Positions 1 to 64,000 of a stretch of DNA of 64,000 nucleotides are shown one piece after another. Source of the DNA: Flavivirga eckloniae (GTDB taxonomy: Bacteria > Bacteroidota > Bacteroidia > Flavobacteriales > Flavobacteriaceae); the NCBI RefSeq assembly GCF_002886045.1, contig NZ_CP025791.1, positions 3,735,001-3,799,000 of the forward strand. The letters run 5' to 3'. The translations under genes and the position numbers were made by a program. The first letter of the stretch is position 1. Every line of letters starts with the position of its first letter. Below the pieces are notes generated by a model. It was not told the DNA's origin. It worked only from the letters and a program-made list of their open reading frames with translations, and did not search any database.

Positions 1-1
1 T

Positions 2-322
2 TTGGAGTGGCATCAAGAAAATCCAAATGAATTGATAACACATTGGTTAGAAGATCCGATTAAAGTGTTTACTCCAAACGGAAATGGGTTATATCCAGAG
101 GCACTCAATACTTCCAGAATCCCGGCAGGTCATCCAGAAGGGTATTTAGAGGCTTTTGCAACTATTTATAAAAATTTCGCAACGCATTTAATGGCTATTT
201 TAAACGGAGAAACAATGAATACTCCAGATTATCCAACCGCTAAAGATGGGGTTAGAGGGATGAAGTTTATCTATGCAGCTGTTGCAAGTGATACCAATAA
301 TGCAGCTTGGACAAAAATTTAA
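2..322 (+). CDS. Gfo/Idh/MocA family oxidoreductase, C-terminal fragment (5' end outside window)
   Basis: The frame is open from the first bases of the window, so only about the last 106 residues are visible and the true start lies upstream. The fragment (…HWLEDPIKVFTPNGNGLYPE… and …GVRGMKFIYAAVASDTNNA…) resembles the C-terminal part of NAD(P)-dependent sugar or inositol dehydrogenases of the Gfo/Idh/MocA family. The Rossmann domain is not in view. The next genes, a xylose-isomerase-like TIM barrel protein and a DUF1080 protein, are frequent companions of this family in Bacteroidota, which supports a role in oxidising a sugar or 3-keto-glycoside. The substrate cannot be told from this fragment. 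Confidence 0.72.
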   Translation: MEWHQENPNELITHWLEDPIKVFTPNGNGLYPEALNTSRIPAGHPEGYLEAFATIYKNFATHLMAILNGETMNTPDYPTAKDGVRGMKFIYAAVASDTNNAAWTKI

Positions 323-336
323 AAACAAAAATCTAC

Positions 337-370
337 AAACCAGTCAGGTTTCAAAAACCTGACTGGTTTT
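337..370 (+). terminator. Rho-independent terminator after the oxidoreductase
   Basis: A long perfect stem (AAACCAGTCAGGTTT paired with AAACCTGACTGGTTT) with a short loop begins 15 bases after the stop codon and ends in a T run. A related hairpin occurs at 11344-11376, so it may also belong to a dispersed palindrome family. Confidence 0.7.
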
Positions 371-398
371 ACAAATTATAAAAAAATACAAGTTCTCA

Positions 399-430
399 GT
401 TCCTCCCTTCAGGGAGGTTAGGAGGGGCTT
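399..430 (+). repeat. Dispersed palindromic intergenic repeat
   Basis: The element contains CCTCCCTTCAGGGAGG followed by TTAGGAGGGGC. Two degenerate relatives lie at 7111-7146 (opposite orientation) and 7178-7212. It sits between the terminator and the TIM-barrel gene and has no coding potential. Confidence 0.55.
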
Positions 431-444
431 TTAAGAGTAATATT

Positions 445-1497
445 ATGAAAACAATAAAAGGACCAGCAGTGTTTTTAGCACAATTCGCTGGAGATAATGC
501 ACCATTTAACAGCCTGGATGGTATGTGTAAATGGGCTGCAGATTTAGGGTATAAGGGTATTCAAATTCCAACCTGGGAACCTAGTTTGATAGATGTGGAA
601 AAAGCAGCAGAAAGTCAAACATATTGCGATGAGCTAAAAGGAAAAGTAGCATCTTATGGATTAGAAATAACAGAATTGTCCACACACTTACAAGGGCAGT
701 TGGTAGCAGTTAACCCTGCTTACGATACCATGTTTGATGGTTTTGCACCCGAACATGTTAGAAATAACCCAAAAGCAAGAACCGCATGGGCTATAGATTT
801 TGTTAAAAAATCGGGAACTGCCAGTGGAAGATTAGGCTTAAAAGCGCATGCAACATTTTCCGGAGCGTTAATGTGGCATACTATGTATCCGTGGCCGCAA
901 CGCCCCAATGGATTGGTAGAAATGGGCTTTAAAGAATTAGCAGATCGCTGGATTCCCATATTGAATCATTTTGATGAACATGGCGTAGATGTATGTTATG
1001 AACTTCATCCGGGAGAAGATCTTCATGATGGAATTACGTTTGAACGTTTTTTAGAAGCAACAAATAATCATAAGCGGGCTAATATAATTTATGACCCGAG
1101 TCATTTTGTGCTTCAACAGTTAGATTATTTAACCTTTATAGATTATTATCATGAGCGCATTAAAGCGTTTCATGTAAAAGATGCCGAATTTAATCCAACG
1201 GGAAAACAAGGTGTTTATGGTGGGTATGCCAATTGGAAAGATAGAGCTGGACGTTTTAGATCGTTAGGAGATGGTCAGGTAGATTTTAAAGGGATTTTTT
1301 CAAAACTAACAAAATACGAATGTGATGTTTGGGCTGTTATGGAATGGGAATGTTGTGTAAAATCTTCGGAACAAGGAGCAAGAGAAGGCGCGCCTTTTAT
1401 TCAAGAACATATTATTGAAGCCGCTGAACGTAGTTTTGATGATTTTGCAGGTGACGATGTTGATGAAGCACAATTAAAGAATATACTCGGCTTATAA
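445..1497 (+). CDS. Sugar phosphate isomerase/epimerase (xylose-isomerase-like TIM barrel)
   Basis: This 350-residue cytoplasmic protein has the AP-endonuclease-2/xylose-isomerase-like TIM barrel. Metal-binding-type segments are visible: CYELHPGEDLHDG near residue 190, NIIYDPSHF near 215, AFHVKDAEF near 245 and VMEWECC near 300; the acidic and histidine residues in these are the usual divalent-metal ligands. No signal peptide is present. The likely role is isomerisation or epimerisation of a keto sugar in the same pathway as the upstream oxidoreductase and the downstream DUF1080 protein. Family members vary widely in substrate, so the exact reaction is not assigned. The gene follows a terminator and a repeat, so it may have its own promoter. 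Confidence 0.85.
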   Translation: MKTIKGPAVFLAQFAGDNAPFNSLDGMCKWAADLGYKGIQIPTWEPSLIDVEKAAESQTYCDELKGKVASYGLEITELSTHLQGQLVAVNPAYDTMFDGFAPEHVRNNPKARTAWAIDFVKKSGTASGRLGLKAHATFSGALMWHTMYPWPQRPNGLVEMGFKELADRWIPILNHFDEHGVDVCYELHPGEDLHDGITFERFLEATNNHKRANIIYDPSHFVLQQLDYLTFIDYYHERIKAFHVKDAEFNPTGKQGVYGGYANWKDRAGRFRSLGDGQVDFKGIFSKLTKYECDVWAVMEWECCVKSSEQGAREGAPFIQEHIIEAAERSFDDFAGDDVDEAQLKNILGL

Positions 1498-1555
1498 TTC
1501 GGGTATGAAATTGCACGTTGCCAAAGTCTATTAATGAACTTAAAAAAGAAACATT

Positions 1556-2359
1556 TTGGATATTAAAAAAACAGTTTTAGTTGCTTTAACGGGTATTTGT
1601 CTTTTAGCATGCGCTAATAAGAATGAAAATGACGAGACACCTATTAAAACAAAAGTAGAAGAAGTTAAAAAAGAGCCAACCGATCCTAAAGCTACTGAGT
1701 TTTACGAGCCTGTGCCACCTGTAGTAAACCCTACCGGACAACATGGTGTGCCAAGTGATGCCATTGTATTATTTAATGGTAAAGGTTTTGATAATTGGGT
1801 GCATGCTGATGATGGTAGTTCAGTACAATGGATTTTAAAAGATGATGGTTCTATGACGGTTAAGGATAAATCTGGAGATATTAAAACAAAACAAGAGTTT
1901 GGCAGTGTGCAATTGCATATTGAATGGCGATCTTCGCCAGAGAAACGAGCTAGCGGACAAAACCGAAGCAATAGCGGTGTTTTTCTTCAAGAACGCTACG
2001 AAGTACAGGTTTTAGATAATAATGATAACGATACGTATGTAAACGGACAGGTAGGATCTATTTACAAGCAATCTGTTCCTTTAGCTAAGGCTTCTGTGCC
2101 TACTGGAGAATGGAATGCTTACGATATTATTTATCATGCCCCGGAGTTCAATTCGGAAGGAGATAAAACAAAATCGGCAACGATTACGGTATTGCATAAC
2201 GGCGTTTTAATTCAGGATCATTTTGAAATTCAAGGCACTACGGAATACATTGGTTGGCCTAAAAATAAACCACATGGTAAAGCAGCGTTAAGGCTTCAGG
2301 ATCATCGGGATAATAGCGGTGTGAGTTATCGAAATATTTGGGTTCGGGAGTTGGATTAA
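1556..2359 (+). CDS. DUF1080 (3-keto-disaccharide hydrolase-type) lipoprotein
   Basis: The 267-residue product starts with a lipoprotein signal peptide (VALTGICLLAC, lipobox cysteine near residue 19), a charged linker, and then a DUF1080 domain from about residue 68 (IVLFNGKGFDNWVH) to the end (SYRNIWVREL). DUF1080 is a concanavalin-like beta sandwich; several members hydrolyse 3-keto-glycosides, which fits the neighbouring oxidoreductase and TIM-barrel genes. No ATG lies between the in-frame stop at 1541 and the signal peptide. Translation therefore seems to start at TTG 1556, or less likely at the preceding ATT. It is predicted to be anchored in a membrane facing the periplasm or the cell surface. 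Confidence 0.82.
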   Translation: MDIKKTVLVALTGICLLACANKNENDETPIKTKVEEVKKEPTDPKATEFYEPVPPVVNPTGQHGVPSDAIVLFNGKGFDNWVHADDGSSVQWILKDDGSMTVKDKSGDIKTKQEFGSVQLHIEWRSSPEKRASGQNRSNSGVFLQERYEVQVLDNNDNDTYVNGQVGSIYKQSVPLAKASVPTGEWNAYDIIYHAPEFNSEGDKTKSATITVLHNGVLIQDHFEIQGTTEYIGWPKNKPHGKAALRLQDHRDNSGVSYRNIWVRELD

Positions 2360-2431
2360 GGTCTTTCTTTATATATAATAAGTTGTTGTTTGTACTTATT
2401 TCTTCGCAGAAATGAGTTTGCATATGCCAAA

Positions 2432-3850
2432 TTACTTATGCAATGCTGCTTTGTATTTAGGGTTCATCATGTTTTCGATACTTAAGATTTTATCTAGTTC
2501 TTCTTCGGTGAGTAACTTTTTTTCTAACACTAATTCTCTAATGTTTTTACCTGTAGCTACTGCTTCCTTGCCAATAATATCCCCCATATGGTGACCGATA
2601 TAAGGGTTTAAAAACGTAATGATTCCAACTGAATTTAAAACCATTTCTTTAGTGTGTTCTGCATTAGCAGTAATACCTGAAATACACTTTTCTGCCAGTG
2701 TTACGCAAGCATTAGATAATAATTCTACAGATTCGAATAGACATTGCGCTAAAACAGGTTCCATTACATTTAATTGTAATTGACCAGCTTCGGCAGCAAA
2801 AGAAATCGTAACATCGTTCCCTATAATTTTAAAGCAAACTTGATTTACTACTTCAGGAATTACAGGGTTTACCTTTGCTGGCATAATAGACGATCCAGCC
2901 TGCATTTCAGGTAAATTAATTTCGTTTAAGCCACAGCGCGGACCAGAAGATAATAATCGTAAGTCATTACAAATTTTAGACAGCTTAACAGAACTTCTCT
3001 TTAAAGCCCCCGAAATCATAACATAAGCACCCGTATCGGAAGTGGCTTCAATTAAGTTTTCTGCTTTTACAAAACTAGCTTTCGTAAATTGCTGTAAATA
3101 TCCAATGGATAGTTCTGAATATCCTTTAGGCGCATTAATTCCTGTTCCAATGGCTGTTGCTCCCAAATTGACTTCAAGAATTAAATCTCTATTGCGTTTT
3201 AGATTTTTGGTTTCTTCTTTCAGGTTTGTTGACCAGGATGCGAATTCATCGCCCAAAGACATTGGTACGGCATCTTGTAATTGTGTGCGTCCCATTTTAA
3301 GGACTTTTTCAAATTCAGCAGCTTTTTTATCTAAATGCGTTGTGAGAATGTTGATTTTTTCGAGTAGATGGTTCATATAGTAATAAACAGCAACTCTAAA
3401 AGCAGTTGGGTAAGCATCATTAGTTGATTGCGATTTATTTACATGATCGTTCGGGTTTAAAATATCATAATTCCCTTTTTTAAAACCATTTAGTTCTAAA
3501 CCAACATTTGCAATCACTTCATTAGCGTTCATATTTACAGACGTACCTGCTCCACCTTGAAATACATCCGAAGGGAAGTATTGGGTATACTTTTCTAGAT
3601 TGTTTAATATCTCATCACAAGCTTGAAGAATCATGTCTGCTTTGTCCGATGGGATGGTTCCAATCTCTTTATTAGCAGCTGCACAAGCTTTTTTTGTGAG
3701 GATTAAACCTTTTACAAAAATGGGAAAATCACTTATTTTTGAGTTTGATATTTTAAAATTATTAATGGCTCTCTGAGTATGAATGCCATAATAAAATTCG
3801 TTTCCTATTTCTAATTCGCCTAGTAAGTCAATTTCTGTTCTTGTCTTCAT
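2432..3850 (-). CDS. aspA: Aspartate ammonia-lyase
   Basis: This 472-residue enzyme of the fumarase/aspartase superfamily converts L-aspartate to fumarate and ammonia in the cytoplasm. The superfamily signature [11 protein letters not shown] is at about residues 319-329, and [13 protein letters not shown] (about 100-112) is typical of aspartase and class II fumarase. The residue pattern (…[24 protein letters not shown]…) favours aspartase over fumarase. The length matches the family. The gene converges with the DUF1080 gene and diverges from the arginine cluster, so it is probably monocistronic. Aspartate is also consumed by argG in the divergent cluster, so the arrangement may be metabolically meaningful, but no shared regulator is visible. 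Confidence 0.93.
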
Positions 3851-3957
3851 GACATCAAGTTTTTAAATAATTTAAGTATCATTGAATTATTTAGAATAAA
3901 AAGACAAAAATATAGAGATATTAATAATTTTCATGAAAAAATTATTCGTTTTTACAG

Positions 3958-3985
3958 TTGGTATGAAAATAAAGTTATAGCTTTG
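3958..3985 (+). promoter_or_regulatory. Predicted Bacteroidota-type promoter of the arginine/proline cluster
   Basis: TTG at 3958-3960 and TAGCTTTG at 3978-3985 fit the Bacteroidota pattern (TTG near -33, TAnnTTTG near -7) with a 17-base gap. Transcription would start near 3990, at or next to the ATG of the first leader peptide, so that peptide may be read from a leaderless mRNA. This is sequence reading only. Confidence 0.5.
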
Positions 3986-3989
3986 CCCT

Positions 3990-4061
3990 ATGAAAATTTT
4001 AAATAAAATACGTTTCTCTGTTCCCGGTTTGCCCGCACGACGTCGCCGTCGCTGCATCTAA
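3990..4061 (+). CDS. Arginine-rich leader peptide 1 (candidate attenuator)
   Basis: This is a 23-codon reading frame starting MKILNKIRFSV and ending with five consecutive arginine codons (CGA CGT CGC CGT CGC, 4038-4052), then Cys-Ile and a TAA stop. Six of 23 codons are arginine. It lies directly downstream of a predicted promoter and about 220 bases ahead of the first gene of the arginine cluster, the classic place for a leader peptide that senses charged tRNA-Arg by ribosome stalling. The arginine codons can also fold locally (GCACGAC with GTCG-TGC, 4035-4055). No conventional ribosome binding site is present. The attenuation role is inferred from codon content and position. Confidence 0.6.
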   Translation: MKILNKIRFSVPGLPARRRRRCI

Positions 4062-4068
4062 TTCTTTC

Positions 4069-4200
4069 ATGCCCACAAACCAAAACGTAATTTTAATTTT
4101 TTTCATAGTGTCCAAAATATATTTCATAGCATTTCAAAATTCAGTTAATTTCTTAGTTAACACATACATTATGCGCCGTAATTTTCCACGTCGCCCGTAA
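4069..4200 (+). CDS. Leader peptide 2, hydrophobic with an arginine-rich end (candidate attenuator)
   Basis: This 43-codon frame begins seven bases after the stop of leader peptide 1, close enough for translational coupling. Its first 34 codons encode a hydrophobic stretch. The last nine, MRRNFPRRP (4171-4197), hold four arginines and could also be read as a separate mini-ORF from the internal ATG at 4171. The TAA stop (4198-4200) lies in the loop of the hairpin at 4190-4208. A ribosome waiting at the arginine pairs 4174-4179 or 4189-4194 would cover part of that stem. This matches a stalling-controlled attenuator ahead of the arginine genes, but function is inferred. Confidence 0.5.
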   Translation: MPTNQNVILIFFIVSKIYFIAFQNSVNFLVNTYIMRRNFPRRP

Positions 4201-4218
4201 GGGTGCGCTTCTATTTTT
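4190..4218 (+). terminator. Candidate attenuator hairpin before the arginine cluster
   Basis: CGCCC (4192-4196) can pair with GGGTG (4201-4205) around a GTAA tetraloop made of the last base of the Pro codon and the leader-peptide stop codon. A few weaker pairs extend the stem to 4190/4208, and TTCTATTTTT follows (4209-4218). An alternative pairing GCGC (4173-4176) with GCGC (4205-4208) competes with it. The stem is short, so termination strength is uncertain. Confidence 0.4.
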
Positions 4219-4284
4219 GAACTAGGTGAGTCCAGTTCAGCAATCAAAAAAGGTTAAAATTCAAATTAAAAAATAGATACAATA

Positions 4285-4908
4285 ATGGAGATTGTAATCG
4301 CTAATAAATCACATACTAAATACGCAGAGATTATTTGCGAAACTATTGCAGAATCAGCAAAGGTTAGGGGTACTGGTATTGCCAAACGAACACCAGAGTA
4401 TATTTCAACAAAAATGGAAAATGGCAACGCCGTTATTGCCTTAGATGGTGATGTGTTTGCAGGGTTTTGTTATATAGAACTTTGGGGACATGGAAAGTTT
4501 GTTGCCAATTCAGGGTTAATAGTACATCCAAATTACAGAGGCAAAGGCTTGGCGAAAAAGATAAAGCATAAGGTTTTTGCACATTCCAGAACAAAATTTC
4601 CAAATGCAAAAGTATTCAGTATTACAACAGGTTTGGCTGTAATGAAGTTGAATAGCGATTTAGGGTATAAACCCGTTACATTTTCAGAATTAACAGACGA
4701 TCAAACATTTTGGGATGGGTGTCAAACCTGTCAGAACTATGACGTTTTAACACGAACCAAACGAAAAATGTGTTTGTGTACCGGGATGTTATATGATGCG
4801 AAAGCAAACGAGAAAAAAGAATCAAAGAAAATAAAAGAAAAGGTTTTTAAAAGATTGAAACATATTAAGGAGACCATGTTTTTAAAAAAAGATAAAAAAG
4901 TAAAGTAA
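4285..4908 (+). CDS. GNAT acyltransferase, probable first step of arginine synthesis
   Basis: This 207-residue protein has a GNAT acetyltransferase fold. The acyl-CoA binding segment GLIVHPNYRGKGLAKKI is at about residues 77-93, and a lysine-rich tail occupies the last 40 residues. It is the first structural gene of the arginine cluster and its stop overlaps the argG start by one base, so translation is coupled. No ArgJ or classical ArgA is in the cluster, so this GNAT enzyme most likely acylates the amino group of glutamate (N-acetyl- or N-succinylglutamate synthase). A cysteine-rich stretch (CQTCQNYD … MCLCTG, about 151-172) is unusual and could bind metal. The acyl donor is not decided by the sequence, although Ala90 in the transcarbamylase suggests succinyl. 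Confidence 0.72.
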   Translation: MEIVIANKSHTKYAEIICETIAESAKVRGTGIAKRTPEYISTKMENGNAVIALDGDVFAGFCYIELWGHGKFVANSGLIVHPNYRGKGLAKKIKHKVFAHSRTKFPNAKVFSITTGLAVMKLNSDLGYKPVTFSELTDDQTFWDGCQTCQNYDVLTRTKRKMCLCTGMLYDAKANEKKESKKIKEKVFKRLKHIKETMFLKKDKKVK

Positions 4909-6086
4909 TGAAAAAATTAGTAATAGCATATAGTGGCGGGTTAGATACATCGTATTGCGCAGTAAGTTTATCTAAAACATATGAAGTGCATGCAGTAAGT
5001 GTAAATACCGGAGGATTTACACAAGGGGAAATCGATCATATTGAAAGTAATGCTTATAAAATGGGTGTTACTACCTATAAGAATATTGATGCAGTTGCTA
5101 CATTTTACCAAAAAGTAGTAAAGTATTTAATTTATGGTAATGTTTTAAAGAACAATACCTACCCGTTATCTGTAAGCGCAGAACGAATCATTCAAGCCAT
5201 TGAGATTGTAGAATACGCAAAAAGTATCGGTGCAGAATATATTGCACATGGAAGTACAGGCGCAGGAAACGATCAAGTAAGATTCGACATGATTTTTCAA
5301 ACCTTGGCTCCAGAGATTGAAATCATCACACCAATTAGAGATCAAAAATTAACCAGACAAGAGGAGATAGACTATTTAAAATCTAACGGAATTGATATGT
5401 CTTGGGAAAAAGCACAATACTCCATTAACAAAGGACTTTGGGGGACCAGTGTTGGAGGGTCTGAAACCTTAGAGTCTGAAAAACCATTACCAAGCGAAGC
5501 CTATCCATCTCAATTAGAAAAAGAAGGCGAAGAAAAAGTAACACTTACTTTTAAAAATGGAGAGTTTGTAGCATTGAATGGTGAAGAAAACACACCAGAA
5601 GTTAATATTGAATTATTAAATAATATAGCTTCGACTTATGCTATTGGAAGAGATATCCATGTTGGTGATACTATTGTTGGTATAAAAGGGCGTGTAGGTT
5701 TTGAAGCTGCAGCAGCTTTAATTACCGTAAAAGCGCACCATTTATTAGAAAAGCATACCCTTACCAAATGGCAGCTTCAGCATAAAGAATACCTATCAAG
5801 TTTTTACGGAATGCATTTACATGAAGGTCAGTATTTAGATCCGGTAATGCGAAATATCGAAGCCTTTTTACAAAGTAGTCAAGAGCAAGTAAGCGGTGAT
5901 GTAACCGTGACATTAAAACCATATCATTTCTCATTAGATGGTATAGTATCAGAACATGATTTAATGAATGCCAAGTTTGGTAGTTACGGAGAAGTCAATA
6001 AAGGATGGACCGCAGATGAAGCGAAAGGATTCATTAAAATTATTGGAAATCAAAATAAAATATACCAACAGGTAAATAATTCGTAA
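4908..6086 (+). CDS. argG: Argininosuccinate synthase
   Basis: This 392-residue enzyme joins citrulline and aspartate using ATP to form argininosuccinate. The N-terminal PP-loop AYSGGLDTSYC (about residues 8-18) is the diagnostic ATP-binding motif, and STGAGNDQVRFD (about 117-128) is the conserved citrulline/aspartate-binding region. The length is near the family norm. It overlaps the GNAT gene by one base (TAATG) and precedes argC by 39 bases, consistent with one operon. Confidence 0.95.
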   Translation: MKKLVIAYSGGLDTSYCAVSLSKTYEVHAVSVNTGGFTQGEIDHIESNAYKMGVTTYKNIDAVATFYQKVVKYLIYGNVLKNNTYPLSVSAERIIQAIEIVEYAKSIGAEYIAHGSTGAGNDQVRFDMIFQTLAPEIEIITPIRDQKLTRQEEIDYLKSNGIDMSWEKAQYSINKGLWGTSVGGSETLESEKPLPSEAYPSQLEKEGEEKVTLTFKNGEFVALNGEENTPEVNIELLNNIASTYAIGRDIHVGDTIVGIKGRVGFEAAAALITVKAHHLLEKHTLTKWQLQHKEYLSSFYGMHLHEGQYLDPVMRNIEAFLQSSQEQVSGDVTVTLKPYHFSLDGIVSEHDLMNAKFGSYGEVNKGWTADEAKGFIKIIGNQNKIYQQVNNS

Positions 6087-6125
6087 GTTATTGAGAAGCA
6101 CAACACAACAATAAATCGTATAAAA

Positions 6126-7109
6126 ATGGAAAAAATTGAAGTTGGGATTATAGGAGGTGCTGGTTATACAGCAGGAGAGTTGGTGAGATTATTAGTATCG
6201 CATCCAAAAACGAATATTAATTTTGTATTCAGTACATCCAATGCTGGCAATAAAATTAGTCATATCCACCAGGATTTAGTGGGGACTTTAGATTTAAAAT
6301 TTACAGACACCGTTAATCCAAATGTCGATGTATTGTTTTTGTGTTTAGGTCATGGTAATTCGGTGAAGTTTTTAGAGAACAATACGTTTTCGGACAGCAC
6401 AAAGATTATCGATTTAGGAAACGATTTCAGATTAGAAAAAGATAAGGTTTTTGACGGTAAAAACTTTGTGTACGGTTTACCCGAATTACAAAAAGAAGCC
6501 ATTAAATCTGCTAACTATATTGCTAATCCGGGATGTTTTGCAACAGCCATTCAATTAGCATTATTGCCATTAGCAGACAAGGATTTATTAAATAACGATG
6601 TGCATATTAATGCTGTAACCGGAGCCACAGGAGCAGGAACATCGTTATCGGCAACAACCCATTACACATGGCGAGATAATAACTTTTCGTATTACAAGCC
6701 ATTTACGCATCAGCATTTAGGAGAAATAAATCAGTCCGTAAATCAGTTGCAAAACGATTTTTCTTCAGATATTTTGTTTATGCCAAACAGGGGGAATTTT
6801 TCAAGAGGCATTTTTGCAACCCTTTATACAGATTTTGAAGGCACCGTTGAAGAAGCCATCTCGATTTACAAAGATTTTTATAAAGATGCCAAGTTTACGT
6901 TTGTTTCAGATGCAACGATTCATTTAAAACAGGTGGTAAACACGAATAAATGCATCATACATTTACATAAGCATAATAATAAGTTGTTGATTACAAGTAT
7001 AATTGATAACTTGTTAAAAGGAGCGTCTGGACAAGCTATTCAAAACATGAATTTAATGTTCGGACTAGAAGAAACCGAAGGGTTAAAGCTGAAGGGGACT
7101 TATTTTTAA
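6126..7109 (+). CDS. argC: N-acetyl(succinyl)-gamma-glutamyl-phosphate reductase
   Basis: This 327-residue NADPH-dependent reductase converts acyl-glutamyl-phosphate to the semialdehyde, step three of arginine synthesis. The N-terminal Rossmann motif GIIGGAGYTAGEL (about residues 8-20) and the catalytic-cysteine motif NPGCFAT (Cys about 137) are intact. Its partner kinase argB is nine genes further on in the same cluster. A pair of degenerate palindromic repeats follows before proC. Confidence 0.95.
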   Translation: MEKIEVGIIGGAGYTAGELVRLLVSHPKTNINFVFSTSNAGNKISHIHQDLVGTLDLKFTDTVNPNVDVLFLCLGHGNSVKFLENNTFSDSTKIIDLGNDFRLEKDKVFDGKNFVYGLPELQKEAIKSANYIANPGCFATAIQLALLPLADKDLLNNDVHINAVTGATGAGTSLSATTHYTWRDNNFSYYKPFTHQHLGEINQSVNQLQNDFSSDILFMPNRGNFSRGIFATLYTDFEGTVEEAISIYKDFYKDAKFTFVSDATIHLKQVVNTNKCIIHLHKHNNKLLITSIIDNLLKGASGQAIQNMNLMFGLEETEGLKLKGTYF

Positions 7110-7110
7110 A

Positions 7111-7212
7111 GGGCTCCCCTAATCCCTCCAAAGGAAGAGGGTTAAATGAATAAAAAATAATAACATAAAATAATAGCTTCTTGTCCCCCTTAGGAGAGGT
7201 TAAGAGAGGCCC
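7111..7212. repeat. Two degenerate palindromic repeats, inverted pair, between argC and proC
   Basis: GGGCTCCCCTAATCCCTCC (from 7111) and CCCCCTTAGGAGAGGTTAAG (from 7185) are related to the element at 399-430, in opposite orientations. The first lies two bases after the argC stop. The pair may fold into one long hairpin in the transcript. No coding potential was seen. Confidence 0.5.
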
Positions 7213-7222
7213 ATAGAAAACG

Positions 7223-8017
7223 ATGAAAATAGCAATAATAGGAACAGGAAACTTAGGAAGTTCAATAGCAAAAGGACTCATTAACAATAAGTCTTTTACA
7301 TCACTATATTTAAGTGATAAAAACACCTCGGCTGTTAAAGCTTTTAGTAATGAAGATTATGTAACACTAACAGATGATAATGTGTTGGCTGTTGAAGAAT
7401 CCGACATGGTCATTTTCGCACTTCAACCTAAGCATATTGATGCTGTTTTAACTAGTGTTGCGCCGAAAATAACAGAAAATCATGTCATTATTTCTGTAGC
7501 AGCCGGAGTAGATATTCTAAGAATAGAAGGTATTATTGGAAGCGATAAAAATATCATCCGGGTCATGCCTAATACTGCGATCTCAATTGGTAAATCCATG
7601 ACCTGTTTGTGTGCCAACGAAAAAGGACAGGAAAAGATAGGGTTAGCACAAAAAATATTTGATCAGTTGGGGACTACGATGGTAATTTCAGAAGACCTGG
7701 TGCAAGCTGCAACCGTTATATGTGCCAGTGGAATAGCCTTTTGGATGCGTTTGGCTCGTGCTACAACACAAGGCGCCATTCAATTAGGTTTTGAAGCCGA
7801 GCAAGCACACGAATTAGCTACACAAACATGCTACGGTGCTGCCAGTTTATTGATAGAATCCGGAAGACACCCGGAACAAGAAATTGATCGTGTAACCACA
7901 CCAAGCGGTTGTACTATCGAAGGATTAAATGCGATGGAACACCAAGGGTTAAGCTCTGCTTTAATACAAGGTATAGTAGCTTCTTTCGAAAAAATTAACC
8001 AACTAAAAAAGAATTAA
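7223..8017 (+). CDS. proC: Pyrroline-5-carboxylate reductase
   Basis: This 264-residue NAD(P)H enzyme makes L-proline from pyrroline-5-carboxylate. The nucleotide-binding motif IIGTGNLGSSIAKGL is at the N-terminus, and the conserved proline-binding segment of the C-terminal half (…HPEQEIDRVTTPSGCTIEGLNAMEHQG…) is present. It stands inside the arginine cluster and its stop is two bases from argD. The proC, proA and proB genes are thus interleaved with arg genes, suggesting co-ordinate supply of proline and arginine from glutamate. Confidence 0.94.
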   Translation: MKIAIIGTGNLGSSIAKGLINNKSFTSLYLSDKNTSAVKAFSNEDYVTLTDDNVLAVEESDMVIFALQPKHIDAVLTSVAPKITENHVIISVAAGVDILRIEGIIGSDKNIIRVMPNTAISIGKSMTCLCANEKGQEKIGLAQKIFDQLGTTMVISEDLVQAATVICASGIAFWMRLARATTQGAIQLGFEAEQAHELATQTCYGAASLLIESGRHPEQEIDRVTTPSGCTIEGLNAMEHQGLSSALIQGIVASFEKINQLKKN

Positions 8018-8018
8018 A

Positions 8019-9164
8019 ATGCCATTATTTGACGTTTATCCATTATATAATGTAACACCCGTTTCTGGGAAAGATATTCTCGTTTATGACGACGAAGGAA
8101 CCGAGTATTTAGATCTTTACGGAGGCCATGCCGTGATTTCTATCGGACATGCCCATCCTAATTATGTAGATGCTATTACCAATCAGGTTAATACCTTAGG
8201 GTTTTATTCAAACGCTATTCAAAATCCGTTACAGAAACAATTAGCAGATAAGCTTGAAGCACTTTCAGGGTGTAAGGATTATGAACTGTTTTTATGTAAC
8301 TCTGGTGCAGAAGCTAATGAAAATGCGTTAAAATTAGCCTCTTTTAAAACAGGGAAAAAACGCGTTGTTGCATTTAGCAAAGGGTTTCATGGAAGAACAT
8401 CGGCAGCCGTTGCAGCAACCGATAATAAAAATATCATTGCACCAATAAATGCACAACAAGCTGTAACAATTTTACCCTTAAATGATGTTGAAGGCGTTAA
8501 GGCGGAGTTGGAAAAAGGAGATGTTTGTGCTGTTATTGTAGAATTTATTCAAGGTATTGGAGGTTTAGATCAAGGAACAGTCGAATTTTTCGAACAAGTA
8601 GATAAACTGTGTAAAGCCAATAATACCATGTTTATTGCAGACGAAATTCAGTGTGGTTATGGACGTTCGGGTAAATTCTTTGCATTTCAGCATTATAATG
8701 TTACGCCAGATATTATTTCGATGGCAAAAGGTATGGGGAATGGTTTTCCAATAGGCGGGATTTTAATTCACCCGGATATCGAAGCCAAATATGGCATGCT
8801 AGGAACCACTTTTGGAGGCAACCATTTAGCATGCGCAGCAGGCTTAGCCGTTTTAAATACTATTGAAGAAGAAAACCTGATAGAAAACACAAATATCATT
8901 TCGGAGTATTTTGTTGAAAAGGCGAAAACAATTCCGCAGATAAAAAATATAAAAGGAAGAGGCTTAATGCTAGGTCTGGAATTCGATTTTGAAGTTGGAG
9001 ACCTAAGAAAGAAACTCATTTATGATGAACATATTTTTACTGGTGGCGCAGCTAACAAAAAACTGTTAAGAATATTACCACCATTAACCATTAAAAAAGA
9101 ACATGTAGATCAATTTTTTGAAACTCTTAAAAAGGTTTTAGAAGAAATACAAGAAACAGTTTAA
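8019..9164 (+). CDS. argD: Acetyl/succinylornithine aminotransferase (class III PLP)
   Basis: This 381-residue class III PLP aminotransferase exchanges the semialdehyde and ornithine forms of the acylated intermediate, using glutamate as amino donor. Visible landmarks are GGHAVISIGHAHP near residue 35, NSGAEANENALKLA near 95, the cofactor Asp in FIADEIQCGYGRSG near 207 and the Schiff-base lysine in SMAKGMGNGFPIGG near 240. The family includes ornithine aminotransferases, and the position between proC and proA leaves open a dual role. Placement in the arg operon makes ArgD the better call. Confidence 0.9.
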   Translation: MPLFDVYPLYNVTPVSGKDILVYDDEGTEYLDLYGGHAVISIGHAHPNYVDAITNQVNTLGFYSNAIQNPLQKQLADKLEALSGCKDYELFLCNSGAEANENALKLASFKTGKKRVVAFSKGFHGRTSAAVAATDNKNIIAPINAQQAVTILPLNDVEGVKAELEKGDVCAVIVEFIQGIGGLDQGTVEFFEQVDKLCKANNTMFIADEIQCGYGRSGKFFAFQHYNVTPDIISMAKGMGNGFPIGGILIHPDIEAKYGMLGTTFGGNHLACAAGLAVLNTIEEENLIENTNIISEYFVEKAKTIPQIKNIKGRGLMLGLEFDFEVGDLRKKLIYDEHIFTGGAANKKLLRILPPLTIKKEHVDQFFETLKKVLEEIQETV

Positions 9165-9177
9165 ACTATATATTATG

Positions 9178-9262
9178 AGATGTCTCAATCGTGCCTCATA
9201 TCGACATGACAAAACAATATTAATAATATTGAGTCATTTCGACCAAAAGGAGAAATCACACA
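9178..9262. repeat. Degenerate dispersed repeat between argD and proA
   Basis: TCGACATGAC and the partly complementary GAGTCATTTCGA flank a short AT-rich centre. This resembles the GTCATT…TCGA… palindromic repeats seen at 12352, 14340, 35731 and 55829. It is non-coding. Confidence 0.4.
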
Positions 9263-9283
9263 AGTAGCCAACACATAGCTAGG

Positions 9284-9364
9284 CTGAACACAGAGACTGT
9301 AAACTGAATACTGAATACTGATCACTGGAACACTGGAACAACTGAATACTGAACACTGAATACC
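9284..9364 (+). repeat. Imperfect short tandem repeats (CTGAATACTGA / CACTGGAA units)
   Basis: The stretch just before proA is built of imperfect 7-11 base units: CTGAATA, CTGAATACTG, CACTGGAA twice, ACTGAATACTG, ACACTGAATA. It ends eight bases before the proA start codon and may be a slippage-prone region in the leader of proA. Confidence 0.55.
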
Positions 9365-9371
9365 AAATAAG

Positions 9372-10568
9372 ATGAATACCCTATTATCCATAGAAAAAAG
9401 AAATGCCGTACTACTTAAAATGGCTGTGCTTTTAGAGCAAGAACGTCAGGCTATAATCGATATTAATAAAACCGATTTAGAAGCTTATAACGGTGACGAT
9501 ATTTCAATGTACGACAGGTTAAAAGTGGACGATGCCAAGGTAGACGAAATGATTGTAGCAGTAACACATTTAGCATCTCAAGAAGATCCTGTGGGTGTAG
9601 AACGTTTTAGTTTTAAGCATGAAAACGGCATGCAAGTTTATAACAAAACAGCATCGTTTGGAACAGTGTTAATTATTTACGAATCCAGACCAGATGTTAC
9701 AGTTGAAGCAGCGGGTATTGCATTTAAATCAGGTAATAAGATATTACTTAAAGGTGGTAAAGAGTCCCTAAAATCAAACCTGAAAATTGTTGCCTTGTGG
9801 CACCAGGCTTTAAAAGATAATGAAGCCTCTACAGATTGGGTAGAGTATTTACAATTTAACAGAGCAGAAACACAAGCCTTTTTAGAAAAACCAACGCAGA
9901 ATGTCGATTTAATAGTACCTCGTGGTGGCGAAAGACTAATCGCTTTTGTAAAGCAACATGCCACATGTCCGGTAATAATTAGTGGTCGCGGTAATAATTT
10001 TGTGTATGTACATCCAGAAGCAGACCAGCAAATCGCATTAGATCTGATTGTGAATGGAAAAACAGCCAAAATATCGGCGTGTAATGCTATTGATAAAGTA
10101 TTAATCGATAAAGATTTGCCGAATAAAGAAGCCTTTGTTAAGAATTTAATATCAAAACTAAAGGAATTTGATGTTGAGGTTTTGGGAGATGAAGGTTTAA
10201 CGGCTTTAGATGAGGTAAAACCAATTCCATCAGACGATATCTGGTTCGAAGAGTTTTTAGATTATAAAATTGCTATGGGAGAGATTACTTCTACCGAAGA
10301 GGCTATAGCAATGATAAATAAATATTCTGGTGGACATTCATCAGTTATTGTCACGACCAATGAAGGAGAAGCTAAGCTATTTATGGAAAATGTAGATAGT
10401 GCCGCTGTGTATCACAATGCTTCTTCCCGTTTTACAGATGGTGGTCAATTGGGATTAGGAGGCGAGCTAGCTATTAGTACAGATAAATTGCACCAAAGAG
10501 GGCCTATAGGCTTGCAACATTTGGTAACAAATAAATGGTATGTTCATGGTAATGGACAAACAAGATAG
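9372..10568 (+). CDS. proA: Gamma-glutamyl phosphate reductase
   Basis: This 398-residue enzyme of the aldehyde dehydrogenase superfamily reduces gamma-glutamyl phosphate to glutamate-5-semialdehyde for proline synthesis. Characteristic segments are YESRPDVTVEAAGIAFKSGN (about residues 98-117), the catalytic-cysteine region TAKISACNAIDKVLID (about 230-245) and a C-terminal RFTDGGQLGLGGELAISTDKLHQRGP. It lies two bases upstream of proB, in the reverse of the usual proB-proA order. Confidence 0.95.
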   Translation: MNTLLSIEKRNAVLLKMAVLLEQERQAIIDINKTDLEAYNGDDISMYDRLKVDDAKVDEMIVAVTHLASQEDPVGVERFSFKHENGMQVYNKTASFGTVLIIYESRPDVTVEAAGIAFKSGNKILLKGGKESLKSNLKIVALWHQALKDNEASTDWVEYLQFNRAETQAFLEKPTQNVDLIVPRGGERLIAFVKQHATCPVIISGRGNNFVYVHPEADQQIALDLIVNGKTAKISACNAIDKVLIDKDLPNKEAFVKNLISKLKEFDVEVLGDEGLTALDEVKPIPSDDIWFEEFLDYKIAMGEITSTEEAIAMINKYSGGHSSVIVTTNEGEAKLFMENVDSAAVYHNASSRFTDGGQLGLGGELAISTDKLHQRGPIGLQHLVTNKWYVHGNGQTR

Positions 10569-10570
10569 CC

Positions 10571-11332
10571 ATGAAGAAAAAAAGAATATTACTAAAAATT
10601 GGGTCTAATACACTTACCAAAGAAACTAATAACATTTCTAGAGGTAAGATTGAAGATATTGCAAACCAGATAGCAAAATTACAGGATACCTGTGAGTTTA
10701 TTATTGTAAGTTCTGGAGCTATTGCCGTGGCAAAACAGTTTGTAAAGCTGGAAAGTAAGCAAAAAGATGTTTTTGTAAAGCAAGCCTTGGCATCTATAGG
10801 TCAGCCCCATCTTATAAGAATATATCAGGAGATTTTTAGAGAATATGGATTGTTAACATCACAATGTTTATTATCGTATTCAGACTTTGAAAAACAAGAG
10901 AGTAAAACCAATATTGTAAATACCATTAACGTACTCGTTAACAATAGTTATGTACCTATTATTAATGAAAATGATACCGTGGCAACCGATGAAATTAAAT
11001 TTGGAGATAACGATAAATTAGGAGCGCTCACGGCCTCGCTTTTAAATGCCGACTTGTTTATAATAGCAACCAATACAAACGGTATTTATACCAAAGAATC
11101 CATAGAAAATGGAACCCCAAAAACCATAGAACTAGTTGAAGACTTTAATCAATTAAAGAATCAGGTCGTAAACTCTAAATCTACTCATGGTACAGGTGGC
11201 ATGCAATCTAAAATAGATGCCATTTCAGTAGCAAAACAATCGAACGTAGAAACATGGATTGTAAACGGATTAGAAGATAATTTTATAACGAATGCTTTCG
11301 AAAATAAGATTCCGTTTACCAAAATAAAATAA
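10571..11332 (+). CDS. proB: Glutamate 5-kinase lacking the PUA domain
   Basis: This 253-residue amino-acid kinase phosphorylates glutamate for proline synthesis. The N-terminal LLKIGSNTLT, VSSGAIAVAKQ and the NENDTVATDEIKFGDNDKLGA segment (about residues 138-158) identify the family. Escherichia coli ProB has about 367 residues with a C-terminal PUA domain; this protein stops after the kinase domain. A short form may respond differently to proline feedback. Confidence 0.9.
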   Translation: MKKKRILLKIGSNTLTKETNNISRGKIEDIANQIAKLQDTCEFIIVSSGAIAVAKQFVKLESKQKDVFVKQALASIGQPHLIRIYQEIFREYGLLTSQCLLSYSDFEKQESKTNIVNTINVLVNNSYVPIINENDTVATDEIKFGDNDKLGALTASLLNADLFIIATNTNGIYTKESIENGTPKTIELVEDFNQLKNQVVNSKSTHGTGGMQSKIDAISVAKQSNVETWIVNGLEDNFITNAFENKIPFTKIK

Positions 11333-11343
11333 TAGAATAAAGT

Positions 11344-11376
11344 AGACCTGTTAGGTTTTTAAAACCTGACAAGTCT
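11344..11376 (+). terminator. Hairpin between proB and argF' (terminator-like or repeat)
   Basis: AGACCTGTTAGGTTTT pairs with AAAACCTGACAAGTCT with few mismatches. The core resembles the hairpin at 337-370. No strong T run follows, and the arginine genes continue 25 bases later, so full termination here is doubtful; it may tune distal expression. Confidence 0.4.
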
Positions 11377-11400
11377 AAAAGAAATAACAACTATTAAACA

Positions 11401-12339
11401 ATGAAACATTACACCTCCATACACGATATAGACGACATAAATTCGTGGATAGCAGATGCTAAAGCCTTAAAGCAAGCCCCTTTACAAGATGTAACCTTAG
11501 GAAAAGACAAAACCATTGGGTTATTGTTCTTTAATTCAAGCTTGCGTACCCGCTTAAGTACACAAAAGGCGGCATTGAATTTAGGCATGAATCCTATCGT
11601 TATGAATGTGTCTGGGGATGCATGGGGTATCGAATTTGGAGATGGTACCGTTATGGATGGTAATACTGCAGAACATATAAAGGAAGCCGCAGCTGTAGTG
11701 TCGCAATATTGTGATATTATTGCAGTAAGAGCATTTCCAACCTTAACAGATAAAACAAAAGACGAAAGCGAGCAGGTTTTAAAGTCGTTTGTTACATACG
11801 CATCAGTGCCTATAGTAAATATGGAGAGTGCTACCGGACATCCCTTACAAGGGTTAACCGATGCGCTAACCATTTCGGAACACGCTAAAGTAGCAAAACC
11901 AAAAGTTGTGCTAAGTTGGGCACCGCATGTAAAAACTTTGCCCCATGCCGTGGCAAATAGTTTTGTACAAGCCATGCAAAAAATGGATGTTGAGTTTGTA
12001 ATTACCCATCCCGAAGGTTACGATTTAAATCCAGAGATTACAGGTAATACACCTATCATTTATAATCAGGAAGAAGCGTTTGCAAATGCCGATTTTGTAT
12101 ATACCAAAAACTGGTGTTCGTATTCAGATTATGGGAAAATTTTAAGCGAAGACCCTAACTGGATGATTACCAAAGAAAAATTAGGAGATGCTAAATTTAT
12201 GCACTGCTTACCAGTAAGACGAAATGTAGTAGTAGAAGACGCTGTTTTAGATAGTGATAGTTCGTTGGTTATTCAACAGGCTAATAACAGAACCTATGCA
12301 GCTCAATTAGTACTTAAAAAATTATTGGAAAATTTATAA
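11401..12339 (+). CDS. argF': N-succinyl (or N-acetyl) ornithine carbamoyltransferase
   Basis: This 312-residue transcarbamylase moves the carbamoyl group to an acylated ornithine, as in the Bacteroides/Xanthomonas branch. The carbamoyl-phosphate motif is SLRTR (about residues 47-51), and FMHCLPVRR lies near 247. The specificity loop reads MDGNTAEH. Residue 90 is Ala, at the place of Pro90 in Bacteroides fragilis SOTCase and Glu92 in Xanthomonas AOTCase. From published work on these two enzymes as I recall it, a small or proline residue here favours succinylornithine. N-succinyl specificity is therefore the better inference. No classical ornithine transcarbamylase is in the cluster. Confidence 0.88.
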   Translation: MKHYTSIHDIDDINSWIADAKALKQAPLQDVTLGKDKTIGLLFFNSSLRTRLSTQKAALNLGMNPIVMNVSGDAWGIEFGDGTVMDGNTAEHIKEAAAVVSQYCDIIAVRAFPTLTDKTKDESEQVLKSFVTYASVPIVNMESATGHPLQGLTDALTISEHAKVAKPKVVLSWAPHVKTLPHAVANSFVQAMQKMDVEFVITHPEGYDLNPEITGNTPIIYNQEEAFANADFVYTKNWCSYSDYGKILSEDPNWMITKEKLGDAKFMHCLPVRRNVVVEDAVLDSDSSLVIQQANNRTYAAQLVLKKLLENL

Positions 12340-12351
12340 CAGATTATCGAG

Positions 12352-12460
12352 TCACGTATGTCACACTGAGTCTTTCGACTACGCTCAAGATAAACTAAAA
12401 TTGAAATGTCAGGTTGAGTATTTCGGCTCCGTTTAAGACAGGCTAAAGTCGAAATCTAAA
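12352..12460. repeat. Dispersed palindromic repeats between argF' and argB
   Basis: Two related units, GTCACACTGAGTCTTTCGAC and GTCAGGTTGAGTATTTCGGC, match the flavobacterial intergenic pattern GTCA…TGAG…TTCGAC. The second carries GTTTAAGACAGGC. Related copies occur at 14340 and 55829. Confidence 0.5.
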
Positions 12461-12478
12461 TTAATAGAATAAATTAAA

Positions 12479-13255
12479 ATGGAAAAACTATCCATAGTAA
12501 AAATAGGAGGCAACATCATTGAAGACGAAGCATCTTTAACAGCCTTTTTAAAACTGTTTTCCAATTTAGAAGGGAAAAAAATCCTAGTACACGGAGGTGG
12601 TAAGCGTGCCACATCAATGGCATCCAAATTAGGTATAGCATCTAAAATGATAAACGGCAGACGTATTACCGATGCCGATACCTTGGAAGTAATCACTATG
12701 GTTTATGGCGGTTTAGTTAATAAAAATATAGTTGCCAAATTACAAGCCTTAAATACCGATGCTATTGGTTTAACAGGAGCCGATATAAATAGCATTGCAT
12801 CAGATATTAGACCCGTAAAAGAAATCGATTTTGGCTTTGTTGGCGATGTTAAACAAGTAGCACACGAATCTATCGATAAGCTAATTCAAGCTAATTTTAC
12901 ACCCGTTTTTTGTGCCATTACGCACGATGGTAAGGGACAATTACTAAATACGAATGCAGACACTATAGCGTCGCAAGTCGCAGTAGGGATGAGCCATTTA
13001 TACGAAACATCCATTTATTATTGTTTTGAGTTAAACGGTGTTTTAGAAGATATTAATGATAAAAATTCGGTTGTAAAACACATCGACTCAGAGAAATATA
13101 AAGACCTATTGGAAAAAGGGATTATAGCCGATGGGATGCTACCCAAACTGCATAATTGTTTTGAAGCCCTAAATAATGGCGTAGGCAAAATTAATATGGG
13201 AAATACATCTATGTTAACCCAGGAAAATGATAATTTTACAACCATAACTTTATAA
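12479..13255 (+). CDS. argB: Acetylglutamate (succinylglutamate) kinase
   Basis: This 258-residue amino-acid kinase phosphorylates N-acylglutamate, step two of arginine synthesis. The ATP-binding GGNIIEDE (about residues 10-17), VHGGGKRATSMA (about 38-49) and LLNTNADTIASQVAVGM (about 158-174) segments are intact. It lacks the N-terminal extension found in strongly arginine-inhibited hexameric forms. Its start is preceded by a repeat-rich spacer and its stop is one base from the deacylase gene. Confidence 0.93.
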   Translation: MEKLSIVKIGGNIIEDEASLTAFLKLFSNLEGKKILVHGGGKRATSMASKLGIASKMINGRRITDADTLEVITMVYGGLVNKNIVAKLQALNTDAIGLTGADINSIASDIRPVKEIDFGFVGDVKQVAHESIDKLIQANFTPVFCAITHDGKGQLLNTNADTIASQVAVGMSHLYETSIYYCFELNGVLEDINDKNSVVKHIDSEKYKDLLEKGIIADGMLPKLHNCFEALNNGVGKINMGNTSMLTQENDNFTTITL

Positions 13256-13256
13256 C

Positions 13257-14324
13257 ATGACGCAACAGGACTTAACTAACGATGCCATATCGCTTTTAAA
13301 AAAGTTGATAGAAACGCAGTCGTTTTCTTCAGAAGAAGATCAAACTGCTTTGCATATAGAAGATTGGTTTAAGCGCAATAATATTGATTACAAAAGAACG
13401 CAAAACAATGTTTGGGCAGTAAACAAGTATTTTGATGAAAGTAAGCCAACACTGTTGCTAAATTCACATCACGATACCGTAAAGCCAAACAGTGCCTACA
13501 CCAGAGATCCGTTTAAAGCTAGTGTAGAGGACGGTAAACTGTATGGTTTAGGGAGTAATGATGCAGGAGGATGTTTAGTAGCTTTAATTGCCACATTTAC
13601 TTATTTCTATAGTCAAGACGATTTAAAATATAACCTGGTTCTCGTTGCTTCTGCAGAAGAAGAAAGCAGTGGACCAAACGGATTAAATAGTATGTTGGCC
13701 GTTATACCAAGGGTAGATGTAGCTATAGTTGGAGAACCAACACTCATGAATTTGGCAGTAGCTGAAAAGGGTCTGGTGGTTTTTGATGCTGTAATTTCAG
13801 GAACGCCAAGTCATGCAGCACATCCTAACGATAATAATGCTATTTACAATACCATTGATGTATTACAGTGGTTTAAAGATTTTAAATTCGAAAAAGGATC
13901 AGAAGCATTAGGAGACGTAAAGCTAACCGTTACACAAATCAATGCTGGTAAACAACACAATGTAGTTCCGGGACATGTAGATTTAGTTATCGATGTTCGT
14001 GTAAATGATGCTTATAGTAATGCCGAGATTGCAGAAATATTACAAGAGCAATCACCATGTACAAGCATTACGCCACGTAGTTTACGTTTAAATTCGTCAT
14101 GTATTCCTGTAGATCACGATTTAGTTAAAGCTGGAATAGCTATTGGTAGAACGACCTATGGCTCACCAACACTATCAGATCAAGCCGTATTAACATGTCC
14201 GTCGTTAAAATTAGGACCAGGCGATAGTACACGTTCGCATTCGGCAGATGAGTTTATTTATGTGAATGAGATTGAGGAAGGGGTTAAGATTTATATAGAA
14301 TTGTTGAATCGTGTAATCGTTTAG
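13257..14324 (+). CDS. argE: M20 family acylornithine/acylcitrulline deacylase (ArgE-like)
   Basis: This 355-residue M20 metallopeptidase-family enzyme has the dinuclear-metal ligands in LLNSHHDTVKP (about residues 72-82), GLGSNDAGG (about 97-105), ASAEEESSGPNG (about 130-141), VGEPT (about 155) and a C-terminal SHSADEF. In this pathway variant the transcarbamylase acts on acylornithine, so the deacylase should release citrulline from N-succinyl- or N-acetylcitrulline rather than ornithine. The family also includes DapE, but its place between argB and argH settles the arginine role. Confidence 0.88.
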   Translation: MTQQDLTNDAISLLKKLIETQSFSSEEDQTALHIEDWFKRNNIDYKRTQNNVWAVNKYFDESKPTLLLNSHHDTVKPNSAYTRDPFKASVEDGKLYGLGSNDAGGCLVALIATFTYFYSQDDLKYNLVLVASAEEESSGPNGLNSMLAVIPRVDVAIVGEPTLMNLAVAEKGLVVFDAVISGTPSHAAHPNDNNAIYNTIDVLQWFKDFKFEKGSEALGDVKLTVTQINAGKQHNVVPGHVDLVIDVRVNDAYSNAEIAEILQEQSPCTSITPRSLRLNSSCIPVDHDLVKAGIAIGRTTYGSPTLSDQAVLTCPSLKLGPGDSTRSHSADEFIYVNEIEEGVKIYIELLNRVIV

Positions 14325-14339
14325 CACATTGAAACGGAC

Positions 14340-14431
14340 TGTCACCCTGAGTTCTGTCGAAGGGTCTCAAATATAACTGAAAGAATTATAGAAAATAATA
14401 ATTAAAAATGAAGGCAGAGATTTCTGCCTTC
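14340..14431. repeat. Dispersed repeat plus bistable hairpin ahead of argH
   Basis: GTCACCCTGAGTTCTGTCGA (14341-14360) belongs to the same family as 12352 and 55829. It is followed by a perfect hairpin GAAGGCAGA/TCTGCCTTC (14410-14418 and 14423-14431), whose right arm can instead take part in ATTTCTG/CAGAAAT (14420-14426 and 14433-14439). Both end within 14 bases of the argH start codon. Confidence 0.5.
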
Positions 14432-14444
14432 GCAGAAATTTAAC

Positions 14445-15719
14445 ATGAAACTCTGGGACAAAGGAATATCAATAGATAAAAAAATAGAGCAATTTACTGT
14501 TGGAAACGATAGAGAGATAGATATTCATATAGCAAAGTACGATGTCATAGCATCTAAAGCACATGCTAAAATGCTTCAAAAAGTGGGTATTATAACTGTT
14601 GAAGAATTAGTTGAATTGCTTGGCGGATTAAAAACCTTAGAAGATCAGATTAAAAACGGAACGTTTGTTATCGATCCTCAGTTTGAAGATGTACATTCAA
14701 AAATAGAATTCGAACTCACTAAATCTTTAGGAGAAGTCGGTAAAAAGATCCACACAGCACGTTCCAGAAACGATCAGGTTTTAGTGGCATTACACCTGTA
14801 TTATAAAGAGAACCTGGGGATAGTAAAAGAAAAAACAAAAGCTTTTTTTGATACGCTTTTGGAACTAGCCGAAACCCACAAAGACAAAGTACTACCAGGA
14901 TATACCCATTTACAAGTCGCTATGCCATCATCATTCGGACTTTGGTTCTCAGCCTATGCCGAGCAGATGATAGACGATGTATACCTGCTAAACGCAGCTA
15001 TTCAAACCGTAGATCAAAATCCGTTGGGATCTGCTGCAGGTTATGGAAGTTCATTCCCTATAGATAGAGAATTAACGACCAAGGAAATGGACTTTTCTAC
15101 TCTAAAATATAATGTAGTAGCAGCACAAATGAGTCGTGGAAAAAGTGAGCGAACCATAGCAGTAAGTTTGGGGAGTTTATGTAATACCATGTCTCGTTTT
15201 GCGATGGATGCCTGTTTGTATATGAGTCAGAATTTCGGGTTTATTTCCTTTCCAGATGAGTTAACCACGGGAAGTAGTATTATGCCTCATAAAAAGAATC
15301 CGGATGTATTTGAATTAATTAGAGGAAAGTGTAATAAAATACAAGCCTTGCAAAGCGAAATGGTTTTAATAACTAACAATTTACCTAGTGGTTATCACAG
15401 GGATTTTCAGCTGTTAAAAGAAAACATTATTGCCGCTTTTGAAGAAGTAAAAGATATTCTGGATATTTTCAATTACTCCATGCAGCAAATTATTGTAAAA
15501 GATGTCGACATTAACAGCGACCTGTATAAATACTTGTTTACTGTAGATAATATAAACACGTTGGTAGTGGAAGGACAAAGCTTTAGAGAAGCTTACCAAA
15601 AAATAGGTGGACAAGTACAAGATGGAACCTATGTTCCGGATACCTCTAAGCATCATACACATGTGGGAAGTATCCATAATTTATGCTTAGATAAGATACG
15701 CGATAAATTTCCGGATTAA
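14445..15719 (+). CDS. argH: Argininosuccinate lyase
   Basis: This 424-residue fumarase/aspartase-superfamily enzyme splits argininosuccinate into arginine and fumarate, the last step. The superfamily signature GSSIMPHKKNPD (about residues 278-289), the HTARSRNDQVLVALHLY segment (about 102-118) and PGYTHLQVAMPSS (about 152-164) are intact. It is somewhat shorter than the roughly 460 residues usual for the family. It is the final gene of the cluster, and a strong terminator follows. Confidence 0.94.
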   Translation: MKLWDKGISIDKKIEQFTVGNDREIDIHIAKYDVIASKAHAKMLQKVGIITVEELVELLGGLKTLEDQIKNGTFVIDPQFEDVHSKIEFELTKSLGEVGKKIHTARSRNDQVLVALHLYYKENLGIVKEKTKAFFDTLLELAETHKDKVLPGYTHLQVAMPSSFGLWFSAYAEQMIDDVYLLNAAIQTVDQNPLGSAAGYGSSFPIDRELTTKEMDFSTLKYNVVAAQMSRGKSERTIAVSLGSLCNTMSRFAMDACLYMSQNFGFISFPDELTTGSSIMPHKKNPDVFELIRGKCNKIQALQSEMVLITNNLPSGYHRDFQLLKENIIAAFEEVKDILDIFNYSMQQIIVKDVDINSDLYKYLFTVDNINTLVVEGQSFREAYQKIGGQVQDGTYVPDTSKHHTHVGSIHNLCLDKIRDKFPD

Positions 15720-15763
15720 ATAAATTTACTTAAAATCCTGTCGTTTTTTGCAGGATAAAATAT

Positions 15764-15807
15764 AAACGAGGAGCAATCTCATTTTGATGAGGTTGCTCCT
15801 CGTTTTT
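15764..15807 (+). terminator. Strong terminator ending the arginine/proline cluster
   Basis: AAACGAGGAGCAA pairs perfectly with TTGCTCCTCGTTT, with an inner CTCAT/ATGAG extension, and the stem leads into CGTTTTTCGTTT. A smaller hairpin (ATCCTG…CAGGAT, 15735-15756) lies just before it. Confidence 0.9.
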
Positions 15808-15880
15808 CGTTTACATTAGAAACTCTTACTTAAACATGTAACTATTTGATTTATAGTTTAAAAAAAAGCCCCCTGCTCAA

Positions 15881-15898
15881 TAGGGGAATTTTCCCCTA
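15881..15898. promoter_or_regulatory. Perfect operator-like palindrome upstream of the cupin gene
   Basis: TAGGGGAA-TT-TTCCCCTA is an 8-bp inverted repeat with a 2-bp spacer. It lies just upstream of a predicted promoter (15915-15943), a typical activator position around -60. It has no T run and is flanked by AT-rich DNA, so a protein-binding site is more likely than a terminator. The regulator is unknown. Confidence 0.5.
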
Positions 15899-15914
15899 AT
15901 TATATTCCTTTGTT

Positions 15915-15943
15915 TTTGTTGTAGTAAAAATCCTATACATTTG
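15915..15943 (+). promoter_or_regulatory. Predicted Bacteroidota-type promoter for the cupin gene
   Basis: TTTG at 15915-15918 and TACATTTG at 15936-15943 match the -33/-7 pattern with a 17-base gap. A start near 15950 would give a leader of about 115 bases. The rest of 15808-16065 shows no gene. Confidence 0.5.
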
Positions 15944-16065
15944 TTTTGTGTTCTACTATGTAATTGCTCATCACAACAGTTATTTGCCTATTGGTGAGAG
16001 ATTTGGTATAACAATACGAAGTAAAATATTAAAACTAATAACTATTAATTTAAAATGACAAAATC

Positions 16066-16524
16066 ATGAAAAACAAAAATGTAGAAAGCGATGGAAGTTT
16101 TGATTATTTAAACCTTAAGGAAATAATAGATCCGCTAAAAGCCGAGAAAATCATTAGTAGTACTCAAATGAAAAATTGGCAGGAAAAATCTAAAGTAAAA
16201 CAATTCCCCAATAAAATATCTAAACAAGTTATTCCTATCGATTTTGCTCATTACCAAATGGCTATTGTCACTAAGGTAGAGCCTAATGTTCTTGTGGATA
16301 CTCACATGCACGAAGAGCCCGTGTTTCGTTATGTTATAGAAGGCGAATTTAAACTAAATGGCATGCTTCATAAAGCAGGTGATTGGGTATTAGTACCATC
16401 AAGGACACCTTACCGTGTCGTTAGTGAAAAGGGTTATACCGTATTTTCAGAGTATGGAGATAAGTGCGGTTCTCCTCATGATCTGGCAGTTAAAAATTTA
16501 GAAGTTCAAGCCGCTAGGCAATAA
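16066..16524 (+). CDS. Cupin domain protein
   Basis: This 152-residue cytoplasmic protein has a single cupin barrel. The metal-binding motif is visible as DTHMHEEPVFRYVIEGEF (about residues 77-94), and the second cupin motif follows as HKAGDWVLVPSRTPYRV (about 105-121). It resembles acetylacetone-dioxygenase-like or ChrR-like cupins, but the substrate is unknown. The gene stands alone between a promoter with an operator-like palindrome and a terminator, so it seems to be independently regulated. Confidence 0.75.
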   Translation: MKNKNVESDGSFDYLNLKEIIDPLKAEKIISSTQMKNWQEKSKVKQFPNKISKQVIPIDFAHYQMAIVTKVEPNVLVDTHMHEEPVFRYVIEGEFKLNGMLHKAGDWVLVPSRTPYRVVSEKGYTVFSEYGDKCGSPHDLAVKNLEVQAARQ

Positions 16525-16609
16525 TAAATACTGATTAATCTGAGTGATAGAAATGGATGGTTTTAATCTATCATAAATTGCCGTAATCATTTCTAAAATA
16601 ATATAAATC

Positions 16610-16651
16610 GGAATCTAAAATCATTCAAATGGTTTTTAGGTTCCTTTTTTT
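16610..16651 (+). terminator. Terminator after the cupin gene
   Basis: GGAATCTAAAA (16610-16620) pairs with TTTTTAGGTTCC (16633-16644), with one bulge, and is followed by seven T residues. Confidence 0.7.
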
Positions 16652-16807
16652 GTTTATGACGTATTTTGCTGCTGTCTGGGTTTACAAATAAAATGGTGAA
16701 TCTAGATAAAATGGTTACGTTATAAATTTCCTAAATAAACTAAATTAACCATAAATATTAATTAAATTAGAACCTATATTAAGTCCATAAATTAAATAGG
16801 TTTTAAA

Positions 16808-17674
16808 ATGAAAAAACAATACATATTTCTTAGTCTGTGTGTTATACTATATTCAATAAGTTTTGCGCAAACAGGAAAAGTATTTGATAAACTATCACAT
16901 ACCAGTAAAATTTTAAAGGGCGACCGAAATTTTGCCATTTATTTACCACCAGATTACGAAACGTCTCAAAGAGATTATCCGGTTTTGTACTTGCTACATG
17001 GTGCTGGCGATGATCAAACAGGTTGGGTTCAGTTTGGAGAAGTGCTCCATATAACAGATAAGGCTATTAAGGAAGGTAAAGCCACACCAATGATTATCGT
17101 AATGCCAGACGCTTACACGAATCGTATCGGGTATTTTAATGACATTAGAGGGGATTGGGATTACGAAGATTATTTTTTTAAGGAACTCATGCCATATGTG
17201 GAAACCAATTACCGTATAAAGCAAGAAAAGAGATATAGAGCAGTAGCAGGTCTATCAATGGGTGGCGGCGGCTCATTTATGTACGCATTGCGTCATCCTG
17301 AATTATTTTCATCAGCATGTCCGTTAAGTGCTTATGTTGGTCCAAAATCGATTGAAGAAGTTAAAAATATGGCAAAACGGTATTATAATTACAAAGCTAG
17401 TGACGCCGAAGCTCAGGAATATCTATCAAATTATAGTGCTTTGTCACTTATAGAATCAATGACTAAGAAAGACATAGAATCTATAAAATGGTATATCGAT
17501 TGTGGTGATGACGATTTTTTATATGAAGGAAATAGCCTGGTACACATTGCACTTCGTAAAAAGAAGGTGCATCATGAGTTTAGAATTAGAGATGGGGGAC
17601 ATACCTGGACGTATTGGAGAACAGCACTTCCGGAGGTACTGGAGTTTGTATCTAATACGTTTCATCAGAAGTAA
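16808..17674 (+). CDS. Secreted esterase (esterase D/feruloyl-esterase-like alpha/beta hydrolase)
   Basis: A signal peptide (to about residue 20, …YSISFAQ) precedes a 268-residue alpha/beta hydrolase of the putative esterase family. The nucleophile elbow GLSMGGGGS (Ser about 150), the oxyanion region YLLHGAGDD (about 60-68) and a C-terminal RDGGHTWTYWR (His about 268) mark the triad. Such enzymes remove acetyl or feruloyl groups from polysaccharides, or act on other esters; the substrate is not determined. An inverted repeat AACCTAT…ATAGGTT (16771-16777 and 16796-16802) lies immediately before the start codon and could act as an operator or an RNA stem hiding the start. Confidence 0.82.
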   Translation: MKKQYIFLSLCVILYSISFAQTGKVFDKLSHTSKILKGDRNFAIYLPPDYETSQRDYPVLYLLHGAGDDQTGWVQFGEVLHITDKAIKEGKATPMIIVMPDAYTNRIGYFNDIRGDWDYEDYFFKELMPYVETNYRIKQEKRYRAVAGLSMGGGGSFMYALRHPELFSSACPLSAYVGPKSIEEVKNMAKRYYNYKASDAEAQEYLSNYSALSLIESMTKKDIESIKWYIDCGDDDFLYEGNSLVHIALRKKKVHHEFRIRDGGHTWTYWRTALPEVLEFVSNTFHQK

Positions 17675-17716
17675 TAAGGAATTATTAAATGCTTTATATT
17701 AATAATAGTTGTTTGA

Positions 17717-18418
17717 ATGAATGAAAACTTATTAGCGACTTTAATTTTACTGTTATATTTCTCTCCTTTATTCTATCAGTTGATTTTTGTTATTAAAGAA
17801 AGAAAGCGAGGAAATAGAAAACCATTCAAAAAACTTTTAAAATTCACAAAGTATACTTTTGCTATTTTAATTCCACTTTTAGCTGTATTTGCAATTATAA
17901 GTCACACGAATTATTTAAACTACGAAAAACCAATTACTTTCGATAAATATGAGCAAATTACATTCGAGAACTTTAGAGGGCTAGAATTTTTTAAAAAGTC
18001 ACTTTATGGAAATACCAGATTTGCATACGTTGTAACCACAATTGAAAGTGATATCGAAGACAATTCAGTAACCGTTCAATCTCTATTTCATCCCTCACGT
18101 TCTTTTGTTTACAACAAGCATACGAACAGTAAGGAGCTTTTAAATCACGAAAAATATCACATAAAAATAACAGAGTTGTACGCTCGCAAGGCACGAGAGA
18201 AAATATCTAATTTAAATACTTTTGAGAAAGATAAAATTAATGATATTATTAGGGACATTAAAAAAGAAGAAAGGTCATTCCAAAAAGAATATGACTTCAA
18301 CACTTTTCACAGCTATGTTTTAAGTGAACAAAAAAGATATGAGAAAGAAGTTGATAGTTTATTAAATTTACTCGCGATATTTGAAAACCCAAAAATTATA
18401 ATTAAAAATGAAAATTAA
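17717..18418 (+). CDS. Membrane protein with HExxH motif (DUF922-like)
   Basis: This 233-residue protein has two N-terminal membrane helices (about residues 5-26 and 46-64) and a soluble domain with HEKYHIKITELYARKAREK. The HExxH (H144, E145, H148) and the following ITELYARK resemble the DUF922 zincin-like family, so a membrane-anchored zinc peptidase is possible. A third metal ligand was not identified. The gene overlaps the next lipoprotein gene by 11 bases, so the two are probably co-translated and may work together at the cell envelope. Confidence 0.6.
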   Translation: MNENLLATLILLLYFSPLFYQLIFVIKERKRGNRKPFKKLLKFTKYTFAILIPLLAVFAIISHTNYLNYEKPITFDKYEQITFENFRGLEFFKKSLYGNTRFAYVVTTIESDIEDNSVTVQSLFHPSRSFVYNKHTNSKELLNHEKYHIKITELYARKAREKISNLNTFEKDKINDIIRDIKKEERSFQKEYDFNTFHSYVLSEQKRYEKEVDSLLNLLAIFENPKIIIKNEN

Positions 18419-19163
18419 GACCTTCCTTTTTGCCTTAGTATGCTTAACATTGACCAACTGTGAAACAGAGAAGCATAAGTTTCCTATTAATAAAAGGTAT
18501 TGGGATACCAATGATTATGATGAAGTGATACTAGAACTAAGGTTTGGTTATGAAGACGACGAAAAGAAACCAACTTTTGATAATCCCGAACAGAGGATAA
18601 TTGTTGAAAAGTTAACAGATGAACAGAATTACAAGATTGTTCTTGATGATAATGAATTAGGATTGAATCATCGAAATAGTGTTGCAACCGAATTTTTTGA
18701 GCATTGGAAAGATATGACTCAAATTTATCAAGCAACCGACCGTAAAGACAAGTATTTATACGATAAAGAAATGTTGGCTGTTTGGCATTTTGGTTTAGGA
18801 TTACAACTTAAATATTTTAAATTAGGAAATGACCGGATAATTGAAAATGCTGACGATCCAAATTCGTTAAGCATTAAAAATATAATTAATTCTAACGTTA
18901 AAACTATAATCAATAATTATATAATTTATCTGGATGAGATAAATAACGAAGATGCATTTACAGAAGACGGAAAGAATAAACTTGCCGGAGGTATTGATAA
19001 ATACTTTTCTGAATTGATTACACTCTATCCAGATGCCAATTATAGTGGAATGAAAAAGAAGGCCGAATTAATGTTAAATAAAAGTCAATCAGATAAAGTC
19101 AAGGCTTCATTAAATAAATTAATTGAATTAATCAATTCAAAAGAAACAGAAAACGAATTGTAG
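18408..19163 (+). CDS. Lipoprotein of unknown function
   Basis: The 251-residue product begins with a lipoprotein signal (LFALVCLTLTNC, lipid-modified Cys about residue 18). The mature part is highly charged and mostly helical, with no domain that I recognise. It overlaps the HExxH membrane-protein gene by 11 bases, which points to a shared role. The region has the low-GC composition of typical flavobacterial accessory genes. Confidence 0.6.
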   Translation: MKIKTFLFALVCLTLTNCETEKHKFPINKRYWDTNDYDEVILELRFGYEDDEKKPTFDNPEQRIIVEKLTDEQNYKIVLDDNELGLNHRNSVATEFFEHWKDMTQIYQATDRKDKYLYDKEMLAVWHFGLGLQLKYFKLGNDRIIENADDPNSLSIKNIINSNVKTIINNYIIYLDEINNEDAFTEDGKNKLAGGIDKYFSELITLYPDANYSGMKKKAELMLNKSQSDKVKASLNKLIELINSKETENEL

Positions 19164-19263
19164 TATAGAGCATTTAAACAACTTAGTTTAATACCTTATC
19201 CAGAATGGAAACTAAAATATTAAATGGAATGTTCTAGTACAAACTTAATAACGATTACGCCAA

Positions 19264-20427
19264 TTGGTCAAAGAAGAAATATATTTCAATTTAAATTTGG
19301 TAAACTTTTTTATCATTTCTGGATTGATTCAAAATTTCATACTAGCAGGAATTCTGTTTTTTAGAAAAAGGGATAAACTTTTAGCGAACAGATTTTTAGC
19401 GATAACAATATTTATTGTCAATTTACATCTAACCTATTTAATGGTTCTGGATACTAACCTTGACAATTCCTCACCTTTCTTACTTTGGGTGCCTTATTCG
19501 TATCTAACAGCTGTAGGTCCGCTAATCTTTTTTTATACAAGAGCTTATACCGACACAGGTTTCAATATTTCAAGCATACACATTAAACACTTTTTTCCAT
19601 TAATTGCCGAAGTTGGTGTACAAATAATCATGATAGCATATGGTATTTGGAACAATCAACTCTTTTACAATACACCACTATATTTTTATTTAACACCACT
19701 GTTTTATATATGGACGGCTGGTTCTATTTTTTACTATTTGCGTCTCTCTCTTAAGGTTATCAATAATCACGAAATTTGGGTGTTGAAAAATTTCTCTAAC
19801 CTTAAAGAAATAACGCTTAAATGGTTAAGAAAATTAATTGTTTATTATCGTTTATTATGGATAGTTTGGGTGCCCTTTGTTACTGTGTTTTTATTATTTT
19901 TTAGATTTCAGTTACTACATTTTATTATTGTTCTGATACTTTATTTTTTAATGCTTGTTTTAACATACCTTACCTTTTGGATAGGATTGGAAGGTTTGGG
20001 ACGCGGAAATTTTATCTTTATAAATCAGAATAGAGGGAAAACAAAGAATAAGAATTTCACGAATCTCACAGAAAAAAATATACAAGATTATATTGAAAGA
20101 ATAACTCAACTTATGACTGTAGAAAAGATATACTTGAATGAAAATTTAAATCTTACTGAGTTTGCATGGTATCTTAAAGCAGACTCCAATCTAGTTTCGT
20201 TTATCTTGAATAACCACTTAAATAATAATTTTTACGACTTTGTGAATCGTTATAGAATTGAAGAAGTAAAAAATAAATTGAACGACCCCACTTGTAATCA
20301 CCTTACCTTATTAGGGATAGCGCTTGATTCTGGTTTCAACTCAAAGACTACATTTAATAGGGTGTTTAAACAGGTTACAGGAAGTACACCCACAGAATTT
20401 CAGAAAACTATTCCAAATAAGAATTAA
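19264..20427 (+). CDS. Membrane-bound AraC family transcriptional regulator
   Basis: This 387-residue protein has six or seven membrane helices in its first 240 residues and an AraC-type helix-turn-helix domain at the C-terminus, ending in GFNSKTTFNRVFKQVTGSTPTEFQK. Such 7TM-AraC proteins are common in Bacteroidota and are thought to sense an envelope or exogenous ligand. The frame has no ATG near its beginning; TTG 19264 follows an in-frame stop at 19249, so TTG is the likeliest start, though an internal start cannot be excluded. The downstream secreted hydrolase is a plausible target. Confidence 0.8.
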   Translation: MVKEEIYFNLNLVNFFIISGLIQNFILAGILFFRKRDKLLANRFLAITIFIVNLHLTYLMVLDTNLDNSSPFLLWVPYSYLTAVGPLIFFYTRAYTDTGFNISSIHIKHFFPLIAEVGVQIIMIAYGIWNNQLFYNTPLYFYLTPLFYIWTAGSIFYYLRLSLKVINNHEIWVLKNFSNLKEITLKWLRKLIVYYRLLWIVWVPFVTVFLLFFRFQLLHFIIVLILYFLMLVLTYLTFWIGLEGLGRGNFIFINQNRGKTKNKNFTNLTEKNIQDYIERITQLMTVEKIYLNENLNLTEFAWYLKADSNLVSFILNNHLNNNFYDFVNRYRIEEVKNKLNDPTCNHLTLLGIALDSGFNSKTTFNRVFKQVTGSTPTEFQKTIPNKN

Positions 20428-20512
20428 AAAATAGGTTCCATCCCTCATATTGGGACGCTTTCAAATGATACATTTTGTTGTTTTGGACTATATATTTAAA
20501 TCGAAACAATAA

Positions 20513-21535
20513 ATGATGAAGAAACTAATATTAATTCTATTTACACTTTCCGCTTTTATTAGCAATGGGCAAATAGAAAAAAGCAAGAAAGAAGAAGACC
20601 TGATAAAAAAAATTTTAACCGACCCTTCTTCCGAAGAAATACAAGAAGTCCTTTTTGATCTCAGAAAGCAAGACCTATCTCCTAAAAATGTTGTTATTCA
20701 AGACTCAATGCAACTTTCAAATACAAATATACTATACATAATATCTCATGAAGTAAATGGTAGCACACATTATGGAGCAGTGATTATTCCAAATCGAGAT
20801 CATCTCAAAAAGTTGCCAGTAATTGTCTTTGCAACTGGAGGAGATGGTATGCACAATCAATTTGATATCACTCAAGATTTTAATCATAATGCAGCCCAGT
20901 TTCCGAGTTTCTTAGGAGAAGAACTTGATAAGGAATTTATTGTTGTAATACCATCATTTAGAGGGCAACAAATGATAATTGGGGATAAAAAATATCAATC
21001 TGGAGGAGACATTGGAGATGCATTTGATGGAGCAACAACCGATGCACTATCATTTTTAAATGTTAGTATAAAAACATTCAGTCAGATAGATGCAAGCCGC
21101 ATAGCAATTTATGGAGGAAGCAGAGGGGGAGCAGTAGCACTGTTAGCCTCTGCACGAGATAAGCGGATAAAAAGAGCGATTGTAGTTGCGACGCCTACAG
21201 ATATGAAAAAGTTATATTTATTATATTCAGAACAGTTTAAATTGTTGTTTTTTAATGATTTATTAATTGGAAAGATAACAGAAAAGGAGGCCAGAAGAAA
21301 GTTTATATCTATGTCTCCAATCCACTTCATTAAACAATTACCCATGGTACAACTACATCATGATAAAAATGATCCATTTGTACCTGTAGAATTCGCAAAA
21401 ATACTAATAGAAGGTATGAAAACAGATAAAAAAACTATTGATTCTTATTTTTATAATGAAGGAATTCATGGATTCTGGAATGACAAAAACTATTGGAAGC
21501 GAGTACAAGATTTTATTCGACCATTGTCTGATTAG
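20513..21535 (+). CDS. Secreted alpha/beta hydrolase (S9/dienelactone-hydrolase-like)
   Basis: A short signal peptide (MMKKLILILFTLSAFISNGQ) precedes an alpha/beta hydrolase domain. The triad is visible: nucleophile in YGGSRGGAVAL (Ser about 203), Asp in HHDKNDPFVPV (about 286) and His in GIHGFWND (about 315). The overall pattern is that of prolyl-oligopeptidase-like or BAAT-like hydrolases. The gene follows the AraC regulator by 85 bases and converges with the Fur-family gene. The substrate is unknown. Confidence 0.78.
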   Translation: MMKKLILILFTLSAFISNGQIEKSKKEEDLIKKILTDPSSEEIQEVLFDLRKQDLSPKNVVIQDSMQLSNTNILYIISHEVNGSTHYGAVIIPNRDHLKKLPVIVFATGGDGMHNQFDITQDFNHNAAQFPSFLGEELDKEFIVVIPSFRGQQMIIGDKKYQSGGDIGDAFDGATTDALSFLNVSIKTFSQIDASRIAIYGGSRGGAVALLASARDKRIKRAIVVATPTDMKKLYLLYSEQFKLLFFNDLLIGKITEKEARRKFISMSPIHFIKQLPMVQLHHDKNDPFVPVEFAKILIEGMKTDKKTIDSYFYNEGIHGFWNDKNYWKRVQDFIRPLSD

Positions 21536-21558
21536 TATTTACGAGTGATAATCTAAAA

Positions 21559-21939
21559 CTAAGAACACTCACTACAATAACCAGATATTAATCCATTAAA
21601 AGTTTCAGAGGTATAACCTTTGGGTAGTGAAACATCTATTTCATTTTTTAGGCACTCTACTTTTCCACATGTAAGGCACTTAAAATGGAAATGGTTATGT
21701 GTATGTTGCTTTTTTTCTTTATCACAATTTAAACAAAGGGCAAAATACTGCTTGCCATCATCACCAATAATCTTATGTACCAGTCCATCCTCACTAAATC
21801 TGTTTAGAACACGGTAAATAGTTGCCCGATCAATTTTCGAACTTAATTTGCCTTGTAACATCTCATGATTTAAAGCAGAATTTGAATCTTTTAAGATGCT
21901 TAAAATTTCTTCTTGCGATGCAGTTTTTCTTCTTTTCAT
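21559..21939 (-). CDS. Fur family transcriptional regulator
   Basis: This 126-residue regulator has the Fur winged helix (…DRATIYRVLNRFSEDGLVHKI…) and a C-terminal dimerisation domain with two CxxC pairs (CLNC and CLTC near residues 69-90, CSEC at the end) and the histidine-rich QHTHNHFHF, typical of zinc-stabilised Fur, Zur or PerR proteins. Which metal or signal it senses is not clear. It diverges from a thioredoxin-reductase-like gene with a 100-base shared spacer, so it probably regulates that gene and itself. Confidence 0.88.
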   Translation of the reverse strand: MKRRKTASQEEILSILKDSNSALNHEMLQGKLSSKIDRATIYRVLNRFSEDGLVHKIIGDDGKQYFALCLNCDKEKKQHTHNHFHFKCLTCGKVECLKNEIDVSLPKGYTSETFNGLISGYCSECS

Positions 21940-21959
21940 AATTTATTAATGCGATGCTG

Positions 21960-21988
21960 TTGCAATAAATTGAATTTTAGTATTTTTG
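21960..21988 (+). promoter_or_regulatory. Predicted promoter of the thioredoxin-reductase-like gene
   Basis: TTG at 21960-21962 and TATTTTTG at 21981-21988 fit the Bacteroidota promoter pattern with an 18-base gap. No clear Fur-box palindrome was found over it. Confidence 0.4.
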
Positions 21989-22039
21989 TAAAAACTTTTT
22001 AATAGTCTTTTGCAAATTTAAAAACTTAAAGATAATAAA

Positions 22040-22945
22040 ATGGCAAACAACAATTTTGATGTAATTATAGTTGGAGGTAGTTACTCTGGTCTTTCAGCAG
22101 CTATGGCATTAGGGAGATCGTTAAGAGAAGTATTGGTTATCGATGGCGGTAAACCTTGTAACAGACAAACACCACATTCCCACAATTTTTTAACTCAGGA
22201 TGGAGAAACGCCGAAAGCAATTTCAGATAAGGCCCGGCAACAGGTAGAAAAATATAAAACCGTTGTGTTTTACGATGGTCTTGCTGTTCAAGGGTTCAAG
22301 ACCATTGACGGCTTTGAAATTACAACAGAATCAAACGATACATTTACATCAAAAAAGTTAATTTTTGCATCGGGAATAAAAGATAGGTTACCCAATATAA
22401 AAGGACTTTCGGAATGTTGGGGGATCTCAGTTATTCACTGCCCGTATTGCCATGGGTACGAAGTAAAGCATGAAAAAACGGGTATATTAGGAAATGGAGA
22501 ATATGGTTTTGAATTTTCTAAGATGATTAGTAATTGGACAAAGGATCTTACTTTATTCACCAACGGAAAATCCACTTTAACGAAAGATCAGGCCGAAAGT
22601 TTACAAGCCCATAACATACCCATTGTTGAAACCGAAATTGATAGTTTAGTGCATACAAATGGGCAACTAAAACATGTTGTTTTTAAGGAAGGAGGCACAA
22701 GTGCTGTAAAGGCTATGTATGCCAAAGTTCCATTTACTCAAAACTCAGATATTCCCATTAGTTTAGGCTGTGAATTAACAGAGCACGGTTATATTACTGT
22801 AGATTCTTTTCAAAGAACAAAAGTACCAGGGTTATTCGTTTGCGGAGATAGTACAAGTTTTATGCGCTCTGTATCAAATGCAGTAACATCGGGATCTTTT
22901 GCAGGTTCCATGGCTAACAAGGAATTGATAGAAGAAGAATTTTAA
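22040..22945 (+). CDS. Thioredoxin-reductase-like NAD(P)/FAD oxidoreductase
   Basis: This 301-residue two-dinucleotide-binding flavoprotein has the N-terminal FAD motif IIVGGSYSGLSAAMALGR, a redox-active CPYC (Cys134 and Cys137 in HCPYCHGYEV) and a second nucleotide motif GILGNGEYGFEF. The C-terminal VPGLFVCGDS is the usual FAD-binding end. True thioredoxin reductases have CATC-type centres, so the CPYC group is a related subfamily of uncertain partner. Divergence from a Fur-family regulator suggests a metal- or peroxide-responsive redox role. Confidence 0.82.
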   Translation: MANNNFDVIIVGGSYSGLSAAMALGRSLREVLVIDGGKPCNRQTPHSHNFLTQDGETPKAISDKARQQVEKYKTVVFYDGLAVQGFKTIDGFEITTESNDTFTSKKLIFASGIKDRLPNIKGLSECWGISVIHCPYCHGYEVKHEKTGILGNGEYGFEFSKMISNWTKDLTLFTNGKSTLTKDQAESLQAHNIPIVETEIDSLVHTNGQLKHVVFKEGGTSAVKAMYAKVPFTQNSDIPISLGCELTEHGYITVDSFQRTKVPGLFVCGDSTSFMRSVSNAVTSGSFAGSMANKELIEEEF

Positions 22946-23543
22946 GAGACATAAAGCCATATTTGTTTAATCTTTATGTTATAATATCTGCCATTTTTTA
23001 GTACTGGCCTATAGGGTGTTTACGCTGTTGTTAACAGTTATTTACTTATAGTTATAATTTTGTCAATTGTTATTATGTTAGCTCGGCTAAGAGGCATAAT
23101 ATTAGTGTAAAAATTGGCTTATTGCATCTTTTTATTAATCATTATCCGTGTACCTATACTAAACTTAATGCAATGACATGTAAGTTTTTAGCGTTGCTCG
23201 TTTTGTTAACCTCTCTGGGAGCAGCCCAAAACAAAATAAATCCTGATGAGTAAGAGGGTTTTTGGGTATTTGCTATAAAAAAAACTGTGCAAAATGTTGT
23301 GCTTATCTTTTTTAAGATTAGCTGCCCTCTTTTTTTCGGTGAAATTGACTACTGCTACATATCAGTAAGTTATAAGCTATAACATTAACTGTGTGATTAA
23401 ACGATCAATTATAATTCCTTGATTAGTAGGTTGAACAGAAATTTAACTAGAAAGAAATATCTGTACCCGATAAAATCCTCCTATTAGTACGAAATTAGAG
23501 ATACAAACTAATAGAGTACGAATATTTTAAACTAATCCATTCT
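22946..23543 (+). other. 598-base spacer before the metalloprotease
   Basis: Apart from the small frame at 23173-23253 I see no gene. A weak stem TTAGC-TCG-GCTAA lies near 23089. A direct repeat AGTACGAA occurs at 23486-23493 and 23515-23522, 29 bases apart and close to the metalloprotease start, where it could be a regulator site. Confidence 0.4.
23173..23253 (+). CDS. Short secreted peptide or gene remnant (26 codons)
   Basis: The frame MTCKFLALLVLLTSLGAAQN… followed by six residues and TAA reads as a near-perfect signal peptide with almost nothing after it. It could be the surviving 5' end of a lost secreted-protein gene or a small secreted peptide. No continuation in another frame was recognised. 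Confidence 0.3.
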   Translation: MTCKFLALLVLLTSLGAAQNKINPDE

Positions 23544-26378
23544 ATGAACAACACTACGATACACTTTTTTCGCATAAAAAAGCTACTTCTTTTAGTAGGC
23601 ATTTTTATGTTTATTACGAGTGCTTTTTCTCAAAACATCTCATCGCTTGAGAGTTTGAGAGACAACTACTCAGAACAAATAGCAATTCCATCAAAGCAAC
23701 TTGATCTTTTAAAAAAATTACCAGATAATTTACGTTTTCCTATAACGATCAATGAGGAACAATTCACATTGATTCTTGAGAAAAAGTCATATCGAAGTAA
23801 GAATTATAAAGTGTTGCTTCAGGTAGAAGGTGGTGGTTTTAAAGCTTTAGATCCGGGACCGGTAAATACCTATAAAGGTTATATAGAAGAGCTTCCCGAT
23901 CATCTTGTTGGAGCTGCGGTAAGCAAAGAAGCCACACATATAGAAATATTGTCACCAAATAACAATACCATTGAAATTACCTCCGAAAATTCAGTTTTAA
24001 GTAAGACTTCGGCTATTAAATCGATGGTGGTGCAAAAGAAATCATCTAAAGACATTATTAGAGGTTGTGGTCTTGATCATAGCTCAGAAGAGCATGAAAC
24101 AAATCACAAAACATCAAAAACGACAACCTCAAAAGTATTGGCTGGCGAAACAGTAAAACAAGCAGAGCTAGCTTTCGATGTGGCTTACAATGCTTATACT
24201 AACAGATATAGTAGTGATGTTACAGCCATTAATACTAATATTAATGTGCTTATGCAACAAATAAATACACTTTGGATTCGAGATGTTATGGTAGAGCATA
24301 CGTTGGGAACTGTGGTAATAAGAACATCTGCTGTAGATTGCCCATACGAGTCTACAGGGAATACACTAGCTACTAGAGAAACATTGGCATATTTTAGGGA
24401 TTATTGGAATGGAGGACCCCATGGGCTTACTCATAATTTAGCAACGCTTATTCTGGGTGCCGGTGGTGGCGGTGGATGGGCATATGTTGGAACCGTTTCT
24501 GAAGCTGGGAGGTATTCTTTAGCAGATGGAGGCAATAAAGATACATGGCGAGGTTTTGCGAGACATGAAATAGGGCATACCTGGGGGTTGAGCCACGGCC
24601 ATGGAAACCAAGAACTTGATCCTGGTGCTAGCGAAACAGGTATCATGTGGGGCGGATCACATACCAGAGCTTCTAGTGATGAGGTTACAACTATGTTGGC
24701 AGAACGTAATAGCAGCGGTTTAACAGATATTGGTCCCTATACAGCAGCTAATATTCCTCCTTACGGATTTAAAGATTTAGTGAGTTATGATAATACGGCT
24801 GGGGGTACTGGCCTTGTTATAAATGTATTAGCAAATGACCATGATGCCAATGCCGATAATCTTGTTGTAGATTCCTTTAACACAACTAGTAATTTTGGAG
24901 CTACTATTACAAGAAGTCCAGGTGATCCTAATAAATTACTGTATCAACCACCAAGTCAATTTTCAGGAAAAGATTGGTTTTATTATTATGTGAGTGATGA
25001 ACAAGTGACAAACTGGGGATTGGTTACAATAGATGTAGCTGGAGCTTATAATGTAGATCCTAATGCCGAGGTATTTCATTATGACTTAGGGACACCTACT
25101 TCTGCAGTAGAACCCGGATGGATTGGAATAAGTCCAGAGACCAATGGCGATATTTATTGGTCTACTATGGTAAGTGCCATAGATAGAGGTGATATAAGTG
25201 GGGTAAATGCTATTAACCAGGATTTTGTTACTTCCAGTAGTCCGATTGTTTTCAACCATAAACTTAAAAACGGAACATGGACAATAATCATGAATATGGG
25301 CGACCATACAACAGCACACGACAATATGCAGGTAAAAGTAGAAGGTCAAATTGTCGATTCAAATGTATCAAATACGCCAGGCAGCTATCCATATGTTAGA
25401 GCTACCGATGTGGTTATGACGGATGGGGAATTAAATATTGAAATATCGGATGAAGGAGGTGCAGATCCTAACTGGGTTTGGAATAGACTTTCTATAGAGT
25501 TAAAACCAGGTACAGCCTCGCCAGAGTATTTTGTAAATATTCACCAACAAAAATATAACTATGATCTCGGAGCTGTGGGAGGTCCTTTAGAAAATAACTG
25601 GACGGCTATTACACCTATTATAGAAGGGGATATTTATTGGTCTGGACCTGTTAGTACACTTGATAGAGGTGCTGGTGGTATTAATAACATAAATCGCGAT
25701 TTTATTTATTCAACAGAGCCCAGAACGCTTAGTCATAAAATAAAGAATGGAATTTGGGATGTTAAGATGAATTTAGGAGATAAAAACCAGCTTAGGGACA
25801 ATATGAAAGTAATAATAGAAGGTGTAGTTGCTGGTAATAATGTAACCAGTAATTCTTCTGTTTTTACCGAAGTTAGAAATGCGAATATAAAAGTAACAGA
25901 TGGTGAGTTGAATATAGAATTATCAGATCTAGGAGGAACCAATAATGAATGGGTTTGGAACCGACTTTCTTTAACGCGTGTAAGTGATTTGCCTGATCCA
26001 ACAGAGAGCGATCAGGATGGCGATGGTGTTCTGGATATAAATGATTTATGCCCTGATACGCCTAGGAATACAGTAGTAGAAGCAACAGGTTGTGTAAAAG
26101 TGTTATCGAGTGAGGATTATTTGAAAAAAACAACACGTATTCACCCTAACCCAACAACTGGTATTCTGAATTTGAGTTTTGGAAGTGAGATTTTAAATTC
26201 CGAAGTAGATGTACATGTTATATCCGTTACAGGTCAGGTAATGAAAACCTTCAAAGTTGATCGATTAAAAGACAATGTACAAACTCTTGATGTTAGTAAT
26301 TTACCCAAAGGATTCTACCTTCTTACTATTGTTATAGATGGAAAGTTAACAACAAATCAAAAAGTAGTACTAAAATAA
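23544..26378 (+). CDS. T9SS-secreted reprolysin-like zinc metalloprotease with two CBM-like domains
   Basis: The 944-residue protein has a signal peptide (to about residue 30). A propeptide follows; it includes a Cys in IIRGCGLDH (about 175) that may act as a cysteine switch. The peptidase domain carries HEIGHTWGLSH (HExxHxxGxxH, about 341-351). A Cadherin/Ig-like segment covers about 410-500. Two homologous beta-sandwich domains follow at about 510-655 and 665-815 (each with YDLG…W…GDIYWS…DRG…DNM…W VWNRLS), resembling domains attached to rhamnogalacturonan esterases. A thrombospondin-3 calcium repeat (SDQDGDGVLDINDLCPDTP, about 822) and a C-terminal T9SS type A sorting domain (about 865-944) complete it. 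It should be exported to the surface or medium and cleave protein, perhaps glycoprotein, substrates. Confidence 0.87.
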   Translation: MNNTTIHFFRIKKLLLLVGIFMFITSAFSQNISSLESLRDNYSEQIAIPSKQLDLLKKLPDNLRFPITINEEQFTLILEKKSYRSKNYKVLLQVEGGGFKALDPGPVNTYKGYIEELPDHLVGAAVSKEATHIEILSPNNNTIEITSENSVLSKTSAIKSMVVQKKSSKDIIRGCGLDHSSEEHETNHKTSKTTTSKVLAGETVKQAELAFDVAYNAYTNRYSSDVTAINTNINVLMQQINTLWIRDVMVEHTLGTVVIRTSAVDCPYESTGNTLATRETLAYFRDYWNGGPHGLTHNLATLILGAGGGGGWAYVGTVSEAGRYSLADGGNKDTWRGFARHEIGHTWGLSHGHGNQELDPGASETGIMWGGSHTRASSDEVTTMLAERNSSGLTDIGPYTAANIPPYGFKDLVSYDNTAGGTGLVINVLANDHDANADNLVVDSFNTTSNFGATITRSPGDPNKLLYQPPSQFSGKDWFYYYVSDEQVTNWGLVTIDVAGAYNVDPNAEVFHYDLGTPTSAVEPGWIGISPETNGDIYWSTMVSAIDRGDISGVNAINQDFVTSSSPIVFNHKLKNGTWTIIMNMGDHTTAHDNMQVKVEGQIVDSNVSNTPGSYPYVRATDVVMTDGELNIEISDEGGADPNWVWNRLSIELKPGTASPEYFVNIHQQKYNYDLGAVGGPLENNWTAITPIIEGDIYWSGPVSTLDRGAGGINNINRDFIYSTEPRTLSHKIKNGIWDVKMNLGDKNQLRDNMKVIIEGVVAGNNVTSNSSVFTEVRNANIKVTDGELNIELSDLGGTNNEWVWNRLSLTRVSDLPDPTESDQDGDGVLDINDLCPDTPRNTVVEATGCVKVLSSEDYLKKTTRIHPNPTTGILNLSFGSEILNSEVDVHVISVTGQVMKTFKVDRLKDNVQTLDVSNLPKGFYLLTIVIDGKLTTNQKVVLK

Positions 26379-26425
26379 TTTGAGATTTGCCAACTCCTTT
26401 AAAGAGTATTGGTTTGAGTTTGTTT

Positions 26426-26465
26426 ATAAGTCCGTTTTTGAAAAAATGCGGACTTATTATTTTTT
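26426..26465 (+). terminator. Terminator after the metalloprotease
   Basis: ATAAGTCCG (26426-26434) pairs with CGGACTTAT (26449-26457) and TATTATTTTTTC follows. Confidence 0.8.
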
Positions 26466-26500
26466 CAAACGTTCCCCCTTTTAAATAAATAGCATCAATT

Positions 26501-26528
26501 AAAAAAGCGCATCGTAAAATGCGCTTTT
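26501..26528 (-). terminator. Terminator after leuB (possibly bidirectional)
   Basis: AAAAGCGCAT and ATGCGCTTTT form a perfect 10-bp stem with a six-base loop; A and T runs on the two sides allow action in both directions between convergent genes. Confidence 0.75.
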
Positions 26529-26571
26529 CATGAATCCCAATAATTTTAATTTTGGTGACTAACTCAAATAA

Positions 26572-27684
26572 TTAAATGATTGTGGACTGTCCTAGATGTA
26601 TGTTAGTAAAGTTAAGATTGGTTTCATCAGGATTATTTATAAAATCCTCAATAAAATCACCAACTTTAGTGGTCGTAATATGTTCGTATTTTGTATTTAA
26701 ATCTGGTGTTGTAATATGAAGCTTTAGAGATTTATCTACACCATCTCTAATTAAGTCTGCTTCTTCATGTAATTCAAAATGATCTAATAACATGGCTGCA
26801 GATAAAATGGATGCAATAGGGTTTGCAATGCCTTTATTGGCTGCCTTCGTATAAGCACCGTGTATAGGCTCGAACATAGCATGCTTGTCGCCGGTTGATG
26901 CCGATGCCAATAAACCTATAGAGCCTACTATAACGCTTGCCTCTTCAGACAAGATATCTCCAAACATGTTTTCGGTTAAAATAACATCAAACTGTCTGGG
27001 GTTAATAATAAGTTCCATAGCAGCGTTGTCAATATAAAGACAATCTAACTTAACATCAGGATATTGAGGCGCTAACTCTTGAACCACTTTACGCCATAAA
27101 CGAGAGCTTGCCAAAACATTAGATTTATCAACCAAAGCCAGTTTGTGCTTTCTCGATTGTGCTGCTTTAAAAGCCAAATGTGCAATACGTTCTATTTCAA
27201 AACGGGTGTATTCACAAATATCAGAAGCCTTATCATCACCCATCTTTTTTTCGCCAAAATAAATACCACTGGTAAGTTCGCGATAAATAAGAATATTGGT
27301 ATCCTTAATCTGTTTCTTCTTTAATGAGGATTTGTTTAGTAAATCTTCATAAGCAATAACAGGTCTTATATTAGTATATAAATCCAATACTTTACGAATA
27401 CCTAAAAGACCCTGTTCCGGTCGTATTTCAGCATTGGGGTCGTTGTCATATTTTGTGTCTCCAATAGCACCAAACAAAATAGCATCAGCGTTTTCGCAAA
27501 TACGTATAGTTTCTTCCGGTAAAGGATCTCCTGTTTTCTCTATAGCAGCAGCACCTACCAAACCGGTTTCGAAAGTAAATATATGGTTAAACTCCACAGC
27601 AATAGCCTTCAACGCCTTTACGGCTTGAGCTGTAACTTCTGGACCTATACCATCGCCCGGTAAAACGGCAATATTTAATTTCAT
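26572..27684 (-). CDS. leuB: 3-isopropylmalate dehydrogenase
   Basis: This 370-residue NAD-dependent enzyme oxidises and decarboxylates 3-isopropylmalate for leucine synthesis. The N-terminal LPGDGIGPEVTAQAVKAL, the substrate motif RELTSGIYFGEK (about residues 138-149) and the conserved NMFGDILSEEASVIVGSIGLLASAS region (about 238-262) are intact. It lies 110 bases downstream of leuA, with a large hairpin in between. leuC and leuD are not adjacent in this window. Confidence 0.95.
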   Translation of the reverse strand: MKLNIAVLPGDGIGPEVTAQAVKALKAIAVEFNHIFTFETGLVGAAAIEKTGDPLPEETIRICENADAILFGAIGDTKYDNDPNAEIRPEQGLLGIRKVLDLYTNIRPVIAYEDLLNKSSLKKKQIKDTNILIYRELTSGIYFGEKKMGDDKASDICEYTRFEIERIAHLAFKAAQSRKHKLALVDKSNVLASSRLWRKVVQELAPQYPDVKLDCLYIDNAAMELIINPRQFDVILTENMFGDILSEEASVIVGSIGLLASASTGDKHAMFEPIHGAYTKAANKGIANPIASILSAAMLLDHFELHEEADLIRDGVDKSLKLHITTPDLNTKYEHITTTKVGDFIEDFINNPDETNLNFTNIHLGQSTII

Positions 27685-27698
27685 TTCTTATTATTTAG

Positions 27699-27742
27699 TT
27701 CCCTTTTGGTCACTGAACGTAGTCGAAGTGACCAAAAGGGAA
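27699..27742. repeat. Long hairpin between leuA and leuB
   Basis: TTCCCTTTTGGTCACT and AGTGACCAAAAGGGAA form a perfect 16-bp stem around a 12-base loop containing CGTAGTCGA. The loop matches the dispersed GTCGA repeat family, so it is likely a repeat inserted between the two leu genes. It may reduce leuB relative to leuA or stabilise the upstream message. Confidence 0.65.
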
Positions 27743-27794
27743 TTACGATTATTAACAAAAAACCTCGAGGCAGAGCCTTTCGGAATTTTTTCAA

Positions 27795-28970
27795 TTAAGC
27801 AGAAGTAATTTCTTTATATACTTTGCTGTTTTCTATAATTTGATGGATATCATTATCATCAACCTCTTTCTTCTTGTCGGCAAAATTTAAGAAATTTAAA
27901 TAAATTTCATCCAACTGAAGTTTGGTTAACTCATATCCAATATTTTTTGCTCTGTATGCTAAAGCAGCCCTTCCGCTTCTTGCAGTTAATACAATAGCAG
28001 ACTCTGTTACACCAACATCCTTGGGGTCTATAATCTCGTAAGTCTCACGATTTTTAATAACACCATCCTGATGAATTCCAGAACTATGCGCAAATGCATT
28101 AGCGCCAACAATAGCTTTGTTTGGCTGTGTATAAATACCCATACTATCTGAAACCAACTGACTTATGCCGTAAAGCATTTCGGTTTGTATTCTGGTATCT
28201 AGGTTTAAATATGGGTGTTGTTTTAAAATCATAACAACTTCCTCTAATGCCGTATTTCCGGCACGCTCTCCAATACCATTAATAGTACATTCAATTTGTC
28301 TCGCACCATTAATAACACCTTCAATTGAGTTGGCAGTTGCTAAGCCTAAATCGTTATGGCAATGGCAAGATAAAATAGCTTTATCAATACCCTTTACGTT
28401 TTCCTTTAAGTATTTAATTTTCGCACCATACTCATGTGGTAAACAATAACCAGTAGTGTCTGGAATGTTTAAAACTGTTGCTCCCGCTTTAATAACGGCT
28501 TCACAGACTCGTGCTAAATACTCATTATCCGTTCTTCCAGCATCTTCTGCATAAAACTCAACGTCCTCAACAAAAGATTTTGCATAACTCACGGCTTTAA
28601 CAGCACGTTCAATAATATCTTCTTGTGTCGATTTAAATTTAAATTTTATATGAGAATCGGATGTCCCAATACCAGTATGAATTCTTGGTGTTTTAGCATG
28701 CTTTAATGCTTCGGCAGCTACTTTTATATCATTTTCAACAGATCTGGTTAAACCACAAACTGTTGCGTTTTTTACAATTTTAGAAATAGCATCAACCGAT
28801 TTAAAATCACCAGGACTCGATACGGGAAAGCCAGCTTCAATAATATCTACCCCTAAATTATCCAACTGTTCTGCAATAATTAATTTTTGCTCAGTGTTTA
28901 ACTTACAGCCAGGAACTTGCTCGCCATCTCGAAGCGTTGTATCAAAAATTTGGACGTTATTATTCGACAT
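27795..28970 (-). CDS. leuA: 2-isopropylmalate synthase, short form without regulatory domain
   Basis: This 391-residue protein has the HMGL-like TIM barrel with [12 protein letters not shown] (about residues 10-21), the metal motif [13 protein letters not shown] (about 203-215) and [15 protein letters not shown] (about 233-247). It condenses acetyl-CoA with 2-ketoisovalerate. It ends at the communication region and lacks the C-terminal LeuA dimer domain that binds leucine; usual enzymes are about 500 residues. Homocitrate or citramalate synthases are alternatives, but the neighbouring leuB favours leucine synthesis. Confidence 0.85.
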
Positions 28971-29118
28971 TTATTAAAATATATTTTCTTATTGTATTAC
29001 GAATTTATATTTTGGTTTCTTAAAAGCAGAATTAAAGCTTTCGTTTTTACGATGTTTAACTTATTGATTGTTTTTTTAATCTACTGACAATCAGATTCTT
29101 AGTATTGTTTTTGTAACT

Positions 29119-30669
29119 ATGACAAGAGAGCAAAAAGATAATTTGTTTGTGCTGATAAAGTCGCTGTCTAAATCTGAAAAGAGACAGTTTAAACTGTATG
29201 TCGGTCGTTTAGGGGTAAATGAAGATTCTAAATTCCTAACACTTTTTAACATTCTCGATAAGCTTTCTGTTTACGACGAAGCCGTTATTCTTAAAAAAGG
29301 AATCGTAAAAAAACAACAGCTTTCTAATTTAAAAGCACACTTATATAAGCAGATTTTAATTAGCTTACGATTAAACCCATCACATCAAAATATTAGAATT
29401 CAAATTCGTGAGCAACTCGATTTTGCAACCATTTTATATCACAAAGGACTTTATAAGCAAAGTTTAAAAATTCTAGACAAAGCAAAAGGCTTAGCCATAG
29501 CCAATGAAGAGAAAAACATTGCTTACGAAATTGTAGAGTTGGAAAAAATAATAGAGTCCCAATATATTACCAGAAGTCTTAATAACAGGGCAGACGAGTT
29601 ATCTGTACAAGCCAAGGAATTGAGTCAGCAAAATGTAATAGCCAGCAAACTGTCTAATTTATCACTTCAGTTGTACGGCTTGTTTTTAAAAACAGGTTAT
29701 ATAAAAAATGATAAAGAAAATGTTAGAGTTACGAATTACTTTAACGCCAGAATGCCTAAATATGATATAAACAAATTAGGTTTTAGGGAGAAGCTGTGGC
29801 TGTATAAAGCATATCTGTGGTATAGTTTTTTAACTTCAGATTTTTTAGCGTGCTATAAGTATGCGTTTAAATGGGTAGACTTATTTTTTAAAAATAAGGA
29901 TATGATTAGTTTAAACCCGGTATTCTTTTTAAAAGGAAACCACTACTTGCTCGAAGCATTATTTTACTTAAGACAATACGATAAGTTTAAGGAAGCACTC
30001 AATAAACTAGAAGACATCACCAAAGAAAAATGGTTTCCGGTTGATGATAATGTGGATGGATTAGCATTTTTATATATCTATAATAACAAGTTTAACCTGC
30101 AATTTATGGACGGGAGCTTCAAAGAAGGACTTCCTTTAATTGATGAGATATTAGAGCGTTTAAAAAACTATAAAGATCGTATCGATGAGCACCATATTAT
30201 GGTATTTTATTATAAGATTGCCAGTATGTATTTTGGAGCAGGAGAGAATAAAAAGTGTATTACCTATTTAGAAAAAATAATAAGTAATAAGTCGCTACAA
30301 ATGCGCGAAGATTTATTGTGCTTTTCCAGAATTTTGAATCTCGTGGCACATTACGAAGCCGGTCTCGATTATAACCTCGATGTTTTAATAAGAAGTACTT
30401 ATAAGTTTTTAATTAAAATGGAAGACTTGTATGAGGTACAAAAAGAATTCATTAAATTTTTAAGAGGACTGGGCGATATTTATCCAAATGAAGTAAGAAG
30501 GGAGTTTATTAAACTTCATAAAAAACTCAAACAATATGAAGACGACCCATACCAAAGCCGTGCCTTTTTATATCTGGATATTATTTCGTGGCTGGAATCT
30601 AAAATTGAAAATAAACCAATAGACCTGGTTATACGAGATAAGTTTATTGAAAAACAAGATGGAAAATAA
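29119..30669 (+). CDS. Conserved TPR-like protein of unknown function
   Basis: The 516-residue product has no signal peptide or membrane helix and appears wholly helical, with TPR-like repeats (ILYHKGLYKQSLKILDKAKGLA near residue 112, HYLLEALFYLRQYDKFKEALNKL near 275, YYKIASMYFGAGENKKCITYLEK near 370). The N-terminal segment with LVKSLSKSEKRQFKLY-like charge pattern is distinctive (LIKSLSKSEKRQFKLYVGR, about 12-30). It diverges from leuA with a 148-base spacer and precedes the SAM riboswitch. I recognise no function; a protein-interaction scaffold is the most that can be inferred. Confidence 0.7.
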   Translation: MTREQKDNLFVLIKSLSKSEKRQFKLYVGRLGVNEDSKFLTLFNILDKLSVYDEAVILKKGIVKKQQLSNLKAHLYKQILISLRLNPSHQNIRIQIREQLDFATILYHKGLYKQSLKILDKAKGLAIANEEKNIAYEIVELEKIIESQYITRSLNNRADELSVQAKELSQQNVIASKLSNLSLQLYGLFLKTGYIKNDKENVRVTNYFNARMPKYDINKLGFREKLWLYKAYLWYSFLTSDFLACYKYAFKWVDLFFKNKDMISLNPVFFLKGNHYLLEALFYLRQYDKFKEALNKLEDITKEKWFPVDDNVDGLAFLYIYNNKFNLQFMDGSFKEGLPLIDEILERLKNYKDRIDEHHIMVFYYKIASMYFGAGENKKCITYLEKIISNKSLQMREDLLCFSRILNLVAHYEAGLDYNLDVLIRSTYKFLIKMEDLYEVQKEFIKFLRGLGDIYPNEVRREFIKLHKKLKQYEDDPYQSRAFLYLDIISWLESKIENKPIDLVIRDKFIEKQDGK

Positions 30670-30758
30670 TTTTTTTGAAAATTTTTCGAAAAAAATTAGG
30701 ATATTAAATTTTTCTGAACGAATATTTGCATACAGAAGTTCAATTAACTTATTGAAGT

Positions 30759-30870
30759 GTTATCAAGAAAGGCGGAGGGATTAGACCCTATGAAGCCTTA
30801 GCAACCCTTTACCCGTAAAGAAGGTGCTAAATTCTACCCTGCATTGAACATGTTTCAGCGGATAGATAAC
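30759..30870 (+). ncRNA. SAM-I (S-box) riboswitch
   Basis: The sequence holds the S-box hallmarks in order: GTTATCAAGAAAGGCGGAGGG, split here as P1 strand GTTATC (30759-30764), AAGAAAGGCGGAGGGA, TAGACCCTATGAAGCC, TTAGCAACC and AAGGTGCTAAATTCT, with the closing P1 strand GATAAC (30865-30870). It lies 110 bases upstream of metY and ahead of the methionine/homoserine genes, the standard target. The region 30670-30758 holds the presumed promoter. Confidence 0.93.
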
Positions 30871-30874
30871 TAAA

Positions 30875-30912
30875 CGAAATCACTACCGACGATTTCAAAT
30901 TTTCTTTATAAC
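30875..30912 (+). terminator. Candidate expression-platform hairpin of the SAM riboswitch
   Basis: CGAAATC (30875-30881) can pair with GATTTC (30891-30896) directly after P1 and is followed by AAATTTTCTTTAT. It could terminate transcription when SAM is bound; the stem is short and the T run broken. The remaining bases to 30980 show no gene. Confidence 0.4.
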
Positions 30913-30980
30913 ATTTTTCTATATAAGTATGCTACGAGTAGCATAGTTGACTTAATCTATTAATTCGAAAAATTAGAAAA

Positions 30981-32255
30981 ATGAGCACACAAAAATTAGC
31001 AACAAACGCATTACACGCAGGACACGATGTTTCAGCAAACGGAGGTACAAGAGCAGTACCGATTTATCAAACAACATCGTATGTTTTTAACGATTCAGAT
31101 CATGCTGCAAACCTATTTTCATTAAAAGAACTAGGATTTATATATACCAGACTTAATAACCCAACAAACCAAATTCTTCAAGAACGTTTGGCAGCCGTAG
31201 AAGGTGGTATTGGAGCCGTTGTGTTTGCTTCAGGAACCGCAGCTATTTCAACGGGATTATTAACGCTCTTAAAAGCAGGAGATCACATAGTAGCTTCTAG
31301 CAGTTTATATGGAGGAACCTATAACTTACTAAGTGTAACCTTGCCAAGATTAGGTATAACGACCACTTTTGTAGATGCCTCTAACCCAGATAATTTTAAG
31401 GAAGCGGTACAAGATAACACCAGAGCATTTTTTGTAGAATCTTTGGGGAATCCAAAACTGGATGTTTTAGACTTGGAAGCTATTGCAGTACACTCTAAAG
31501 CAGCAGGTGTGCCTTTTATTGTTGATAATACAGTAGCAACACCAGCATTGTTAAACCCATTAAAGCATGGTGCCAATATTGTTATTCATTCGTTAACCAA
31601 ATACATTGGCGGACAAGGAACTTCCTTAGGTGGAGCCATTGTTGATGGTGGTACTTTCGACTGGGCAAACGGAAAGTTTCCTGAGTTTACAGAACCTTCA
31701 GCTGGATATCATGGTTTAGTTTATAACGAAGCTTTAGGAGCAGCGTCTTATACGTTCAAATTAATCTTAGAGGGATTAAGAGATTTTGGAGGAGCTTTAA
31801 GTCCAACAAATGCATTTAATATTCTTCAAGGTTTAGAAACGTTGCCAGTTAGAATAAAGCAACACAGTGAAAATGCTTTAGAACTTGCTAAATGGTTAGA
31901 ACAACAAGACGAAGTGGCTTGGGTAAATTATCCAGGTTTAGAGAGTAGTAAATACAAAGCTTTAGCAGATAAATATTTACCAAAAGGACAAAGTGGTATC
32001 GTGACTTTTGGCGCAAAAGGTGGATATGATGCCGCAAAAACCGTAGCCGATAAAACTAAAATATTTTCATTGTTAGCGAATATCGGAGATACAAAATCAT
32101 TAATCATCCATCCAGCAAGTACAACACACCAGCAGTTAAATGAAGAGGAACAAGCCTCGGCAGGTGTTACACAAGATTTAATTAGATTATCTGTTGGTAT
32201 TGAAGATATAGAAGATTTAAAAGCCGATTTAAAGACTGCTTTTGGAGAAATTTAA
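30981..32255 (+). CDS. metY: O-acetylhomoserine sulfhydrylase
   Basis: This 424-residue PLP enzyme of the Cys/Met-metabolism family combines O-acetylhomoserine with sulfide to give homocysteine. The family features are THALHAGHD-type N-terminus (NALHAGHDVSANGGTRAVPIYQTTSY), YTRLNNPTNQILQERLAAVEGG (about residues 54-75) and the Schiff-base lysine in HSLTKYIGGQGTSLGG (about 204-219). The length (about 425) and internal insertion are those of MetY rather than CGS/CBL enzymes. It is the first gene under the SAM riboswitch. Confidence 0.92.
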   Translation: MSTQKLATNALHAGHDVSANGGTRAVPIYQTTSYVFNDSDHAANLFSLKELGFIYTRLNNPTNQILQERLAAVEGGIGAVVFASGTAAISTGLLTLLKAGDHIVASSSLYGGTYNLLSVTLPRLGITTTFVDASNPDNFKEAVQDNTRAFFVESLGNPKLDVLDLEAIAVHSKAAGVPFIVDNTVATPALLNPLKHGANIVIHSLTKYIGGQGTSLGGAIVDGGTFDWANGKFPEFTEPSAGYHGLVYNEALGAASYTFKLILEGLRDFGGALSPTNAFNILQGLETLPVRIKQHSENALELAKWLEQQDEVAWVNYPGLESSKYKALADKYLPKGQSGIVTFGAKGGYDAAKTVADKTKIFSLLANIGDTKSLIIHPASTTHQQLNEEEQASAGVTQDLIRLSVGIEDIEDLKADLKTAFGEI

Positions 32256-32276
32256 GCCTTAACGTAACGATTACGA

Positions 32277-35200
32277 ATGGAAAATGCATTGTCACATATT
32301 ATAATTCCAAGCTATACTACCGAGAGTAATGCTTTAGTTAAAGATATTAAACTAAGCTATCAGGTTTTTGGCAAAACGTTGGGTACCGCGCCCATCGTTT
32401 TAGTAAACCATGCTCTAACAGGTAATAGTAATGTTGCGGGCGATGATGGCTGGTGGGAAGATTTGGTTGGTGCCGATAAAGTAATAGATACTGGTATATA
32501 TACAATTTTGGCATTTAATATTCCCGGAAACGGTTTTGATGGCTTTGTAATTGATAATTATAAAGACTTTGTTGCCAGAGATGTTGCCAAACTGTTTTTA
32601 AAGGGCATTGAGGCATTACATATTGATAAACTGTTTGCCATAATAGGAGGTTCCTTAGGTGGAGGTATTGCCTGGGAAATGGCAGTTATTAAGCCAGATA
32701 TTACAGTGCATTTAATTCCTGTGGCAACCGATTGGAAATCGACAGATTGGTTAATTGCTAATTGCCAGATACAAGAACAATTTCTTTTAAACTCAAGAAA
32801 CCCGGTGCACGATGCAAGAATGCATGCCATGTTATGTTATCGTACACCGGAATCTTTTAAAGAGCGTTTTCACCGTTCTAAAAATGAAGATTTAGAGATT
32901 TTTAATGTAGAAAGTTGGTTGTTGCATCATGGTAAAAAACTACAAGAGCGTTTTCAGTTATCAGCTTACAAGTTGATGAATCAGCTATTAAAAACGATTG
33001 ATGTTACCAAAGACAGAGCAGACGATTTTAATGTTTTGGAGCGCATCGATGCGAATATCCATATTGTTGGTGTAGATTCCGATTTGTTTTTTACAGCAGA
33101 AGAGAACAGACAAACCCACAAACAATTAGCTCTAACACACCCAAATGTAACATACAGTGAAATAAATTCGGTGCATGGACATGACGCTTTTTTAATGGAG
33201 TATGAACAATTAGAAAAAATTATTGAAGGCATTTTTGTGCCGGATTCTAAAAAAAGAAGAATGAAAGTATTAAAATTTGGAGGAAAATCTTTAGCCAATG
33301 GCGATGGCTTGAATAAAGTCCTTTCCATTATTGAAAATAAAGTTAAAAATGACGAAAGAATTACAGCTGTGGTTTCTGCAAGAGGAAATGCTACAGACGA
33401 TTTAGAAGTCATTTTAAGTAAGGCCTTAAAAGGGAAACCTTTTCAAGACGAATTGGAAGCTTTTAAAACCTATCAAAAAGAACCATTAAAAACCATAGAT
33501 TTTTCCGAGCAGTTTTCAACCCTAGCCAAACTTTTCGAAGGCGTTAGTTTATTACGCGATTGCAGTCAAAAAACAAAAGATGAGATTTTGGCACAAGGCG
33601 AATTATTATCTATTAAAATGGTGTCTGAATTGCTTAACCAGCGCGGTATTCAAGCAAAAGCAACAGATTCAAGACAACTCATTAAAACAGACGATGCTTT
33701 TGGTAATGCACAGCCTATTTCACAATTAACTAAAGATAATGTTAGAAGTTATTTTAAACAACATAATGGTGAAACGGTTAACATTGTTACAGGATTTATA
33801 GCGTCTAATGCTAAAAATGAAACCACGACCTTAGGTAGAAACGGAAGTAACTACACGGCGGCTTTACTGGCTAATTATTTAGATGCAGAAGAACTGCAAA
33901 ACTACACGCATGTAAATGGTATTTATACAGCTAATCCAGATTTAGTTGCAGATGCACAAAAAATAAGAGAATTGTCGTTTAGCGAAGCCAATGAATTAGC
34001 TAATTTCGGAACCACTGTTTTACATGCAAAAACTATTATTCCTTTAGTTGAAAAGAACATAAACCTTCGTATTTTAAATACGTTTAATGCCGATGATGAA
34101 GGGACTTTAATTACCGCCAAGCCAAGTTCTAAAGAGGTTACATCCCTATCGGTTTTAGACGATGTAGCTCTATTAAATTTAGAAGGGCGTGGGTTGTTAG
34201 GTAAAATCGGGGTAGATGCCAGAATTTTTAAAGCCTTAAGTATTCATAATATTAGTGTGAGTATCATTTCCCAAGGCTCATCAGAGCGCGGTATTGGATT
34301 AATTATAAATGCAGATCAAGCCACACAAGCTGTTATTGCTTTAGAGCGCGAATTTGAAAACGATTTTTACGCGCAGGACGTGAATAAGATTGAAATCGTA
34401 GATGACGTATCCGTAATCTCCATTATTGGTATAGAATTAAGTTCGTTCCATAAACCATTTAACGCCTTGATTAAAAACCAGATTACACCTTTGCTGTTCA
34501 ACAATACGGTAACAGGTAGAAATGTAAGTTTGGTGGTTAAAAAGAAACAATTACACAAAGCCATGAACGTGATTCATGGTGAGATTTTCGGAATTTCGAA
34601 AAAGATAAATATTGCCATCTTTGGACATGGCTTGGTTGGAGGTGCTTTGATTAATCAGATTTTAAAGTCTAAAGACGAAATTGAAAGAAGAAAAGGCATT
34701 AACCTTAATGTATTTGTCATTGCCAATTCCAGAAAGCTTCTTTTAAATAAAGATGGTGTTGCAAATAATTGGCAAGAACAATTAGAGTCGACAACACAGG
34801 AAAGTTCAATTCAAGATATTATAACTTTTGCCAAAACTCATCATTTAGAAAATTTAATAGCAGTAGATAATACCTCAAGCTCAGATTTTCACACAAATTA
34901 TGTGCCTTTGGTCGAAGCAGGTTTCGATTTAGTATCATCAAACAAAATAGCAAATACCATTTCACATGGGTTTTATACAGAATTACGTTCGCAATTAGAG
35001 GAGCATAACAAACAATACCTATACGAAACCACAGTTGGAGCTGGATTGCCGTTAATTGATACAATTAAACTATTACACGAATCTGGAGAAAATATTACCA
35101 GAATACGTGGGGTATTTTCAGGAACGTTAAGTTATTTATTTAATAATTTTTCAGTTCAGGACAAGCCATTTAGTGTTATCGTTCAGGAAACCATTGATAA

Positions 35201-35678
35201 AGGCTTTACAGAGCCAGACCCAAGAGAAGATTTTTCAGGAAACGATGTTGCCAGAAAGTTATTGATATTGGCCAGAGAGTTAGACTTGCAGAATGAATTT
35301 GAAGATGTTGAGGTTCAGAATTTAATTCCAGAAGCCTATCAGAATATTTCTGTTGAGGAATTTTTAAGTCAGCTAGATGTATTAGATGAAGAATTCCAGA
35401 AGATAAAAGAAGTGCAGAAAGAAGGTTACGTGTTAAGATATGTGGGTGATTTATTTGGAGATTTATCACAAGACAAAGGAAATTTAGAAGTAAAGTTGGT
35501 ATCTATTCCAGAAGATAGTACGTTAGGTCATGTAAAAGGATCAGACGCTATTTTCGAGATTTTTACAGAATCTTATGGCGAACAACCAATCGTTATTCAA
35601 GGCGCAGGAGCAGGAGCAGAGGTAACGGCTCGTGGTGTTTTTGGTGATATTTTAAGGCTGTCTAAACATATAAATTAA
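32277..35678 (+). CDS. thrA: Fusion of homoserine O-acetyltransferase (MetX-like) with aspartate kinase/homoserine dehydrogenase (ThrA)
   Basis: This 1133-residue protein joins three activities. Residues 1-325 are a MetX-like alpha/beta hydrolase with nucleophile Ser126 in GGSLGG, Asp in VGVDSDLFF (about 265) and His in SVHGHDAFL (about 300). From Met329 (codon at 33261) a ThrA homologue begins: aspartate kinase VLKFGGKSLANG, TLGRNGSNYTAALLANYLDA, VLHAKTI; two ACT-like regulatory segments (about 630-770); and homoserine dehydrogenase from about 777 (IFGHGLVGGALINQI, FSGTLSYLFNN, DPREDFSGNDVARKLLILARE). It could thus drive aspartate to O-acetylhomoserine apart from the intermediate aspartate-semialdehyde dehydrogenase step. 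The kinase motif is KFGGKS instead of the usual KFGGTS. An internal start at 33261 is possible. Confidence 0.9.
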   Translation: MENALSHIIIPSYTTESNALVKDIKLSYQVFGKTLGTAPIVLVNHALTGNSNVAGDDGWWEDLVGADKVIDTGIYTILAFNIPGNGFDGFVIDNYKDFVARDVAKLFLKGIEALHIDKLFAIIGGSLGGGIAWEMAVIKPDITVHLIPVATDWKSTDWLIANCQIQEQFLLNSRNPVHDARMHAMLCYRTPESFKERFHRSKNEDLEIFNVESWLLHHGKKLQERFQLSAYKLMNQLLKTIDVTKDRADDFNVLERIDANIHIVGVDSDLFFTAEENRQTHKQLALTHPNVTYSEINSVHGHDAFLMEYEQLEKIIEGIFVPDSKKRRMKVLKFGGKSLANGDGLNKVLSIIENKVKNDERITAVVSARGNATDDLEVILSKALKGKPFQDELEAFKTYQKEPLKTIDFSEQFSTLAKLFEGVSLLRDCSQKTKDEILAQGELLSIKMVSELLNQRGIQAKATDSRQLIKTDDAFGNAQPISQLTKDNVRSYFKQHNGETVNIVTGFIASNAKNETTTLGRNGSNYTAALLANYLDAEELQNYTHVNGIYTANPDLVADAQKIRELSFSEANELANFGTTVLHAKTIIPLVEKNINLRILNTFNADDEGTLITAKPSSKEVTSLSVLDDVALLNLEGRGLLGKIGVDARIFKALSIHNISVSIISQGSSERGIGLIINADQATQAVIALEREFENDFYAQDVNKIEIVDDVSVISIIGIELSSFHKPFNALIKNQITPLLFNNTVTGRNVSLVVKKKQLHKAMNVIHGEIFGISKKINIAIFGHGLVGGALINQILKSKDEIERRKGINLNVFVIANSRKLLLNKDGVANNWQEQLESTTQESSIQDIITFAKTHHLENLIAVDNTSSSDFHTNYVPLVEAGFDLVSSNKIANTISHGFYTELRSQLEEHNKQYLYETTVGAGLPLIDTIKLLHESGENITRIRGVFSGTLSYLFNNFSVQDKPFSVIVQETIDKGFTEPDPREDFSGNDVARKLLILARELDLQNEFEDVEVQNLIPEAYQNISVEEFLSQLDVLDEEFQKIKEVQKEGYVLRYVGDLFGDLSQDKGNLEVKLVSIPEDSTLGHVKGSDAIFEIFTESYGEQPIVIQGAGAGAEVTARGVFGDILRLSKHIN

Positions 35679-35698
35679 ATTCCCGCGAAGGCGGGAAT
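35679..35698 (+). terminator. GC-rich hairpin directly after the metX::thrA stop
   Basis: ATTCCCGC-GAAG-GCGGGAAT is a perfect 8-bp stem with a four-base loop starting at the base after the TAA. It lacks a T run on this strand, so it may be a REP-like repeat that protects the 3' end rather than a terminator. Confidence 0.5.
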
Positions 35699-35730
35699 CT
35701 TATGAATTGAACTTTAAATTACTATAGTGA

Positions 35731-35841
35731 GTCATTGCGAAGGAACTACGACTGTGGCTATCTGTTATTTTAGTCCAGGTTTGAAAGATTACAACGCTTC
35801 GACTCGTTCAGTGCAAGCTAGAAACGTTCCTCGAAATGATG
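35731..35841. repeat. Dispersed inverted-repeat element
   Basis: GTCATTGCGAAGGAAC at the left end and GTTCCTCGAAATGAT at the right end are near-complementary, the form of the GTCATTGCGAGGAAC palindromic elements common in flavobacterial genomes. An internal GCTTCGACTCGTTCAGTGCA links it to the TTCGAC family. Confidence 0.6.
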
Positions 35842-35928
35842 GCCTGATTTAACTTTTTATAAATATAGTTAAATAGGGTTTATTAATAAGTAAAGTCAAG
35901 CGCAAAGCAAGACTTCAAAAAAAATAAT

Positions 35929-37101
35929 ATGAGCAAAGAGAAAAAACAGTTTGAAACAGAAGTTATACGTACACAACTAAATCGTACCGAATTCTTAGAA
36001 CATACAAGTCCGTTATATTTAACCTCAAGTTTTGTGTTTGAAGATGCCGAAGATATGCGTGCCTCTTTTACAGAAGAAAAGGAACGTAACATATACAGTC
36101 GTTTTACTAACCCAAATACATCGGAGTTTGTAGATAAAGTATGCAAAATGGAAGGAGCTGAAGCTGGTTATGCATTTGCAACAGGAATGGCGGCTATTTA
36201 CGCGACTTTTGCGGCACTTTTAGAAAGCGGTGACCATATTGTGTCGGCACGATCTGTTTTTGGATCTACGCATACCCTGTTTACTAAATATTTTCCGAAA
36301 TGGCAGATTGAAACGACGTATTTCGATATTAATAAACCAGAGACCATTGAAAGCTGTATTACGCCTAAAACAAAAATTCTATTTGCAGAATCACCAACAA
36401 ACCCAGCAATCGATATAATTGATTTAGAGTTGTTAGGAGATATTGCAAAAAAACACAATTTAATTCTAATTATAGATAACTGTTTTGCTACATCATATTT
36501 ACAACAACCTATAAAATACGGCGCACACTTGGTTACGCATAGTGCTACCAAGCTTATGGATGGACAAGGTCGCGTATTAGGAGGTGTTACAGTCGGTAAT
36601 GCCGATTTAATTCGAGAGATTTACTTGTTTGCCAGAAATACAGGACCAGCGTTATCACCATTTAATGCATGGACCCTATCTAAAAGTTTAGAAACATTAC
36701 CTGTAAGGGTTGAAAAGCATTGTGAAAATGCTCTAAAAGTAGCAGAGTTTTTAGAAGACCACCCAAAAGTGAATTGGGTAAGGTATCCATTTTTAAAATC
36801 GCACCCGCAATATGAAGTGGCTAAAAAACAGATGAAATTAGGAGGTAACATTGTAGCTTTCGAAGTTAAAGGTGGCATTGAAGCAGGGCGCAAATTTTTA
36901 AATGCTATAAAACTATGCTCATTGTCGGCTAATTTAGGTGATACACGAACCATTGTAACACACCCAGCATCTACAACCCATAGTAAACTATTGGAAGAAG
37001 ACAGATTGGAAGTAAACATTACCGATGGTTTGGTAAGAGTATCGGTCGGCTTAGAGCATATCGATGATATTATTGAAGATTTAAAACAGGCTTTGGGTTA
37101 A
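35929..37101 (+). CDS. metZ: Trans-sulfuration PLP enzyme, probable O-succinylhomoserine sulfhydrylase
   Basis: This 390-residue Cys/Met-metabolism PLP enzyme has SRFTNPNTSEFVDKVCKMEGAE (about residues 61-82), the cofactor-binding IIDNCFATSYLQQP (about 181-194) and the Schiff-base lysine in HSATKLMDGQGRVLGG (about 204-219). The HSATKxxDGQGR form is characteristic of MetZ-type enzymes. It follows the metX::thrA fusion after a repeat-filled spacer, so the locus carries two different homoserine-ester sulfhydrylases. Cystathionine gamma-synthase or methionine gamma-lyase activity cannot be excluded. Confidence 0.85.
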   Translation: MSKEKKQFETEVIRTQLNRTEFLEHTSPLYLTSSFVFEDAEDMRASFTEEKERNIYSRFTNPNTSEFVDKVCKMEGAEAGYAFATGMAAIYATFAALLESGDHIVSARSVFGSTHTLFTKYFPKWQIETTYFDINKPETIESCITPKTKILFAESPTNPAIDIIDLELLGDIAKKHNLILIIDNCFATSYLQQPIKYGAHLVTHSATKLMDGQGRVLGGVTVGNADLIREIYLFARNTGPALSPFNAWTLSKSLETLPVRVEKHCENALKVAEFLEDHPKVNWVRYPFLKSHPQYEVAKKQMKLGGNIVAFEVKGGIEAGRKFLNAIKLCSLSANLGDTRTIVTHPASTTHSKLLEEDRLEVNITDGLVRVSVGLEHIDDIIEDLKQALG

Positions 37102-37581
37102 TTGCTTTTGGCTTTGGAAATTATAAGTAAGATGGCTTTAGTTAATGTTACTTCGAGATTAGAGACAAAAATTTTATCAAGCGGAAATAATGACGTCATG
37201 TCTAAAGGAACGCAGTCTAGAGGTTTTAAGAAGGTCTCGACTGCGCTCGACCAGACGACTTTCAGTCTGTTTTTACAATCCAGGCCCGATTTAATTCTAT
37301 TATATTTCTGTGCTCTAATTTATTAATAAGTAAACTCGAATTACTTATTTGTAAATAATTTATATTTAGAATCATTTGTGATAATTCGTGAAATTAGTGT
37401 CTATCTTTATAAAACTATTATTTAATATGCAGCTATATTTGTGGGTTCACCGTAGCTGTCGGTAGACAGATTTTCGATACGATCCCGAAGAAAATCGGGA
37501 TCAAACCGACATAAATTTTCTTATCCAAGATTCACCTTTAAATTAAGAAATAATGTTATTCCAAACGAGTTACGTAACAAA
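37102..37581. other. Repeat-bearing spacer between metZ and the T9SS duplicates
   Basis: No convincing gene is present. CTCGACTGCGCTCGACCAGA (37235-37254) matches the dispersed TTCGAC/GCGCTC repeats. GATCCCGA…TCGGGATC (37481-37488 and 37495-37502) is a perfect 8-bp hairpin nested inside GTCGGT…ACCGAC. These look like palindromic repeat debris at a convergent gene junction. Confidence 0.5.
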
Positions 37582-37607
37582 AAAGGCTGTCTCAATAGAC
37601 AGCCTTT
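37582..37607 (-). terminator. Terminator of T9SS duplicate copy 1
   Basis: AAAGGCTGTCT and AGACAGCCTTT form a perfect 11-bp stem with a four-base loop and a T run in the minus direction. The matching terminator of copy 2 is at 40684-40713. Confidence 0.85.
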
Positions 37608-37626
37608 ATAATTGTTTAAGGGATTA

Positions 37627-40182
37627 TTATTGCTTGATAAATCGCTTGGTTGTTGCTAGCCTTTTAGAAACAAATCTTACGAAATACATACCAGACATCA
37701 ATTGGGATGTATCGATAGTATGAGACCCCTTGCTTGGGTCTACCTTTTTAACGATCGCTCCCGAAGATGCAAATATTGTAATTTCATCAAGATCATGCTC
37801 TAAAACATCAATGGTTAACCTTGATTTTGCTGGGATAGGGTACATGTTGATGTTTTTATTTGTAGCTTCAGTAAATGCTTGTAAAGCCTTTTCATTTGAT
37901 CTAACAGAGCTTCCAGTTCCAAGATTTATGGTGTAGTCTTCCACTTCACCATAAGTGAAAGTTTCACAAGAGGTTGGGGTGTCGTTATACTTCATTGAAA
38001 CTCGCATTCTAACCGAAGTTTTAGAAGTTCCACTTGGAACTGTAAAAGTTCCGCTATTAGGAGTATCAGTTGAAGGCGATTTAGACCAAACAAGTTCACC
38101 TGAATCATTAAAGTTTCCATTATTATTATAGTCAATCCAAACGGCATAACCTTCAGAATATGTGATTCCTGTCCATGTAGGGGTAACTGTTATCGTATAT
38201 GTTGCACCTTCATTTAGATCTGTAGAGATTGAAGTGAAATCTGAATAAAATTGCGCATTAGAATTGTTATTGATTGTATTTAACTGAACATTGCTAATAT
38301 ATTCGTCGTTTACATTGGTACTCGCAGAGCTACAATAATTAACATTGGCGGCAGTTGTAGTAAACGAAACAGAGGCACTTCCCGAAACATTCCCGGCAGC
38401 ATCCTGAGCAGTTACAGCAGCAGTATAGGTGGTTAAAGGGGAAAGTCCTGTAGCGTTAAAAGTAGTTGTTGCAGAACTGCCAACAGGATTACCGTCTATA
38501 CTAATATTATAAAGCGTAACGCCTACATTATCTGTAGATGCGGTCCAATTGAGTGTTGCCCCACTACCAGTTATGTTACTGGCAACCAAATTAGTTGGAT
38601 TTGTTGGTGCTTCGGTATCAGCTGTGCCTGCTTGAATTTGAAATTTTCCAACCACACCTTTTCTACTTCCATTAATGTACTCATTAATAAACCAGAATGA
38701 AGCATCATCAGACGGATCTACATCAATTTTACTGTAATCGCCATATCGATTACCGCTAATATCTGCGGTTCCATTTGCGATAACTTGTTCGGTACTTGTC
38801 ATGGTTCCTAATGGGTCCGAACTCAATCTGCCAGTAAAATAAGAACTCACTCTAACTGTAGCTGAAGTTGAAGGTCCAGACATAGAGGTATAGCCCATTC
38901 CTATATTGCCCTGCCCGTCCATGGCCAGACTCGCGTTCCAGGCATGCTTTCCGTTTGGCGCGGTATAGGTGCCTTCTTGATACAAAGACCAGGGTTGATT
39001 ATCCCCGCTCTGCCTAAACTCGTACCAGCGTATTCCTGCCAGCTTACCAGAACTAGCGTCTGTATCGACCACAAAATTAAACAGCGCCGAATTATGAGTC
39101 GCAAATTTTCTAAATTGGGCTTGGTTCATAATAGTTGCTTGCAAAGCATCAATTGGAACGCCACCTCCGGGTTGGGTTAAATTAGAAAAGCTTCCGTTGT
39201 CAAAAACACCAATAAAAGGTGTTGTGTTGATTTGCTGAGGGCTGGAAACTGTAGAACTTCCGGGGCTGCTCCAATTTACATTCGCAGTCCAAACTTTAAT
39301 ATGGTCTTGAGATACACCGCTCCATGCATCATCTTGTAAATAAACTATTGTAGCACCTCCGGGAGCTGGTAAGTTACCATCGGTAACATTTAATACTTGT
39401 GGGCTATAAAAACCACTGGTTACGATTCCCGGTAGGTTAAATCCGAGAATTTGGGCTCCAGAGCCTCCCGTTAACATAACATCTCTTTCTAATATCCATA
39501 GTTTATTAGAGCTAGCCGTATTATCGGTAAGATAATAGCCATCACTCCATACAGATAATTTTTGATAATCGGATATAGTAGAGATATTGTATACATACCA
39601 TCCTGCAGTAAGCGGGTTGGGGCCATCTGAAACGGCCACCTGGGCTCCCGATCCCAGAAAGGAAAGGACCCATCTGTCTGCTGCATTATCATAGGATACC
39701 GTAAGATCGCAGCAACCGCCCGAAGGAAAAATAGCTGGATTGGGAGACGTTTCGCCTAACAATTGATTTCCAGATTTATCATAAATCATAAACCCAGTAT
39801 TAAAAACCACCATGACGTGATTAGGACCTATGGCCAGTGAAGGGTCGGTTGGGCTGGAATTTGATGAATAAGTGTCAAAAACAAGGCTGGCAGGAGCTCT
39901 TTGCATACTTTGTTCCTGTTCGTGCCTATTTCTAATAAAATAATCATCTTCTGTTTGAGGGTCTTTACCTGAAACAACTTTATTTCCTAACGATCTTTTA
40001 TCTTTTGCTTCTCTGACTGAATTGTCAGGCGGTACCAGATCATTGGGTCTTGATAACATGGAAGAAACATGCTCTACAGATGATATTTTTCCTTGATAAA
40101 AAGCTTTGTGTTGATTTACTTGAGCGTGTGTCATAAAAGAAATGACGAATAATAATGGTAATAATAGATTTTTGCGTTTCAT
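37627..40182 (-). CDS. T9SS-secreted FN3/GEVED protein, copy 1
   Basis: From the chosen start the product has 851 residues; the open frame extends 15 codons further (to 40227), but the internal ATG at 40182 gives a canonical signal peptide (MKRKNLLLPLLFVISFMTHAQ). After it comes a large domain of about 480 residues with repeated aromatic/Asp-rich blades (IGPNHVMVVFNTGFMIYDKSG, AADRWVLSFLG), probably a beta propeller. A fibronectin type III domain follows (about 525-615), then a GEVED domain (WIDYNNNGNFNDSGELVW … FTYGEVEDYTINL, about 615-750) and a T9SS type A sorting domain (about 775-851). It should be a surface or extracellular protein; no catalytic motif was recognised. Copy 2 lies 3104 bases upstream in transcription order. 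Confidence 0.85.
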   Translation of the reverse strand: MKRKNLLLPLLFVISFMTHAQVNQHKAFYQGKISSVEHVSSMLSRPNDLVPPDNSVREAKDKRSLGNKVVSGKDPQTEDDYFIRNRHEQEQSMQRAPASLVFDTYSSNSSPTDPSLAIGPNHVMVVFNTGFMIYDKSGNQLLGETSPNPAIFPSGGCCDLTVSYDNAADRWVLSFLGSGAQVAVSDGPNPLTAGWYVYNISTISDYQKLSVWSDGYYLTDNTASSNKLWILERDVMLTGGSGAQILGFNLPGIVTSGFYSPQVLNVTDGNLPAPGGATIVYLQDDAWSGVSQDHIKVWTANVNWSSPGSSTVSSPQQINTTPFIGVFDNGSFSNLTQPGGGVPIDALQATIMNQAQFRKFATHNSALFNFVVDTDASSGKLAGIRWYEFRQSGDNQPWSLYQEGTYTAPNGKHAWNASLAMDGQGNIGMGYTSMSGPSTSATVRVSSYFTGRLSSDPLGTMTSTEQVIANGTADISGNRYGDYSKIDVDPSDDASFWFINEYINGSRKGVVGKFQIQAGTADTEAPTNPTNLVASNITGSGATLNWTASTDNVGVTLYNISIDGNPVGSSATTTFNATGLSPLTTYTAAVTAQDAAGNVSGSASVSFTTTAANVNYCSSASTNVNDEYISNVQLNTINNNSNAQFYSDFTSISTDLNEGATYTITVTPTWTGITYSEGYAVWIDYNNNGNFNDSGELVWSKSPSTDTPNSGTFTVPSGTSKTSVRMRVSMKYNDTPTSCETFTYGEVEDYTINLGTGSSVRSNEKALQAFTEATNKNINMYPIPAKSRLTIDVLEHDLDEITIFASSGAIVKKVDPSKGSHTIDTSQLMSGMYFVRFVSKRLATTKRFIKQ

Positions 40183-40227
40183 TTTGGCTTGTTTTAAGTT
40201 TTTAATTAAATGGCAGGTCATATTCAC

Positions 40228-40683
40228 ATATGCACTAACCTTCCCTTACCTATTTCTTTTAAGAAATGGCATTCAGTTCTTATAGTGTTAGTGTACATGT
40301 TTGTTGCTAATCAATCGAGATCATAGAAGAGAGGATGATCCTAAAAAAGATTGTTTAGTACCCTTTAAAATTAAAACCAATTTCATTTTTGTCTCGTAAC
40401 CAGTAGAGCGGCTATAATATTTAATTATAAGCCTGGTTAACAGAGTTTTGTTTGCGGTTTAGATATAATTTAGGGCGCAAAAAAGATAGATTTTTTAAAA
40501 TTGGAAATTCCTAATTTTGAAGATCTATCTCTGATAATCTATAGATTAAAGTTATGGAAATATTTTGTAAAATTCATCTTTTATTTAAAAAAATTTCTTG
40601 CAAAACATTGATTTGCAATCGATTCGAAGAAATTATATGGAAAAACCTTGTATTTAAACCTATTTTTAATGCCATTACATCAC
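40228..40683 (-). other. Long leader and promoter region of T9SS copy 1
   Basis: No gene. Reading on the minus strand, it holds an AGATAGAT…ATCTATCT stem followed by T's (40484-40530 region), the conserved folded element at 40393-40446, a GATCAT…ATGATC stem near 40317-40338, and a perfect ATTTCTT-AA-AAGAAAT stem near 40251-40268. The same series recurs upstream of copy 2. Confidence 0.5.
40393..40446 (-). ncRNA. Candidate structured leader RNA, copy 1
   Basis: On the minus strand TAACCAG pairs with CTGGTTA (40397-40403 with 40433-40439), enclosing an inner GCT…AGC stem and an unpaired CGCTCTA. The other copy (43497-43549) keeps both stems although the inner-loop sequence and part of the outer left strand differ, including one C-G to U-G change. 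It lies about 210-265 bases before the start codon. It matches no riboswitch class I know. Confidence 0.35.
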
Positions 40684-40713
40684 AAAAAAGGCTGCCTTAA
40701 GAGACAGCCTTTA
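40684..40713 (-). terminator. Terminator of T9SS duplicate copy 2
   Basis: AAAGGCTG…CAGCCTTT with one internal mismatch and a T run on the minus strand; homologous to the terminator of copy 1. Confidence 0.8.
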
Positions 40714-40730
40714 TAATAGTTAAGAGATAA

Positions 40731-43286
40731 TTATTGCTTGATAAATCGCTTGGTTGTTGCCAGTCTTTTAGAAACAAATCTTACGAAATACATGCCAGAC
40801 ATCAATTGGGACGTATCGATAGTATGAGAGCCCTTGCTCGGGTCTACCTTTTTAACGATCGCTCCCGAGGATGCAAATATTGTAATTTCATCAAGATCAT
40901 GCTCTAAAACATCAATGGTTAACCTTGATTTTGCCGGGATAGGATACATGTTGATGTTTTTATTTGTAGCTTCGGTGAATGACCTCAATGCATCTTCATT
41001 GGTTTTTACTGAACTTCCACTTTTAAGATTAATGGTATAGTCTTCAACTTCACCCCATATGAAAGATTCACAGGATGTTGGGATGCCGTTATACTTCATT
41101 GAAACTCGCATTCTAACAGAAGTTTTAGAGGTTCCTTCAGGGATGGTAAAAGTTCCGCTATTGGTAATATCGGTTGAAGGCGCTTTAGACCAAACTAGCT
41201 CACCAGAATCATCAAAACTTCCATTATTATTATAGTCAATCCAAACGGCATAACCTTCAGGGTATTCGGTACCTGTCCAGGTAGGGTAAATGTTTATGGT
41301 AAATGATGAACCTTCGTATAAATCTGCAGAGATTGAAGTGAAATCTGAATAAAATTGTGCATCAGAAGGGTTGTATATAGAGTGTACCTGTACGACGCCG
41401 ATATACTCATCATTTACACTTGAACTCGTAGAATTACAATAAATAATTTCCGCTTCAATTGTAGTAAATGAAACAGTGGCACTTCCTGAAACGTTCCCCG
41501 CTGCATCCTGAGCAGTTACAGAAACAGTATGTGTGGTTAATGGCGCAAGTCCTGTAACGTTAAAAGTGTTGCTAGAAGCAGTACCAACAGGATCACCATC
41601 TACAGAGATGTTATAAAGCGTAACGCCTATATTATCTGTGGATGCCGTCCAATTGAGTGTTGCACCATTACCTGTTATATTACTGGCAACCAAATCCGTT
41701 GGATCTGTTGGTGCTTCAGAGTCAGGAACGCCAGCTTCAATTTGGAATTTTCCAACCACACCTTTTCTAGTAACATTAATATACTCGTTAATAAACCAGA
41801 ACGAAGCATCATCAGACGGATCTACATCAATCTTACTGTAATCTCCATATCGATTACCGCTAATATCTGCGGTTCCATTTGCGATAACCTGTTCCGCACT
41901 TGTCATGGTTCCTAATGGGTCGGTACTCAATCTACCGGTAAAGTAAGAACTGACCCTAACCGCTGTTGGAGTTGAAGCCCCCGACATTGATGTATAGCCC
42001 ATTCCTATATTCCCTTGCCCGTCCATGGCCAAACTTGCGTTCCAGGCATGCTTTCCGTCTGGTGCGGTATACGTGCCTTCTTGATATAAAGACCAGGGCT
42101 GATTATCCCCACTCTGTCTAAACTCGTACCAGCGTATTCCTGCCAGTTTGCCTATACTGGCATCTGTGTCAACTACAAAATTAAACAGCGCCGAATTATG
42201 AGTTGGAAATTTTCTAAATTGGGCTTGGTTCATAATGGTTGCTTGCAGCGCATCAATTGGAATGCCACCCCCGGGTTGGGTTAAATTGGAAAAACTTCCA
42301 CTGTCGAAAACACTAATAAAAGGTGTTGTGGTGATTTCCTGAGGGCTGGAAATTGTAGAGTTTCCTGGGGTACTCCAATCCATGTTTGCAGTCCAAACTT
42401 TAATATGGTCTTGAGATACACCGTTCCAGGCATCATCTTGTAAATATACTATTGTAGCACCTCCGGGAGCAGGTAAGTTACCATCGGTAACATTTAACAC
42501 TTGTGGGCTATAAAAACCACTGGTTGCAATTCCGGGAAGGTCAAATCCGAGAATTTGGGCTCCAGCACCCCCTGTTAGCATAACATCTCTTTCTAATACC
42601 CAAAGTTTATTAGAGCTAGTGGTATTATCGGTAAGATAATAGCCATCACTCCAGATAGATAATTTTTGGTAATCTTGAATGGTAGCGATATTGTATACAT
42701 ACCATCCTGCCGTAAGTGGGTTGGGACCATCAGAAACAGCCACTTGAGCACCCGCTCCCAGGAACGAAAGGACCCATCTGTCTGCTGCATTGTCATAGGA
42801 TACCGTAAGATCGCAGCATCCGCCTGAAGGAAAAATGGCTGGATTAGGTGCTGTTTCGCCTAATAATTCATTTCCTAATTTATCATAAATCATAAACCCG
42901 GTATTAAAAACTACCATGACGTGATTTGGACCTATGGCCAGGGAAGGGTCAGTAGGGCTGGAATTTGATGAGTAAGTATCAAAAACAAGGCTAGCAGGAG
43001 CTCTTTGCATACTTTGTTCCATTTTATGCCTATTTCTAATAAAATAATCATCTTCTTTTTGAGGGTCTTTACCAGATACAACTAAATTTCCTAATGATCT
43101 TTTATCTTTTGCCTCTCTAACTGAATTGTCTGGAGGGACAAGGTCGTTAGGTCTTGATAACATGGGGGATACATGCTCTATGGATGATATTTTTCCTTGA
43201 TAAAAAGCTTTGTTTTGGGTTACTTGTGCTTGTGTCATAAAAGAAATGACGAATAATAATGGTAATAATAGATTTTTGCGTTTCAT
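40731..43286 (-). CDS. T9SS-secreted FN3/GEVED protein, copy 2
   Basis: This is the paralogue of the 37627-40182 gene, with the same 851-residue length, start choice (internal ATG at 43286, the frame being open to 43331) and domain order: signal peptide, propeller-like domain, FN3, GEVED and T9SS sorting domain. The N-terminal domain is highly similar. The GEVED region differs most (YCNSTSSSVNDEYIGVVQ against YCSSASTNVNDEYISNVQ). The last 80 or so residues, including the whole sorting domain, are identical. The two may bind different ligands while using the same export signal. It has its own leader and terminator, so it is transcribed separately. Confidence 0.85.
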   Translation of the reverse strand: MKRKNLLLPLLFVISFMTQAQVTQNKAFYQGKISSIEHVSPMLSRPNDLVPPDNSVREAKDKRSLGNLVVSGKDPQKEDDYFIRNRHKMEQSMQRAPASLVFDTYSSNSSPTDPSLAIGPNHVMVVFNTGFMIYDKLGNELLGETAPNPAIFPSGGCCDLTVSYDNAADRWVLSFLGAGAQVAVSDGPNPLTAGWYVYNIATIQDYQKLSIWSDGYYLTDNTTSSNKLWVLERDVMLTGGAGAQILGFDLPGIATSGFYSPQVLNVTDGNLPAPGGATIVYLQDDAWNGVSQDHIKVWTANMDWSTPGNSTISSPQEITTTPFISVFDSGSFSNLTQPGGGIPIDALQATIMNQAQFRKFPTHNSALFNFVVDTDASIGKLAGIRWYEFRQSGDNQPWSLYQEGTYTAPDGKHAWNASLAMDGQGNIGMGYTSMSGASTPTAVRVSSYFTGRLSTDPLGTMTSAEQVIANGTADISGNRYGDYSKIDVDPSDDASFWFINEYINVTRKGVVGKFQIEAGVPDSEAPTDPTDLVASNITGNGATLNWTASTDNIGVTLYNISVDGDPVGTASSNTFNVTGLAPLTTHTVSVTAQDAAGNVSGSATVSFTTIEAEIIYCNSTSSSVNDEYIGVVQVHSIYNPSDAQFYSDFTSISADLYEGSSFTINIYPTWTGTEYPEGYAVWIDYNNNGSFDDSGELVWSKAPSTDITNSGTFTIPEGTSKTSVRMRVSMKYNGIPTSCESFIWGEVEDYTINLKSGSSVKTNEDALRSFTEATNKNINMYPIPAKSRLTIDVLEHDLDEITIFASSGAIVKKVDPSKGSHTIDTSQLMSGMYFVRFVSKRLATTKRFIKQ

Positions 43287-43331
43287 TTTGGCTTGTATTA
43301 AGTTTTTAATTAAACGGTAGGTCATATTCAC

Positions 43332-43948
43332 ATATGTACTAACCTTTTCCTTGCCTATTTCTTTTAAGAAATGGCATTAAGCTCGTATAGTGTTAGTGTA
43401 CATGTTAGTTGCTAATCAATCGAGATCATAGAAGAGAGGATGATCCTTAAAGATTGTTTAGCATCCTTTTAAAATTAAAACCTATTTCATTTTTGTCTCG
43501 TAACCAGTAGAGTGGCTATAACAATTTGTCCATAGCCTGATTAACCGAATTTTGTTGGCGGTTTAGGTATAATTTAGGGCGCAAAAAAGATAGATTTTTT
43601 AAATTAGTAATACCGAATTTTGATGATCTATCTTTATTAATCTTCGACTAAAGTTAAGTAAATATTTCGTATTAATGTAAAAAAATAAATACAAAATAAA
43701 CGATAAAAATGATCTCCTATAATCAGCTCGAAGCTAAGTAGCACATTACTAAAAAGTTAAATACTTTTAAAAAGTTAGACGTTGATAATACCAATTTGAT
43801 TCGGAAAGTGATTTTTTTAGGAAATACAAGACAAACCTTGTTTGTTTTTAATAAATGAATGCTTTGAAAAAGTTTGAAGAAGCTATTGGTAAACGTAAAA
43901 AAATAGTAAAAAACCTGTTATTTCTAATTATCTGTATCTTAGAAACAC
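43332..43948 (-). other. Leader of T9SS copy 2 and AT-rich spacer
   Basis: The first 360 bases repeat the copy 1 leader (stems ATTTCTT/AAGAAAT, GATCAT/ATGATC, the folded element 43497-43549 and AGATAGAT/ATCTATCT). Beyond about 43690 it is AT-rich with no convincing gene. Confidence 0.5.
43497..43549 (-). ncRNA. Candidate structured leader RNA, copy 2
   Basis: On the minus strand TAATCAG pairs with CTGGTTA and TTCG with CGAG; an inner GCTAT…ATAGC stem is enclosed and CACTCTA is left unpaired. It corresponds to the copy 1 element with structure-preserving differences. Confidence 0.35.
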
Positions 43949-43976
43949 AAAAGAGGCTTTTTAATTAGCCTCTTTT
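43949..43976 (-). terminator. Terminator after the lipocalin-like lipoprotein gene
   Basis: AAAAGAGGCT and AGCCTCTTTT form a perfect 10-bp stem with an eight-base loop and flanking A/T runs in both directions. Confidence 0.8.
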
Positions 43977-44005
43977 GTTTGTTATGTAAAGTTGTTTCCT
44001 AAGAA

Positions 44006-44530
44006 TTAGTTAGAAACTACTTTATTGTAAGTAAACTTTATTTTACTCGTAATACGATTTCCTTTTACATCGGTAAAAATGAAATCCTCCTCTGTAAAGA
44101 AAGCCGTTTTATCTTCATTAAGTTCGATACTAATCGTTCGAGAGCTACAGAAATCTACAAGAGTTAGAATAGTGTTATCTACTAATTTCCAAGTACCAGT
44201 TGATGTTCTCTTATTACTACAATTTGATGCTGTTGTTCCTTGTTCGCTGGTATAGCTTCTGTCACTTTTAAAATTAAAGAAGGCATCTTTTTGACATTCT
44301 GAGTATTGCTCATATAAATTTTTACTTGGGTTGTCCACGTTATCGTCGGTTAAGTCTATTTCCTTTTCCGAAACGATTTCCGCTAAATCCCACTTGTGAG
44401 CAAAAGCAGTTTCACTATTACTCAATTCTCCGGTTAAGTCTTCAATGCATTTTGGATCATCATCACTACAACTAACAAATAATAGAGTAATTACAATCAA
44501 ACTACTCATCAGGGCATAAGTCTTTTTCAT
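44006..44530 (-). CDS. Lipocalin-like lipoprotein
   Basis: This 174-residue protein starts with a lipoprotein signal (IVITLLFVSC, Cys about residue 21) followed by an SDDDP stretch after the lipidated Cys, of the kind often seen on exported flavobacterial lipoproteins. The rest has the pattern of the Bacteroidota lipocalin-like family: an alternating strand region with FNFKSDRSYTSEQGT, GTWKLVDNTILTLVDF and SIELNEDKTAFF. The ligand is unknown. It is transcribed alone with its own terminator and diverges from the glycan locus. Confidence 0.72.
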   Translation of the reverse strand: MKKTYALMSSLIVITLLFVSCSDDDPKCIEDLTGELSNSETAFAHKWDLAEIVSEKEIDLTDDNVDNPSKNLYEQYSECQKDAFFNFKSDRSYTSEQGTTASNCSNKRTSTGTWKLVDNTILTLVDFCSSRTISIELNEDKTAFFTEEDFIFTDVKGNRITSKIKFTYNKVVSN

Positions 44531-45009
44531 ATTAAATAAATTTTCATGGTTAATATTATAGATGCAAAATATTAAAAATAGTTGCGTGGTATTTTAAAGA
44601 TTTTGTAATAAAGCTTTTTTTTAATGTGTTCAATAAAGTTAACAGTTACTAGCAGAAATAGGTTTTACGATGTTCTGGTTATAATGAGTATCTGTAATAC
44701 AACAAATAAAAAATAAAGTCAGGTTTTAACTATAAGACGTAGTTTTTTTTACTGGTCTTTCCAAAGTTGTTGTTGGTCGATAACTTTAATATTCTAATAT
44801 AGATTATTATACATTTATTCCTTGTAAGTCGTTTCGACGACTCTTAATTAATGAAATACGCATTAAATATATACCACTCTAATTATAAATGCTCAGGAAT
44901 TAGGAACTAATAGAATTATATTGATACTAATTTAAATACTTTTGGTATCAAAAATGGAGTACTGCTAAAATTTCATTATTAGTAAAATTGTAAGTAAGTT
45001 AGATCAATT
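44531..45009 (+). other. Regulatory spacer upstream of the first glycan operon
   Basis: No gene is seen. It holds the motif shared with 57786-57807 (at 44757-44778), a perfect AGTCGT-TTCG-ACGACT hairpin (44827-44842) and an inverted repeat TTGATAC…GTATCAA near 44920-44950 that could be an operator. The distance of the shared motif to the GH92 start suggests a long leader. Confidence 0.5.
44757..44778 (+). promoter_or_regulatory. Shared 22-bp motif, copy 1 (candidate LytTR regulator site)
   Basis: This site ends in GTTGTTGTTGGTC and begins CTTTC. It matches the site at 57786-57807 in 19 of 22 positions and lies about 230 bases upstream of the GH92 start. The AAAGTT core is compatible with LytTR half-sites. 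Confidence 0.45.
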
Positions 45010-48000
45010 ATGAAAAAAAGTATTGTTTTATTAAGTTTTTTATTAGTTCTTTTTTCCTGTCAAAAGAAAGTATTGGTAGACCTAACTGACTATGTAGACC
45101 CTATGATTGGGACGGATGCCCATGGTCATACATTTCCAGGAGCTACCACCCCATTTGGAATGGTTCAATTAAGTCCGTCAAACGATTTTAAATCATGGGA
45201 TTGGTGTTCTGGGTATCATTATTCAGATTCCATAATCAAAGGGTTTGCTCACAACCATATTAGTGGAGCAGGACTATCTGGGTTAGGCGATATTTTAATC
45301 ATGCCAACCATGGGTAAAAAAACAACCAAATCGGGATCAGACGAATTGGTAGATGATAGCTACCGGTCTCGTTTTTCACATAAAACAGAACGTGCCAGAG
45401 CAGGGTACTATGCCGTTACATTAGAAGACTATGGCATAAATGTAGAATTAACCGCTACGCCCCGAACGGGTTTCCATAAATACACATTTAATAAGTCTGG
45501 TGTTTCAGATATCGTTATAGACCCAACACATGGGGTTATGGAGCGTGCTGCAGAAACATCTATCGAGGTCGTTTCCAACAGCGAAATAAGAGGTTATAAA
45601 AGCGTTGGTAGTGGCGACAAATATCGTTACGCTTATTTTAGCGCTAAATTCTCTAAGCCTTTCGAAAAAGCAACAATAACTGATAATGATAAAGAAATAG
45701 AAGAGCAAAAATTAACCGCTCTTAAAGCCAAAGGCTATGTTTCCTTTAACGTTGAAGAAGGCGAACAAATAGAAGTATCCGTTACACTATCTCCAATAGA
45801 TTATGATGGTGTTGACAAGAACTTCAAGACCGAAGCTCAAGGAAAATCTTTCGATGATGTTTTAAAAGAAACAACAGAAGCCTGGAACAAGGTTTTAAAT
45901 AAAATAACTATTAGTGAAACAAGCTCTGATGCTAAAAAGAGAACGTTTTACACGGCCATGTACCATGCGTTTATTTCGCCTAATATTATTTCGGATGTAG
46001 ATGGTCGTTATGCCGTAGAAGGCAAACAATATAAATTTAATAGCACACAATATAGTAACTATTCAACATGGGATACTTACAGAGCATTACATCCTTTGTT
46101 AACTATTATAGAACAAAAAGAAACCTCAAAGATGATTAATAGCTTAATTTCTAGAGATTCCCAGGCAGGTGTAGGACAGCCTGTTTGGGAGCTCTTGGGG
46201 TTCGACAATGGTTGTATGATTGGTTATACAACATCGTCTGTAATAGGCGATGCCGTGTTAAAAAATATTGATGGTATTAATTACGAGGAGGCTTTTAAAT
46301 CTATGTATAAGGCAGCATCAGACTTGTCAAAACATAGTGCTGTATACGATGTTAGCGGACTAGAAGACTATATTAATTATGGGTACGTAACGGGCGAAAC
46401 AGGATCGTCTGTATCCAAAACAACAGAATATAATTACCATGATTTCGTTATAGCCGAAGTTGCCAAAAAATTAGGAAAAACTAAAGAAGCCGAAGAATTT
46501 CATAAAAGAAGCATAGGATATAGAGCCATGTTTAATCCAGAAGACGGTTACTTATATCCCGTTTACAGTACTGGTGAAATGCACAAATTAAATTTAAGCT
46601 CTTGGGACGATTTAATACCTAATTATGTTTCTGGAAACATATGGGCCTATTCAGCATACACACCTCATGATATGGCAGGAGTTATTCAATTGCATGGTGG
46701 AAAAGAAAAATATGCTACTTGGTTAGATAAAGTTTTCTCAGACACTTCAACACTAGGAGGTGCACAACATGTAGATATTTCAGGATTTATTGGTAAATAT
46801 GGTCATGGTGACGAGCCAGGGCATCAAATGCCTTATCTATATAATTTTGTTGGGCAACCGTGGAAAAGTCAAAAGTATGTCAATGAAGTCGTAACTACGA
46901 TGTATTCAGATAAGCCAGACGGACTAATTAACAACGAAGATTTGGGGCAAATGTCTGCATGGTACATTTTTAGTACACTAGGATTTTATCCTGTAGCACC
47001 AGCGAGCCTCAACTACCAACTGGGAGCCCCATATTATGAAAGTGCTACTGTAAATTTAGAAAATGGCAATACATTTACTGTTAAAGCCCATAATCTATCT
47101 GATGCTAACTTTTATGTACAATCTGTTAAGCTTAACGGCGAAATCTATAATAAAACATTTATAAGTCACGACGATATTATGAATGGTGGTGTATTGGAGT
47201 TTACTATGGGAGAAGCTCCTAATAAAGTTTGGGGAAGCCTAGATGAGAGTACATCAATAGGAGCGATTTCTGCAAAAAGCCCTGAAATACTTGTAAAAGC
47301 AACTGCCTCACCTTACGATGAAAACAACTCGTTCTTCTTTTCAGAAAAACATATAGCAACATTAAAAAGTAACGACAGCGACGCAGATATTTATTATACC
47401 ACAGATGGTTCTACGCCAACACTACGATCTAATAAATACAAACAACCCTTTGAAATAAAAGAGAACTGTATTTTAAAGGCTGCAGCTATAAAACAAGGGT
47501 TAAATATTAGTAAAATATACGAAAAACCACTTTTTAAAAGTATCTTTCCTTTATTAAAAGAAGGATACCCCAAAATAACTATGAACAATTGGTCGGAACC
47601 AAACTATGGTAAAGAAGATGGCAGGCTGCTTTTTGATGAGGTTGTTGGCTCTAGTAGCTATGGAGATGGGAAATGGACTGCCATAAAAGATACCTTTGAT
47701 GTTGGTATTGATTTAGGACAAAATCACATCGTAGAAAATATATCGGTAGGTGTTTTAACCGATATTGGCTCTTGGATTTTCCCAACTAAATCTATCGAGG
47801 TTTATGGAGGGAATTCAAATCAAAGTTTAAATCTTATTGGAAAACTAAACTTACCAAAAGCAGACAAATTTCCAAAAGAAGTAAATCGCTATACACTGCC
47901 GGTAAAAAAGGGACAGTACAAATATTTGAGAGTAAAAGTAAATCCTTACGGAGTTGCTCCAGAATGGCACGGTGCATTTGGGCAAAAAGTATGGCTGTTT

Positions 48001-48024
48001 ATAGATGAAATCATGGTGTTCTAA
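45010..48024 (+). CDS. GH92 alpha-mannosidase lipoprotein with C-terminal accessory domains
   Basis: This 1004-residue lipoprotein (signal VLFSC, Cys about 17) has the full GH92 architecture: DYVDPMIGTDAHGHTFPGAT at about 27-46, CSGYHYSD, NHISGAGLSGLGD, and the catalytic-acid region GHGDEPGHQMPYL with Glu602. GH92 enzymes are calcium-dependent exo-alpha-mannosidases acting on high-mannose N-glycans or yeast mannan. After the GH92 core come a chitobiase-like C-terminal domain (YYTTDGSTPT…, about 790-840) and a discoidin-like beta sandwich (about 860-1004). It opens an operon whose genes are 4-15 bases apart. Exact linkage specificity is not visible. Confidence 0.93.
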   Translation: MKKSIVLLSFLLVLFSCQKKVLVDLTDYVDPMIGTDAHGHTFPGATTPFGMVQLSPSNDFKSWDWCSGYHYSDSIIKGFAHNHISGAGLSGLGDILIMPTMGKKTTKSGSDELVDDSYRSRFSHKTERARAGYYAVTLEDYGINVELTATPRTGFHKYTFNKSGVSDIVIDPTHGVMERAAETSIEVVSNSEIRGYKSVGSGDKYRYAYFSAKFSKPFEKATITDNDKEIEEQKLTALKAKGYVSFNVEEGEQIEVSVTLSPIDYDGVDKNFKTEAQGKSFDDVLKETTEAWNKVLNKITISETSSDAKKRTFYTAMYHAFISPNIISDVDGRYAVEGKQYKFNSTQYSNYSTWDTYRALHPLLTIIEQKETSKMINSLISRDSQAGVGQPVWELLGFDNGCMIGYTTSSVIGDAVLKNIDGINYEEAFKSMYKAASDLSKHSAVYDVSGLEDYINYGYVTGETGSSVSKTTEYNYHDFVIAEVAKKLGKTKEAEEFHKRSIGYRAMFNPEDGYLYPVYSTGEMHKLNLSSWDDLIPNYVSGNIWAYSAYTPHDMAGVIQLHGGKEKYATWLDKVFSDTSTLGGAQHVDISGFIGKYGHGDEPGHQMPYLYNFVGQPWKSQKYVNEVVTTMYSDKPDGLINNEDLGQMSAWYIFSTLGFYPVAPASLNYQLGAPYYESATVNLENGNTFTVKAHNLSDANFYVQSVKLNGEIYNKTFISHDDIMNGGVLEFTMGEAPNKVWGSLDESTSIGAISAKSPEILVKATASPYDENNSFFFSEKHIATLKSNDSDADIYYTTDGSTPTLRSNKYKQPFEIKENCILKAAAIKQGLNISKIYEKPLFKSIFPLLKEGYPKITMNNWSEPNYGKEDGRLLFDEVVGSSSYGDGKWTAIKDTFDVGIDLGQNHIVENISVGVLTDIGSWIFPTKSIEVYGGNSNQSLNLIGKLNLPKADKFPKEVNRYTLPVKKGQYKYLRVKVNPYGVAPEWHGAFGQKVWLFIDEIMVF

Positions 48025-48034
48025 AGTTTAAATT

Positions 48035-49471
48035 ATGAATTCAAGACGGTACTTTATAAAGAAATCGGCACTAGCATCAGGTGCCGTTCTAGCATCTAAC
48101 TCTTTAGCGTTTTCGCACAGTCTTTATAATCAAAAAGAGTTTGTTAGTAACCGTCCTTCAAAAAAAGACAGAACGTTTTCAAGTCAAATAATCGAAGAAG
48201 TTATAAAAGAAACAACATCTAAGCTAAAAGACAAAGAGCTAGCCTGGATGTTCGAAAATTGTTTTCCTAATACGTTAGATACTACCGTTCATTATTTCGA
48301 AGAAAATAACCAACCAGACACACATATAATAACAGGAGATATTCCAGCCATGTGGTTACGGGATACAACATGTCAAGTTTGGCCTTATTTACCTTATGCA
48401 AACGACGATGAAAAATTAAAGAAAATGCTCGTTGGTCTTATAAACAGGCAAATAAAATGCGTTTTGGTAGACCCGTATGCCAATGCTTTTTATTTAGATG
48501 CGGCCAAAGTAAATGATGGTGAGTGGAAAGACGATATTACCGAAATGAAGCCTGGGGTTTTTGAGCGTAAATGGGAAATAAATTCACTGACGCATGTTAT
48601 TCGTCTATCATATGAATATTGGAAAACGACAAAAGATACCTCGCCATTTAATGCCAATTGGCTAAAAGGAATGAAACTAATTTACCAAACGTTTAAAGAA
48701 CAGCAACGTTTAGAAAATGATGGTCCATATTCCTTTTTAAGAGTAACAGAACATATACGAGATACCGTTCCCCATTACGGATTTGGTCATCCAACCAAAA
48801 AAAATGGGATGATTCATGCGGCATTCCGACAAGATGATGCCAATATTTTACCGCTATTTGTTCCAGACAATTTAATGGCTGTACAGGAGTTGAGAAAGCT
48901 ATCGGAAATGGCTATATCTCTTTTTAATGATACCGAGTTTTCAGAGCAATGCATAGCAATGTCTAACCAGATAGAAAAAGCGATAAAAGAAGATGCAATT
49001 GTTCAACATAAGGAATTTGGAGAAATTTATGCTTTCGAAGTTGATGGTTATGGTGGTAGAATTATGATGGAAGATCCTAATTTACCAGGATTACTATCAT
49101 TACCATATATGGGCATTTGTGATATAGACGATCCGTTATACCAAAGAACAAGGCAATTTACATTAAGCGAATGGAATCCTTATTACGAAAAGGGAAAAGC
49201 GGGCGAAGGCTTAGGAAGCTACCACTGGGGCAAAGGATACATTTGGCCATTAGGAACCATCTCCAGAGCTTTAACAAGTTCCAGCGATGAAGAAATTCTA
49301 TTTTGTATCAATCAATTAAAAGCGAATCATGCAGGAACTGGATTTATCCATGAATCTTACAAAAAGGATGATCCAACGCAATATAACAGGGATTGGTTCT
49401 CTTGGGCCAATACCTATTTTGGAGAAATGATTTTAACATTACTAAGCACACACCCCCATTTACTAACTTAA
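48035..49471 (+). CDS. GH125 exo-alpha-1,6-mannosidase
   Basis: This 478-residue protein has a twin-arginine-like N-terminus (NSRRYFIKKSALASGAVLAS) suggesting export, then a GH125 (alpha/alpha)6 barrel. The family landmark is AMWLRDTTCQVWPYL (about residues 105-119), with GFIHESYKKDDPTQYNRDWF near the C-terminus. GH125 enzymes are metal-independent exo-alpha-1,6-mannosidases that act on the N-glycan core after GH92 trimming. It lies 10 bases after GH92. Confidence 0.92.
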   Translation: MNSRRYFIKKSALASGAVLASNSLAFSHSLYNQKEFVSNRPSKKDRTFSSQIIEEVIKETTSKLKDKELAWMFENCFPNTLDTTVHYFEENNQPDTHIITGDIPAMWLRDTTCQVWPYLPYANDDEKLKKMLVGLINRQIKCVLVDPYANAFYLDAAKVNDGEWKDDITEMKPGVFERKWEINSLTHVIRLSYEYWKTTKDTSPFNANWLKGMKLIYQTFKEQQRLENDGPYSFLRVTEHIRDTVPHYGFGHPTKKNGMIHAAFRQDDANILPLFVPDNLMAVQELRKLSEMAISLFNDTEFSEQCIAMSNQIEKAIKEDAIVQHKEFGEIYAFEVDGYGGRIMMEDPNLPGLLSLPYMGICDIDDPLYQRTRQFTLSEWNPYYEKGKAGEGLGSYHWGKGYIWPLGTISRALTSSSDEEILFCINQLKANHAGTGFIHESYKKDDPTQYNRDWFSWANTYFGEMILTLLSTHPHLLT

Positions 49472-49482
49472 ATAAAACTTGA

Positions 49483-50829
49483 ATGAAAAAAATTATTTTT
49501 TTAGCTATAGTTGCTTCAATAGGCGGCTTTTTATTTGGTTTCGATACCGCAGTAATTTCTGGAACCACCGATTTGGTTAAGAGTCAGTACGCCTTGGATG
49601 ATGTCTTACAAGGCTGGTATGTGAGTTCCGGTTTAGTGGGGTGTGTTTTTGGAGTTATAGTTGCCGGATTTGCGAGTGATAAATTTGGACGAAAAAAAGC
49701 GCTGCTCATGAGCGCCATTTTATTCAGTTTATCTGCCGTTGGCTGTGCCGTAGCAAGTGATTTTACCTATTTGGTTACATCACGTCTTATAGGCGGTATA
49801 GGTGTAGGAGTCGCTTCTATGCTATCACCTATGTATATTTCAGAAATAGCACCTCAAAGCAAACGAGGGATGCTAACCTCGTTATACCAATTGGCCATTA
49901 CTGTTGGAATACTAATCGCGTTTTTATCCAATGCCTTTATTCAGGATTTTTCACTTAATTCCAGTTTGTCAGAAGGATTGATCAGCAAAATATTCGTTTC
50001 GGAACAATGGCGTGGTATGTTGGGAGCTGAAACCATACCGGCCCTATTATTCTTTGTTTTATTACTATTCATTCCAGCAAGCCCAAGGTGGTTACAATCT
50101 AAAGGCAGAACAGAAGAAGCCGATGCTATTATTAAAAAGTATAATATAGAAAGTGCCAAAGAAAATCAAACCCATAGTGAACAAGGAGATCAATCAAAAA
50201 AATATTTTAAGAATAGAGGTATTCGTATTGCTATCATAGCCGGAGCAATTTTGGCTGTTTTAACCCAAACCAGTGGTATTAATGCCATCATGTACTATGG
50301 TAATAGTATTTTACAATCTGGAGGGGCAGATTCCAATTTAGCATTCCAAGGTCAGGTTTTAATTGGCATAATAAACGTTTTATTCACATTTATAGCCATT
50401 TTTACTATCGATAAAATCGGTAGAAAAAAACTATTATACATAGGCGTAACAACCCTGATTATTTCTTTGTTCCTCGTAGGCTTAATGTTCTATTTTAATG
50501 CTTCTATGGAATTAAAAATGCTTTTCATTTTAACCTTCGTTGCTGGTTTTGCCTTTTCCTATGGTCCAGTTATATGGGTGTTGCTTTCAGAATTATACCC
50601 TACCGAAATTAGAGGAAGAGCCATGTCTATAGCAGTACTTTCCTTATGGATTGCCAACACTGTTGTTGGACAATTAGTGCCATGGTTAAGAAGTGAAATA
50701 AGCGAACACGGGATATTCTGGTTATTCGCAATTTTCTGTTTACCTACCTATTATATTGCTAAAAAGTACTTACCGGAAACCAAAGGGAAATCTTTGGAAG
50801 AGATTGAAGAATATTGGATGAATAAATAA
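49483..50829 (+). CDS. Sugar porter family MFS transporter
   Basis: This 448-residue, 12-helix inner-membrane transporter has all sugar-porter signatures: GFDTAVISG near the start, DKFGRKKAL in loop 2-3, PASPRWL after helix 6, DKIGRKKLL in loop 8-9 and PETKGKSLEEIEE at the end. It probably imports mannose or a released hexose by proton symport. It sits between the two mannosidase genes and the SDR gene, four bases from the latter. Confidence 0.92.
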   Translation: MKKIIFLAIVASIGGFLFGFDTAVISGTTDLVKSQYALDDVLQGWYVSSGLVGCVFGVIVAGFASDKFGRKKALLMSAILFSLSAVGCAVASDFTYLVTSRLIGGIGVGVASMLSPMYISEIAPQSKRGMLTSLYQLAITVGILIAFLSNAFIQDFSLNSSLSEGLISKIFVSEQWRGMLGAETIPALLFFVLLLFIPASPRWLQSKGRTEEADAIIKKYNIESAKENQTHSEQGDQSKKYFKNRGIRIAIIAGAILAVLTQTSGINAIMYYGNSILQSGGADSNLAFQGQVLIGIINVLFTFIAIFTIDKIGRKKLLYIGVTTLIISLFLVGLMFYFNASMELKMLFILTFVAGFAFSYGPVIWVLLSELYPTEIRGRAMSIAVLSLWIANTVVGQLVPWLRSEISEHGIFWLFAIFCLPTYYIAKKYLPETKGKSLEEIEEYWMNK

Positions 50830-50833
50830 TTTT

Positions 50834-51610
50834 ATGAAAAGATTGCAAGATAAAATAGCCATAATAACAGGAGCCGCAGATGGTATTGGTTTAGCAATAA
50901 GCAAAGTTTTTGCCAAAGAAGGAGCAATCGTAGTTATGGGCGATATTAACTTTGAAAAATGTCAGCAGGAAGCTGATGCGATTTCGAAAAACATCGGAAA
51001 AGCTATTGCCAAAAAATGTGATGTAGGGCATACAAAAGAAGTAAACGAATTAATAAATCAAACCCTAAAAACATATGGCAAAATAGATGTTTTAATCAAT
51101 AATGCTGCTGTTGCAATTTCAGGAAATATTACGGAGATGCCCGAAGAAGACTGGGATAAAGTAATAAACACCAATCTTAAAAGTGTTTACCGTACTATAA
51201 AAGCCGTATTGCCGATTATGTTAAAACAACACTCGGGTAGTGTTATAAATATGTCCTCAACCCAGGCATTTAGATCGTGGGATAATTGGACGGCTTATGC
51301 CGGAGCCAAAGGCGCTATACTTTCAATGACCAACCAATTGGCAGGTCAGTTTGGAGACAGGGGTGTTCGTTTTAACACCATTTCCCCTGGTGCAATTATG
51401 ACGCCATTAAACCAAAAAAGGGTAGAAACCGAAGGTGATGGGTTTTTAAATGCAAGTAGAAACATGAGCCCTATGAATCGTATGGGGACAGCAAATGAAG
51501 TGGCAATGACAGCGCTGTTTCTGGCATCGGACGAAGCTAAATTTATTACAGGAGAAGATATTAAAATAGACGGCGGTTTATGCACATTGCCGCGTTATGT
51601 AGAAGAATAA
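50834..51610 (+). CDS. SDR family oxidoreductase
   Basis: This 258-residue classical short-chain dehydrogenase has the cofactor motif TGAADGIGLAIS (about residues 12-23), NNAAVAISG (about 89-97), catalytic Ser in INMSS (about 138-142) and Tyr155/Lys159 in YAGAK. The substrate is unknown; family members oxidise sugars, sugar acids or hydroxyacids. Its position in a mannosidase operon next to a family III CoA-transferase suggests that it processes a substituent or breakdown product of the glycan. Confidence 0.88.
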   Translation: MKRLQDKIAIITGAADGIGLAISKVFAKEGAIVVMGDINFEKCQQEADAISKNIGKAIAKKCDVGHTKEVNELINQTLKTYGKIDVLINNAAVAISGNITEMPEEDWDKVINTNLKSVYRTIKAVLPIMLKQHSGSVINMSSTQAFRSWDNWTAYAGAKGAILSMTNQLAGQFGDRGVRFNTISPGAIMTPLNQKRVETEGDGFLNASRNMSPMNRMGTANEVAMTALFLASDEAKFITGEDIKIDGGLCTLPRYVEE

Positions 51611-51620
51611 AAAAGTACAA

Positions 51621-52829
51621 ATGAAACAAGCATTAGAAGGTGTAAAAGTTTTAGACTTTACACAATTATTACAAGGCCCTTACGCCACACAAATGTTAGG
51701 CGATTTAGGAGCAGACGTTATAAAGGTTGAAAGACATGGCTCTGGTGATATTTACAGGGGCATGACTTTTTTTAACAAGTGGGTCGCAGAAGACGAATCG
51801 CCTTGTTTTATGGCATGGAATAGAAACAAGCGCTCTATTTCGGTTGATGTAAAAAGTGAAGAAGGCAAAAAGATTCTCTATAAATTGGTTGAAACAGCTG
51901 ATGTGGTTATGGAGAATTTTAGACCAGGAGTTATGGAGCGCCTTGGTTTCGGATACGAAACGTTAAAGGCTATCAACCCAAAAATAATTTATTGCTCTGC
52001 CTCTGGTTGGGGAGACGATGGGCCTTATTTAACACGTCCAGGACAAGACCTGTTAGTGCAAAGTGTTAGTGGTGCTGTTATGACTAGTGGAAAAAGCACC
52101 GACGGTCCAGTAGCTTTAGGTACAGCGCTATGCGATCAAGTAAATGCTTTAAATTCGGTATATGCTATTCTAGCTGCCTTGTTTTATCGTGAAAGAACTG
52201 GAATAGGTCAAGAAATAAAATCTAACCTGTTGTCATCTGCAATAGCATTTCAAATGCAGGATTTCTTTACCATTCAAAATTTAGGACAAACATTCACGCG
52301 TCCAAATTCAGGGATTGGTCACCCGGGTAACGGAGCACCTTTTGGTACTTACGAAACTAGCGATGGTTATATTACAATAGCTATGAGCCCTTGGCATAAA
52401 ATGGTAACAGCTTTAGGAGATGAATCCTTAGAGGTATACAACGACCCTCAAACGCTTTACGATAAACGTGATGAGATTTATTATAAAATTGAAGCTATAA
52501 CAAAAACCAAAACAACAGACGAATGGCTGGAGATTATGCTTGGTTTAGATTTATGGGTTTCAAAAGTTAATAATCAAGAAGACGTTGAGCAAGATCCGCA
52601 AGTTATCCATAACAAGACATTTGTAGATATTGAGCATCCAAAAGCGGGTAATGTTAAAGTGACTAACATTCCATTTACAATGAGTGAAACACCTGGAAAA
52701 ATTAGCCGCCCTTCTCCTATGTTAGGTGAGCACGGTCCAGAAATCTTACAAGAGATAGGATACTCGCAAGACGAGATCAATGCTTTAGAATCTAACAATA
52801 TCATTACAGTGGAAAGGCTAAATAAATAA
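51621..52829 (+). CDS. Family III CoA-transferase (CaiB/BaiF type)
   Basis: This 402-residue cytoplasmic enzyme has the CaiB/BaiF fold: VLDFTQLLQGPYATQMLGDLGADVIKVE at the N-terminus, NFRPGVMERLGFGYE near 99-113 and the catalytic Asp143 in RPGQDLLVQSVSG. Members move CoA between carboxylic acids such as formyl/oxalyl, carnitine or succinate/itaconate. This class is not part of any N-glycan pathway that I know, yet it lies 10 bases after the SDR and four bases before GH20 in the same operon, so it may handle an acyl or acid derivative. Confidence 0.9.
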   Translation: MKQALEGVKVLDFTQLLQGPYATQMLGDLGADVIKVERHGSGDIYRGMTFFNKWVAEDESPCFMAWNRNKRSISVDVKSEEGKKILYKLVETADVVMENFRPGVMERLGFGYETLKAINPKIIYCSASGWGDDGPYLTRPGQDLLVQSVSGAVMTSGKSTDGPVALGTALCDQVNALNSVYAILAALFYRERTGIGQEIKSNLLSSAIAFQMQDFFTIQNLGQTFTRPNSGIGHPGNGAPFGTYETSDGYITIAMSPWHKMVTALGDESLEVYNDPQTLYDKRDEIYYKIEAITKTKTTDEWLEIMLGLDLWVSKVNNQEDVEQDPQVIHNKTFVDIEHPKAGNVKVTNIPFTMSETPGKISRPSPMLGEHGPEILQEIGYSQDEINALESNNIITVERLNK

Positions 52830-52833
52830 AGTA

Positions 52834-54456
52834 ATGAATTCCAATTTAATAAAGTTGCTAATAGTGCTTATGATTACTGGAACAAACTGTAAATCGGAAA
52901 AACTCGAATATGCTTCCGGCAACTTGCTTCCTAATCCGCAAGAGCAGAAGGCTGTAGGCGGCAACTTTTTATTAAATTCTAACACAAAAATTTATACAGG
53001 TGGTACGTTAAAAAAGGCTGCAACCTTTTTAATGGATTATATAGCCAATGGCAGCAACATAACACTCGAAGAAACCGAGGACATTGATGCTGCCAACATT
53101 ATATTTAAACACGATAGTAATATCCAAAACGCAGAAGGCTATACTTTGAGCGTTACGGACAATCGTATAACTATTTCGGCAAAAACCGAGCAAGGGGCTT
53201 TTTACGGCTATCAAAGTTTAAGGCAGTTACTTCCAGAAAGTTTTGAGAACGGTAGCTATAAAGAAAAAGAAGTCGCAATAGCTGGTGCTTTTATTAAAGA
53301 CGCGCCCCGTTTTTCTTATAGAGGCATGCATTTAGATGTTGCCAGGCATTTTTTTAATGTCGATGAAGTTAAAACGTATATTGATTATTTAGCCATGCTA
53401 AAATTCAATACTTTTCATTGGCATTTAACCGAAGATCAGGGTTGGAGAATCGAGATTAAAAAATATCCCAAATTAACAAGTGTAGGAGGCTTTAGAAAAG
53501 AAACCTTAATAGGACATTACAATGATAAGCCGCAACGATTTGATGGCAAAAAATACGGCGGATTTTATACTCAGGAAGAGATAAAAGACATCGTAAAATA
53601 TGCATCAGATAGAGCTATAACCATTATTCCGGAAATAGAAATGCCAGGCCATTCGTTAGCAGCTCTAAGTGCATATCCGGAGTTTGGCTGTATTGGTGAA
53701 TCGTATGAGGCAGCAACAAAATGGGGCGTTTTCGAAGATATTTATTGCAGTAAAGAAAGTACCTTTTTGTTTTTACAAGATATCTTAGACGAAGTTATAG
53801 AATTATTCCCCGGGAAATACATACATATTGGAGGTGATGAAGCCCCAAAAGAGAGATGGAAACATTGTAATAATTGCCAAGCCAGAATAAAAGAAGCAGG
53901 ATTAAAAGACGAACATGAATTGCAAAGCTATTTTATTACAAGAATAGAAACGTATTTAAACAGTAAAGGAAAACAGTTAATAGGTTGGGATGAAATATTA
54001 GAAGGCGGACTAGCACCTAATGCAACAGTTATGTCGTGGCGTGGTGATGCGGGAGCTATAGCAGCCGCTAAACAAAACCACGATGTTATTTTAACGCCTA
54101 ATACGCATGTTTATTTCGACCATTATCAATCGGGAAATATAAAAGAAGAACCTGTAGCAATAGGCGGTTTTTTACCTTTAGAAAAAGTATTTAATTTCGA
54201 GCCTATTTCTAAAGAGCTTACTGCTGAAGAAGCCAAGCATGTTCTAGGTGGACAAGGCAATGTTTGGACAGAATATATGCCCGATTTCAAACATGTTGAA
54301 TATATGCTTTTTCCTAGAGCTGTTGCTTTAAGCAATGTATTATGGGGTTCGAAAGACAGAAATTATAACGATTTTTTAAAGCGATTGAATCACTTTGAAA
54401 ACCGTTTAAAAGCACTTGATGTTAACTCCTTTAAAAAATATAAAACTAAGAACTAA
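52834..54456 (+). CDS. GH20 beta-N-acetylhexosaminidase
   Basis: This 540-residue enzyme has a lipoprotein-like signal (LIVLMITGTNC), a GH20b N-terminal domain (about 25-160) and the GH20 TIM barrel with FHWHLTEDQGWRIEIKKYP (about 190-208), the catalytic pair Asp335-Glu336 in HIGGDEAPKERW and GWDEILEGGLAP (about 385-396). It removes terminal GlcNAc/GalNAc by substrate-assisted catalysis, as needed for the chitobiose core or complex N-glycans. It follows the CoA-transferase by four bases. Confidence 0.94.
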   Translation: MNSNLIKLLIVLMITGTNCKSEKLEYASGNLLPNPQEQKAVGGNFLLNSNTKIYTGGTLKKAATFLMDYIANGSNITLEETEDIDAANIIFKHDSNIQNAEGYTLSVTDNRITISAKTEQGAFYGYQSLRQLLPESFENGSYKEKEVAIAGAFIKDAPRFSYRGMHLDVARHFFNVDEVKTYIDYLAMLKFNTFHWHLTEDQGWRIEIKKYPKLTSVGGFRKETLIGHYNDKPQRFDGKKYGGFYTQEEIKDIVKYASDRAITIIPEIEMPGHSLAALSAYPEFGCIGESYEAATKWGVFEDIYCSKESTFLFLQDILDEVIELFPGKYIHIGGDEAPKERWKHCNNCQARIKEAGLKDEHELQSYFITRIETYLNSKGKQLIGWDEILEGGLAPNATVMSWRGDAGAIAAAKQNHDVILTPNTHVYFDHYQSGNIKEEPVAIGGFLPLEKVFNFEPISKELTAEEAKHVLGGQGNVWTEYMPDFKHVEYMLFPRAVALSNVLWGSKDRNYNDFLKRLNHFENRLKALDVNSFKKYKTKN

Positions 54457-54471
54457 TTAAATTATAACATT

Positions 54472-55773
54472 ATGACCGACGAAAAAGTTATTGTCCCCAA
54501 AAGTGTAATTATTCCGTTTATTTTGGTGACCTCATTATTTGCACTATGGGGATTTGCTAATGCTGTTACAGACCCTATGGTAACTGCTTTTAAAAAGGTA
54601 CTGGAGCTGACCAATTCGCAAGCTTCATGGGTGCAAATGGCATTTTATGGCGGTTATTTTTGTATGGCTTTACCAGCAGCATTGTTTATTAGAAAATATT
54701 CATATAAAACAGCCATTCTAATAGGTCTTGTTTTATACTCCGGAGGAGCACTATTGTTTTTCCCGGCAGCAACCAATGAAGAGTTCTGGGTATTCTGTGT
54801 CGCATTATACATCCTAACATTTGGTTTAGCATTTTTAGAAACAGCAGCAAACCCATATATATTGGCCATGGGTTCTAAAAAAACAGCAACACAACGATTA
54901 AATTTAGCACAAGCATTTAACCCAGTTGGTCTATTAGCTGGTTTGTTAGTGGCTCAACACTTTGTATTGAAAAACCTGCAGTCTGATGATGTTGAAAATT
55001 TTACGGTATTAGATGCTACTAAAAAAGCACTTATAAGGACTTCAGACTTAATGGTTATCCGTAATCCATATGTAACTTTAGGTTTGGTGATTTTAATCTT
55101 CTTGGTATTGATTGCCTTAGTGAAAATGCCAAACTTTAAGGATGAGGGAGGTATACCTAGTTTGGGAAAAACATTTTCAGGATTGTTTAAAAACAGCAAT
55201 TATGTATATGGCGTTTTATCGCAGGCATTATACGTTGGTGCACAGATTATGTGTTGGACTTACATCTATCAATATGCAGAAGGCATAGGCATGGCTAGTG
55301 AAACAGCGGCAAATTATCAGCTCGTAGCTTTTATCATATTTTTAGTTGGTAGGTGGATTGGTACGGCATTACTGAGATATATTAATTCAGGTAAGCTATT
55401 AATGTTATTCTGTCTTTTTGCTCTTTTAAGCACTTTAGGTACTATTTTTATTGAAGGTATTGTTGGCTTATATTGTCTTGTAGCCATTTCATTTTTCATG
55501 TCTTTAATGTTCCCAACAATTTACGGTATAGCATTAGACGATTTAGGAGAAGAAGAATCTAAAATAGGCGCAGCAGGATTAGTTATGGCTATTGTAGGTG
55601 GGGCCTTAATGCCACAGTGGCAAGCTATGATTATGGATATCGGAGGCGAAAAAGTAAACGATACAACCATACTAGGTGTGTCGGAAGTTAACTTCTCTTT
55701 TGTTTTACCGTTAATATGCTTTTTGCTTATAGCGTTATATGGTAGAAAAGCTAGCAAAACAGTAGCCAATTAA
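54472..55773 (+). CDS. FucP-like MFS sugar transporter (fucose/GlcNAc type)
   Basis: This 433-residue MFS protein of the FHS family has FALWGFANAVTDPMV (about residues 20-34), YGGYFCMALPAAL (about 59-71) and LETAANPYILAMG (about 122-134), the hallmark of L-fucose, N-acetylglucosamine and related permeases. GH20 just upstream releases GlcNAc, so a NagP-like GlcNAc importer is a reasonable inference; fucose is the main alternative. It is the last gene before a bidirectional repeat hairpin. Confidence 0.88.
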   Translation: MTDEKVIVPKSVIIPFILVTSLFALWGFANAVTDPMVTAFKKVLELTNSQASWVQMAFYGGYFCMALPAALFIRKYSYKTAILIGLVLYSGGALLFFPAATNEEFWVFCVALYILTFGLAFLETAANPYILAMGSKKTATQRLNLAQAFNPVGLLAGLLVAQHFVLKNLQSDDVENFTVLDATKKALIRTSDLMVIRNPYVTLGLVILIFLVLIALVKMPNFKDEGGIPSLGKTFSGLFKNSNYVYGVLSQALYVGAQIMCWTYIYQYAEGIGMASETAANYQLVAFIIFLVGRWIGTALLRYINSGKLLMLFCLFALLSTLGTIFIEGIVGLYCLVAISFFMSLMFPTIYGIALDDLGEEESKIGAAGLVMAIVGGALMPQWQAMIMDIGGEKVNDTTILGVSEVNFSFVLPLICFLLIALYGRKASKTVAN

Positions 55774-55828
55774 TAATTGAAAACTATTTTTTTAGCTAGG
55801 AGCGGAACTAGAAAGTGATATGTTTTTT

Positions 55829-55939
55829 GTCATTCAGAGCGAAGCGAAGAATCTCAGCGTAATGTAAATTAAAAGATTACAATTTTAAAAGATTCTTCGC
55901 TTGCTTCGGCTACGCTCAGCACAAGCCGCTCTGAATGAC
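55829..55939. repeat. Long inverted-repeat element, probable bidirectional terminator
   Basis: Ends GTCATTCAGAGCG and CGCTCTGAATGAC are perfect complements. An inner pair AAGCGAAGAATCT/AGATTCTTCGCTT (55842-55854 and 55890-55902) is also perfect. T runs flank both ends. It lies between convergent genes and is the best-preserved member of the dispersed flavobacterial repeat family in this window. Confidence 0.8.
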
Positions 55940-55958
55940 ATTTTTTATAGATCAAAAC

Positions 55959-56681
55959 TTATTCATTAGAAGCATTATTCTTTAGGATAATGCTTTTTAC
56001 TTCATTTAAATAGCTTCTACCTATCGTATATCTTATACCAGCTATTTCAAGGCTGTTGCCCTCAACAGTTTCTACTTTTTCAATTGGAATGGTATAAGAA
56101 CGGTGTATTCTTATAAACCTATCAGAAGGTAATTCACTCGTAAAACTACCCAAGGTTTGATGTACGATGTATCTGTTTGTATGCGTTGTTATTTTTATAT
56201 AATCCTTTAAACTTTCTACGCATAAGATTTCATCAAGATAAACCTTTGCCATTTTCTTTTTATCTACCTTAACAAAGATAAAAGCCTTATCATTATGCCC
56301 CGCACCAACACCTTTATTTAGGTTATACGCTTTAAATGCTTTATTTATGGCCATGATAAACCTATGAAAGGGAATGGGCTTAACCAAATAATCCAAAACT
56401 TCTAATTCGTAACTTTCTACAGCGAATTCTTCGTGGGCAGTAGTTATAATGGTTAGCGGCTTTTTATCTAAACTTTTCAAAAGATTTAAACCATCCAACA
56501 AAGGCATATTGATATCTAAAAAAAGTAAGTCTACCGTATTATTTCTAATATAATCAATACTTTCTACAGCATTATTAAAAGAGTTCAGCAATTCCAGCCC
56601 TTTGGTCTCCTCAATATAATTCTTAATAACATTTATTGCCAATGGCTCATCATCTACAATAACACACTTCAAACTCATCAT
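55959..56681 (-). CDS. LytTR family response regulator
   Basis: This 240-residue regulator has a receiver domain with phospho-acceptor Asp56 in DLLFLDINMP and acidic DDE near 10-12, followed by a C-terminal LytTR DNA-binding domain (about 135-235; VYLDEILCVESLKDYIKI and FIRIHRSYTIPIEKVE). It overlaps its kinase gene by four bases. LytTR regulators bind paired half-sites with an ACCGTT-like core, similar to the motif at 57786-57807. It is the likely controller of the surrounding glycan operons. Confidence 0.92.
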   Translation of the reverse strand: MMSLKCVIVDDEPLAINVIKNYIEETKGLELLNSFNNAVESIDYIRNNTVDLLFLDINMPLLDGLNLLKSLDKKPLTIITTAHEEFAVESYELEVLDYLVKPIPFHRFIMAINKAFKAYNLNKGVGAGHNDKAFIFVKVDKKKMAKVYLDEILCVESLKDYIKITTHTNRYIVHQTLGSFTSELPSDRFIRIHRSYTIPIEKVETVEGNSLEIAGIRYTIGRSYLNEVKSIILKNNASNE

Positions 56682-57757
56682 ACTTTAATTTTAAGATTTA
56701 CTACATACTCTTTACCATTATCATTAATGTCAAGATGGTATTCATCCTCTTCATACCCTAATGCCAGTCTTTTTTTTACGTTTCCAATACCAATGCCCCC
56801 TTGTTCTGTTTTAATAGCATTATTGTTCTTTTCGGTTGCAATTGGGTTTGAAATTCTAAAGTGGAGGAAGTCCCCAATAACATTAAAGTCTATATTAATA
56901 TTTACTTCGCCAATGCTTTTGTTAGCACCATGTTTAAAAGAGTTTTCAACAAAAGACAACAAGAGCATTGGAGCAATTTCTTTATCCTCTATTTCTCCCG
57001 AAATATCTACATTTATCTTTAATTGATCGCCATACCGTATACTCTCTAAGTCCAGATAATTTTGAAGGCAAATAATTTCTTTTGTTAAGCTTTGTCTTTT
57101 CTGTTTTGTTTCATACAAAAGGTACCGCATTAACTCCGATAATTTAAGGATAATTTTTGGTGCCTTATTGGATTTCTCTATAGTTAGGGAATAAATATTG
57201 TTTAGTGTATTAAAAAAGAAATGCGGAGAAACCTGTGTTCTTAATAATCGTAACTCCGTTTCAAGTTGTAATTTTTCCAAATCTACAAGCCTTTTATGCT
57301 CTCTAATCCAGTCGAACGTTACTTTTATAGCCGTTACAAAAGTTACAACATACAACTCGCCCAACATCATTTCAATAGCATAGTTTAAGGTTAATGTAGT
57401 TGTTACTTCCGGACCTTCCGGCCAAACATTACTACTAACCAAAAAGTATGTTAAATTGAATTTTAACATCAACACAAAAAACAAAGATGCAATTAGGGTA
57501 ATAGCGTAAGTAACATATTTACGCGTATAAATAAACTTTGGCATTAGGTAGTAAATATTAAAATAACATAATGTCATATGAATAGCAAAACCTAACAAAG
57601 TCGTTTTAAAAGCGTACTCGTAATCATCAAAATAACTCCCCCATCTAAATGTGGTAAACAGAAAATAAACTAGCCAAAATATAACATGATGCCTTATAGT
57701 AATACTAAAATTATTGTTGTCGTCTATTTTAATAGCATCCTTGATTCTCTGAAACAT
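56678..57757 (-). CDS. LytS-like sensor histidine kinase
   Basis: This 359-residue kinase has four predicted membrane helices (about residues 20-145), a short coiled coil, and the His_kinase region LLRTQVSPHFFFNTLNNIYSLT with phospho-acceptor His179. The ATPase domain includes LLSFVENSFKHG (N box, about 261-272) and GGIGIGNVKKRL (G box). It has no large periplasmic sensing domain, so it may sense through its membrane part or a transporter partner. It overlaps the regulator gene and diverges from the symporter gene. Confidence 0.92.
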   Translation of the reverse strand: MFQRIKDAIKIDDNNNFSITIRHHVIFWLVYFLFTTFRWGSYFDDYEYAFKTTLLGFAIHMTLCYFNIYYLMPKFIYTRKYVTYAITLIASLFFVLMLKFNLTYFLVSSNVWPEGPEVTTTLTLNYAIEMMLGELYVVTFVTAIKVTFDWIREHKRLVDLEKLQLETELRLLRTQVSPHFFFNTLNNIYSLTIEKSNKAPKIILKLSELMRYLLYETKQKRQSLTKEIICLQNYLDLESIRYGDQLKINVDISGEIEDKEIAPMLLLSFVENSFKHGANKSIGEVNINIDFNVIGDFLHFRISNPIATEKNNNAIKTEQGGIGIGNVKKRLALGYEEDEYHLDINDNGKEYVVNLKIKV

Positions 57758-58082
57758 ATCACCATTTCGTTTTTTTGGCGTTTAGCTTTCTACCGTTGTT
57801 GTTGGTCTAAAATTATTCGCTCCACGAGTAAATTTATAAATATTTAACATAATTAATAATACACTTAAAAACTAATAAGTAGAAATATAATTTTTCAAAA
57901 GTGTATTGGTAACAAATAAAAGTAGGACAAATATAGGAAAAATTACTCGATTATCTCTTGTTTTTCTCTTTTACAAACCGTATGCAGCTTATAAATAACG
58001 GCTTATATCGCATGCGATTATTTGTAGTTTATAGTGACGATAATAGTGAGTAAACATGTTAAATGTTTTTAAAAAAGTGTGA
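57758..58082. other. Divergent regulatory spacer between kinase and symporter genes
   Basis: No gene is seen. It holds the shared motif at 57786-57807, close to the kinase start and about 275 bases from the symporter start. TAAATTTA near 57829 is a weak promoter-like sequence. GCATGCGAT and a nearby GTATGCAG occur near 57979-58019. Confidence 0.5.
57786..57807 (+). promoter_or_regulatory. Shared 22-bp motif, copy 2 (candidate LytTR regulator site)
   Basis: It begins CTTTCTACCGTT and ends GTTGTTGGTC, matching 44757-44778 in 19 of 22 positions. ACCGTT is the typical LytTR half-site core. It is 29 bases from the kinase start codon, so autoregulation is also possible. Confidence 0.5.
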
Positions 58083-59981
58083 ATGAATATCGCAACGATT
58101 GATATTGCTATAATTTTAGGATATGTATTAATAACTGTTTTATTTGGATTATATGTTTCTAAAAAAGCGTCGAAAAATTTAAACTCATATTTTTTGGGAG
58201 GAAATGAAATTCCGTGGTACTATTTAGGTTTATCTAATGCCTCGGGAATGTTCGATATTTCCGGAACCATGTTTGCCGTTACCATTATGTTCGTATATGG
58301 TATAAAAAGTGCCTGGATACCATGGTTGTGGCCTGTGTGGAATCAAGTGTTTTTATTTGTTTTTCTAGCTGCCTGGTTAAGGCGATCTAACGTTATGACA
58401 GGAGCACAATGGATAACCTATCGCTTCGGAAAAGGTTTAAGTGCCCGATTATCCCATATTATCGTTACCGTATTTGCTATTATTAGCACATTAGGCTTTA
58501 TGGCCTATTTCTTTGAAGGTATAGGCAAGTTTGTCGTTATATTTTTTCCATGGGATTTATCTTTTGACGTTGGACTTTTTCAAGTGTCTTCAGAACAAGC
58601 TTACGCATTAATTATCATCGGTATTACGACTTTATACACGCTTAAAGGTGGTATGTACAGTGTGGTAGCAACAGAAGTGCTACAATTTTTAATCATGACC
58701 GTTTCCTGTTTAGTTATAGGCTACATTGCATTCAAGACAGTAACCTATACTCAGGTTGAAGCAGCCGTACCAGATAACTGGAAAGATTTGTTTTTCGGTA
58801 TGGATCTTAATATAGACTGGACTGGTTATATAGATAGTGTCAATCAGAAAATAGAAGAAGATGGTTTCTCATTATTCGGTTTTCTATTCATGATGATGAT
58901 TTTTAAAGGCATTTTTGCGAGTTTGGCAGGACCAGTTCCTAGCTACGATATGCAAAGAATCTTGTCTACTAAAAATAGCGTAGACGCTTCAAAAATGAGT
59001 GCACTAACTATAGTGGTACTGTCCATTCCAAGATATTTAATGATTGCTGGCTTTGCAGTGCTATGTCTTGTATATATGGGACCAGAACTACAAGCTATGG
59101 GATCTGGATTCGACTTTGAAACCATACTTCCAGAAGCGATACAACGATTTGTACCAATAGGCGTTAAAGGTTTACTACTTGCAGGCTTACTCGCCGCATT
59201 TATGGGAACCTTCGCTGCATTTGTTAACTCAGCCCCAGCCTATATCGTTAATGATATCTACAAAAAATATATTAACCCAAATGCTTCCAATAAAACATAT
59301 ATTAGATACAGTTATTTATCTTCCGTATTGCTCGTTTTAATAGGTGTAATAGGTGGCTTTTTTGCATCATCAATTACCTCGCTTACCATCTGGATAACAT
59401 CAGCTTTATATGGTGGTTATGCTATGGCAAACGTATTAAAATGGATATGGTGGCGATTCAATGCCTATGGCTATTTTTGGGGTATGCTATCTGGTTTAAT
59501 TGCAGCGACCATAGTACCAAACATTTTTCCGGGAACCATAGATATCTATTTATTCCCATACATTTTGCTCATTTCCCTTATAGGGTGTCTTATAGGTGTT
59601 TTTCTTAACAAGCCAGAAGATATGGAAGTGCTTAAACATTTCTATAAAACGACCAAACCTTGGGGCTTTTGGAAACCAGTATATAAAGAAATACTAAAAG
59701 AAGACCCGGATTTTAAACCAAATAAAGGTTTTAAACTCGATATGTTTAATTGTGCTGTTGGAATTGTTTGGCAAATGACATTTGTTTTAGCTCCCATGTA
59801 TTTAATTATAAGAGAGTATAATAGTTTGTATATTGTTTTAGGAATTATGGCAGTAACAACCGCTATATTAAAGAAAACATGGTATGATAAATTAAACCAT
59901 GAAAAAACAAATATTAAAACGCCTTTAAAAGAAATAAAAAATAATGAAAATACCCTGGCAAGAGAAACCACAAACGTGTAA
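58083..59981 (+). CDS. Sodium:solute symporter (SSS family)
   Basis: This 632-residue inner-membrane protein has about 14 helices and SSS family features: [16 protein letters not shown] (about residues 50-65), the loop after helix 3 with [18 protein letters not shown], and [30 protein letters not shown] (split about 262-291). It probably imports a mono- or disaccharide with sodium. It begins the second half of the glycan locus, and its last 38 bases overlap the GH130 gene, so a Man-GlcNAc disaccharide or similar GH130 substrate is a good candidate. The soluble C-terminal tail is lysine- and asparagine-rich. Confidence 0.9.
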
Positions 59982-60906
59982 TGATGTAGTCTGGAGATAT
60001 ACAGAAAATCCTATAATTCAAAGAGATGCCATTCCATCCTCAAACAGCATTTTCAATAGTGCAGTAGTACCTTTTAATGAAGGATTCGCTGGTGTTTTTC
60101 GTTGCGACAACAAAGCTGTGCAAATGAACATCTTTGCTGGGTTTAGTGAAGATGGAATCAATTGGAAAATTAACGAGAACCCTATAGATTTTAAAGCTGC
60201 AGATGAAGGGCAAGTTATAGGAGATTATAAATACGATCCCAGAGTTGTTTTTATAGAAGATCGCTATTGGATTACCTGGTGCGAAGGACATAATGGTCCA
60301 ACTATTGGAATTGGTTACACCTTCGATTTTATAGAGTTTTTTCAGTGCGAAAGCGCCTTTTTACCATTTAATAGAAATGGTGTATTATTTCCTAAGAAAA
60401 TAAATGGCAAATACGCTATGATGAGTCGCCCTAGTGATAACGGGCATACGCCTTTTGGTGATATTTACATGAGCTATAGCCCAGACATGAAATACTGGGG
60501 AGAACACAGGCATATGATGTCTCCGGCTGATTTTAAAGATAGCGCATGGCAATGTACCAAAATAGGTGCAGGCTCTGTGCCTTTTTTAACAGAAGCAGGT
60601 TGGCTCATGTTTTACCACGGTGTAATTAATACTTGTAATGGATTTCGATACGCTATGGGGTCTGCCATTCTAGATGAAGAGAACCCACATATAGTAAAAT
60701 ATAGAACACAACCATACTTGCTAACACCATCTGAATTATATGAACAAAATGGTGATGTGCCAAATGTTATTTTCCCTTGTGCTTCGTTGCAAGATTTACA
60801 AGAAGATAAAGTCACTATTTTTTACGGAGCGGCAGATACGGTAGTTGCAATAGCATTTGGAAGAATAAGCGAGATTATAGATTTTACAAAGAAGAATAGC
60901 CTATAA
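59944..60906 (+). CDS. GH130 mannoside phosphorylase
   Basis: This 320-residue cytoplasmic protein is a five-bladed propeller of GH130. Landmarks are [20 protein letters not shown] (about residues 35-54), [19 protein letters not shown] (about 94-112), [31 protein letters not shown] (split across about 139-169) and MFYHGV near 222. GH130 enzymes phosphorolyse beta-mannosides; by resemblance to the phosphorylases acting on Man-beta-1,4-GlcNAc, that substrate is likely, which closes the N-glycan pathway. The beta-1,2-mannosidase subgroups cannot be excluded. Its start lies inside the symporter gene (38-base overlap). Confidence 0.9.
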
Positions 60907-60908
60907 AC

Positions 60909-61994
60909 ATGGAATCTTTAAATCTGATAAGCAGTTTTATTTACAAGAAAAATAGAGACTTTATAAGTCTCATTTTTTTACTTTTTACGGTATCCATCTT
61001 AGCCCAAAGCAAGATTGATACTCCCAAAACGTATATAGCAAATTATACAGAAGAAACGATTACGGTTGATGGTTTAGGGAATGAAAAGTCTTGGCAAAAA
61101 GCCCCATATTCAGATTTATTTATTGATATAGAAGGCGTAAAAAAGCCAACATACAATACCCGATTTAAAATGCTCTGGGACAATAGCAATGTGTATTTTT
61201 TTGCAGAAATGGAAGAACCCCATGTTTGGGGAAACCTAAAGCAAAGAGACACCATTGTTTACTACAATAATGATTTTGAAATATTTATCGATCCAGATGG
61301 AGATGCTCATAACTATTATGAAGTTGAAATTAATGCACTAAATACCATTTGGGATTTATTCCTTACAAAACCTTATAGAGATGGCGCTGTTGTGTTAAAT
61401 GATTGGGATGTAAACGGCTTACAATCGGCAGTACAAATTAATGGAACTTTAAATAACCCTAACGATACCGATAAAGGTTGGACTTTGGAAATAGCTATTC
61501 CCTTAAACGTTTTTAAAGCTTCTTATCATGAAAACACAAATCCCAAAGGAAGATTTTGGAGAGTCAATTTTTCAAGAGTCAATTGGGATTTTCAATTAGA
61601 AAACACAACATACCAACGAAAAAAGAATGCAGATGGCACTTTTAAACGCGAATATAACTGGGTTTGGTCGCCACAAGGAGTTATAGCGATGCATCAACCC
61701 GAAACATGGGGGTACGTATATTTTTCGAATAAAAGAGCTGGGGAACAAGACGCGTTTCAAATTCCAAAAGATGAATATATTAAATGGTTTTTATTTAAAT
61801 TACACAATGATTTAAAAGCTAAAAAAATAACTGGCGAAGCTGTTGAAACGGCAACAATAATTTTAAATCATTCGCTAACCCCAACGTATCAAAACCATGA
61901 AACAGGATATAATATCTGGATAGATAGTCCTTTTTCAACGAAAAGAATCATCCTAAATCAAGAAGGTAAAATTCTTATTAAGAAAATAAAGTAA
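60909..61994 (+). CDS. CBM9-like carbohydrate-binding secreted protein
   Basis: This 361-residue protein has a signal sequence (to about residue 33, …TVSILAQS) and a CBM9-like beta-sandwich domain from about 40 (YTEETITVDGLGNEKSWQKAPYS) through RFKMLWDNSNVYFFAEMEEPHVWG and DNDFEIFIDPDGDAHNYYE-like segments. Families of this kind bind glycan ends or accompany uncharacterised sugar enzymes. It follows GH130 by two bases. It may capture oligosaccharides or be an enzyme of unknown activity. Confidence 0.82.
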   Translation: MESLNLISSFIYKKNRDFISLIFLLFTVSILAQSKIDTPKTYIANYTEETITVDGLGNEKSWQKAPYSDLFIDIEGVKKPTYNTRFKMLWDNSNVYFFAEMEEPHVWGNLKQRDTIVYYNNDFEIFIDPDGDAHNYYEVEINALNTIWDLFLTKPYRDGAVVLNDWDVNGLQSAVQINGTLNNPNDTDKGWTLEIAIPLNVFKASYHENTNPKGRFWRVNFSRVNWDFQLENTTYQRKKNADGTFKREYNWVWSPQGVIAMHQPETWGYVYFSNKRAGEQDAFQIPKDEYIKWFLFKLHNDLKAKKITGEAVETATIILNHSLTPTYQNHETGYNIWIDSPFSTKRIILNQEGKILIKKIK

Positions 61995-62092
61995 TCATCC
62001 ATAATCACATACAAGTGAGGGTATGGATGCAAAGTCTAGATAAGCACAGTTAAAGCTAAGTTATAACCAATAAAAAAGATAAAGACAGACAG

Positions 62093-63181
62093 ATGAGACA
62101 AGGTATAAACTTACTATTATTACTCTTGGTTTTAGCAACATCATGTACAAATCCACAAAAGGAAACGGCTTCTAAAAAAGTTGAAAATACGAAGCAGCCG
62201 TTTAAATATTGGACATGGTATGGTGCTGGGCACACAGTACCAGATAGCATCCATATAGCAAACTTTAAAAAATTTGCAAAACACGGTATTGATGCCGTGC
62301 TTATCGATACCAGAGCAGATGCAGACCGTTTATCTAAAATTGCCCCTTTTGCAATTAAAGCAGGTTTAGAAGTCCATGCTTGGATGTTCACCATGAACCG
62401 CCCAGGAGATTCCATAGCATTACAGCACCCAGATTGGTACATGGTAAGCAGAAGCGGAAAATCTTGCTTTAACGACCGTCCCTATGTCGATTATTACCAA
62501 TGGCTATCACCAAGTCACCCAGAAGCACGTCAACATATCTGGAATTTGGTAGAAGGTTTGGCTAAAGTAGAAGGCATTACAAGCGTACATTTAGATTATA
62601 TAAGATACCCCGATGTTTACCTTCCAGTTGGCTTATTGCCAAAATATAACTTGGTTCAAAACGAAGAATTACCAGATTTCGATTTCGATTATTCCGATGC
62701 AGCAGTAGAGAAGTTTCAAAAAAAATATGGAAAGAACATAAAAGAAATCGAAGTCCCTGCCATAGATATTGAATGGAAACAGTTTCGACTAAACGAAATT
62801 AAAGCTGTTGTAGATGGTGCTTACGAGATAGCCCATAAACATGGCAAGAAATTAACAGCGGCTGTTTTTCCATATCCAGAAATGGCAGATCATATGGTAC
62901 GTCAACGTTGGGATAAATGGCAGATTGATGCCGTACTTCCTATGATATACAACAACTTTTACAATGAAGGGTTAGACTGGGTGAAATTTGCATCAGAACA
63001 AGGCATCAGGGACTTAGAAGGCAAACGAACACAATTGCATACCGGATTATACATTCCAGAAATGTCCGCCGAAGAAGTTAAAAATGCCATAGAAACTGTT
63101 AAAGAAAGTGGAGCAGCCGGCGTTGCTTTTTTCGATATAAAAGAAACGCATTATAAAACCATTAAAGCCTCTAAGAAATAA
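62093..63181 (+). CDS. GHL10-type family 10-like glycosyl hydrolase lipoprotein
   Basis: This 362-residue lipoprotein (LLVLATSC, Cys about 18) has a TIM barrel typical of the GHL10 hypothetical glycosidases: KYWTWYGAGH, FAKHGIDAVLIDTRAD, GLEVHAWMFTMNRPGD, HLDYIRYPDVY (about 164-174) and a late VLPMIYNNFYNEG. The conserved Asp and Glu in these strands could be catalytic but no activity is established for most members. It sits between the CBM9-like gene and a second GH92, so action on the same glycan is likely. Confidence 0.8.
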   Translation: MRQGINLLLLLLVLATSCTNPQKETASKKVENTKQPFKYWTWYGAGHTVPDSIHIANFKKFAKHGIDAVLIDTRADADRLSKIAPFAIKAGLEVHAWMFTMNRPGDSIALQHPDWYMVSRSGKSCFNDRPYVDYYQWLSPSHPEARQHIWNLVEGLAKVEGITSVHLDYIRYPDVYLPVGLLPKYNLVQNEELPDFDFDYSDAAVEKFQKKYGKNIKEIEVPAIDIEWKQFRLNEIKAVVDGAYEIAHKHGKKLTAAVFPYPEMADHMVRQRWDKWQIDAVLPMIYNNFYNEGLDWVKFASEQGIRDLEGKRTQLHTGLYIPEMSAEEVKNAIETVKESGAAGVAFFDIKETHYKTIKASKK

Positions 63182-63187
63182 ATGATT

Positions 63188-64000
63188 ATGAAAAACCTTT
63201 GCATTTACATAGCAGTTTTAATGCTATTCGTAGCATGTAATAAAGAAGCGAAAAAACCATCTACAAACGATGGTATGTTGGTAGATTATGTGAATCCGTT
63301 TATAGGTACAGATGGTCCTGGAAATACTTACCCTGGCGCCACCGTTCCCTTTGGTATGGTACAATTAAGTCCAGATATTGGTATTCCTGGATGGGACAGA
63401 ATCGCAGGCTATTATTACCAGGATTCCATCATAACAGGATTTTCGCATACCCATTTAACAGGAACAGGAGCAGGCGATTTATACGACATATTGGTCATGC
63501 CAATCAATAGCAGGTTTAAAAAAAGAATAGAAGAAAATAATTTCAAGCCATTTTCGTCTTTTAACCATGAACAAGAAGAAGCCTCACCGGGCTATTATTC
63601 GGTGGATTTATTAGACTATGGTATTAAAGCAGAACTAACCGCTACAAAAAGAGTAGGCATACATCGTTATACCTTTCCAAAAGACGAGAATAGCGAAATA
63701 CATATCGATTTGGGCTACTCATTAAACTGGGATAAACCAACCAGTACCTACATTGAAAGAGTAAACGACTCGACTATTCAAGGGTATCGTATGTCAACAG
63801 GATGGGCGAGAAATCAAAAACTGTATTTTCAAATGCAGCTCTCTAAGCCATTTGCTTCGTGTAAATACTACAAGGGAGATGATGTTAGTGTGTATCCAAC
63901 AAAAGGCAACACCAAAATGGTGCTTAAATACAACACAGAGGATGGTGATAAAATAATCATAAAAACAGGGCTATCCACGACAAGCTGTAAAGCAGCAGCA
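63188..64000 (+). CDS. Second GH92 alpha-mannosidase, N-terminal part (runs off window)
   Basis: A lipoprotein signal (VLMLFVAC, Cys about 17) is followed by VDYVNPFIGTDGPGNTYPGATVPFGMVQLSPDIG and AGYYYQDSIITGFSHTHLTGTGAGDLYD-type GH92 landmarks (written here in separate parts of the first 110 residues). The frame is open for 271 codons to the window edge. ATG 63182 two codons earlier is an alternative start. It differs clearly from the GH92 at 45010 (GNTYPGAT against GHTFPGAT; GTGAGDLYD against GAGLSGLGD), so the locus holds two GH92 enzymes, probably of different linkage specificity. Confidence 0.92.
   Translation, partial: MKNLCIYIAVLMLFVACNKEAKKPSTNDGMLVDYVNPFIGTDGPGNTYPGATVPFGMVQLSPDIGIPGWDRIAGYYYQDSIITGFSHTHLTGTGAGDLYDILVMPINSRFKKRIEENNFKPFSSFNHEQEEASPGYYSVDLLDYGIKAELTATKRVGIHRYTFPKDENSEIHIDLGYSLNWDKPTSTYIERVNDSTIQGYRMSTGWARNQKLYFQMQLSKPFASCKYYKGDDVSVYPTKGNTKMVLKYNTEDGDKIIIKTGLSTTSCKAAA

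Follow-up and report, generated by a model that had tools for sequence, protein, structure and literature searches.

Two arginine-rich leader peptides and a candidate ribosome-mediated attenuator before the arginine operon of Flavivirga eckloniae and related Flavobacteriaceae

Two short reading frames rich in arginine codons stand in series before the arginine operon of Flavivirga eckloniae, and we interpret them as the sensors of a ribosome-mediated arginine attenuator, a reading to which we give a probability of roughly 0.62. Its parts are not equally secure: we are confident that ribosomes sense the arginine codons, output through transcription termination is moderately favoured, and the occlusion geometry that we propose is tentative. 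Comparison of related sequences establishes that the frames, their arginine codons, the RNA elements stem A, H1 and H2, the operon context and the promoter spacing are conserved. The window, by which we mean the whole stretch of 64,000 nucleotides that was analysed, belongs to a genome of 5.67 Mb in a single contig.

An earlier note, made from the letters of the window alone, had described a promoter-like sequence, a 23-codon frame with five consecutive arginine codons (4038-4052), a 43-codon frame from ATG 4069, 7 bases after the stop codon of the first, that ends RRNFPRRP and has its own stop codon in the loop of a hairpin followed by TTCTATTTTT, and a first operon gene (ATG 4285) 84 bases beyond that stop codon. 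All of these are present in the sequence. The highly conserved hairpin H2 (4217-4240) is absent from that description.

The arginine operon and the loci compared

The leader precedes an operon that begins with a GNAT-family acetyltransferase gene and continues from argG to an argH-like gene (Table 1). An NCBIfam search with the GNAT protein gave no match, and its nearest named matches, 95-97% identical, come from Flavivirga and an uncultured Flavobacteriaceae. On the minus strand, a divergent frame (2432-3850) that reads like an aspartate ammonia-lyase, for which no family search was made, shares the intergenic region with the leader promoter. A SAM riboswitch (RF00162, 30757-30872, plus strand, 74.8 bits) lies far from the leader.

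Table 1. Features of the leader region and of the operon behind it, in window positions (single numbers mark operon genes). Where argG, argD and argE/dapE are given as below the NCBIfam cut-off, their scores were just or well below it.
Feature	Position	Strand	Remarks
Promoter	3958..3985	+	TTG 3958-3960, 17-nt spacer, -7 box TAGCTTTG 3978-3985
Leader peptide 1	3990..4061	+	MKILNKIRFSVPGLPARRRRRCI, 23 codons, ATG 3990, stop 4059-4061
Stem A, 5' arm	3990..4016	+	start codon to codon 9 of leader 1
Stem B, 5' arm	4026..4031	+	GGTTTG; partner CAAACC 4076-4081; from the window fold and the L001 duplex; covariation not separately assessed
Stem A, 3' arm, merging into U-run	4082..4107	+	AAAACGTAATTTTAATTTTTTTCATA; candidate terminator T1, occluder of the leader 2 start, or both
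Leader peptide 2	4108..4200	+	VSKIYFIAFQNSVNFLVNTYIMRRNFPRRP; putative GTG start 4108, stop 4198-4200
H0, AU hairpin inside leader 2	4144..4161	+	GTTAATT-TCTT-AGTTAAC
H1, GC hairpin	4189..4207	+	CGCCC-GUAA-GGGUG; 5' arm is the RRP codons, leader 2 stop codon in the loop
U-rich tract after H1	4209..4218	+	TTCTATTTTT; candidate terminator T2 together with H1
H2 hairpin	4217..4240	+	covarying stem, bulged A, GG/CC pairs, UGNGU loop, near-invariant apex AGGUGNGUCC
GNAT-family acetyltransferase, first gene	4285..4908	+	Pfam PF00583, 31.8 bits
Rest of operon	4908..15719	+	argG through argH-like
argG	4908	+	NCBIfam best match, below curated cut-off
argC	6126	+	NCBIfam, curated cut-off passed
proC	7223	+	NCBIfam, curated cut-off passed
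argD	8019	+	NCBIfam best match, below curated cut-off
proA	9372	+	NCBIfam, curated cut-off passed
proB	10571	+	NCBIfam, curated cut-off passed
argF-like carbamoyltransferase	11401	+	NF003384, curated cut-off passed
argB	12479	+	NCBIfam, curated cut-off passed
argE/dapE-like	13257	+	NCBIfam best match, below curated cut-off
argH-like	14445	+	ORF reading alone, no family search

The comparison set combined the upstream regions of 90 of the 197 family loci that carry the first gene with 80 named loci, 170 in all, of which 143 are distinct over 250 nt; the named loci are nearly all from Flavobacteriaceae or its genera. Both frames and their arginine codons are kept before the arginine operon in many genera, which bears out the conservation that the earlier note had named as a check, and the covariation of the hairpins, its other check, exceeds permuted or shuffled controls for stem A and for H1-H2.

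Promoter and leader 1

The promoter is called as Bacteroidota-type from a reading of the sequence, without support from a scan; an E. coli-type promoter scan of the leader region stayed at chance, with 3 found against 2.3 expected. In the window the last base of the -7 box TAGCTTTG lies 4 nt before the ATG of leader 1. Such a box stands 4-8 nt before the promoter-proximal leader ATG in 119 of the 143 distinct loci, and at exactly 4 nt in 87 of them, in a search that allowed 2-8 nt; among other ATGs of the same upstream regions the box occurs before 27 of 875, with flat spacing. Its consensus matches the -7 box consensus reported for F. psychrophilum in the accessible part of PMC9723704. With this spacing and a promoter of the Bacteroidota type, the start codon is inferred to lie at or next to the transcription start, as the earlier note had suspected, and translation of the first leader would then probably start on the extreme 5' end of the transcript or close to it, leaderless or nearly so. 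For comparison, the parts of the sources available put leaderless mRNAs at 5.5% of those examined in F. psychrophilum (PMC9723704) and 5' UTRs shorter than 10 nt at about 3.7% in B. thetaiotaomicron (PMC7366714).

A leader 1 with an ATG start after the -7 box is found in 104 of the 143 distinct loci. By eye, four more (L017, L025, L032, L163), which had been counted among loci without leader 1, carry the same peptide in the same place with a GTG start; just 3' of the -7 box this would be a near-leaderless GUG start. Arginine makes up 23.2% of leader 1 residues vs 2.1% in the operon proteins, an 11-fold enrichment, and 84.7% of the leader 1 arginine codons are CGY (358 codons, 72 loci); in argG, argC and argD of the same loci CGY accounts for 25.1% of arginine codons and AGA, the most used, for 47.2%. 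When related loci are compared, differences from codon 10 to the end of leader 1 number 2333, 2223 and 3293 at codon positions 1, 2 and 3, and changed codons in the arginine-rich 3' half are 3760 non-synonymous vs 1404 synonymous, while the 5' part has no third-position excess among related loci; the locus pairs in this comparison are not independent. The frame is open in 72 of 72 loci by construction, and this count is uninformative because leader 1 was defined as an open reading frame. Close relatives conserve the motif KNKIRC.IPGLPVR.RRR. A conserved GC hairpin inside leader 1 is not claimed, its mean score being 11.8 vs 10.1 for shuffled sequences, with 36% of shuffles as high.

Leader 2 and its start codon

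Leader 2 was located by an anchor, the CGNCGCCC of H1, upstream of H2, which demands no open frame. The frame count leaves out the 31 of 143 loci without it, a good number of which are Polaribacter with different codons at this point. Over the 20 codons before the anchor the leader 2 frame is open in 112 of 112 testable loci, compared with 26 and 19 for the two shifted frames. Openness before RRP extends to 28 codons in all 79 two-leader loci; at 30 codons it holds in 77 of them, at 36 in 52 and at 40 in 31. Because openness holds to 28 codons and then fades, these sequences point to GTG 4108, 27 codons before RRP and directly after the U-run, as the start. In at least 52 of 74 loci (12 commonest classes; no chance estimate) the U-run is followed after 3-6 nt by the first in-frame GTG, TTG or ATG. 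The second frame of the earlier note thus survives as an arginine-rich frame with a conserved RRP end, but not its proposed start: ATG 4069 would need 40 codons, the position where openness is lost. A downstream alternative, ATG 4171 (MRRNFPRRP), was also set aside as it is not conserved, being absent for example from L004 and L005.

Arginine accounts for 11.4% of the 20 residues before RRP, vs 2.1% in the operon proteins, and with the anchor excluded 75.8% of leader 2 arginine codons are CGY (194 of 256). Differences between related loci number 4387, 4486 and 5773 at codon positions 1, 2 and 3 of the last ten codons, and the arginine-rich 3' half has 7175 non-synonymous vs 2306 synonymous codon changes; over 20 codons the third-position excess is absent. 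The end of the peptide is exactly R-R-P-stop in 77 of 90 loci, and between clades only the arginine codons and the RRP end persist.

Two leaders are not universal. In a group of single-leader genera (for example L057, L061, L069-L071, L073, L078, L080, L083 and L085) leader 1 is missing and the promoter stands directly before leader 2, whose peptide ends PVRPFSPRRRRP or similar before the stop codon. Two consecutive sensor peptides, as the earlier note proposed, are therefore upheld for the two-leader loci, this genome among them, and not for these genera. Labelling loci as having two leaders or one requires 10 changes on the tree, which was built from few columns and in which 4 rows labelled 'one' actually have a GTG-started leader 1. 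In L007 and L141, close relatives, leader 1 is missing and a promoter-like TACTTTTAC lies just before leader 2, as in the single-leader genera.

RNA structure of the leader

The fold of the whole 295-nt leader is only modestly better than that of shuffled sequences (z -1.6; 17 of 200 shuffles as good), so the case for structure rests on comparison. For stem A, the duplex of each arm with its own partner reaches -12.8 kcal/mol vs -10.6 (sd 0.24) for permuted partners, with none of 10000 permutations as low among 91 distinct arms, although the permutation does not fully remove the relatedness of the loci. By eye, both arms have changed in the diverged loci L035, L036, L049, L051 and L062. RNAalifold, given a MAFFT alignment of 54 loci, draws stem A, but its covariation term is unfavourable and the diverged arms are poorly aligned. 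A run of five or more T 12-70 nt 3' of the leader 1 stop codon is found in 98 of 104 loci with leader 1, and a control within the first 58 nt of leader 1 gave 2 of 104.

Inside leader 2, the best hairpin ends at the same place as H0 (-28 from RRP) in 45 of 79 two-leader loci, where its mean score is 13.9 vs 11.6 in plain shuffles; in 15 single-leader loci the values of 12.0 vs 11.1 do not clearly differ. H0 is a possible RNA polymerase pause hairpin. H1 has a fold energy of -10.3 kcal/mol (4187-4212) and only 5-7 pairs, and a terminator scan found one site in 451 bases vs 0.2 expected from shuffles. The mean U fraction of the interval between H1 and H2 is 0.57 in two-leader loci (n=76) and 0.53 in single-leader loci (n=15), and over the 40 nt before the GNAT start it is 0.30 and 0.39, respectively; the terminator-like signature of H1 and U-tract is plainer in two-leader than in single-leader loci. 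In L029, L044, L047, L052, L058, L066, L077 and L079, judged by eye, the stop codon has gone from the H1 loop and the hairpin and in-frame arginine codons are kept.

An RNAalifold consensus of the H1-H2 region contains H1 and H2 only, and a search that was not exhaustive found no conserved antiterminator competing with H1. For 29 single-leader loci the RNAalifold consensus adds a weak helix of 4 pairs that joins the start codon of the first gene to the codon preceding H1, the only pairing seen with that start codon; all 4 pairs can form in 42 of 112 loci, and 3 pairs in 63 of 112.

A conserved hairpin of undetermined role

The H2 pattern GGTGNGTC is present in 133 of 143 distinct loci, with A, T and C at the N of its UGNGU loop in 100, 23 and 10 of the 133. 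In this genome its 3' end lies 44 nt before the GNAT start. Its apex is more conserved than the leader peptides. In the H1-H2 alignment (84 of 90 loci, chosen for holding GGTGNGTC), 94.3% of cells are paired and cells with both sides changed number 60 vs 18.5 in shuffles, with none of 500 as high; the covariation of 0.221 compares with 0.107 when shuffled (0 of 500) and at most 0.072 when slid. Most of this support comes from H2, H1 having one pair with changes on both sides. Since the loci were chosen by GGTGNGTC, the invariance of the apex is partly a product of selection, which is not so for the stems. Among the 10 loci of 143 without the pattern, L004, L005 and L015 keep the RRP end and its stop codon; L040, also without the usual pattern, has an H2-like hairpin farther upstream.

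H2 was considered and rejected as a terminator because no U-run follows it, the U fraction of the next 10 nt being only 0.30 in two-leader and 0.20 in single-leader loci. AGGUG could pair with the anti-Shine-Dalgarno sequence; a Shine-Dalgarno-like role was nevertheless dropped, as H2 does not keep a constant distance from the first gene and its N position is variable. AGGTGNGTCC occurs at 7 places in the genome (reversed-pattern control, 3), and only the leader copy forms the stem, with 7 pairs as against no more than 3 at the others. As far as these searches go, H2 is an RNA motif that has not been described, with its partner and role undetermined.

Distribution across the family and the absence of ArgR

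Searched with an H1-H2 covariance model, this genome has a single site, at 94.1 bits with the next best at 19.2, and the model matches 183 of 299 genomes of the family. In a phylum sample of 296 genomes 21 had a match, of which only 13 exceed 26 bits, all of them in the same family; matches outside it are weak, at 22-26 bits. Second matches in four genomes (26-29 bits) look like chance or an ordinary terminator and were discounted. The GNAT first gene is present in 197 of 299 family genomes, and 18 of the 20 genomes listed, out of 102 in the family without it, also lack argC. Two genomes without it (G084, locus L235; G152, locus L236) retain the leader, and in them the slot before argG is filled by a different frame that looks acetyltransferase-like by eye; this replacement frame, or the GNAT protein, may be the missing first enzyme of the pathway.

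The leader is not constant in form. L020 and L144 keep leader 1 and have lost a recognisable leader 2 end, H1 and H2. L012 and L196 have no H2 near the gene; L012 has an arginine-rich frame, and in L012 and L040 leaders of other length lie farther from the gene, ending ARRFRRPLRV and ARRFRRPLGV before the stop codon. L245 (genome G033) has, some 91-199 nt upstream of GNAT, an arginine-rich frame ending FRFDFRRRLLA, with an H1-like hairpin and no conserved H2 apex. Across the 17 genomes of genus g127 in the phylum sample the element is absent apart from one weak match. Three of these genomes were checked and possess argC, the GNAT gene and argG; in the one with the weak match, that match does not lie near argC. 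In two of the three a promoter of similar kind is followed by another frame. Upstream of GNAT in L243 and L244, of this genus, a different short frame begins a few bases after a -7 box (MNKISLHITSLSRTISPGTSPEVRMLSI and a stop codon in L243, by eye), with CGG arginine codons and the hairpin GTACTTC-TCCC-GAAGTAC, and may be another form of arginine leader.

The C-terminal domain of the arginine repressor ArgR (Arg_repressor_C, PF02863) was found in 0 of 40 genomes (this one, 24 of the family and 15 of the order); the control search was positive in 8 of 14 known genomes, including Bacteroides ihuae.

Proline

The earlier note took the leader to control a merged arginine and proline operon. The arginine half is supported by the conserved arginine codons, while co-sensing of proline is not, as the number of prolines in the leaders does not follow the presence of proAB. 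Proline is enriched 2.6-2.7-fold in the leaders; operons with and without proAB have on average 2.30 (n=53) vs 2.50 (n=28) prolines in leader 2 (P=0.53) and 1.73 (n=48) vs 1.46 (n=24) in leader 1 (P=0.053). A role for proline is not excluded, because proC is present in 98 of 100 operon stretches, one of the two lacking it being a stretch that ends after argG.

Proposed mechanism and its weak points

If transcription starts at or next to the leader 1 start codon, ribosomes would bind directly at the free 5' terminus of the transcript. With arginyl-tRNA plentiful they would run through the CGY codons of leader 1, stem A and its U-run would form, and most transcripts would stop there. Transcripts that pass T1 would meet leader 2, where a fast ribosome leaves and H1 with its U-tract would again stop transcription. 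A shortage of charged tRNA-Arg would make the ribosome stall on the arginine codons, where its bulk would block the 5' arm of H1 and the inner portion of T1, and RNA polymerase would continue into the operon. The response would be steeper with two such gates one after the other. Stalling, termination, the direction of the response and this occlusion geometry are all inferred, and no transcript, ribosome, growth or expression data stand behind them.

The weakest point is timing, which matters because the position of the stall and the wait at the stop codon act in opposite senses on the covering of H1. With the stall at the first RR pair of leader 2 (4174-4179) the ribosome would not reach H1, and a ribosome waiting at the leader 2 stop codon, or one closely trailing RNA polymerase, would also cover it. 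Pausing at H0 or slow release could resolve the problem, although no test supports this. L020 and L144, with leader 1 and without the leader 2 end, H1 and H2, also speak against the scheme, as do the failure to find an antiterminator, the few pairs of H1, the GC hairpin of leader 1 that does not exceed shuffles, the unfavourable covariation term of stem A and the excess of non-synonymous over synonymous codon changes; the invariance of the H2 apex is left unexplained by attenuation. It is possible that H2 represents a hitherto undescribed kind of RNA hairpin, one to which an unidentified factor is recruited, and that it acts together with a leaderless double arginine sensor which in Flavobacteriaceae has replaced ArgR, a combination that we consider doubtful; the factor might be a protein or the transcription machinery, for instance in a processive antitermination signal for a long operon.

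Other explanations were weighed against attenuation by these two leaders. Translation termination after proline is slow, and the Arg-Arg-Pro-stop end of leader 2 in 77 of 90 loci would suit a Rho-dependent variant as at tnaC, in which a ribosome on RRP and its stop codon shields or exposes a Rho entry site before the first gene and H1 times the ribosome without being a terminator. By eye, the stretch 3' of H2 in single-leader genera is C/A-rich with no U-run beside H2, which favours this variant, but several loci have lost the loop stop codon while keeping the arginine codons and hairpin (also by eye), and the U-rich tract 3' of H1 is conserved; we judge this variant unlikely. A long U-run at the end of stem A (98 of 104 loci) likewise looks like a terminator, which counts against a purely translational relay, where stem A hides the leader 2 start, or the arginine codons before H1 pair with the first-gene start, and stalling acts on translation or mRNA stability without termination. 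The 3' arm of stem A does extend to the leader 2 start codon and RNAalifold does draw the helix to the first gene (all 4 pairs in 42 of 112 loci, three in 63), yet this helix consists of the constant letters CGU and AUG with one G-U pair at the alignment edge, and the single-leader genera work without leader 1; a relay is in our view rather unlikely.

In SpeFL and TnaC the leader peptide holds a free ligand in the ribosome tunnel, and a nascent-peptide arrest sensor for free arginine or ornithine would account for the conserved C-terminal RRP before the stop codon and, in close relatives, for KNKIRC.IPGLPVR.RRR. However, the conservation of the leader 1 N-terminus is explained by stem A, only the arginine codons and the RRP end persist between clades, and the third-position signature is confined to the arginine-rich part, so that we hold this sensor to be very improbable. 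H1-H2 might also be a ligand- or protein-binding RNA element with the reading frames as by-products, as the near-invariant H2 apex on its covarying stem, more conserved than the peptides, could suggest. Against this, the leader 2 frame stays open over 28 codons, far beyond the extent of H1, in every one of the 79 two-leader loci, there is a third-position excess near its end, leader 1 is far from H1-H2, and no Rfam family matches; this explanation is the hardest to credit.

Relation to known leaders

Classical attenuators control the trp, his, leu, ilv and phe operons of enterobacteria. The leader described here shares with them a short frame rich in end-product codons between promoter and biosynthetic operon and, as a sequence signature only, an overlapping hairpin with a U-rich tract. 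Unlike them it concerns arginine, has two leaders in series with the first frame at or near the transcript 5' end, uses the Arg/Pro codons themselves as the 5' arm of the terminator-like hairpin, and has an extra conserved hairpin, H2. A mutually exclusive antiterminator is the hallmark of the classical design, and none turned up here in a search short of exhaustive.

Within the same bacterial family, 'strong clues' for leader peptides before amino-acid operons have been reported in F. psychrophilum; the conserved elements named in the accessible part of that paper concern pheA, hisG, ftsY, acsA, alaS and rimP, and the arginine operon is not named there (PMC9723704). It is the only paper found that joins Flavobacteriaceae, arginine and leader peptide, and its section on 5' regulatory RNAs, so far as available, names other genes (PMC9723704). 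Our literature search found no description of an arginine leader in Bacteroidota, although most subscription papers lay outside it and an earlier mention is possible.

Elsewhere, the available text on rbfL of Staphylococcus aureus describes an 8-aa leader with arginine codons that senses arginine limitation by pausing; it lies over the ribosome binding site of a biofilm regulator, repression being the effect of pausing, its codons are AGA/AGG and no arginine-synthesis operon is involved (PMC13009471). The Salmonella speF leader, as far as its source was accessible, also has arginine codons and alternative mRNA conformations at low and high arginine, but serves ornithine decarboxylase and polyamine synthesis, not arginine synthesis (PMC6386406). 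T-box control of arginine genes in other bacteria resembles the present case as regulation at the RNA level, and a survey of Actinobacteria in the same partly available source reported no conserved RNA structures at arginine operons (PMC1262725). The T-box covariance model had no match at gathering score in the leader or in 15 related loci, and for Rfam as a whole there was likewise no gathering-score match in these sequences, only unrelated weak ones at E up to 10. T-boxes bind tRNA directly without a leader peptide. The fungal arginine attenuator peptide is an upstream peptide that regulates arginine synthesis; it differs in acting on translation, by ligand-induced arrest, in eukaryotes.

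Significance

In many marine flavobacteria the arginine leaders very probably serve to detect a lack of arginine by way of the cell's own ribosomes and to turn on the whole pathway in response. If the mechanism holds, an entire arginine operon would be under an arginine attenuator with two consecutive sensors, in organisms whose genomes yielded no ArgR (0 of 40 searched). Bacteroidota are largely without Shine-Dalgarno initiation, and the apparent reading of leader 1 from the 5' end would therefore offer a clean natural test of leaderless initiation; the same system would be a natural test of the closeness of coupling between ribosome and RNA polymerase in this phylum. With the element in 183 of 299 genomes of the family, this could be how arginine synthesis is normally controlled in those Flavobacteriaceae that make the amino acid.
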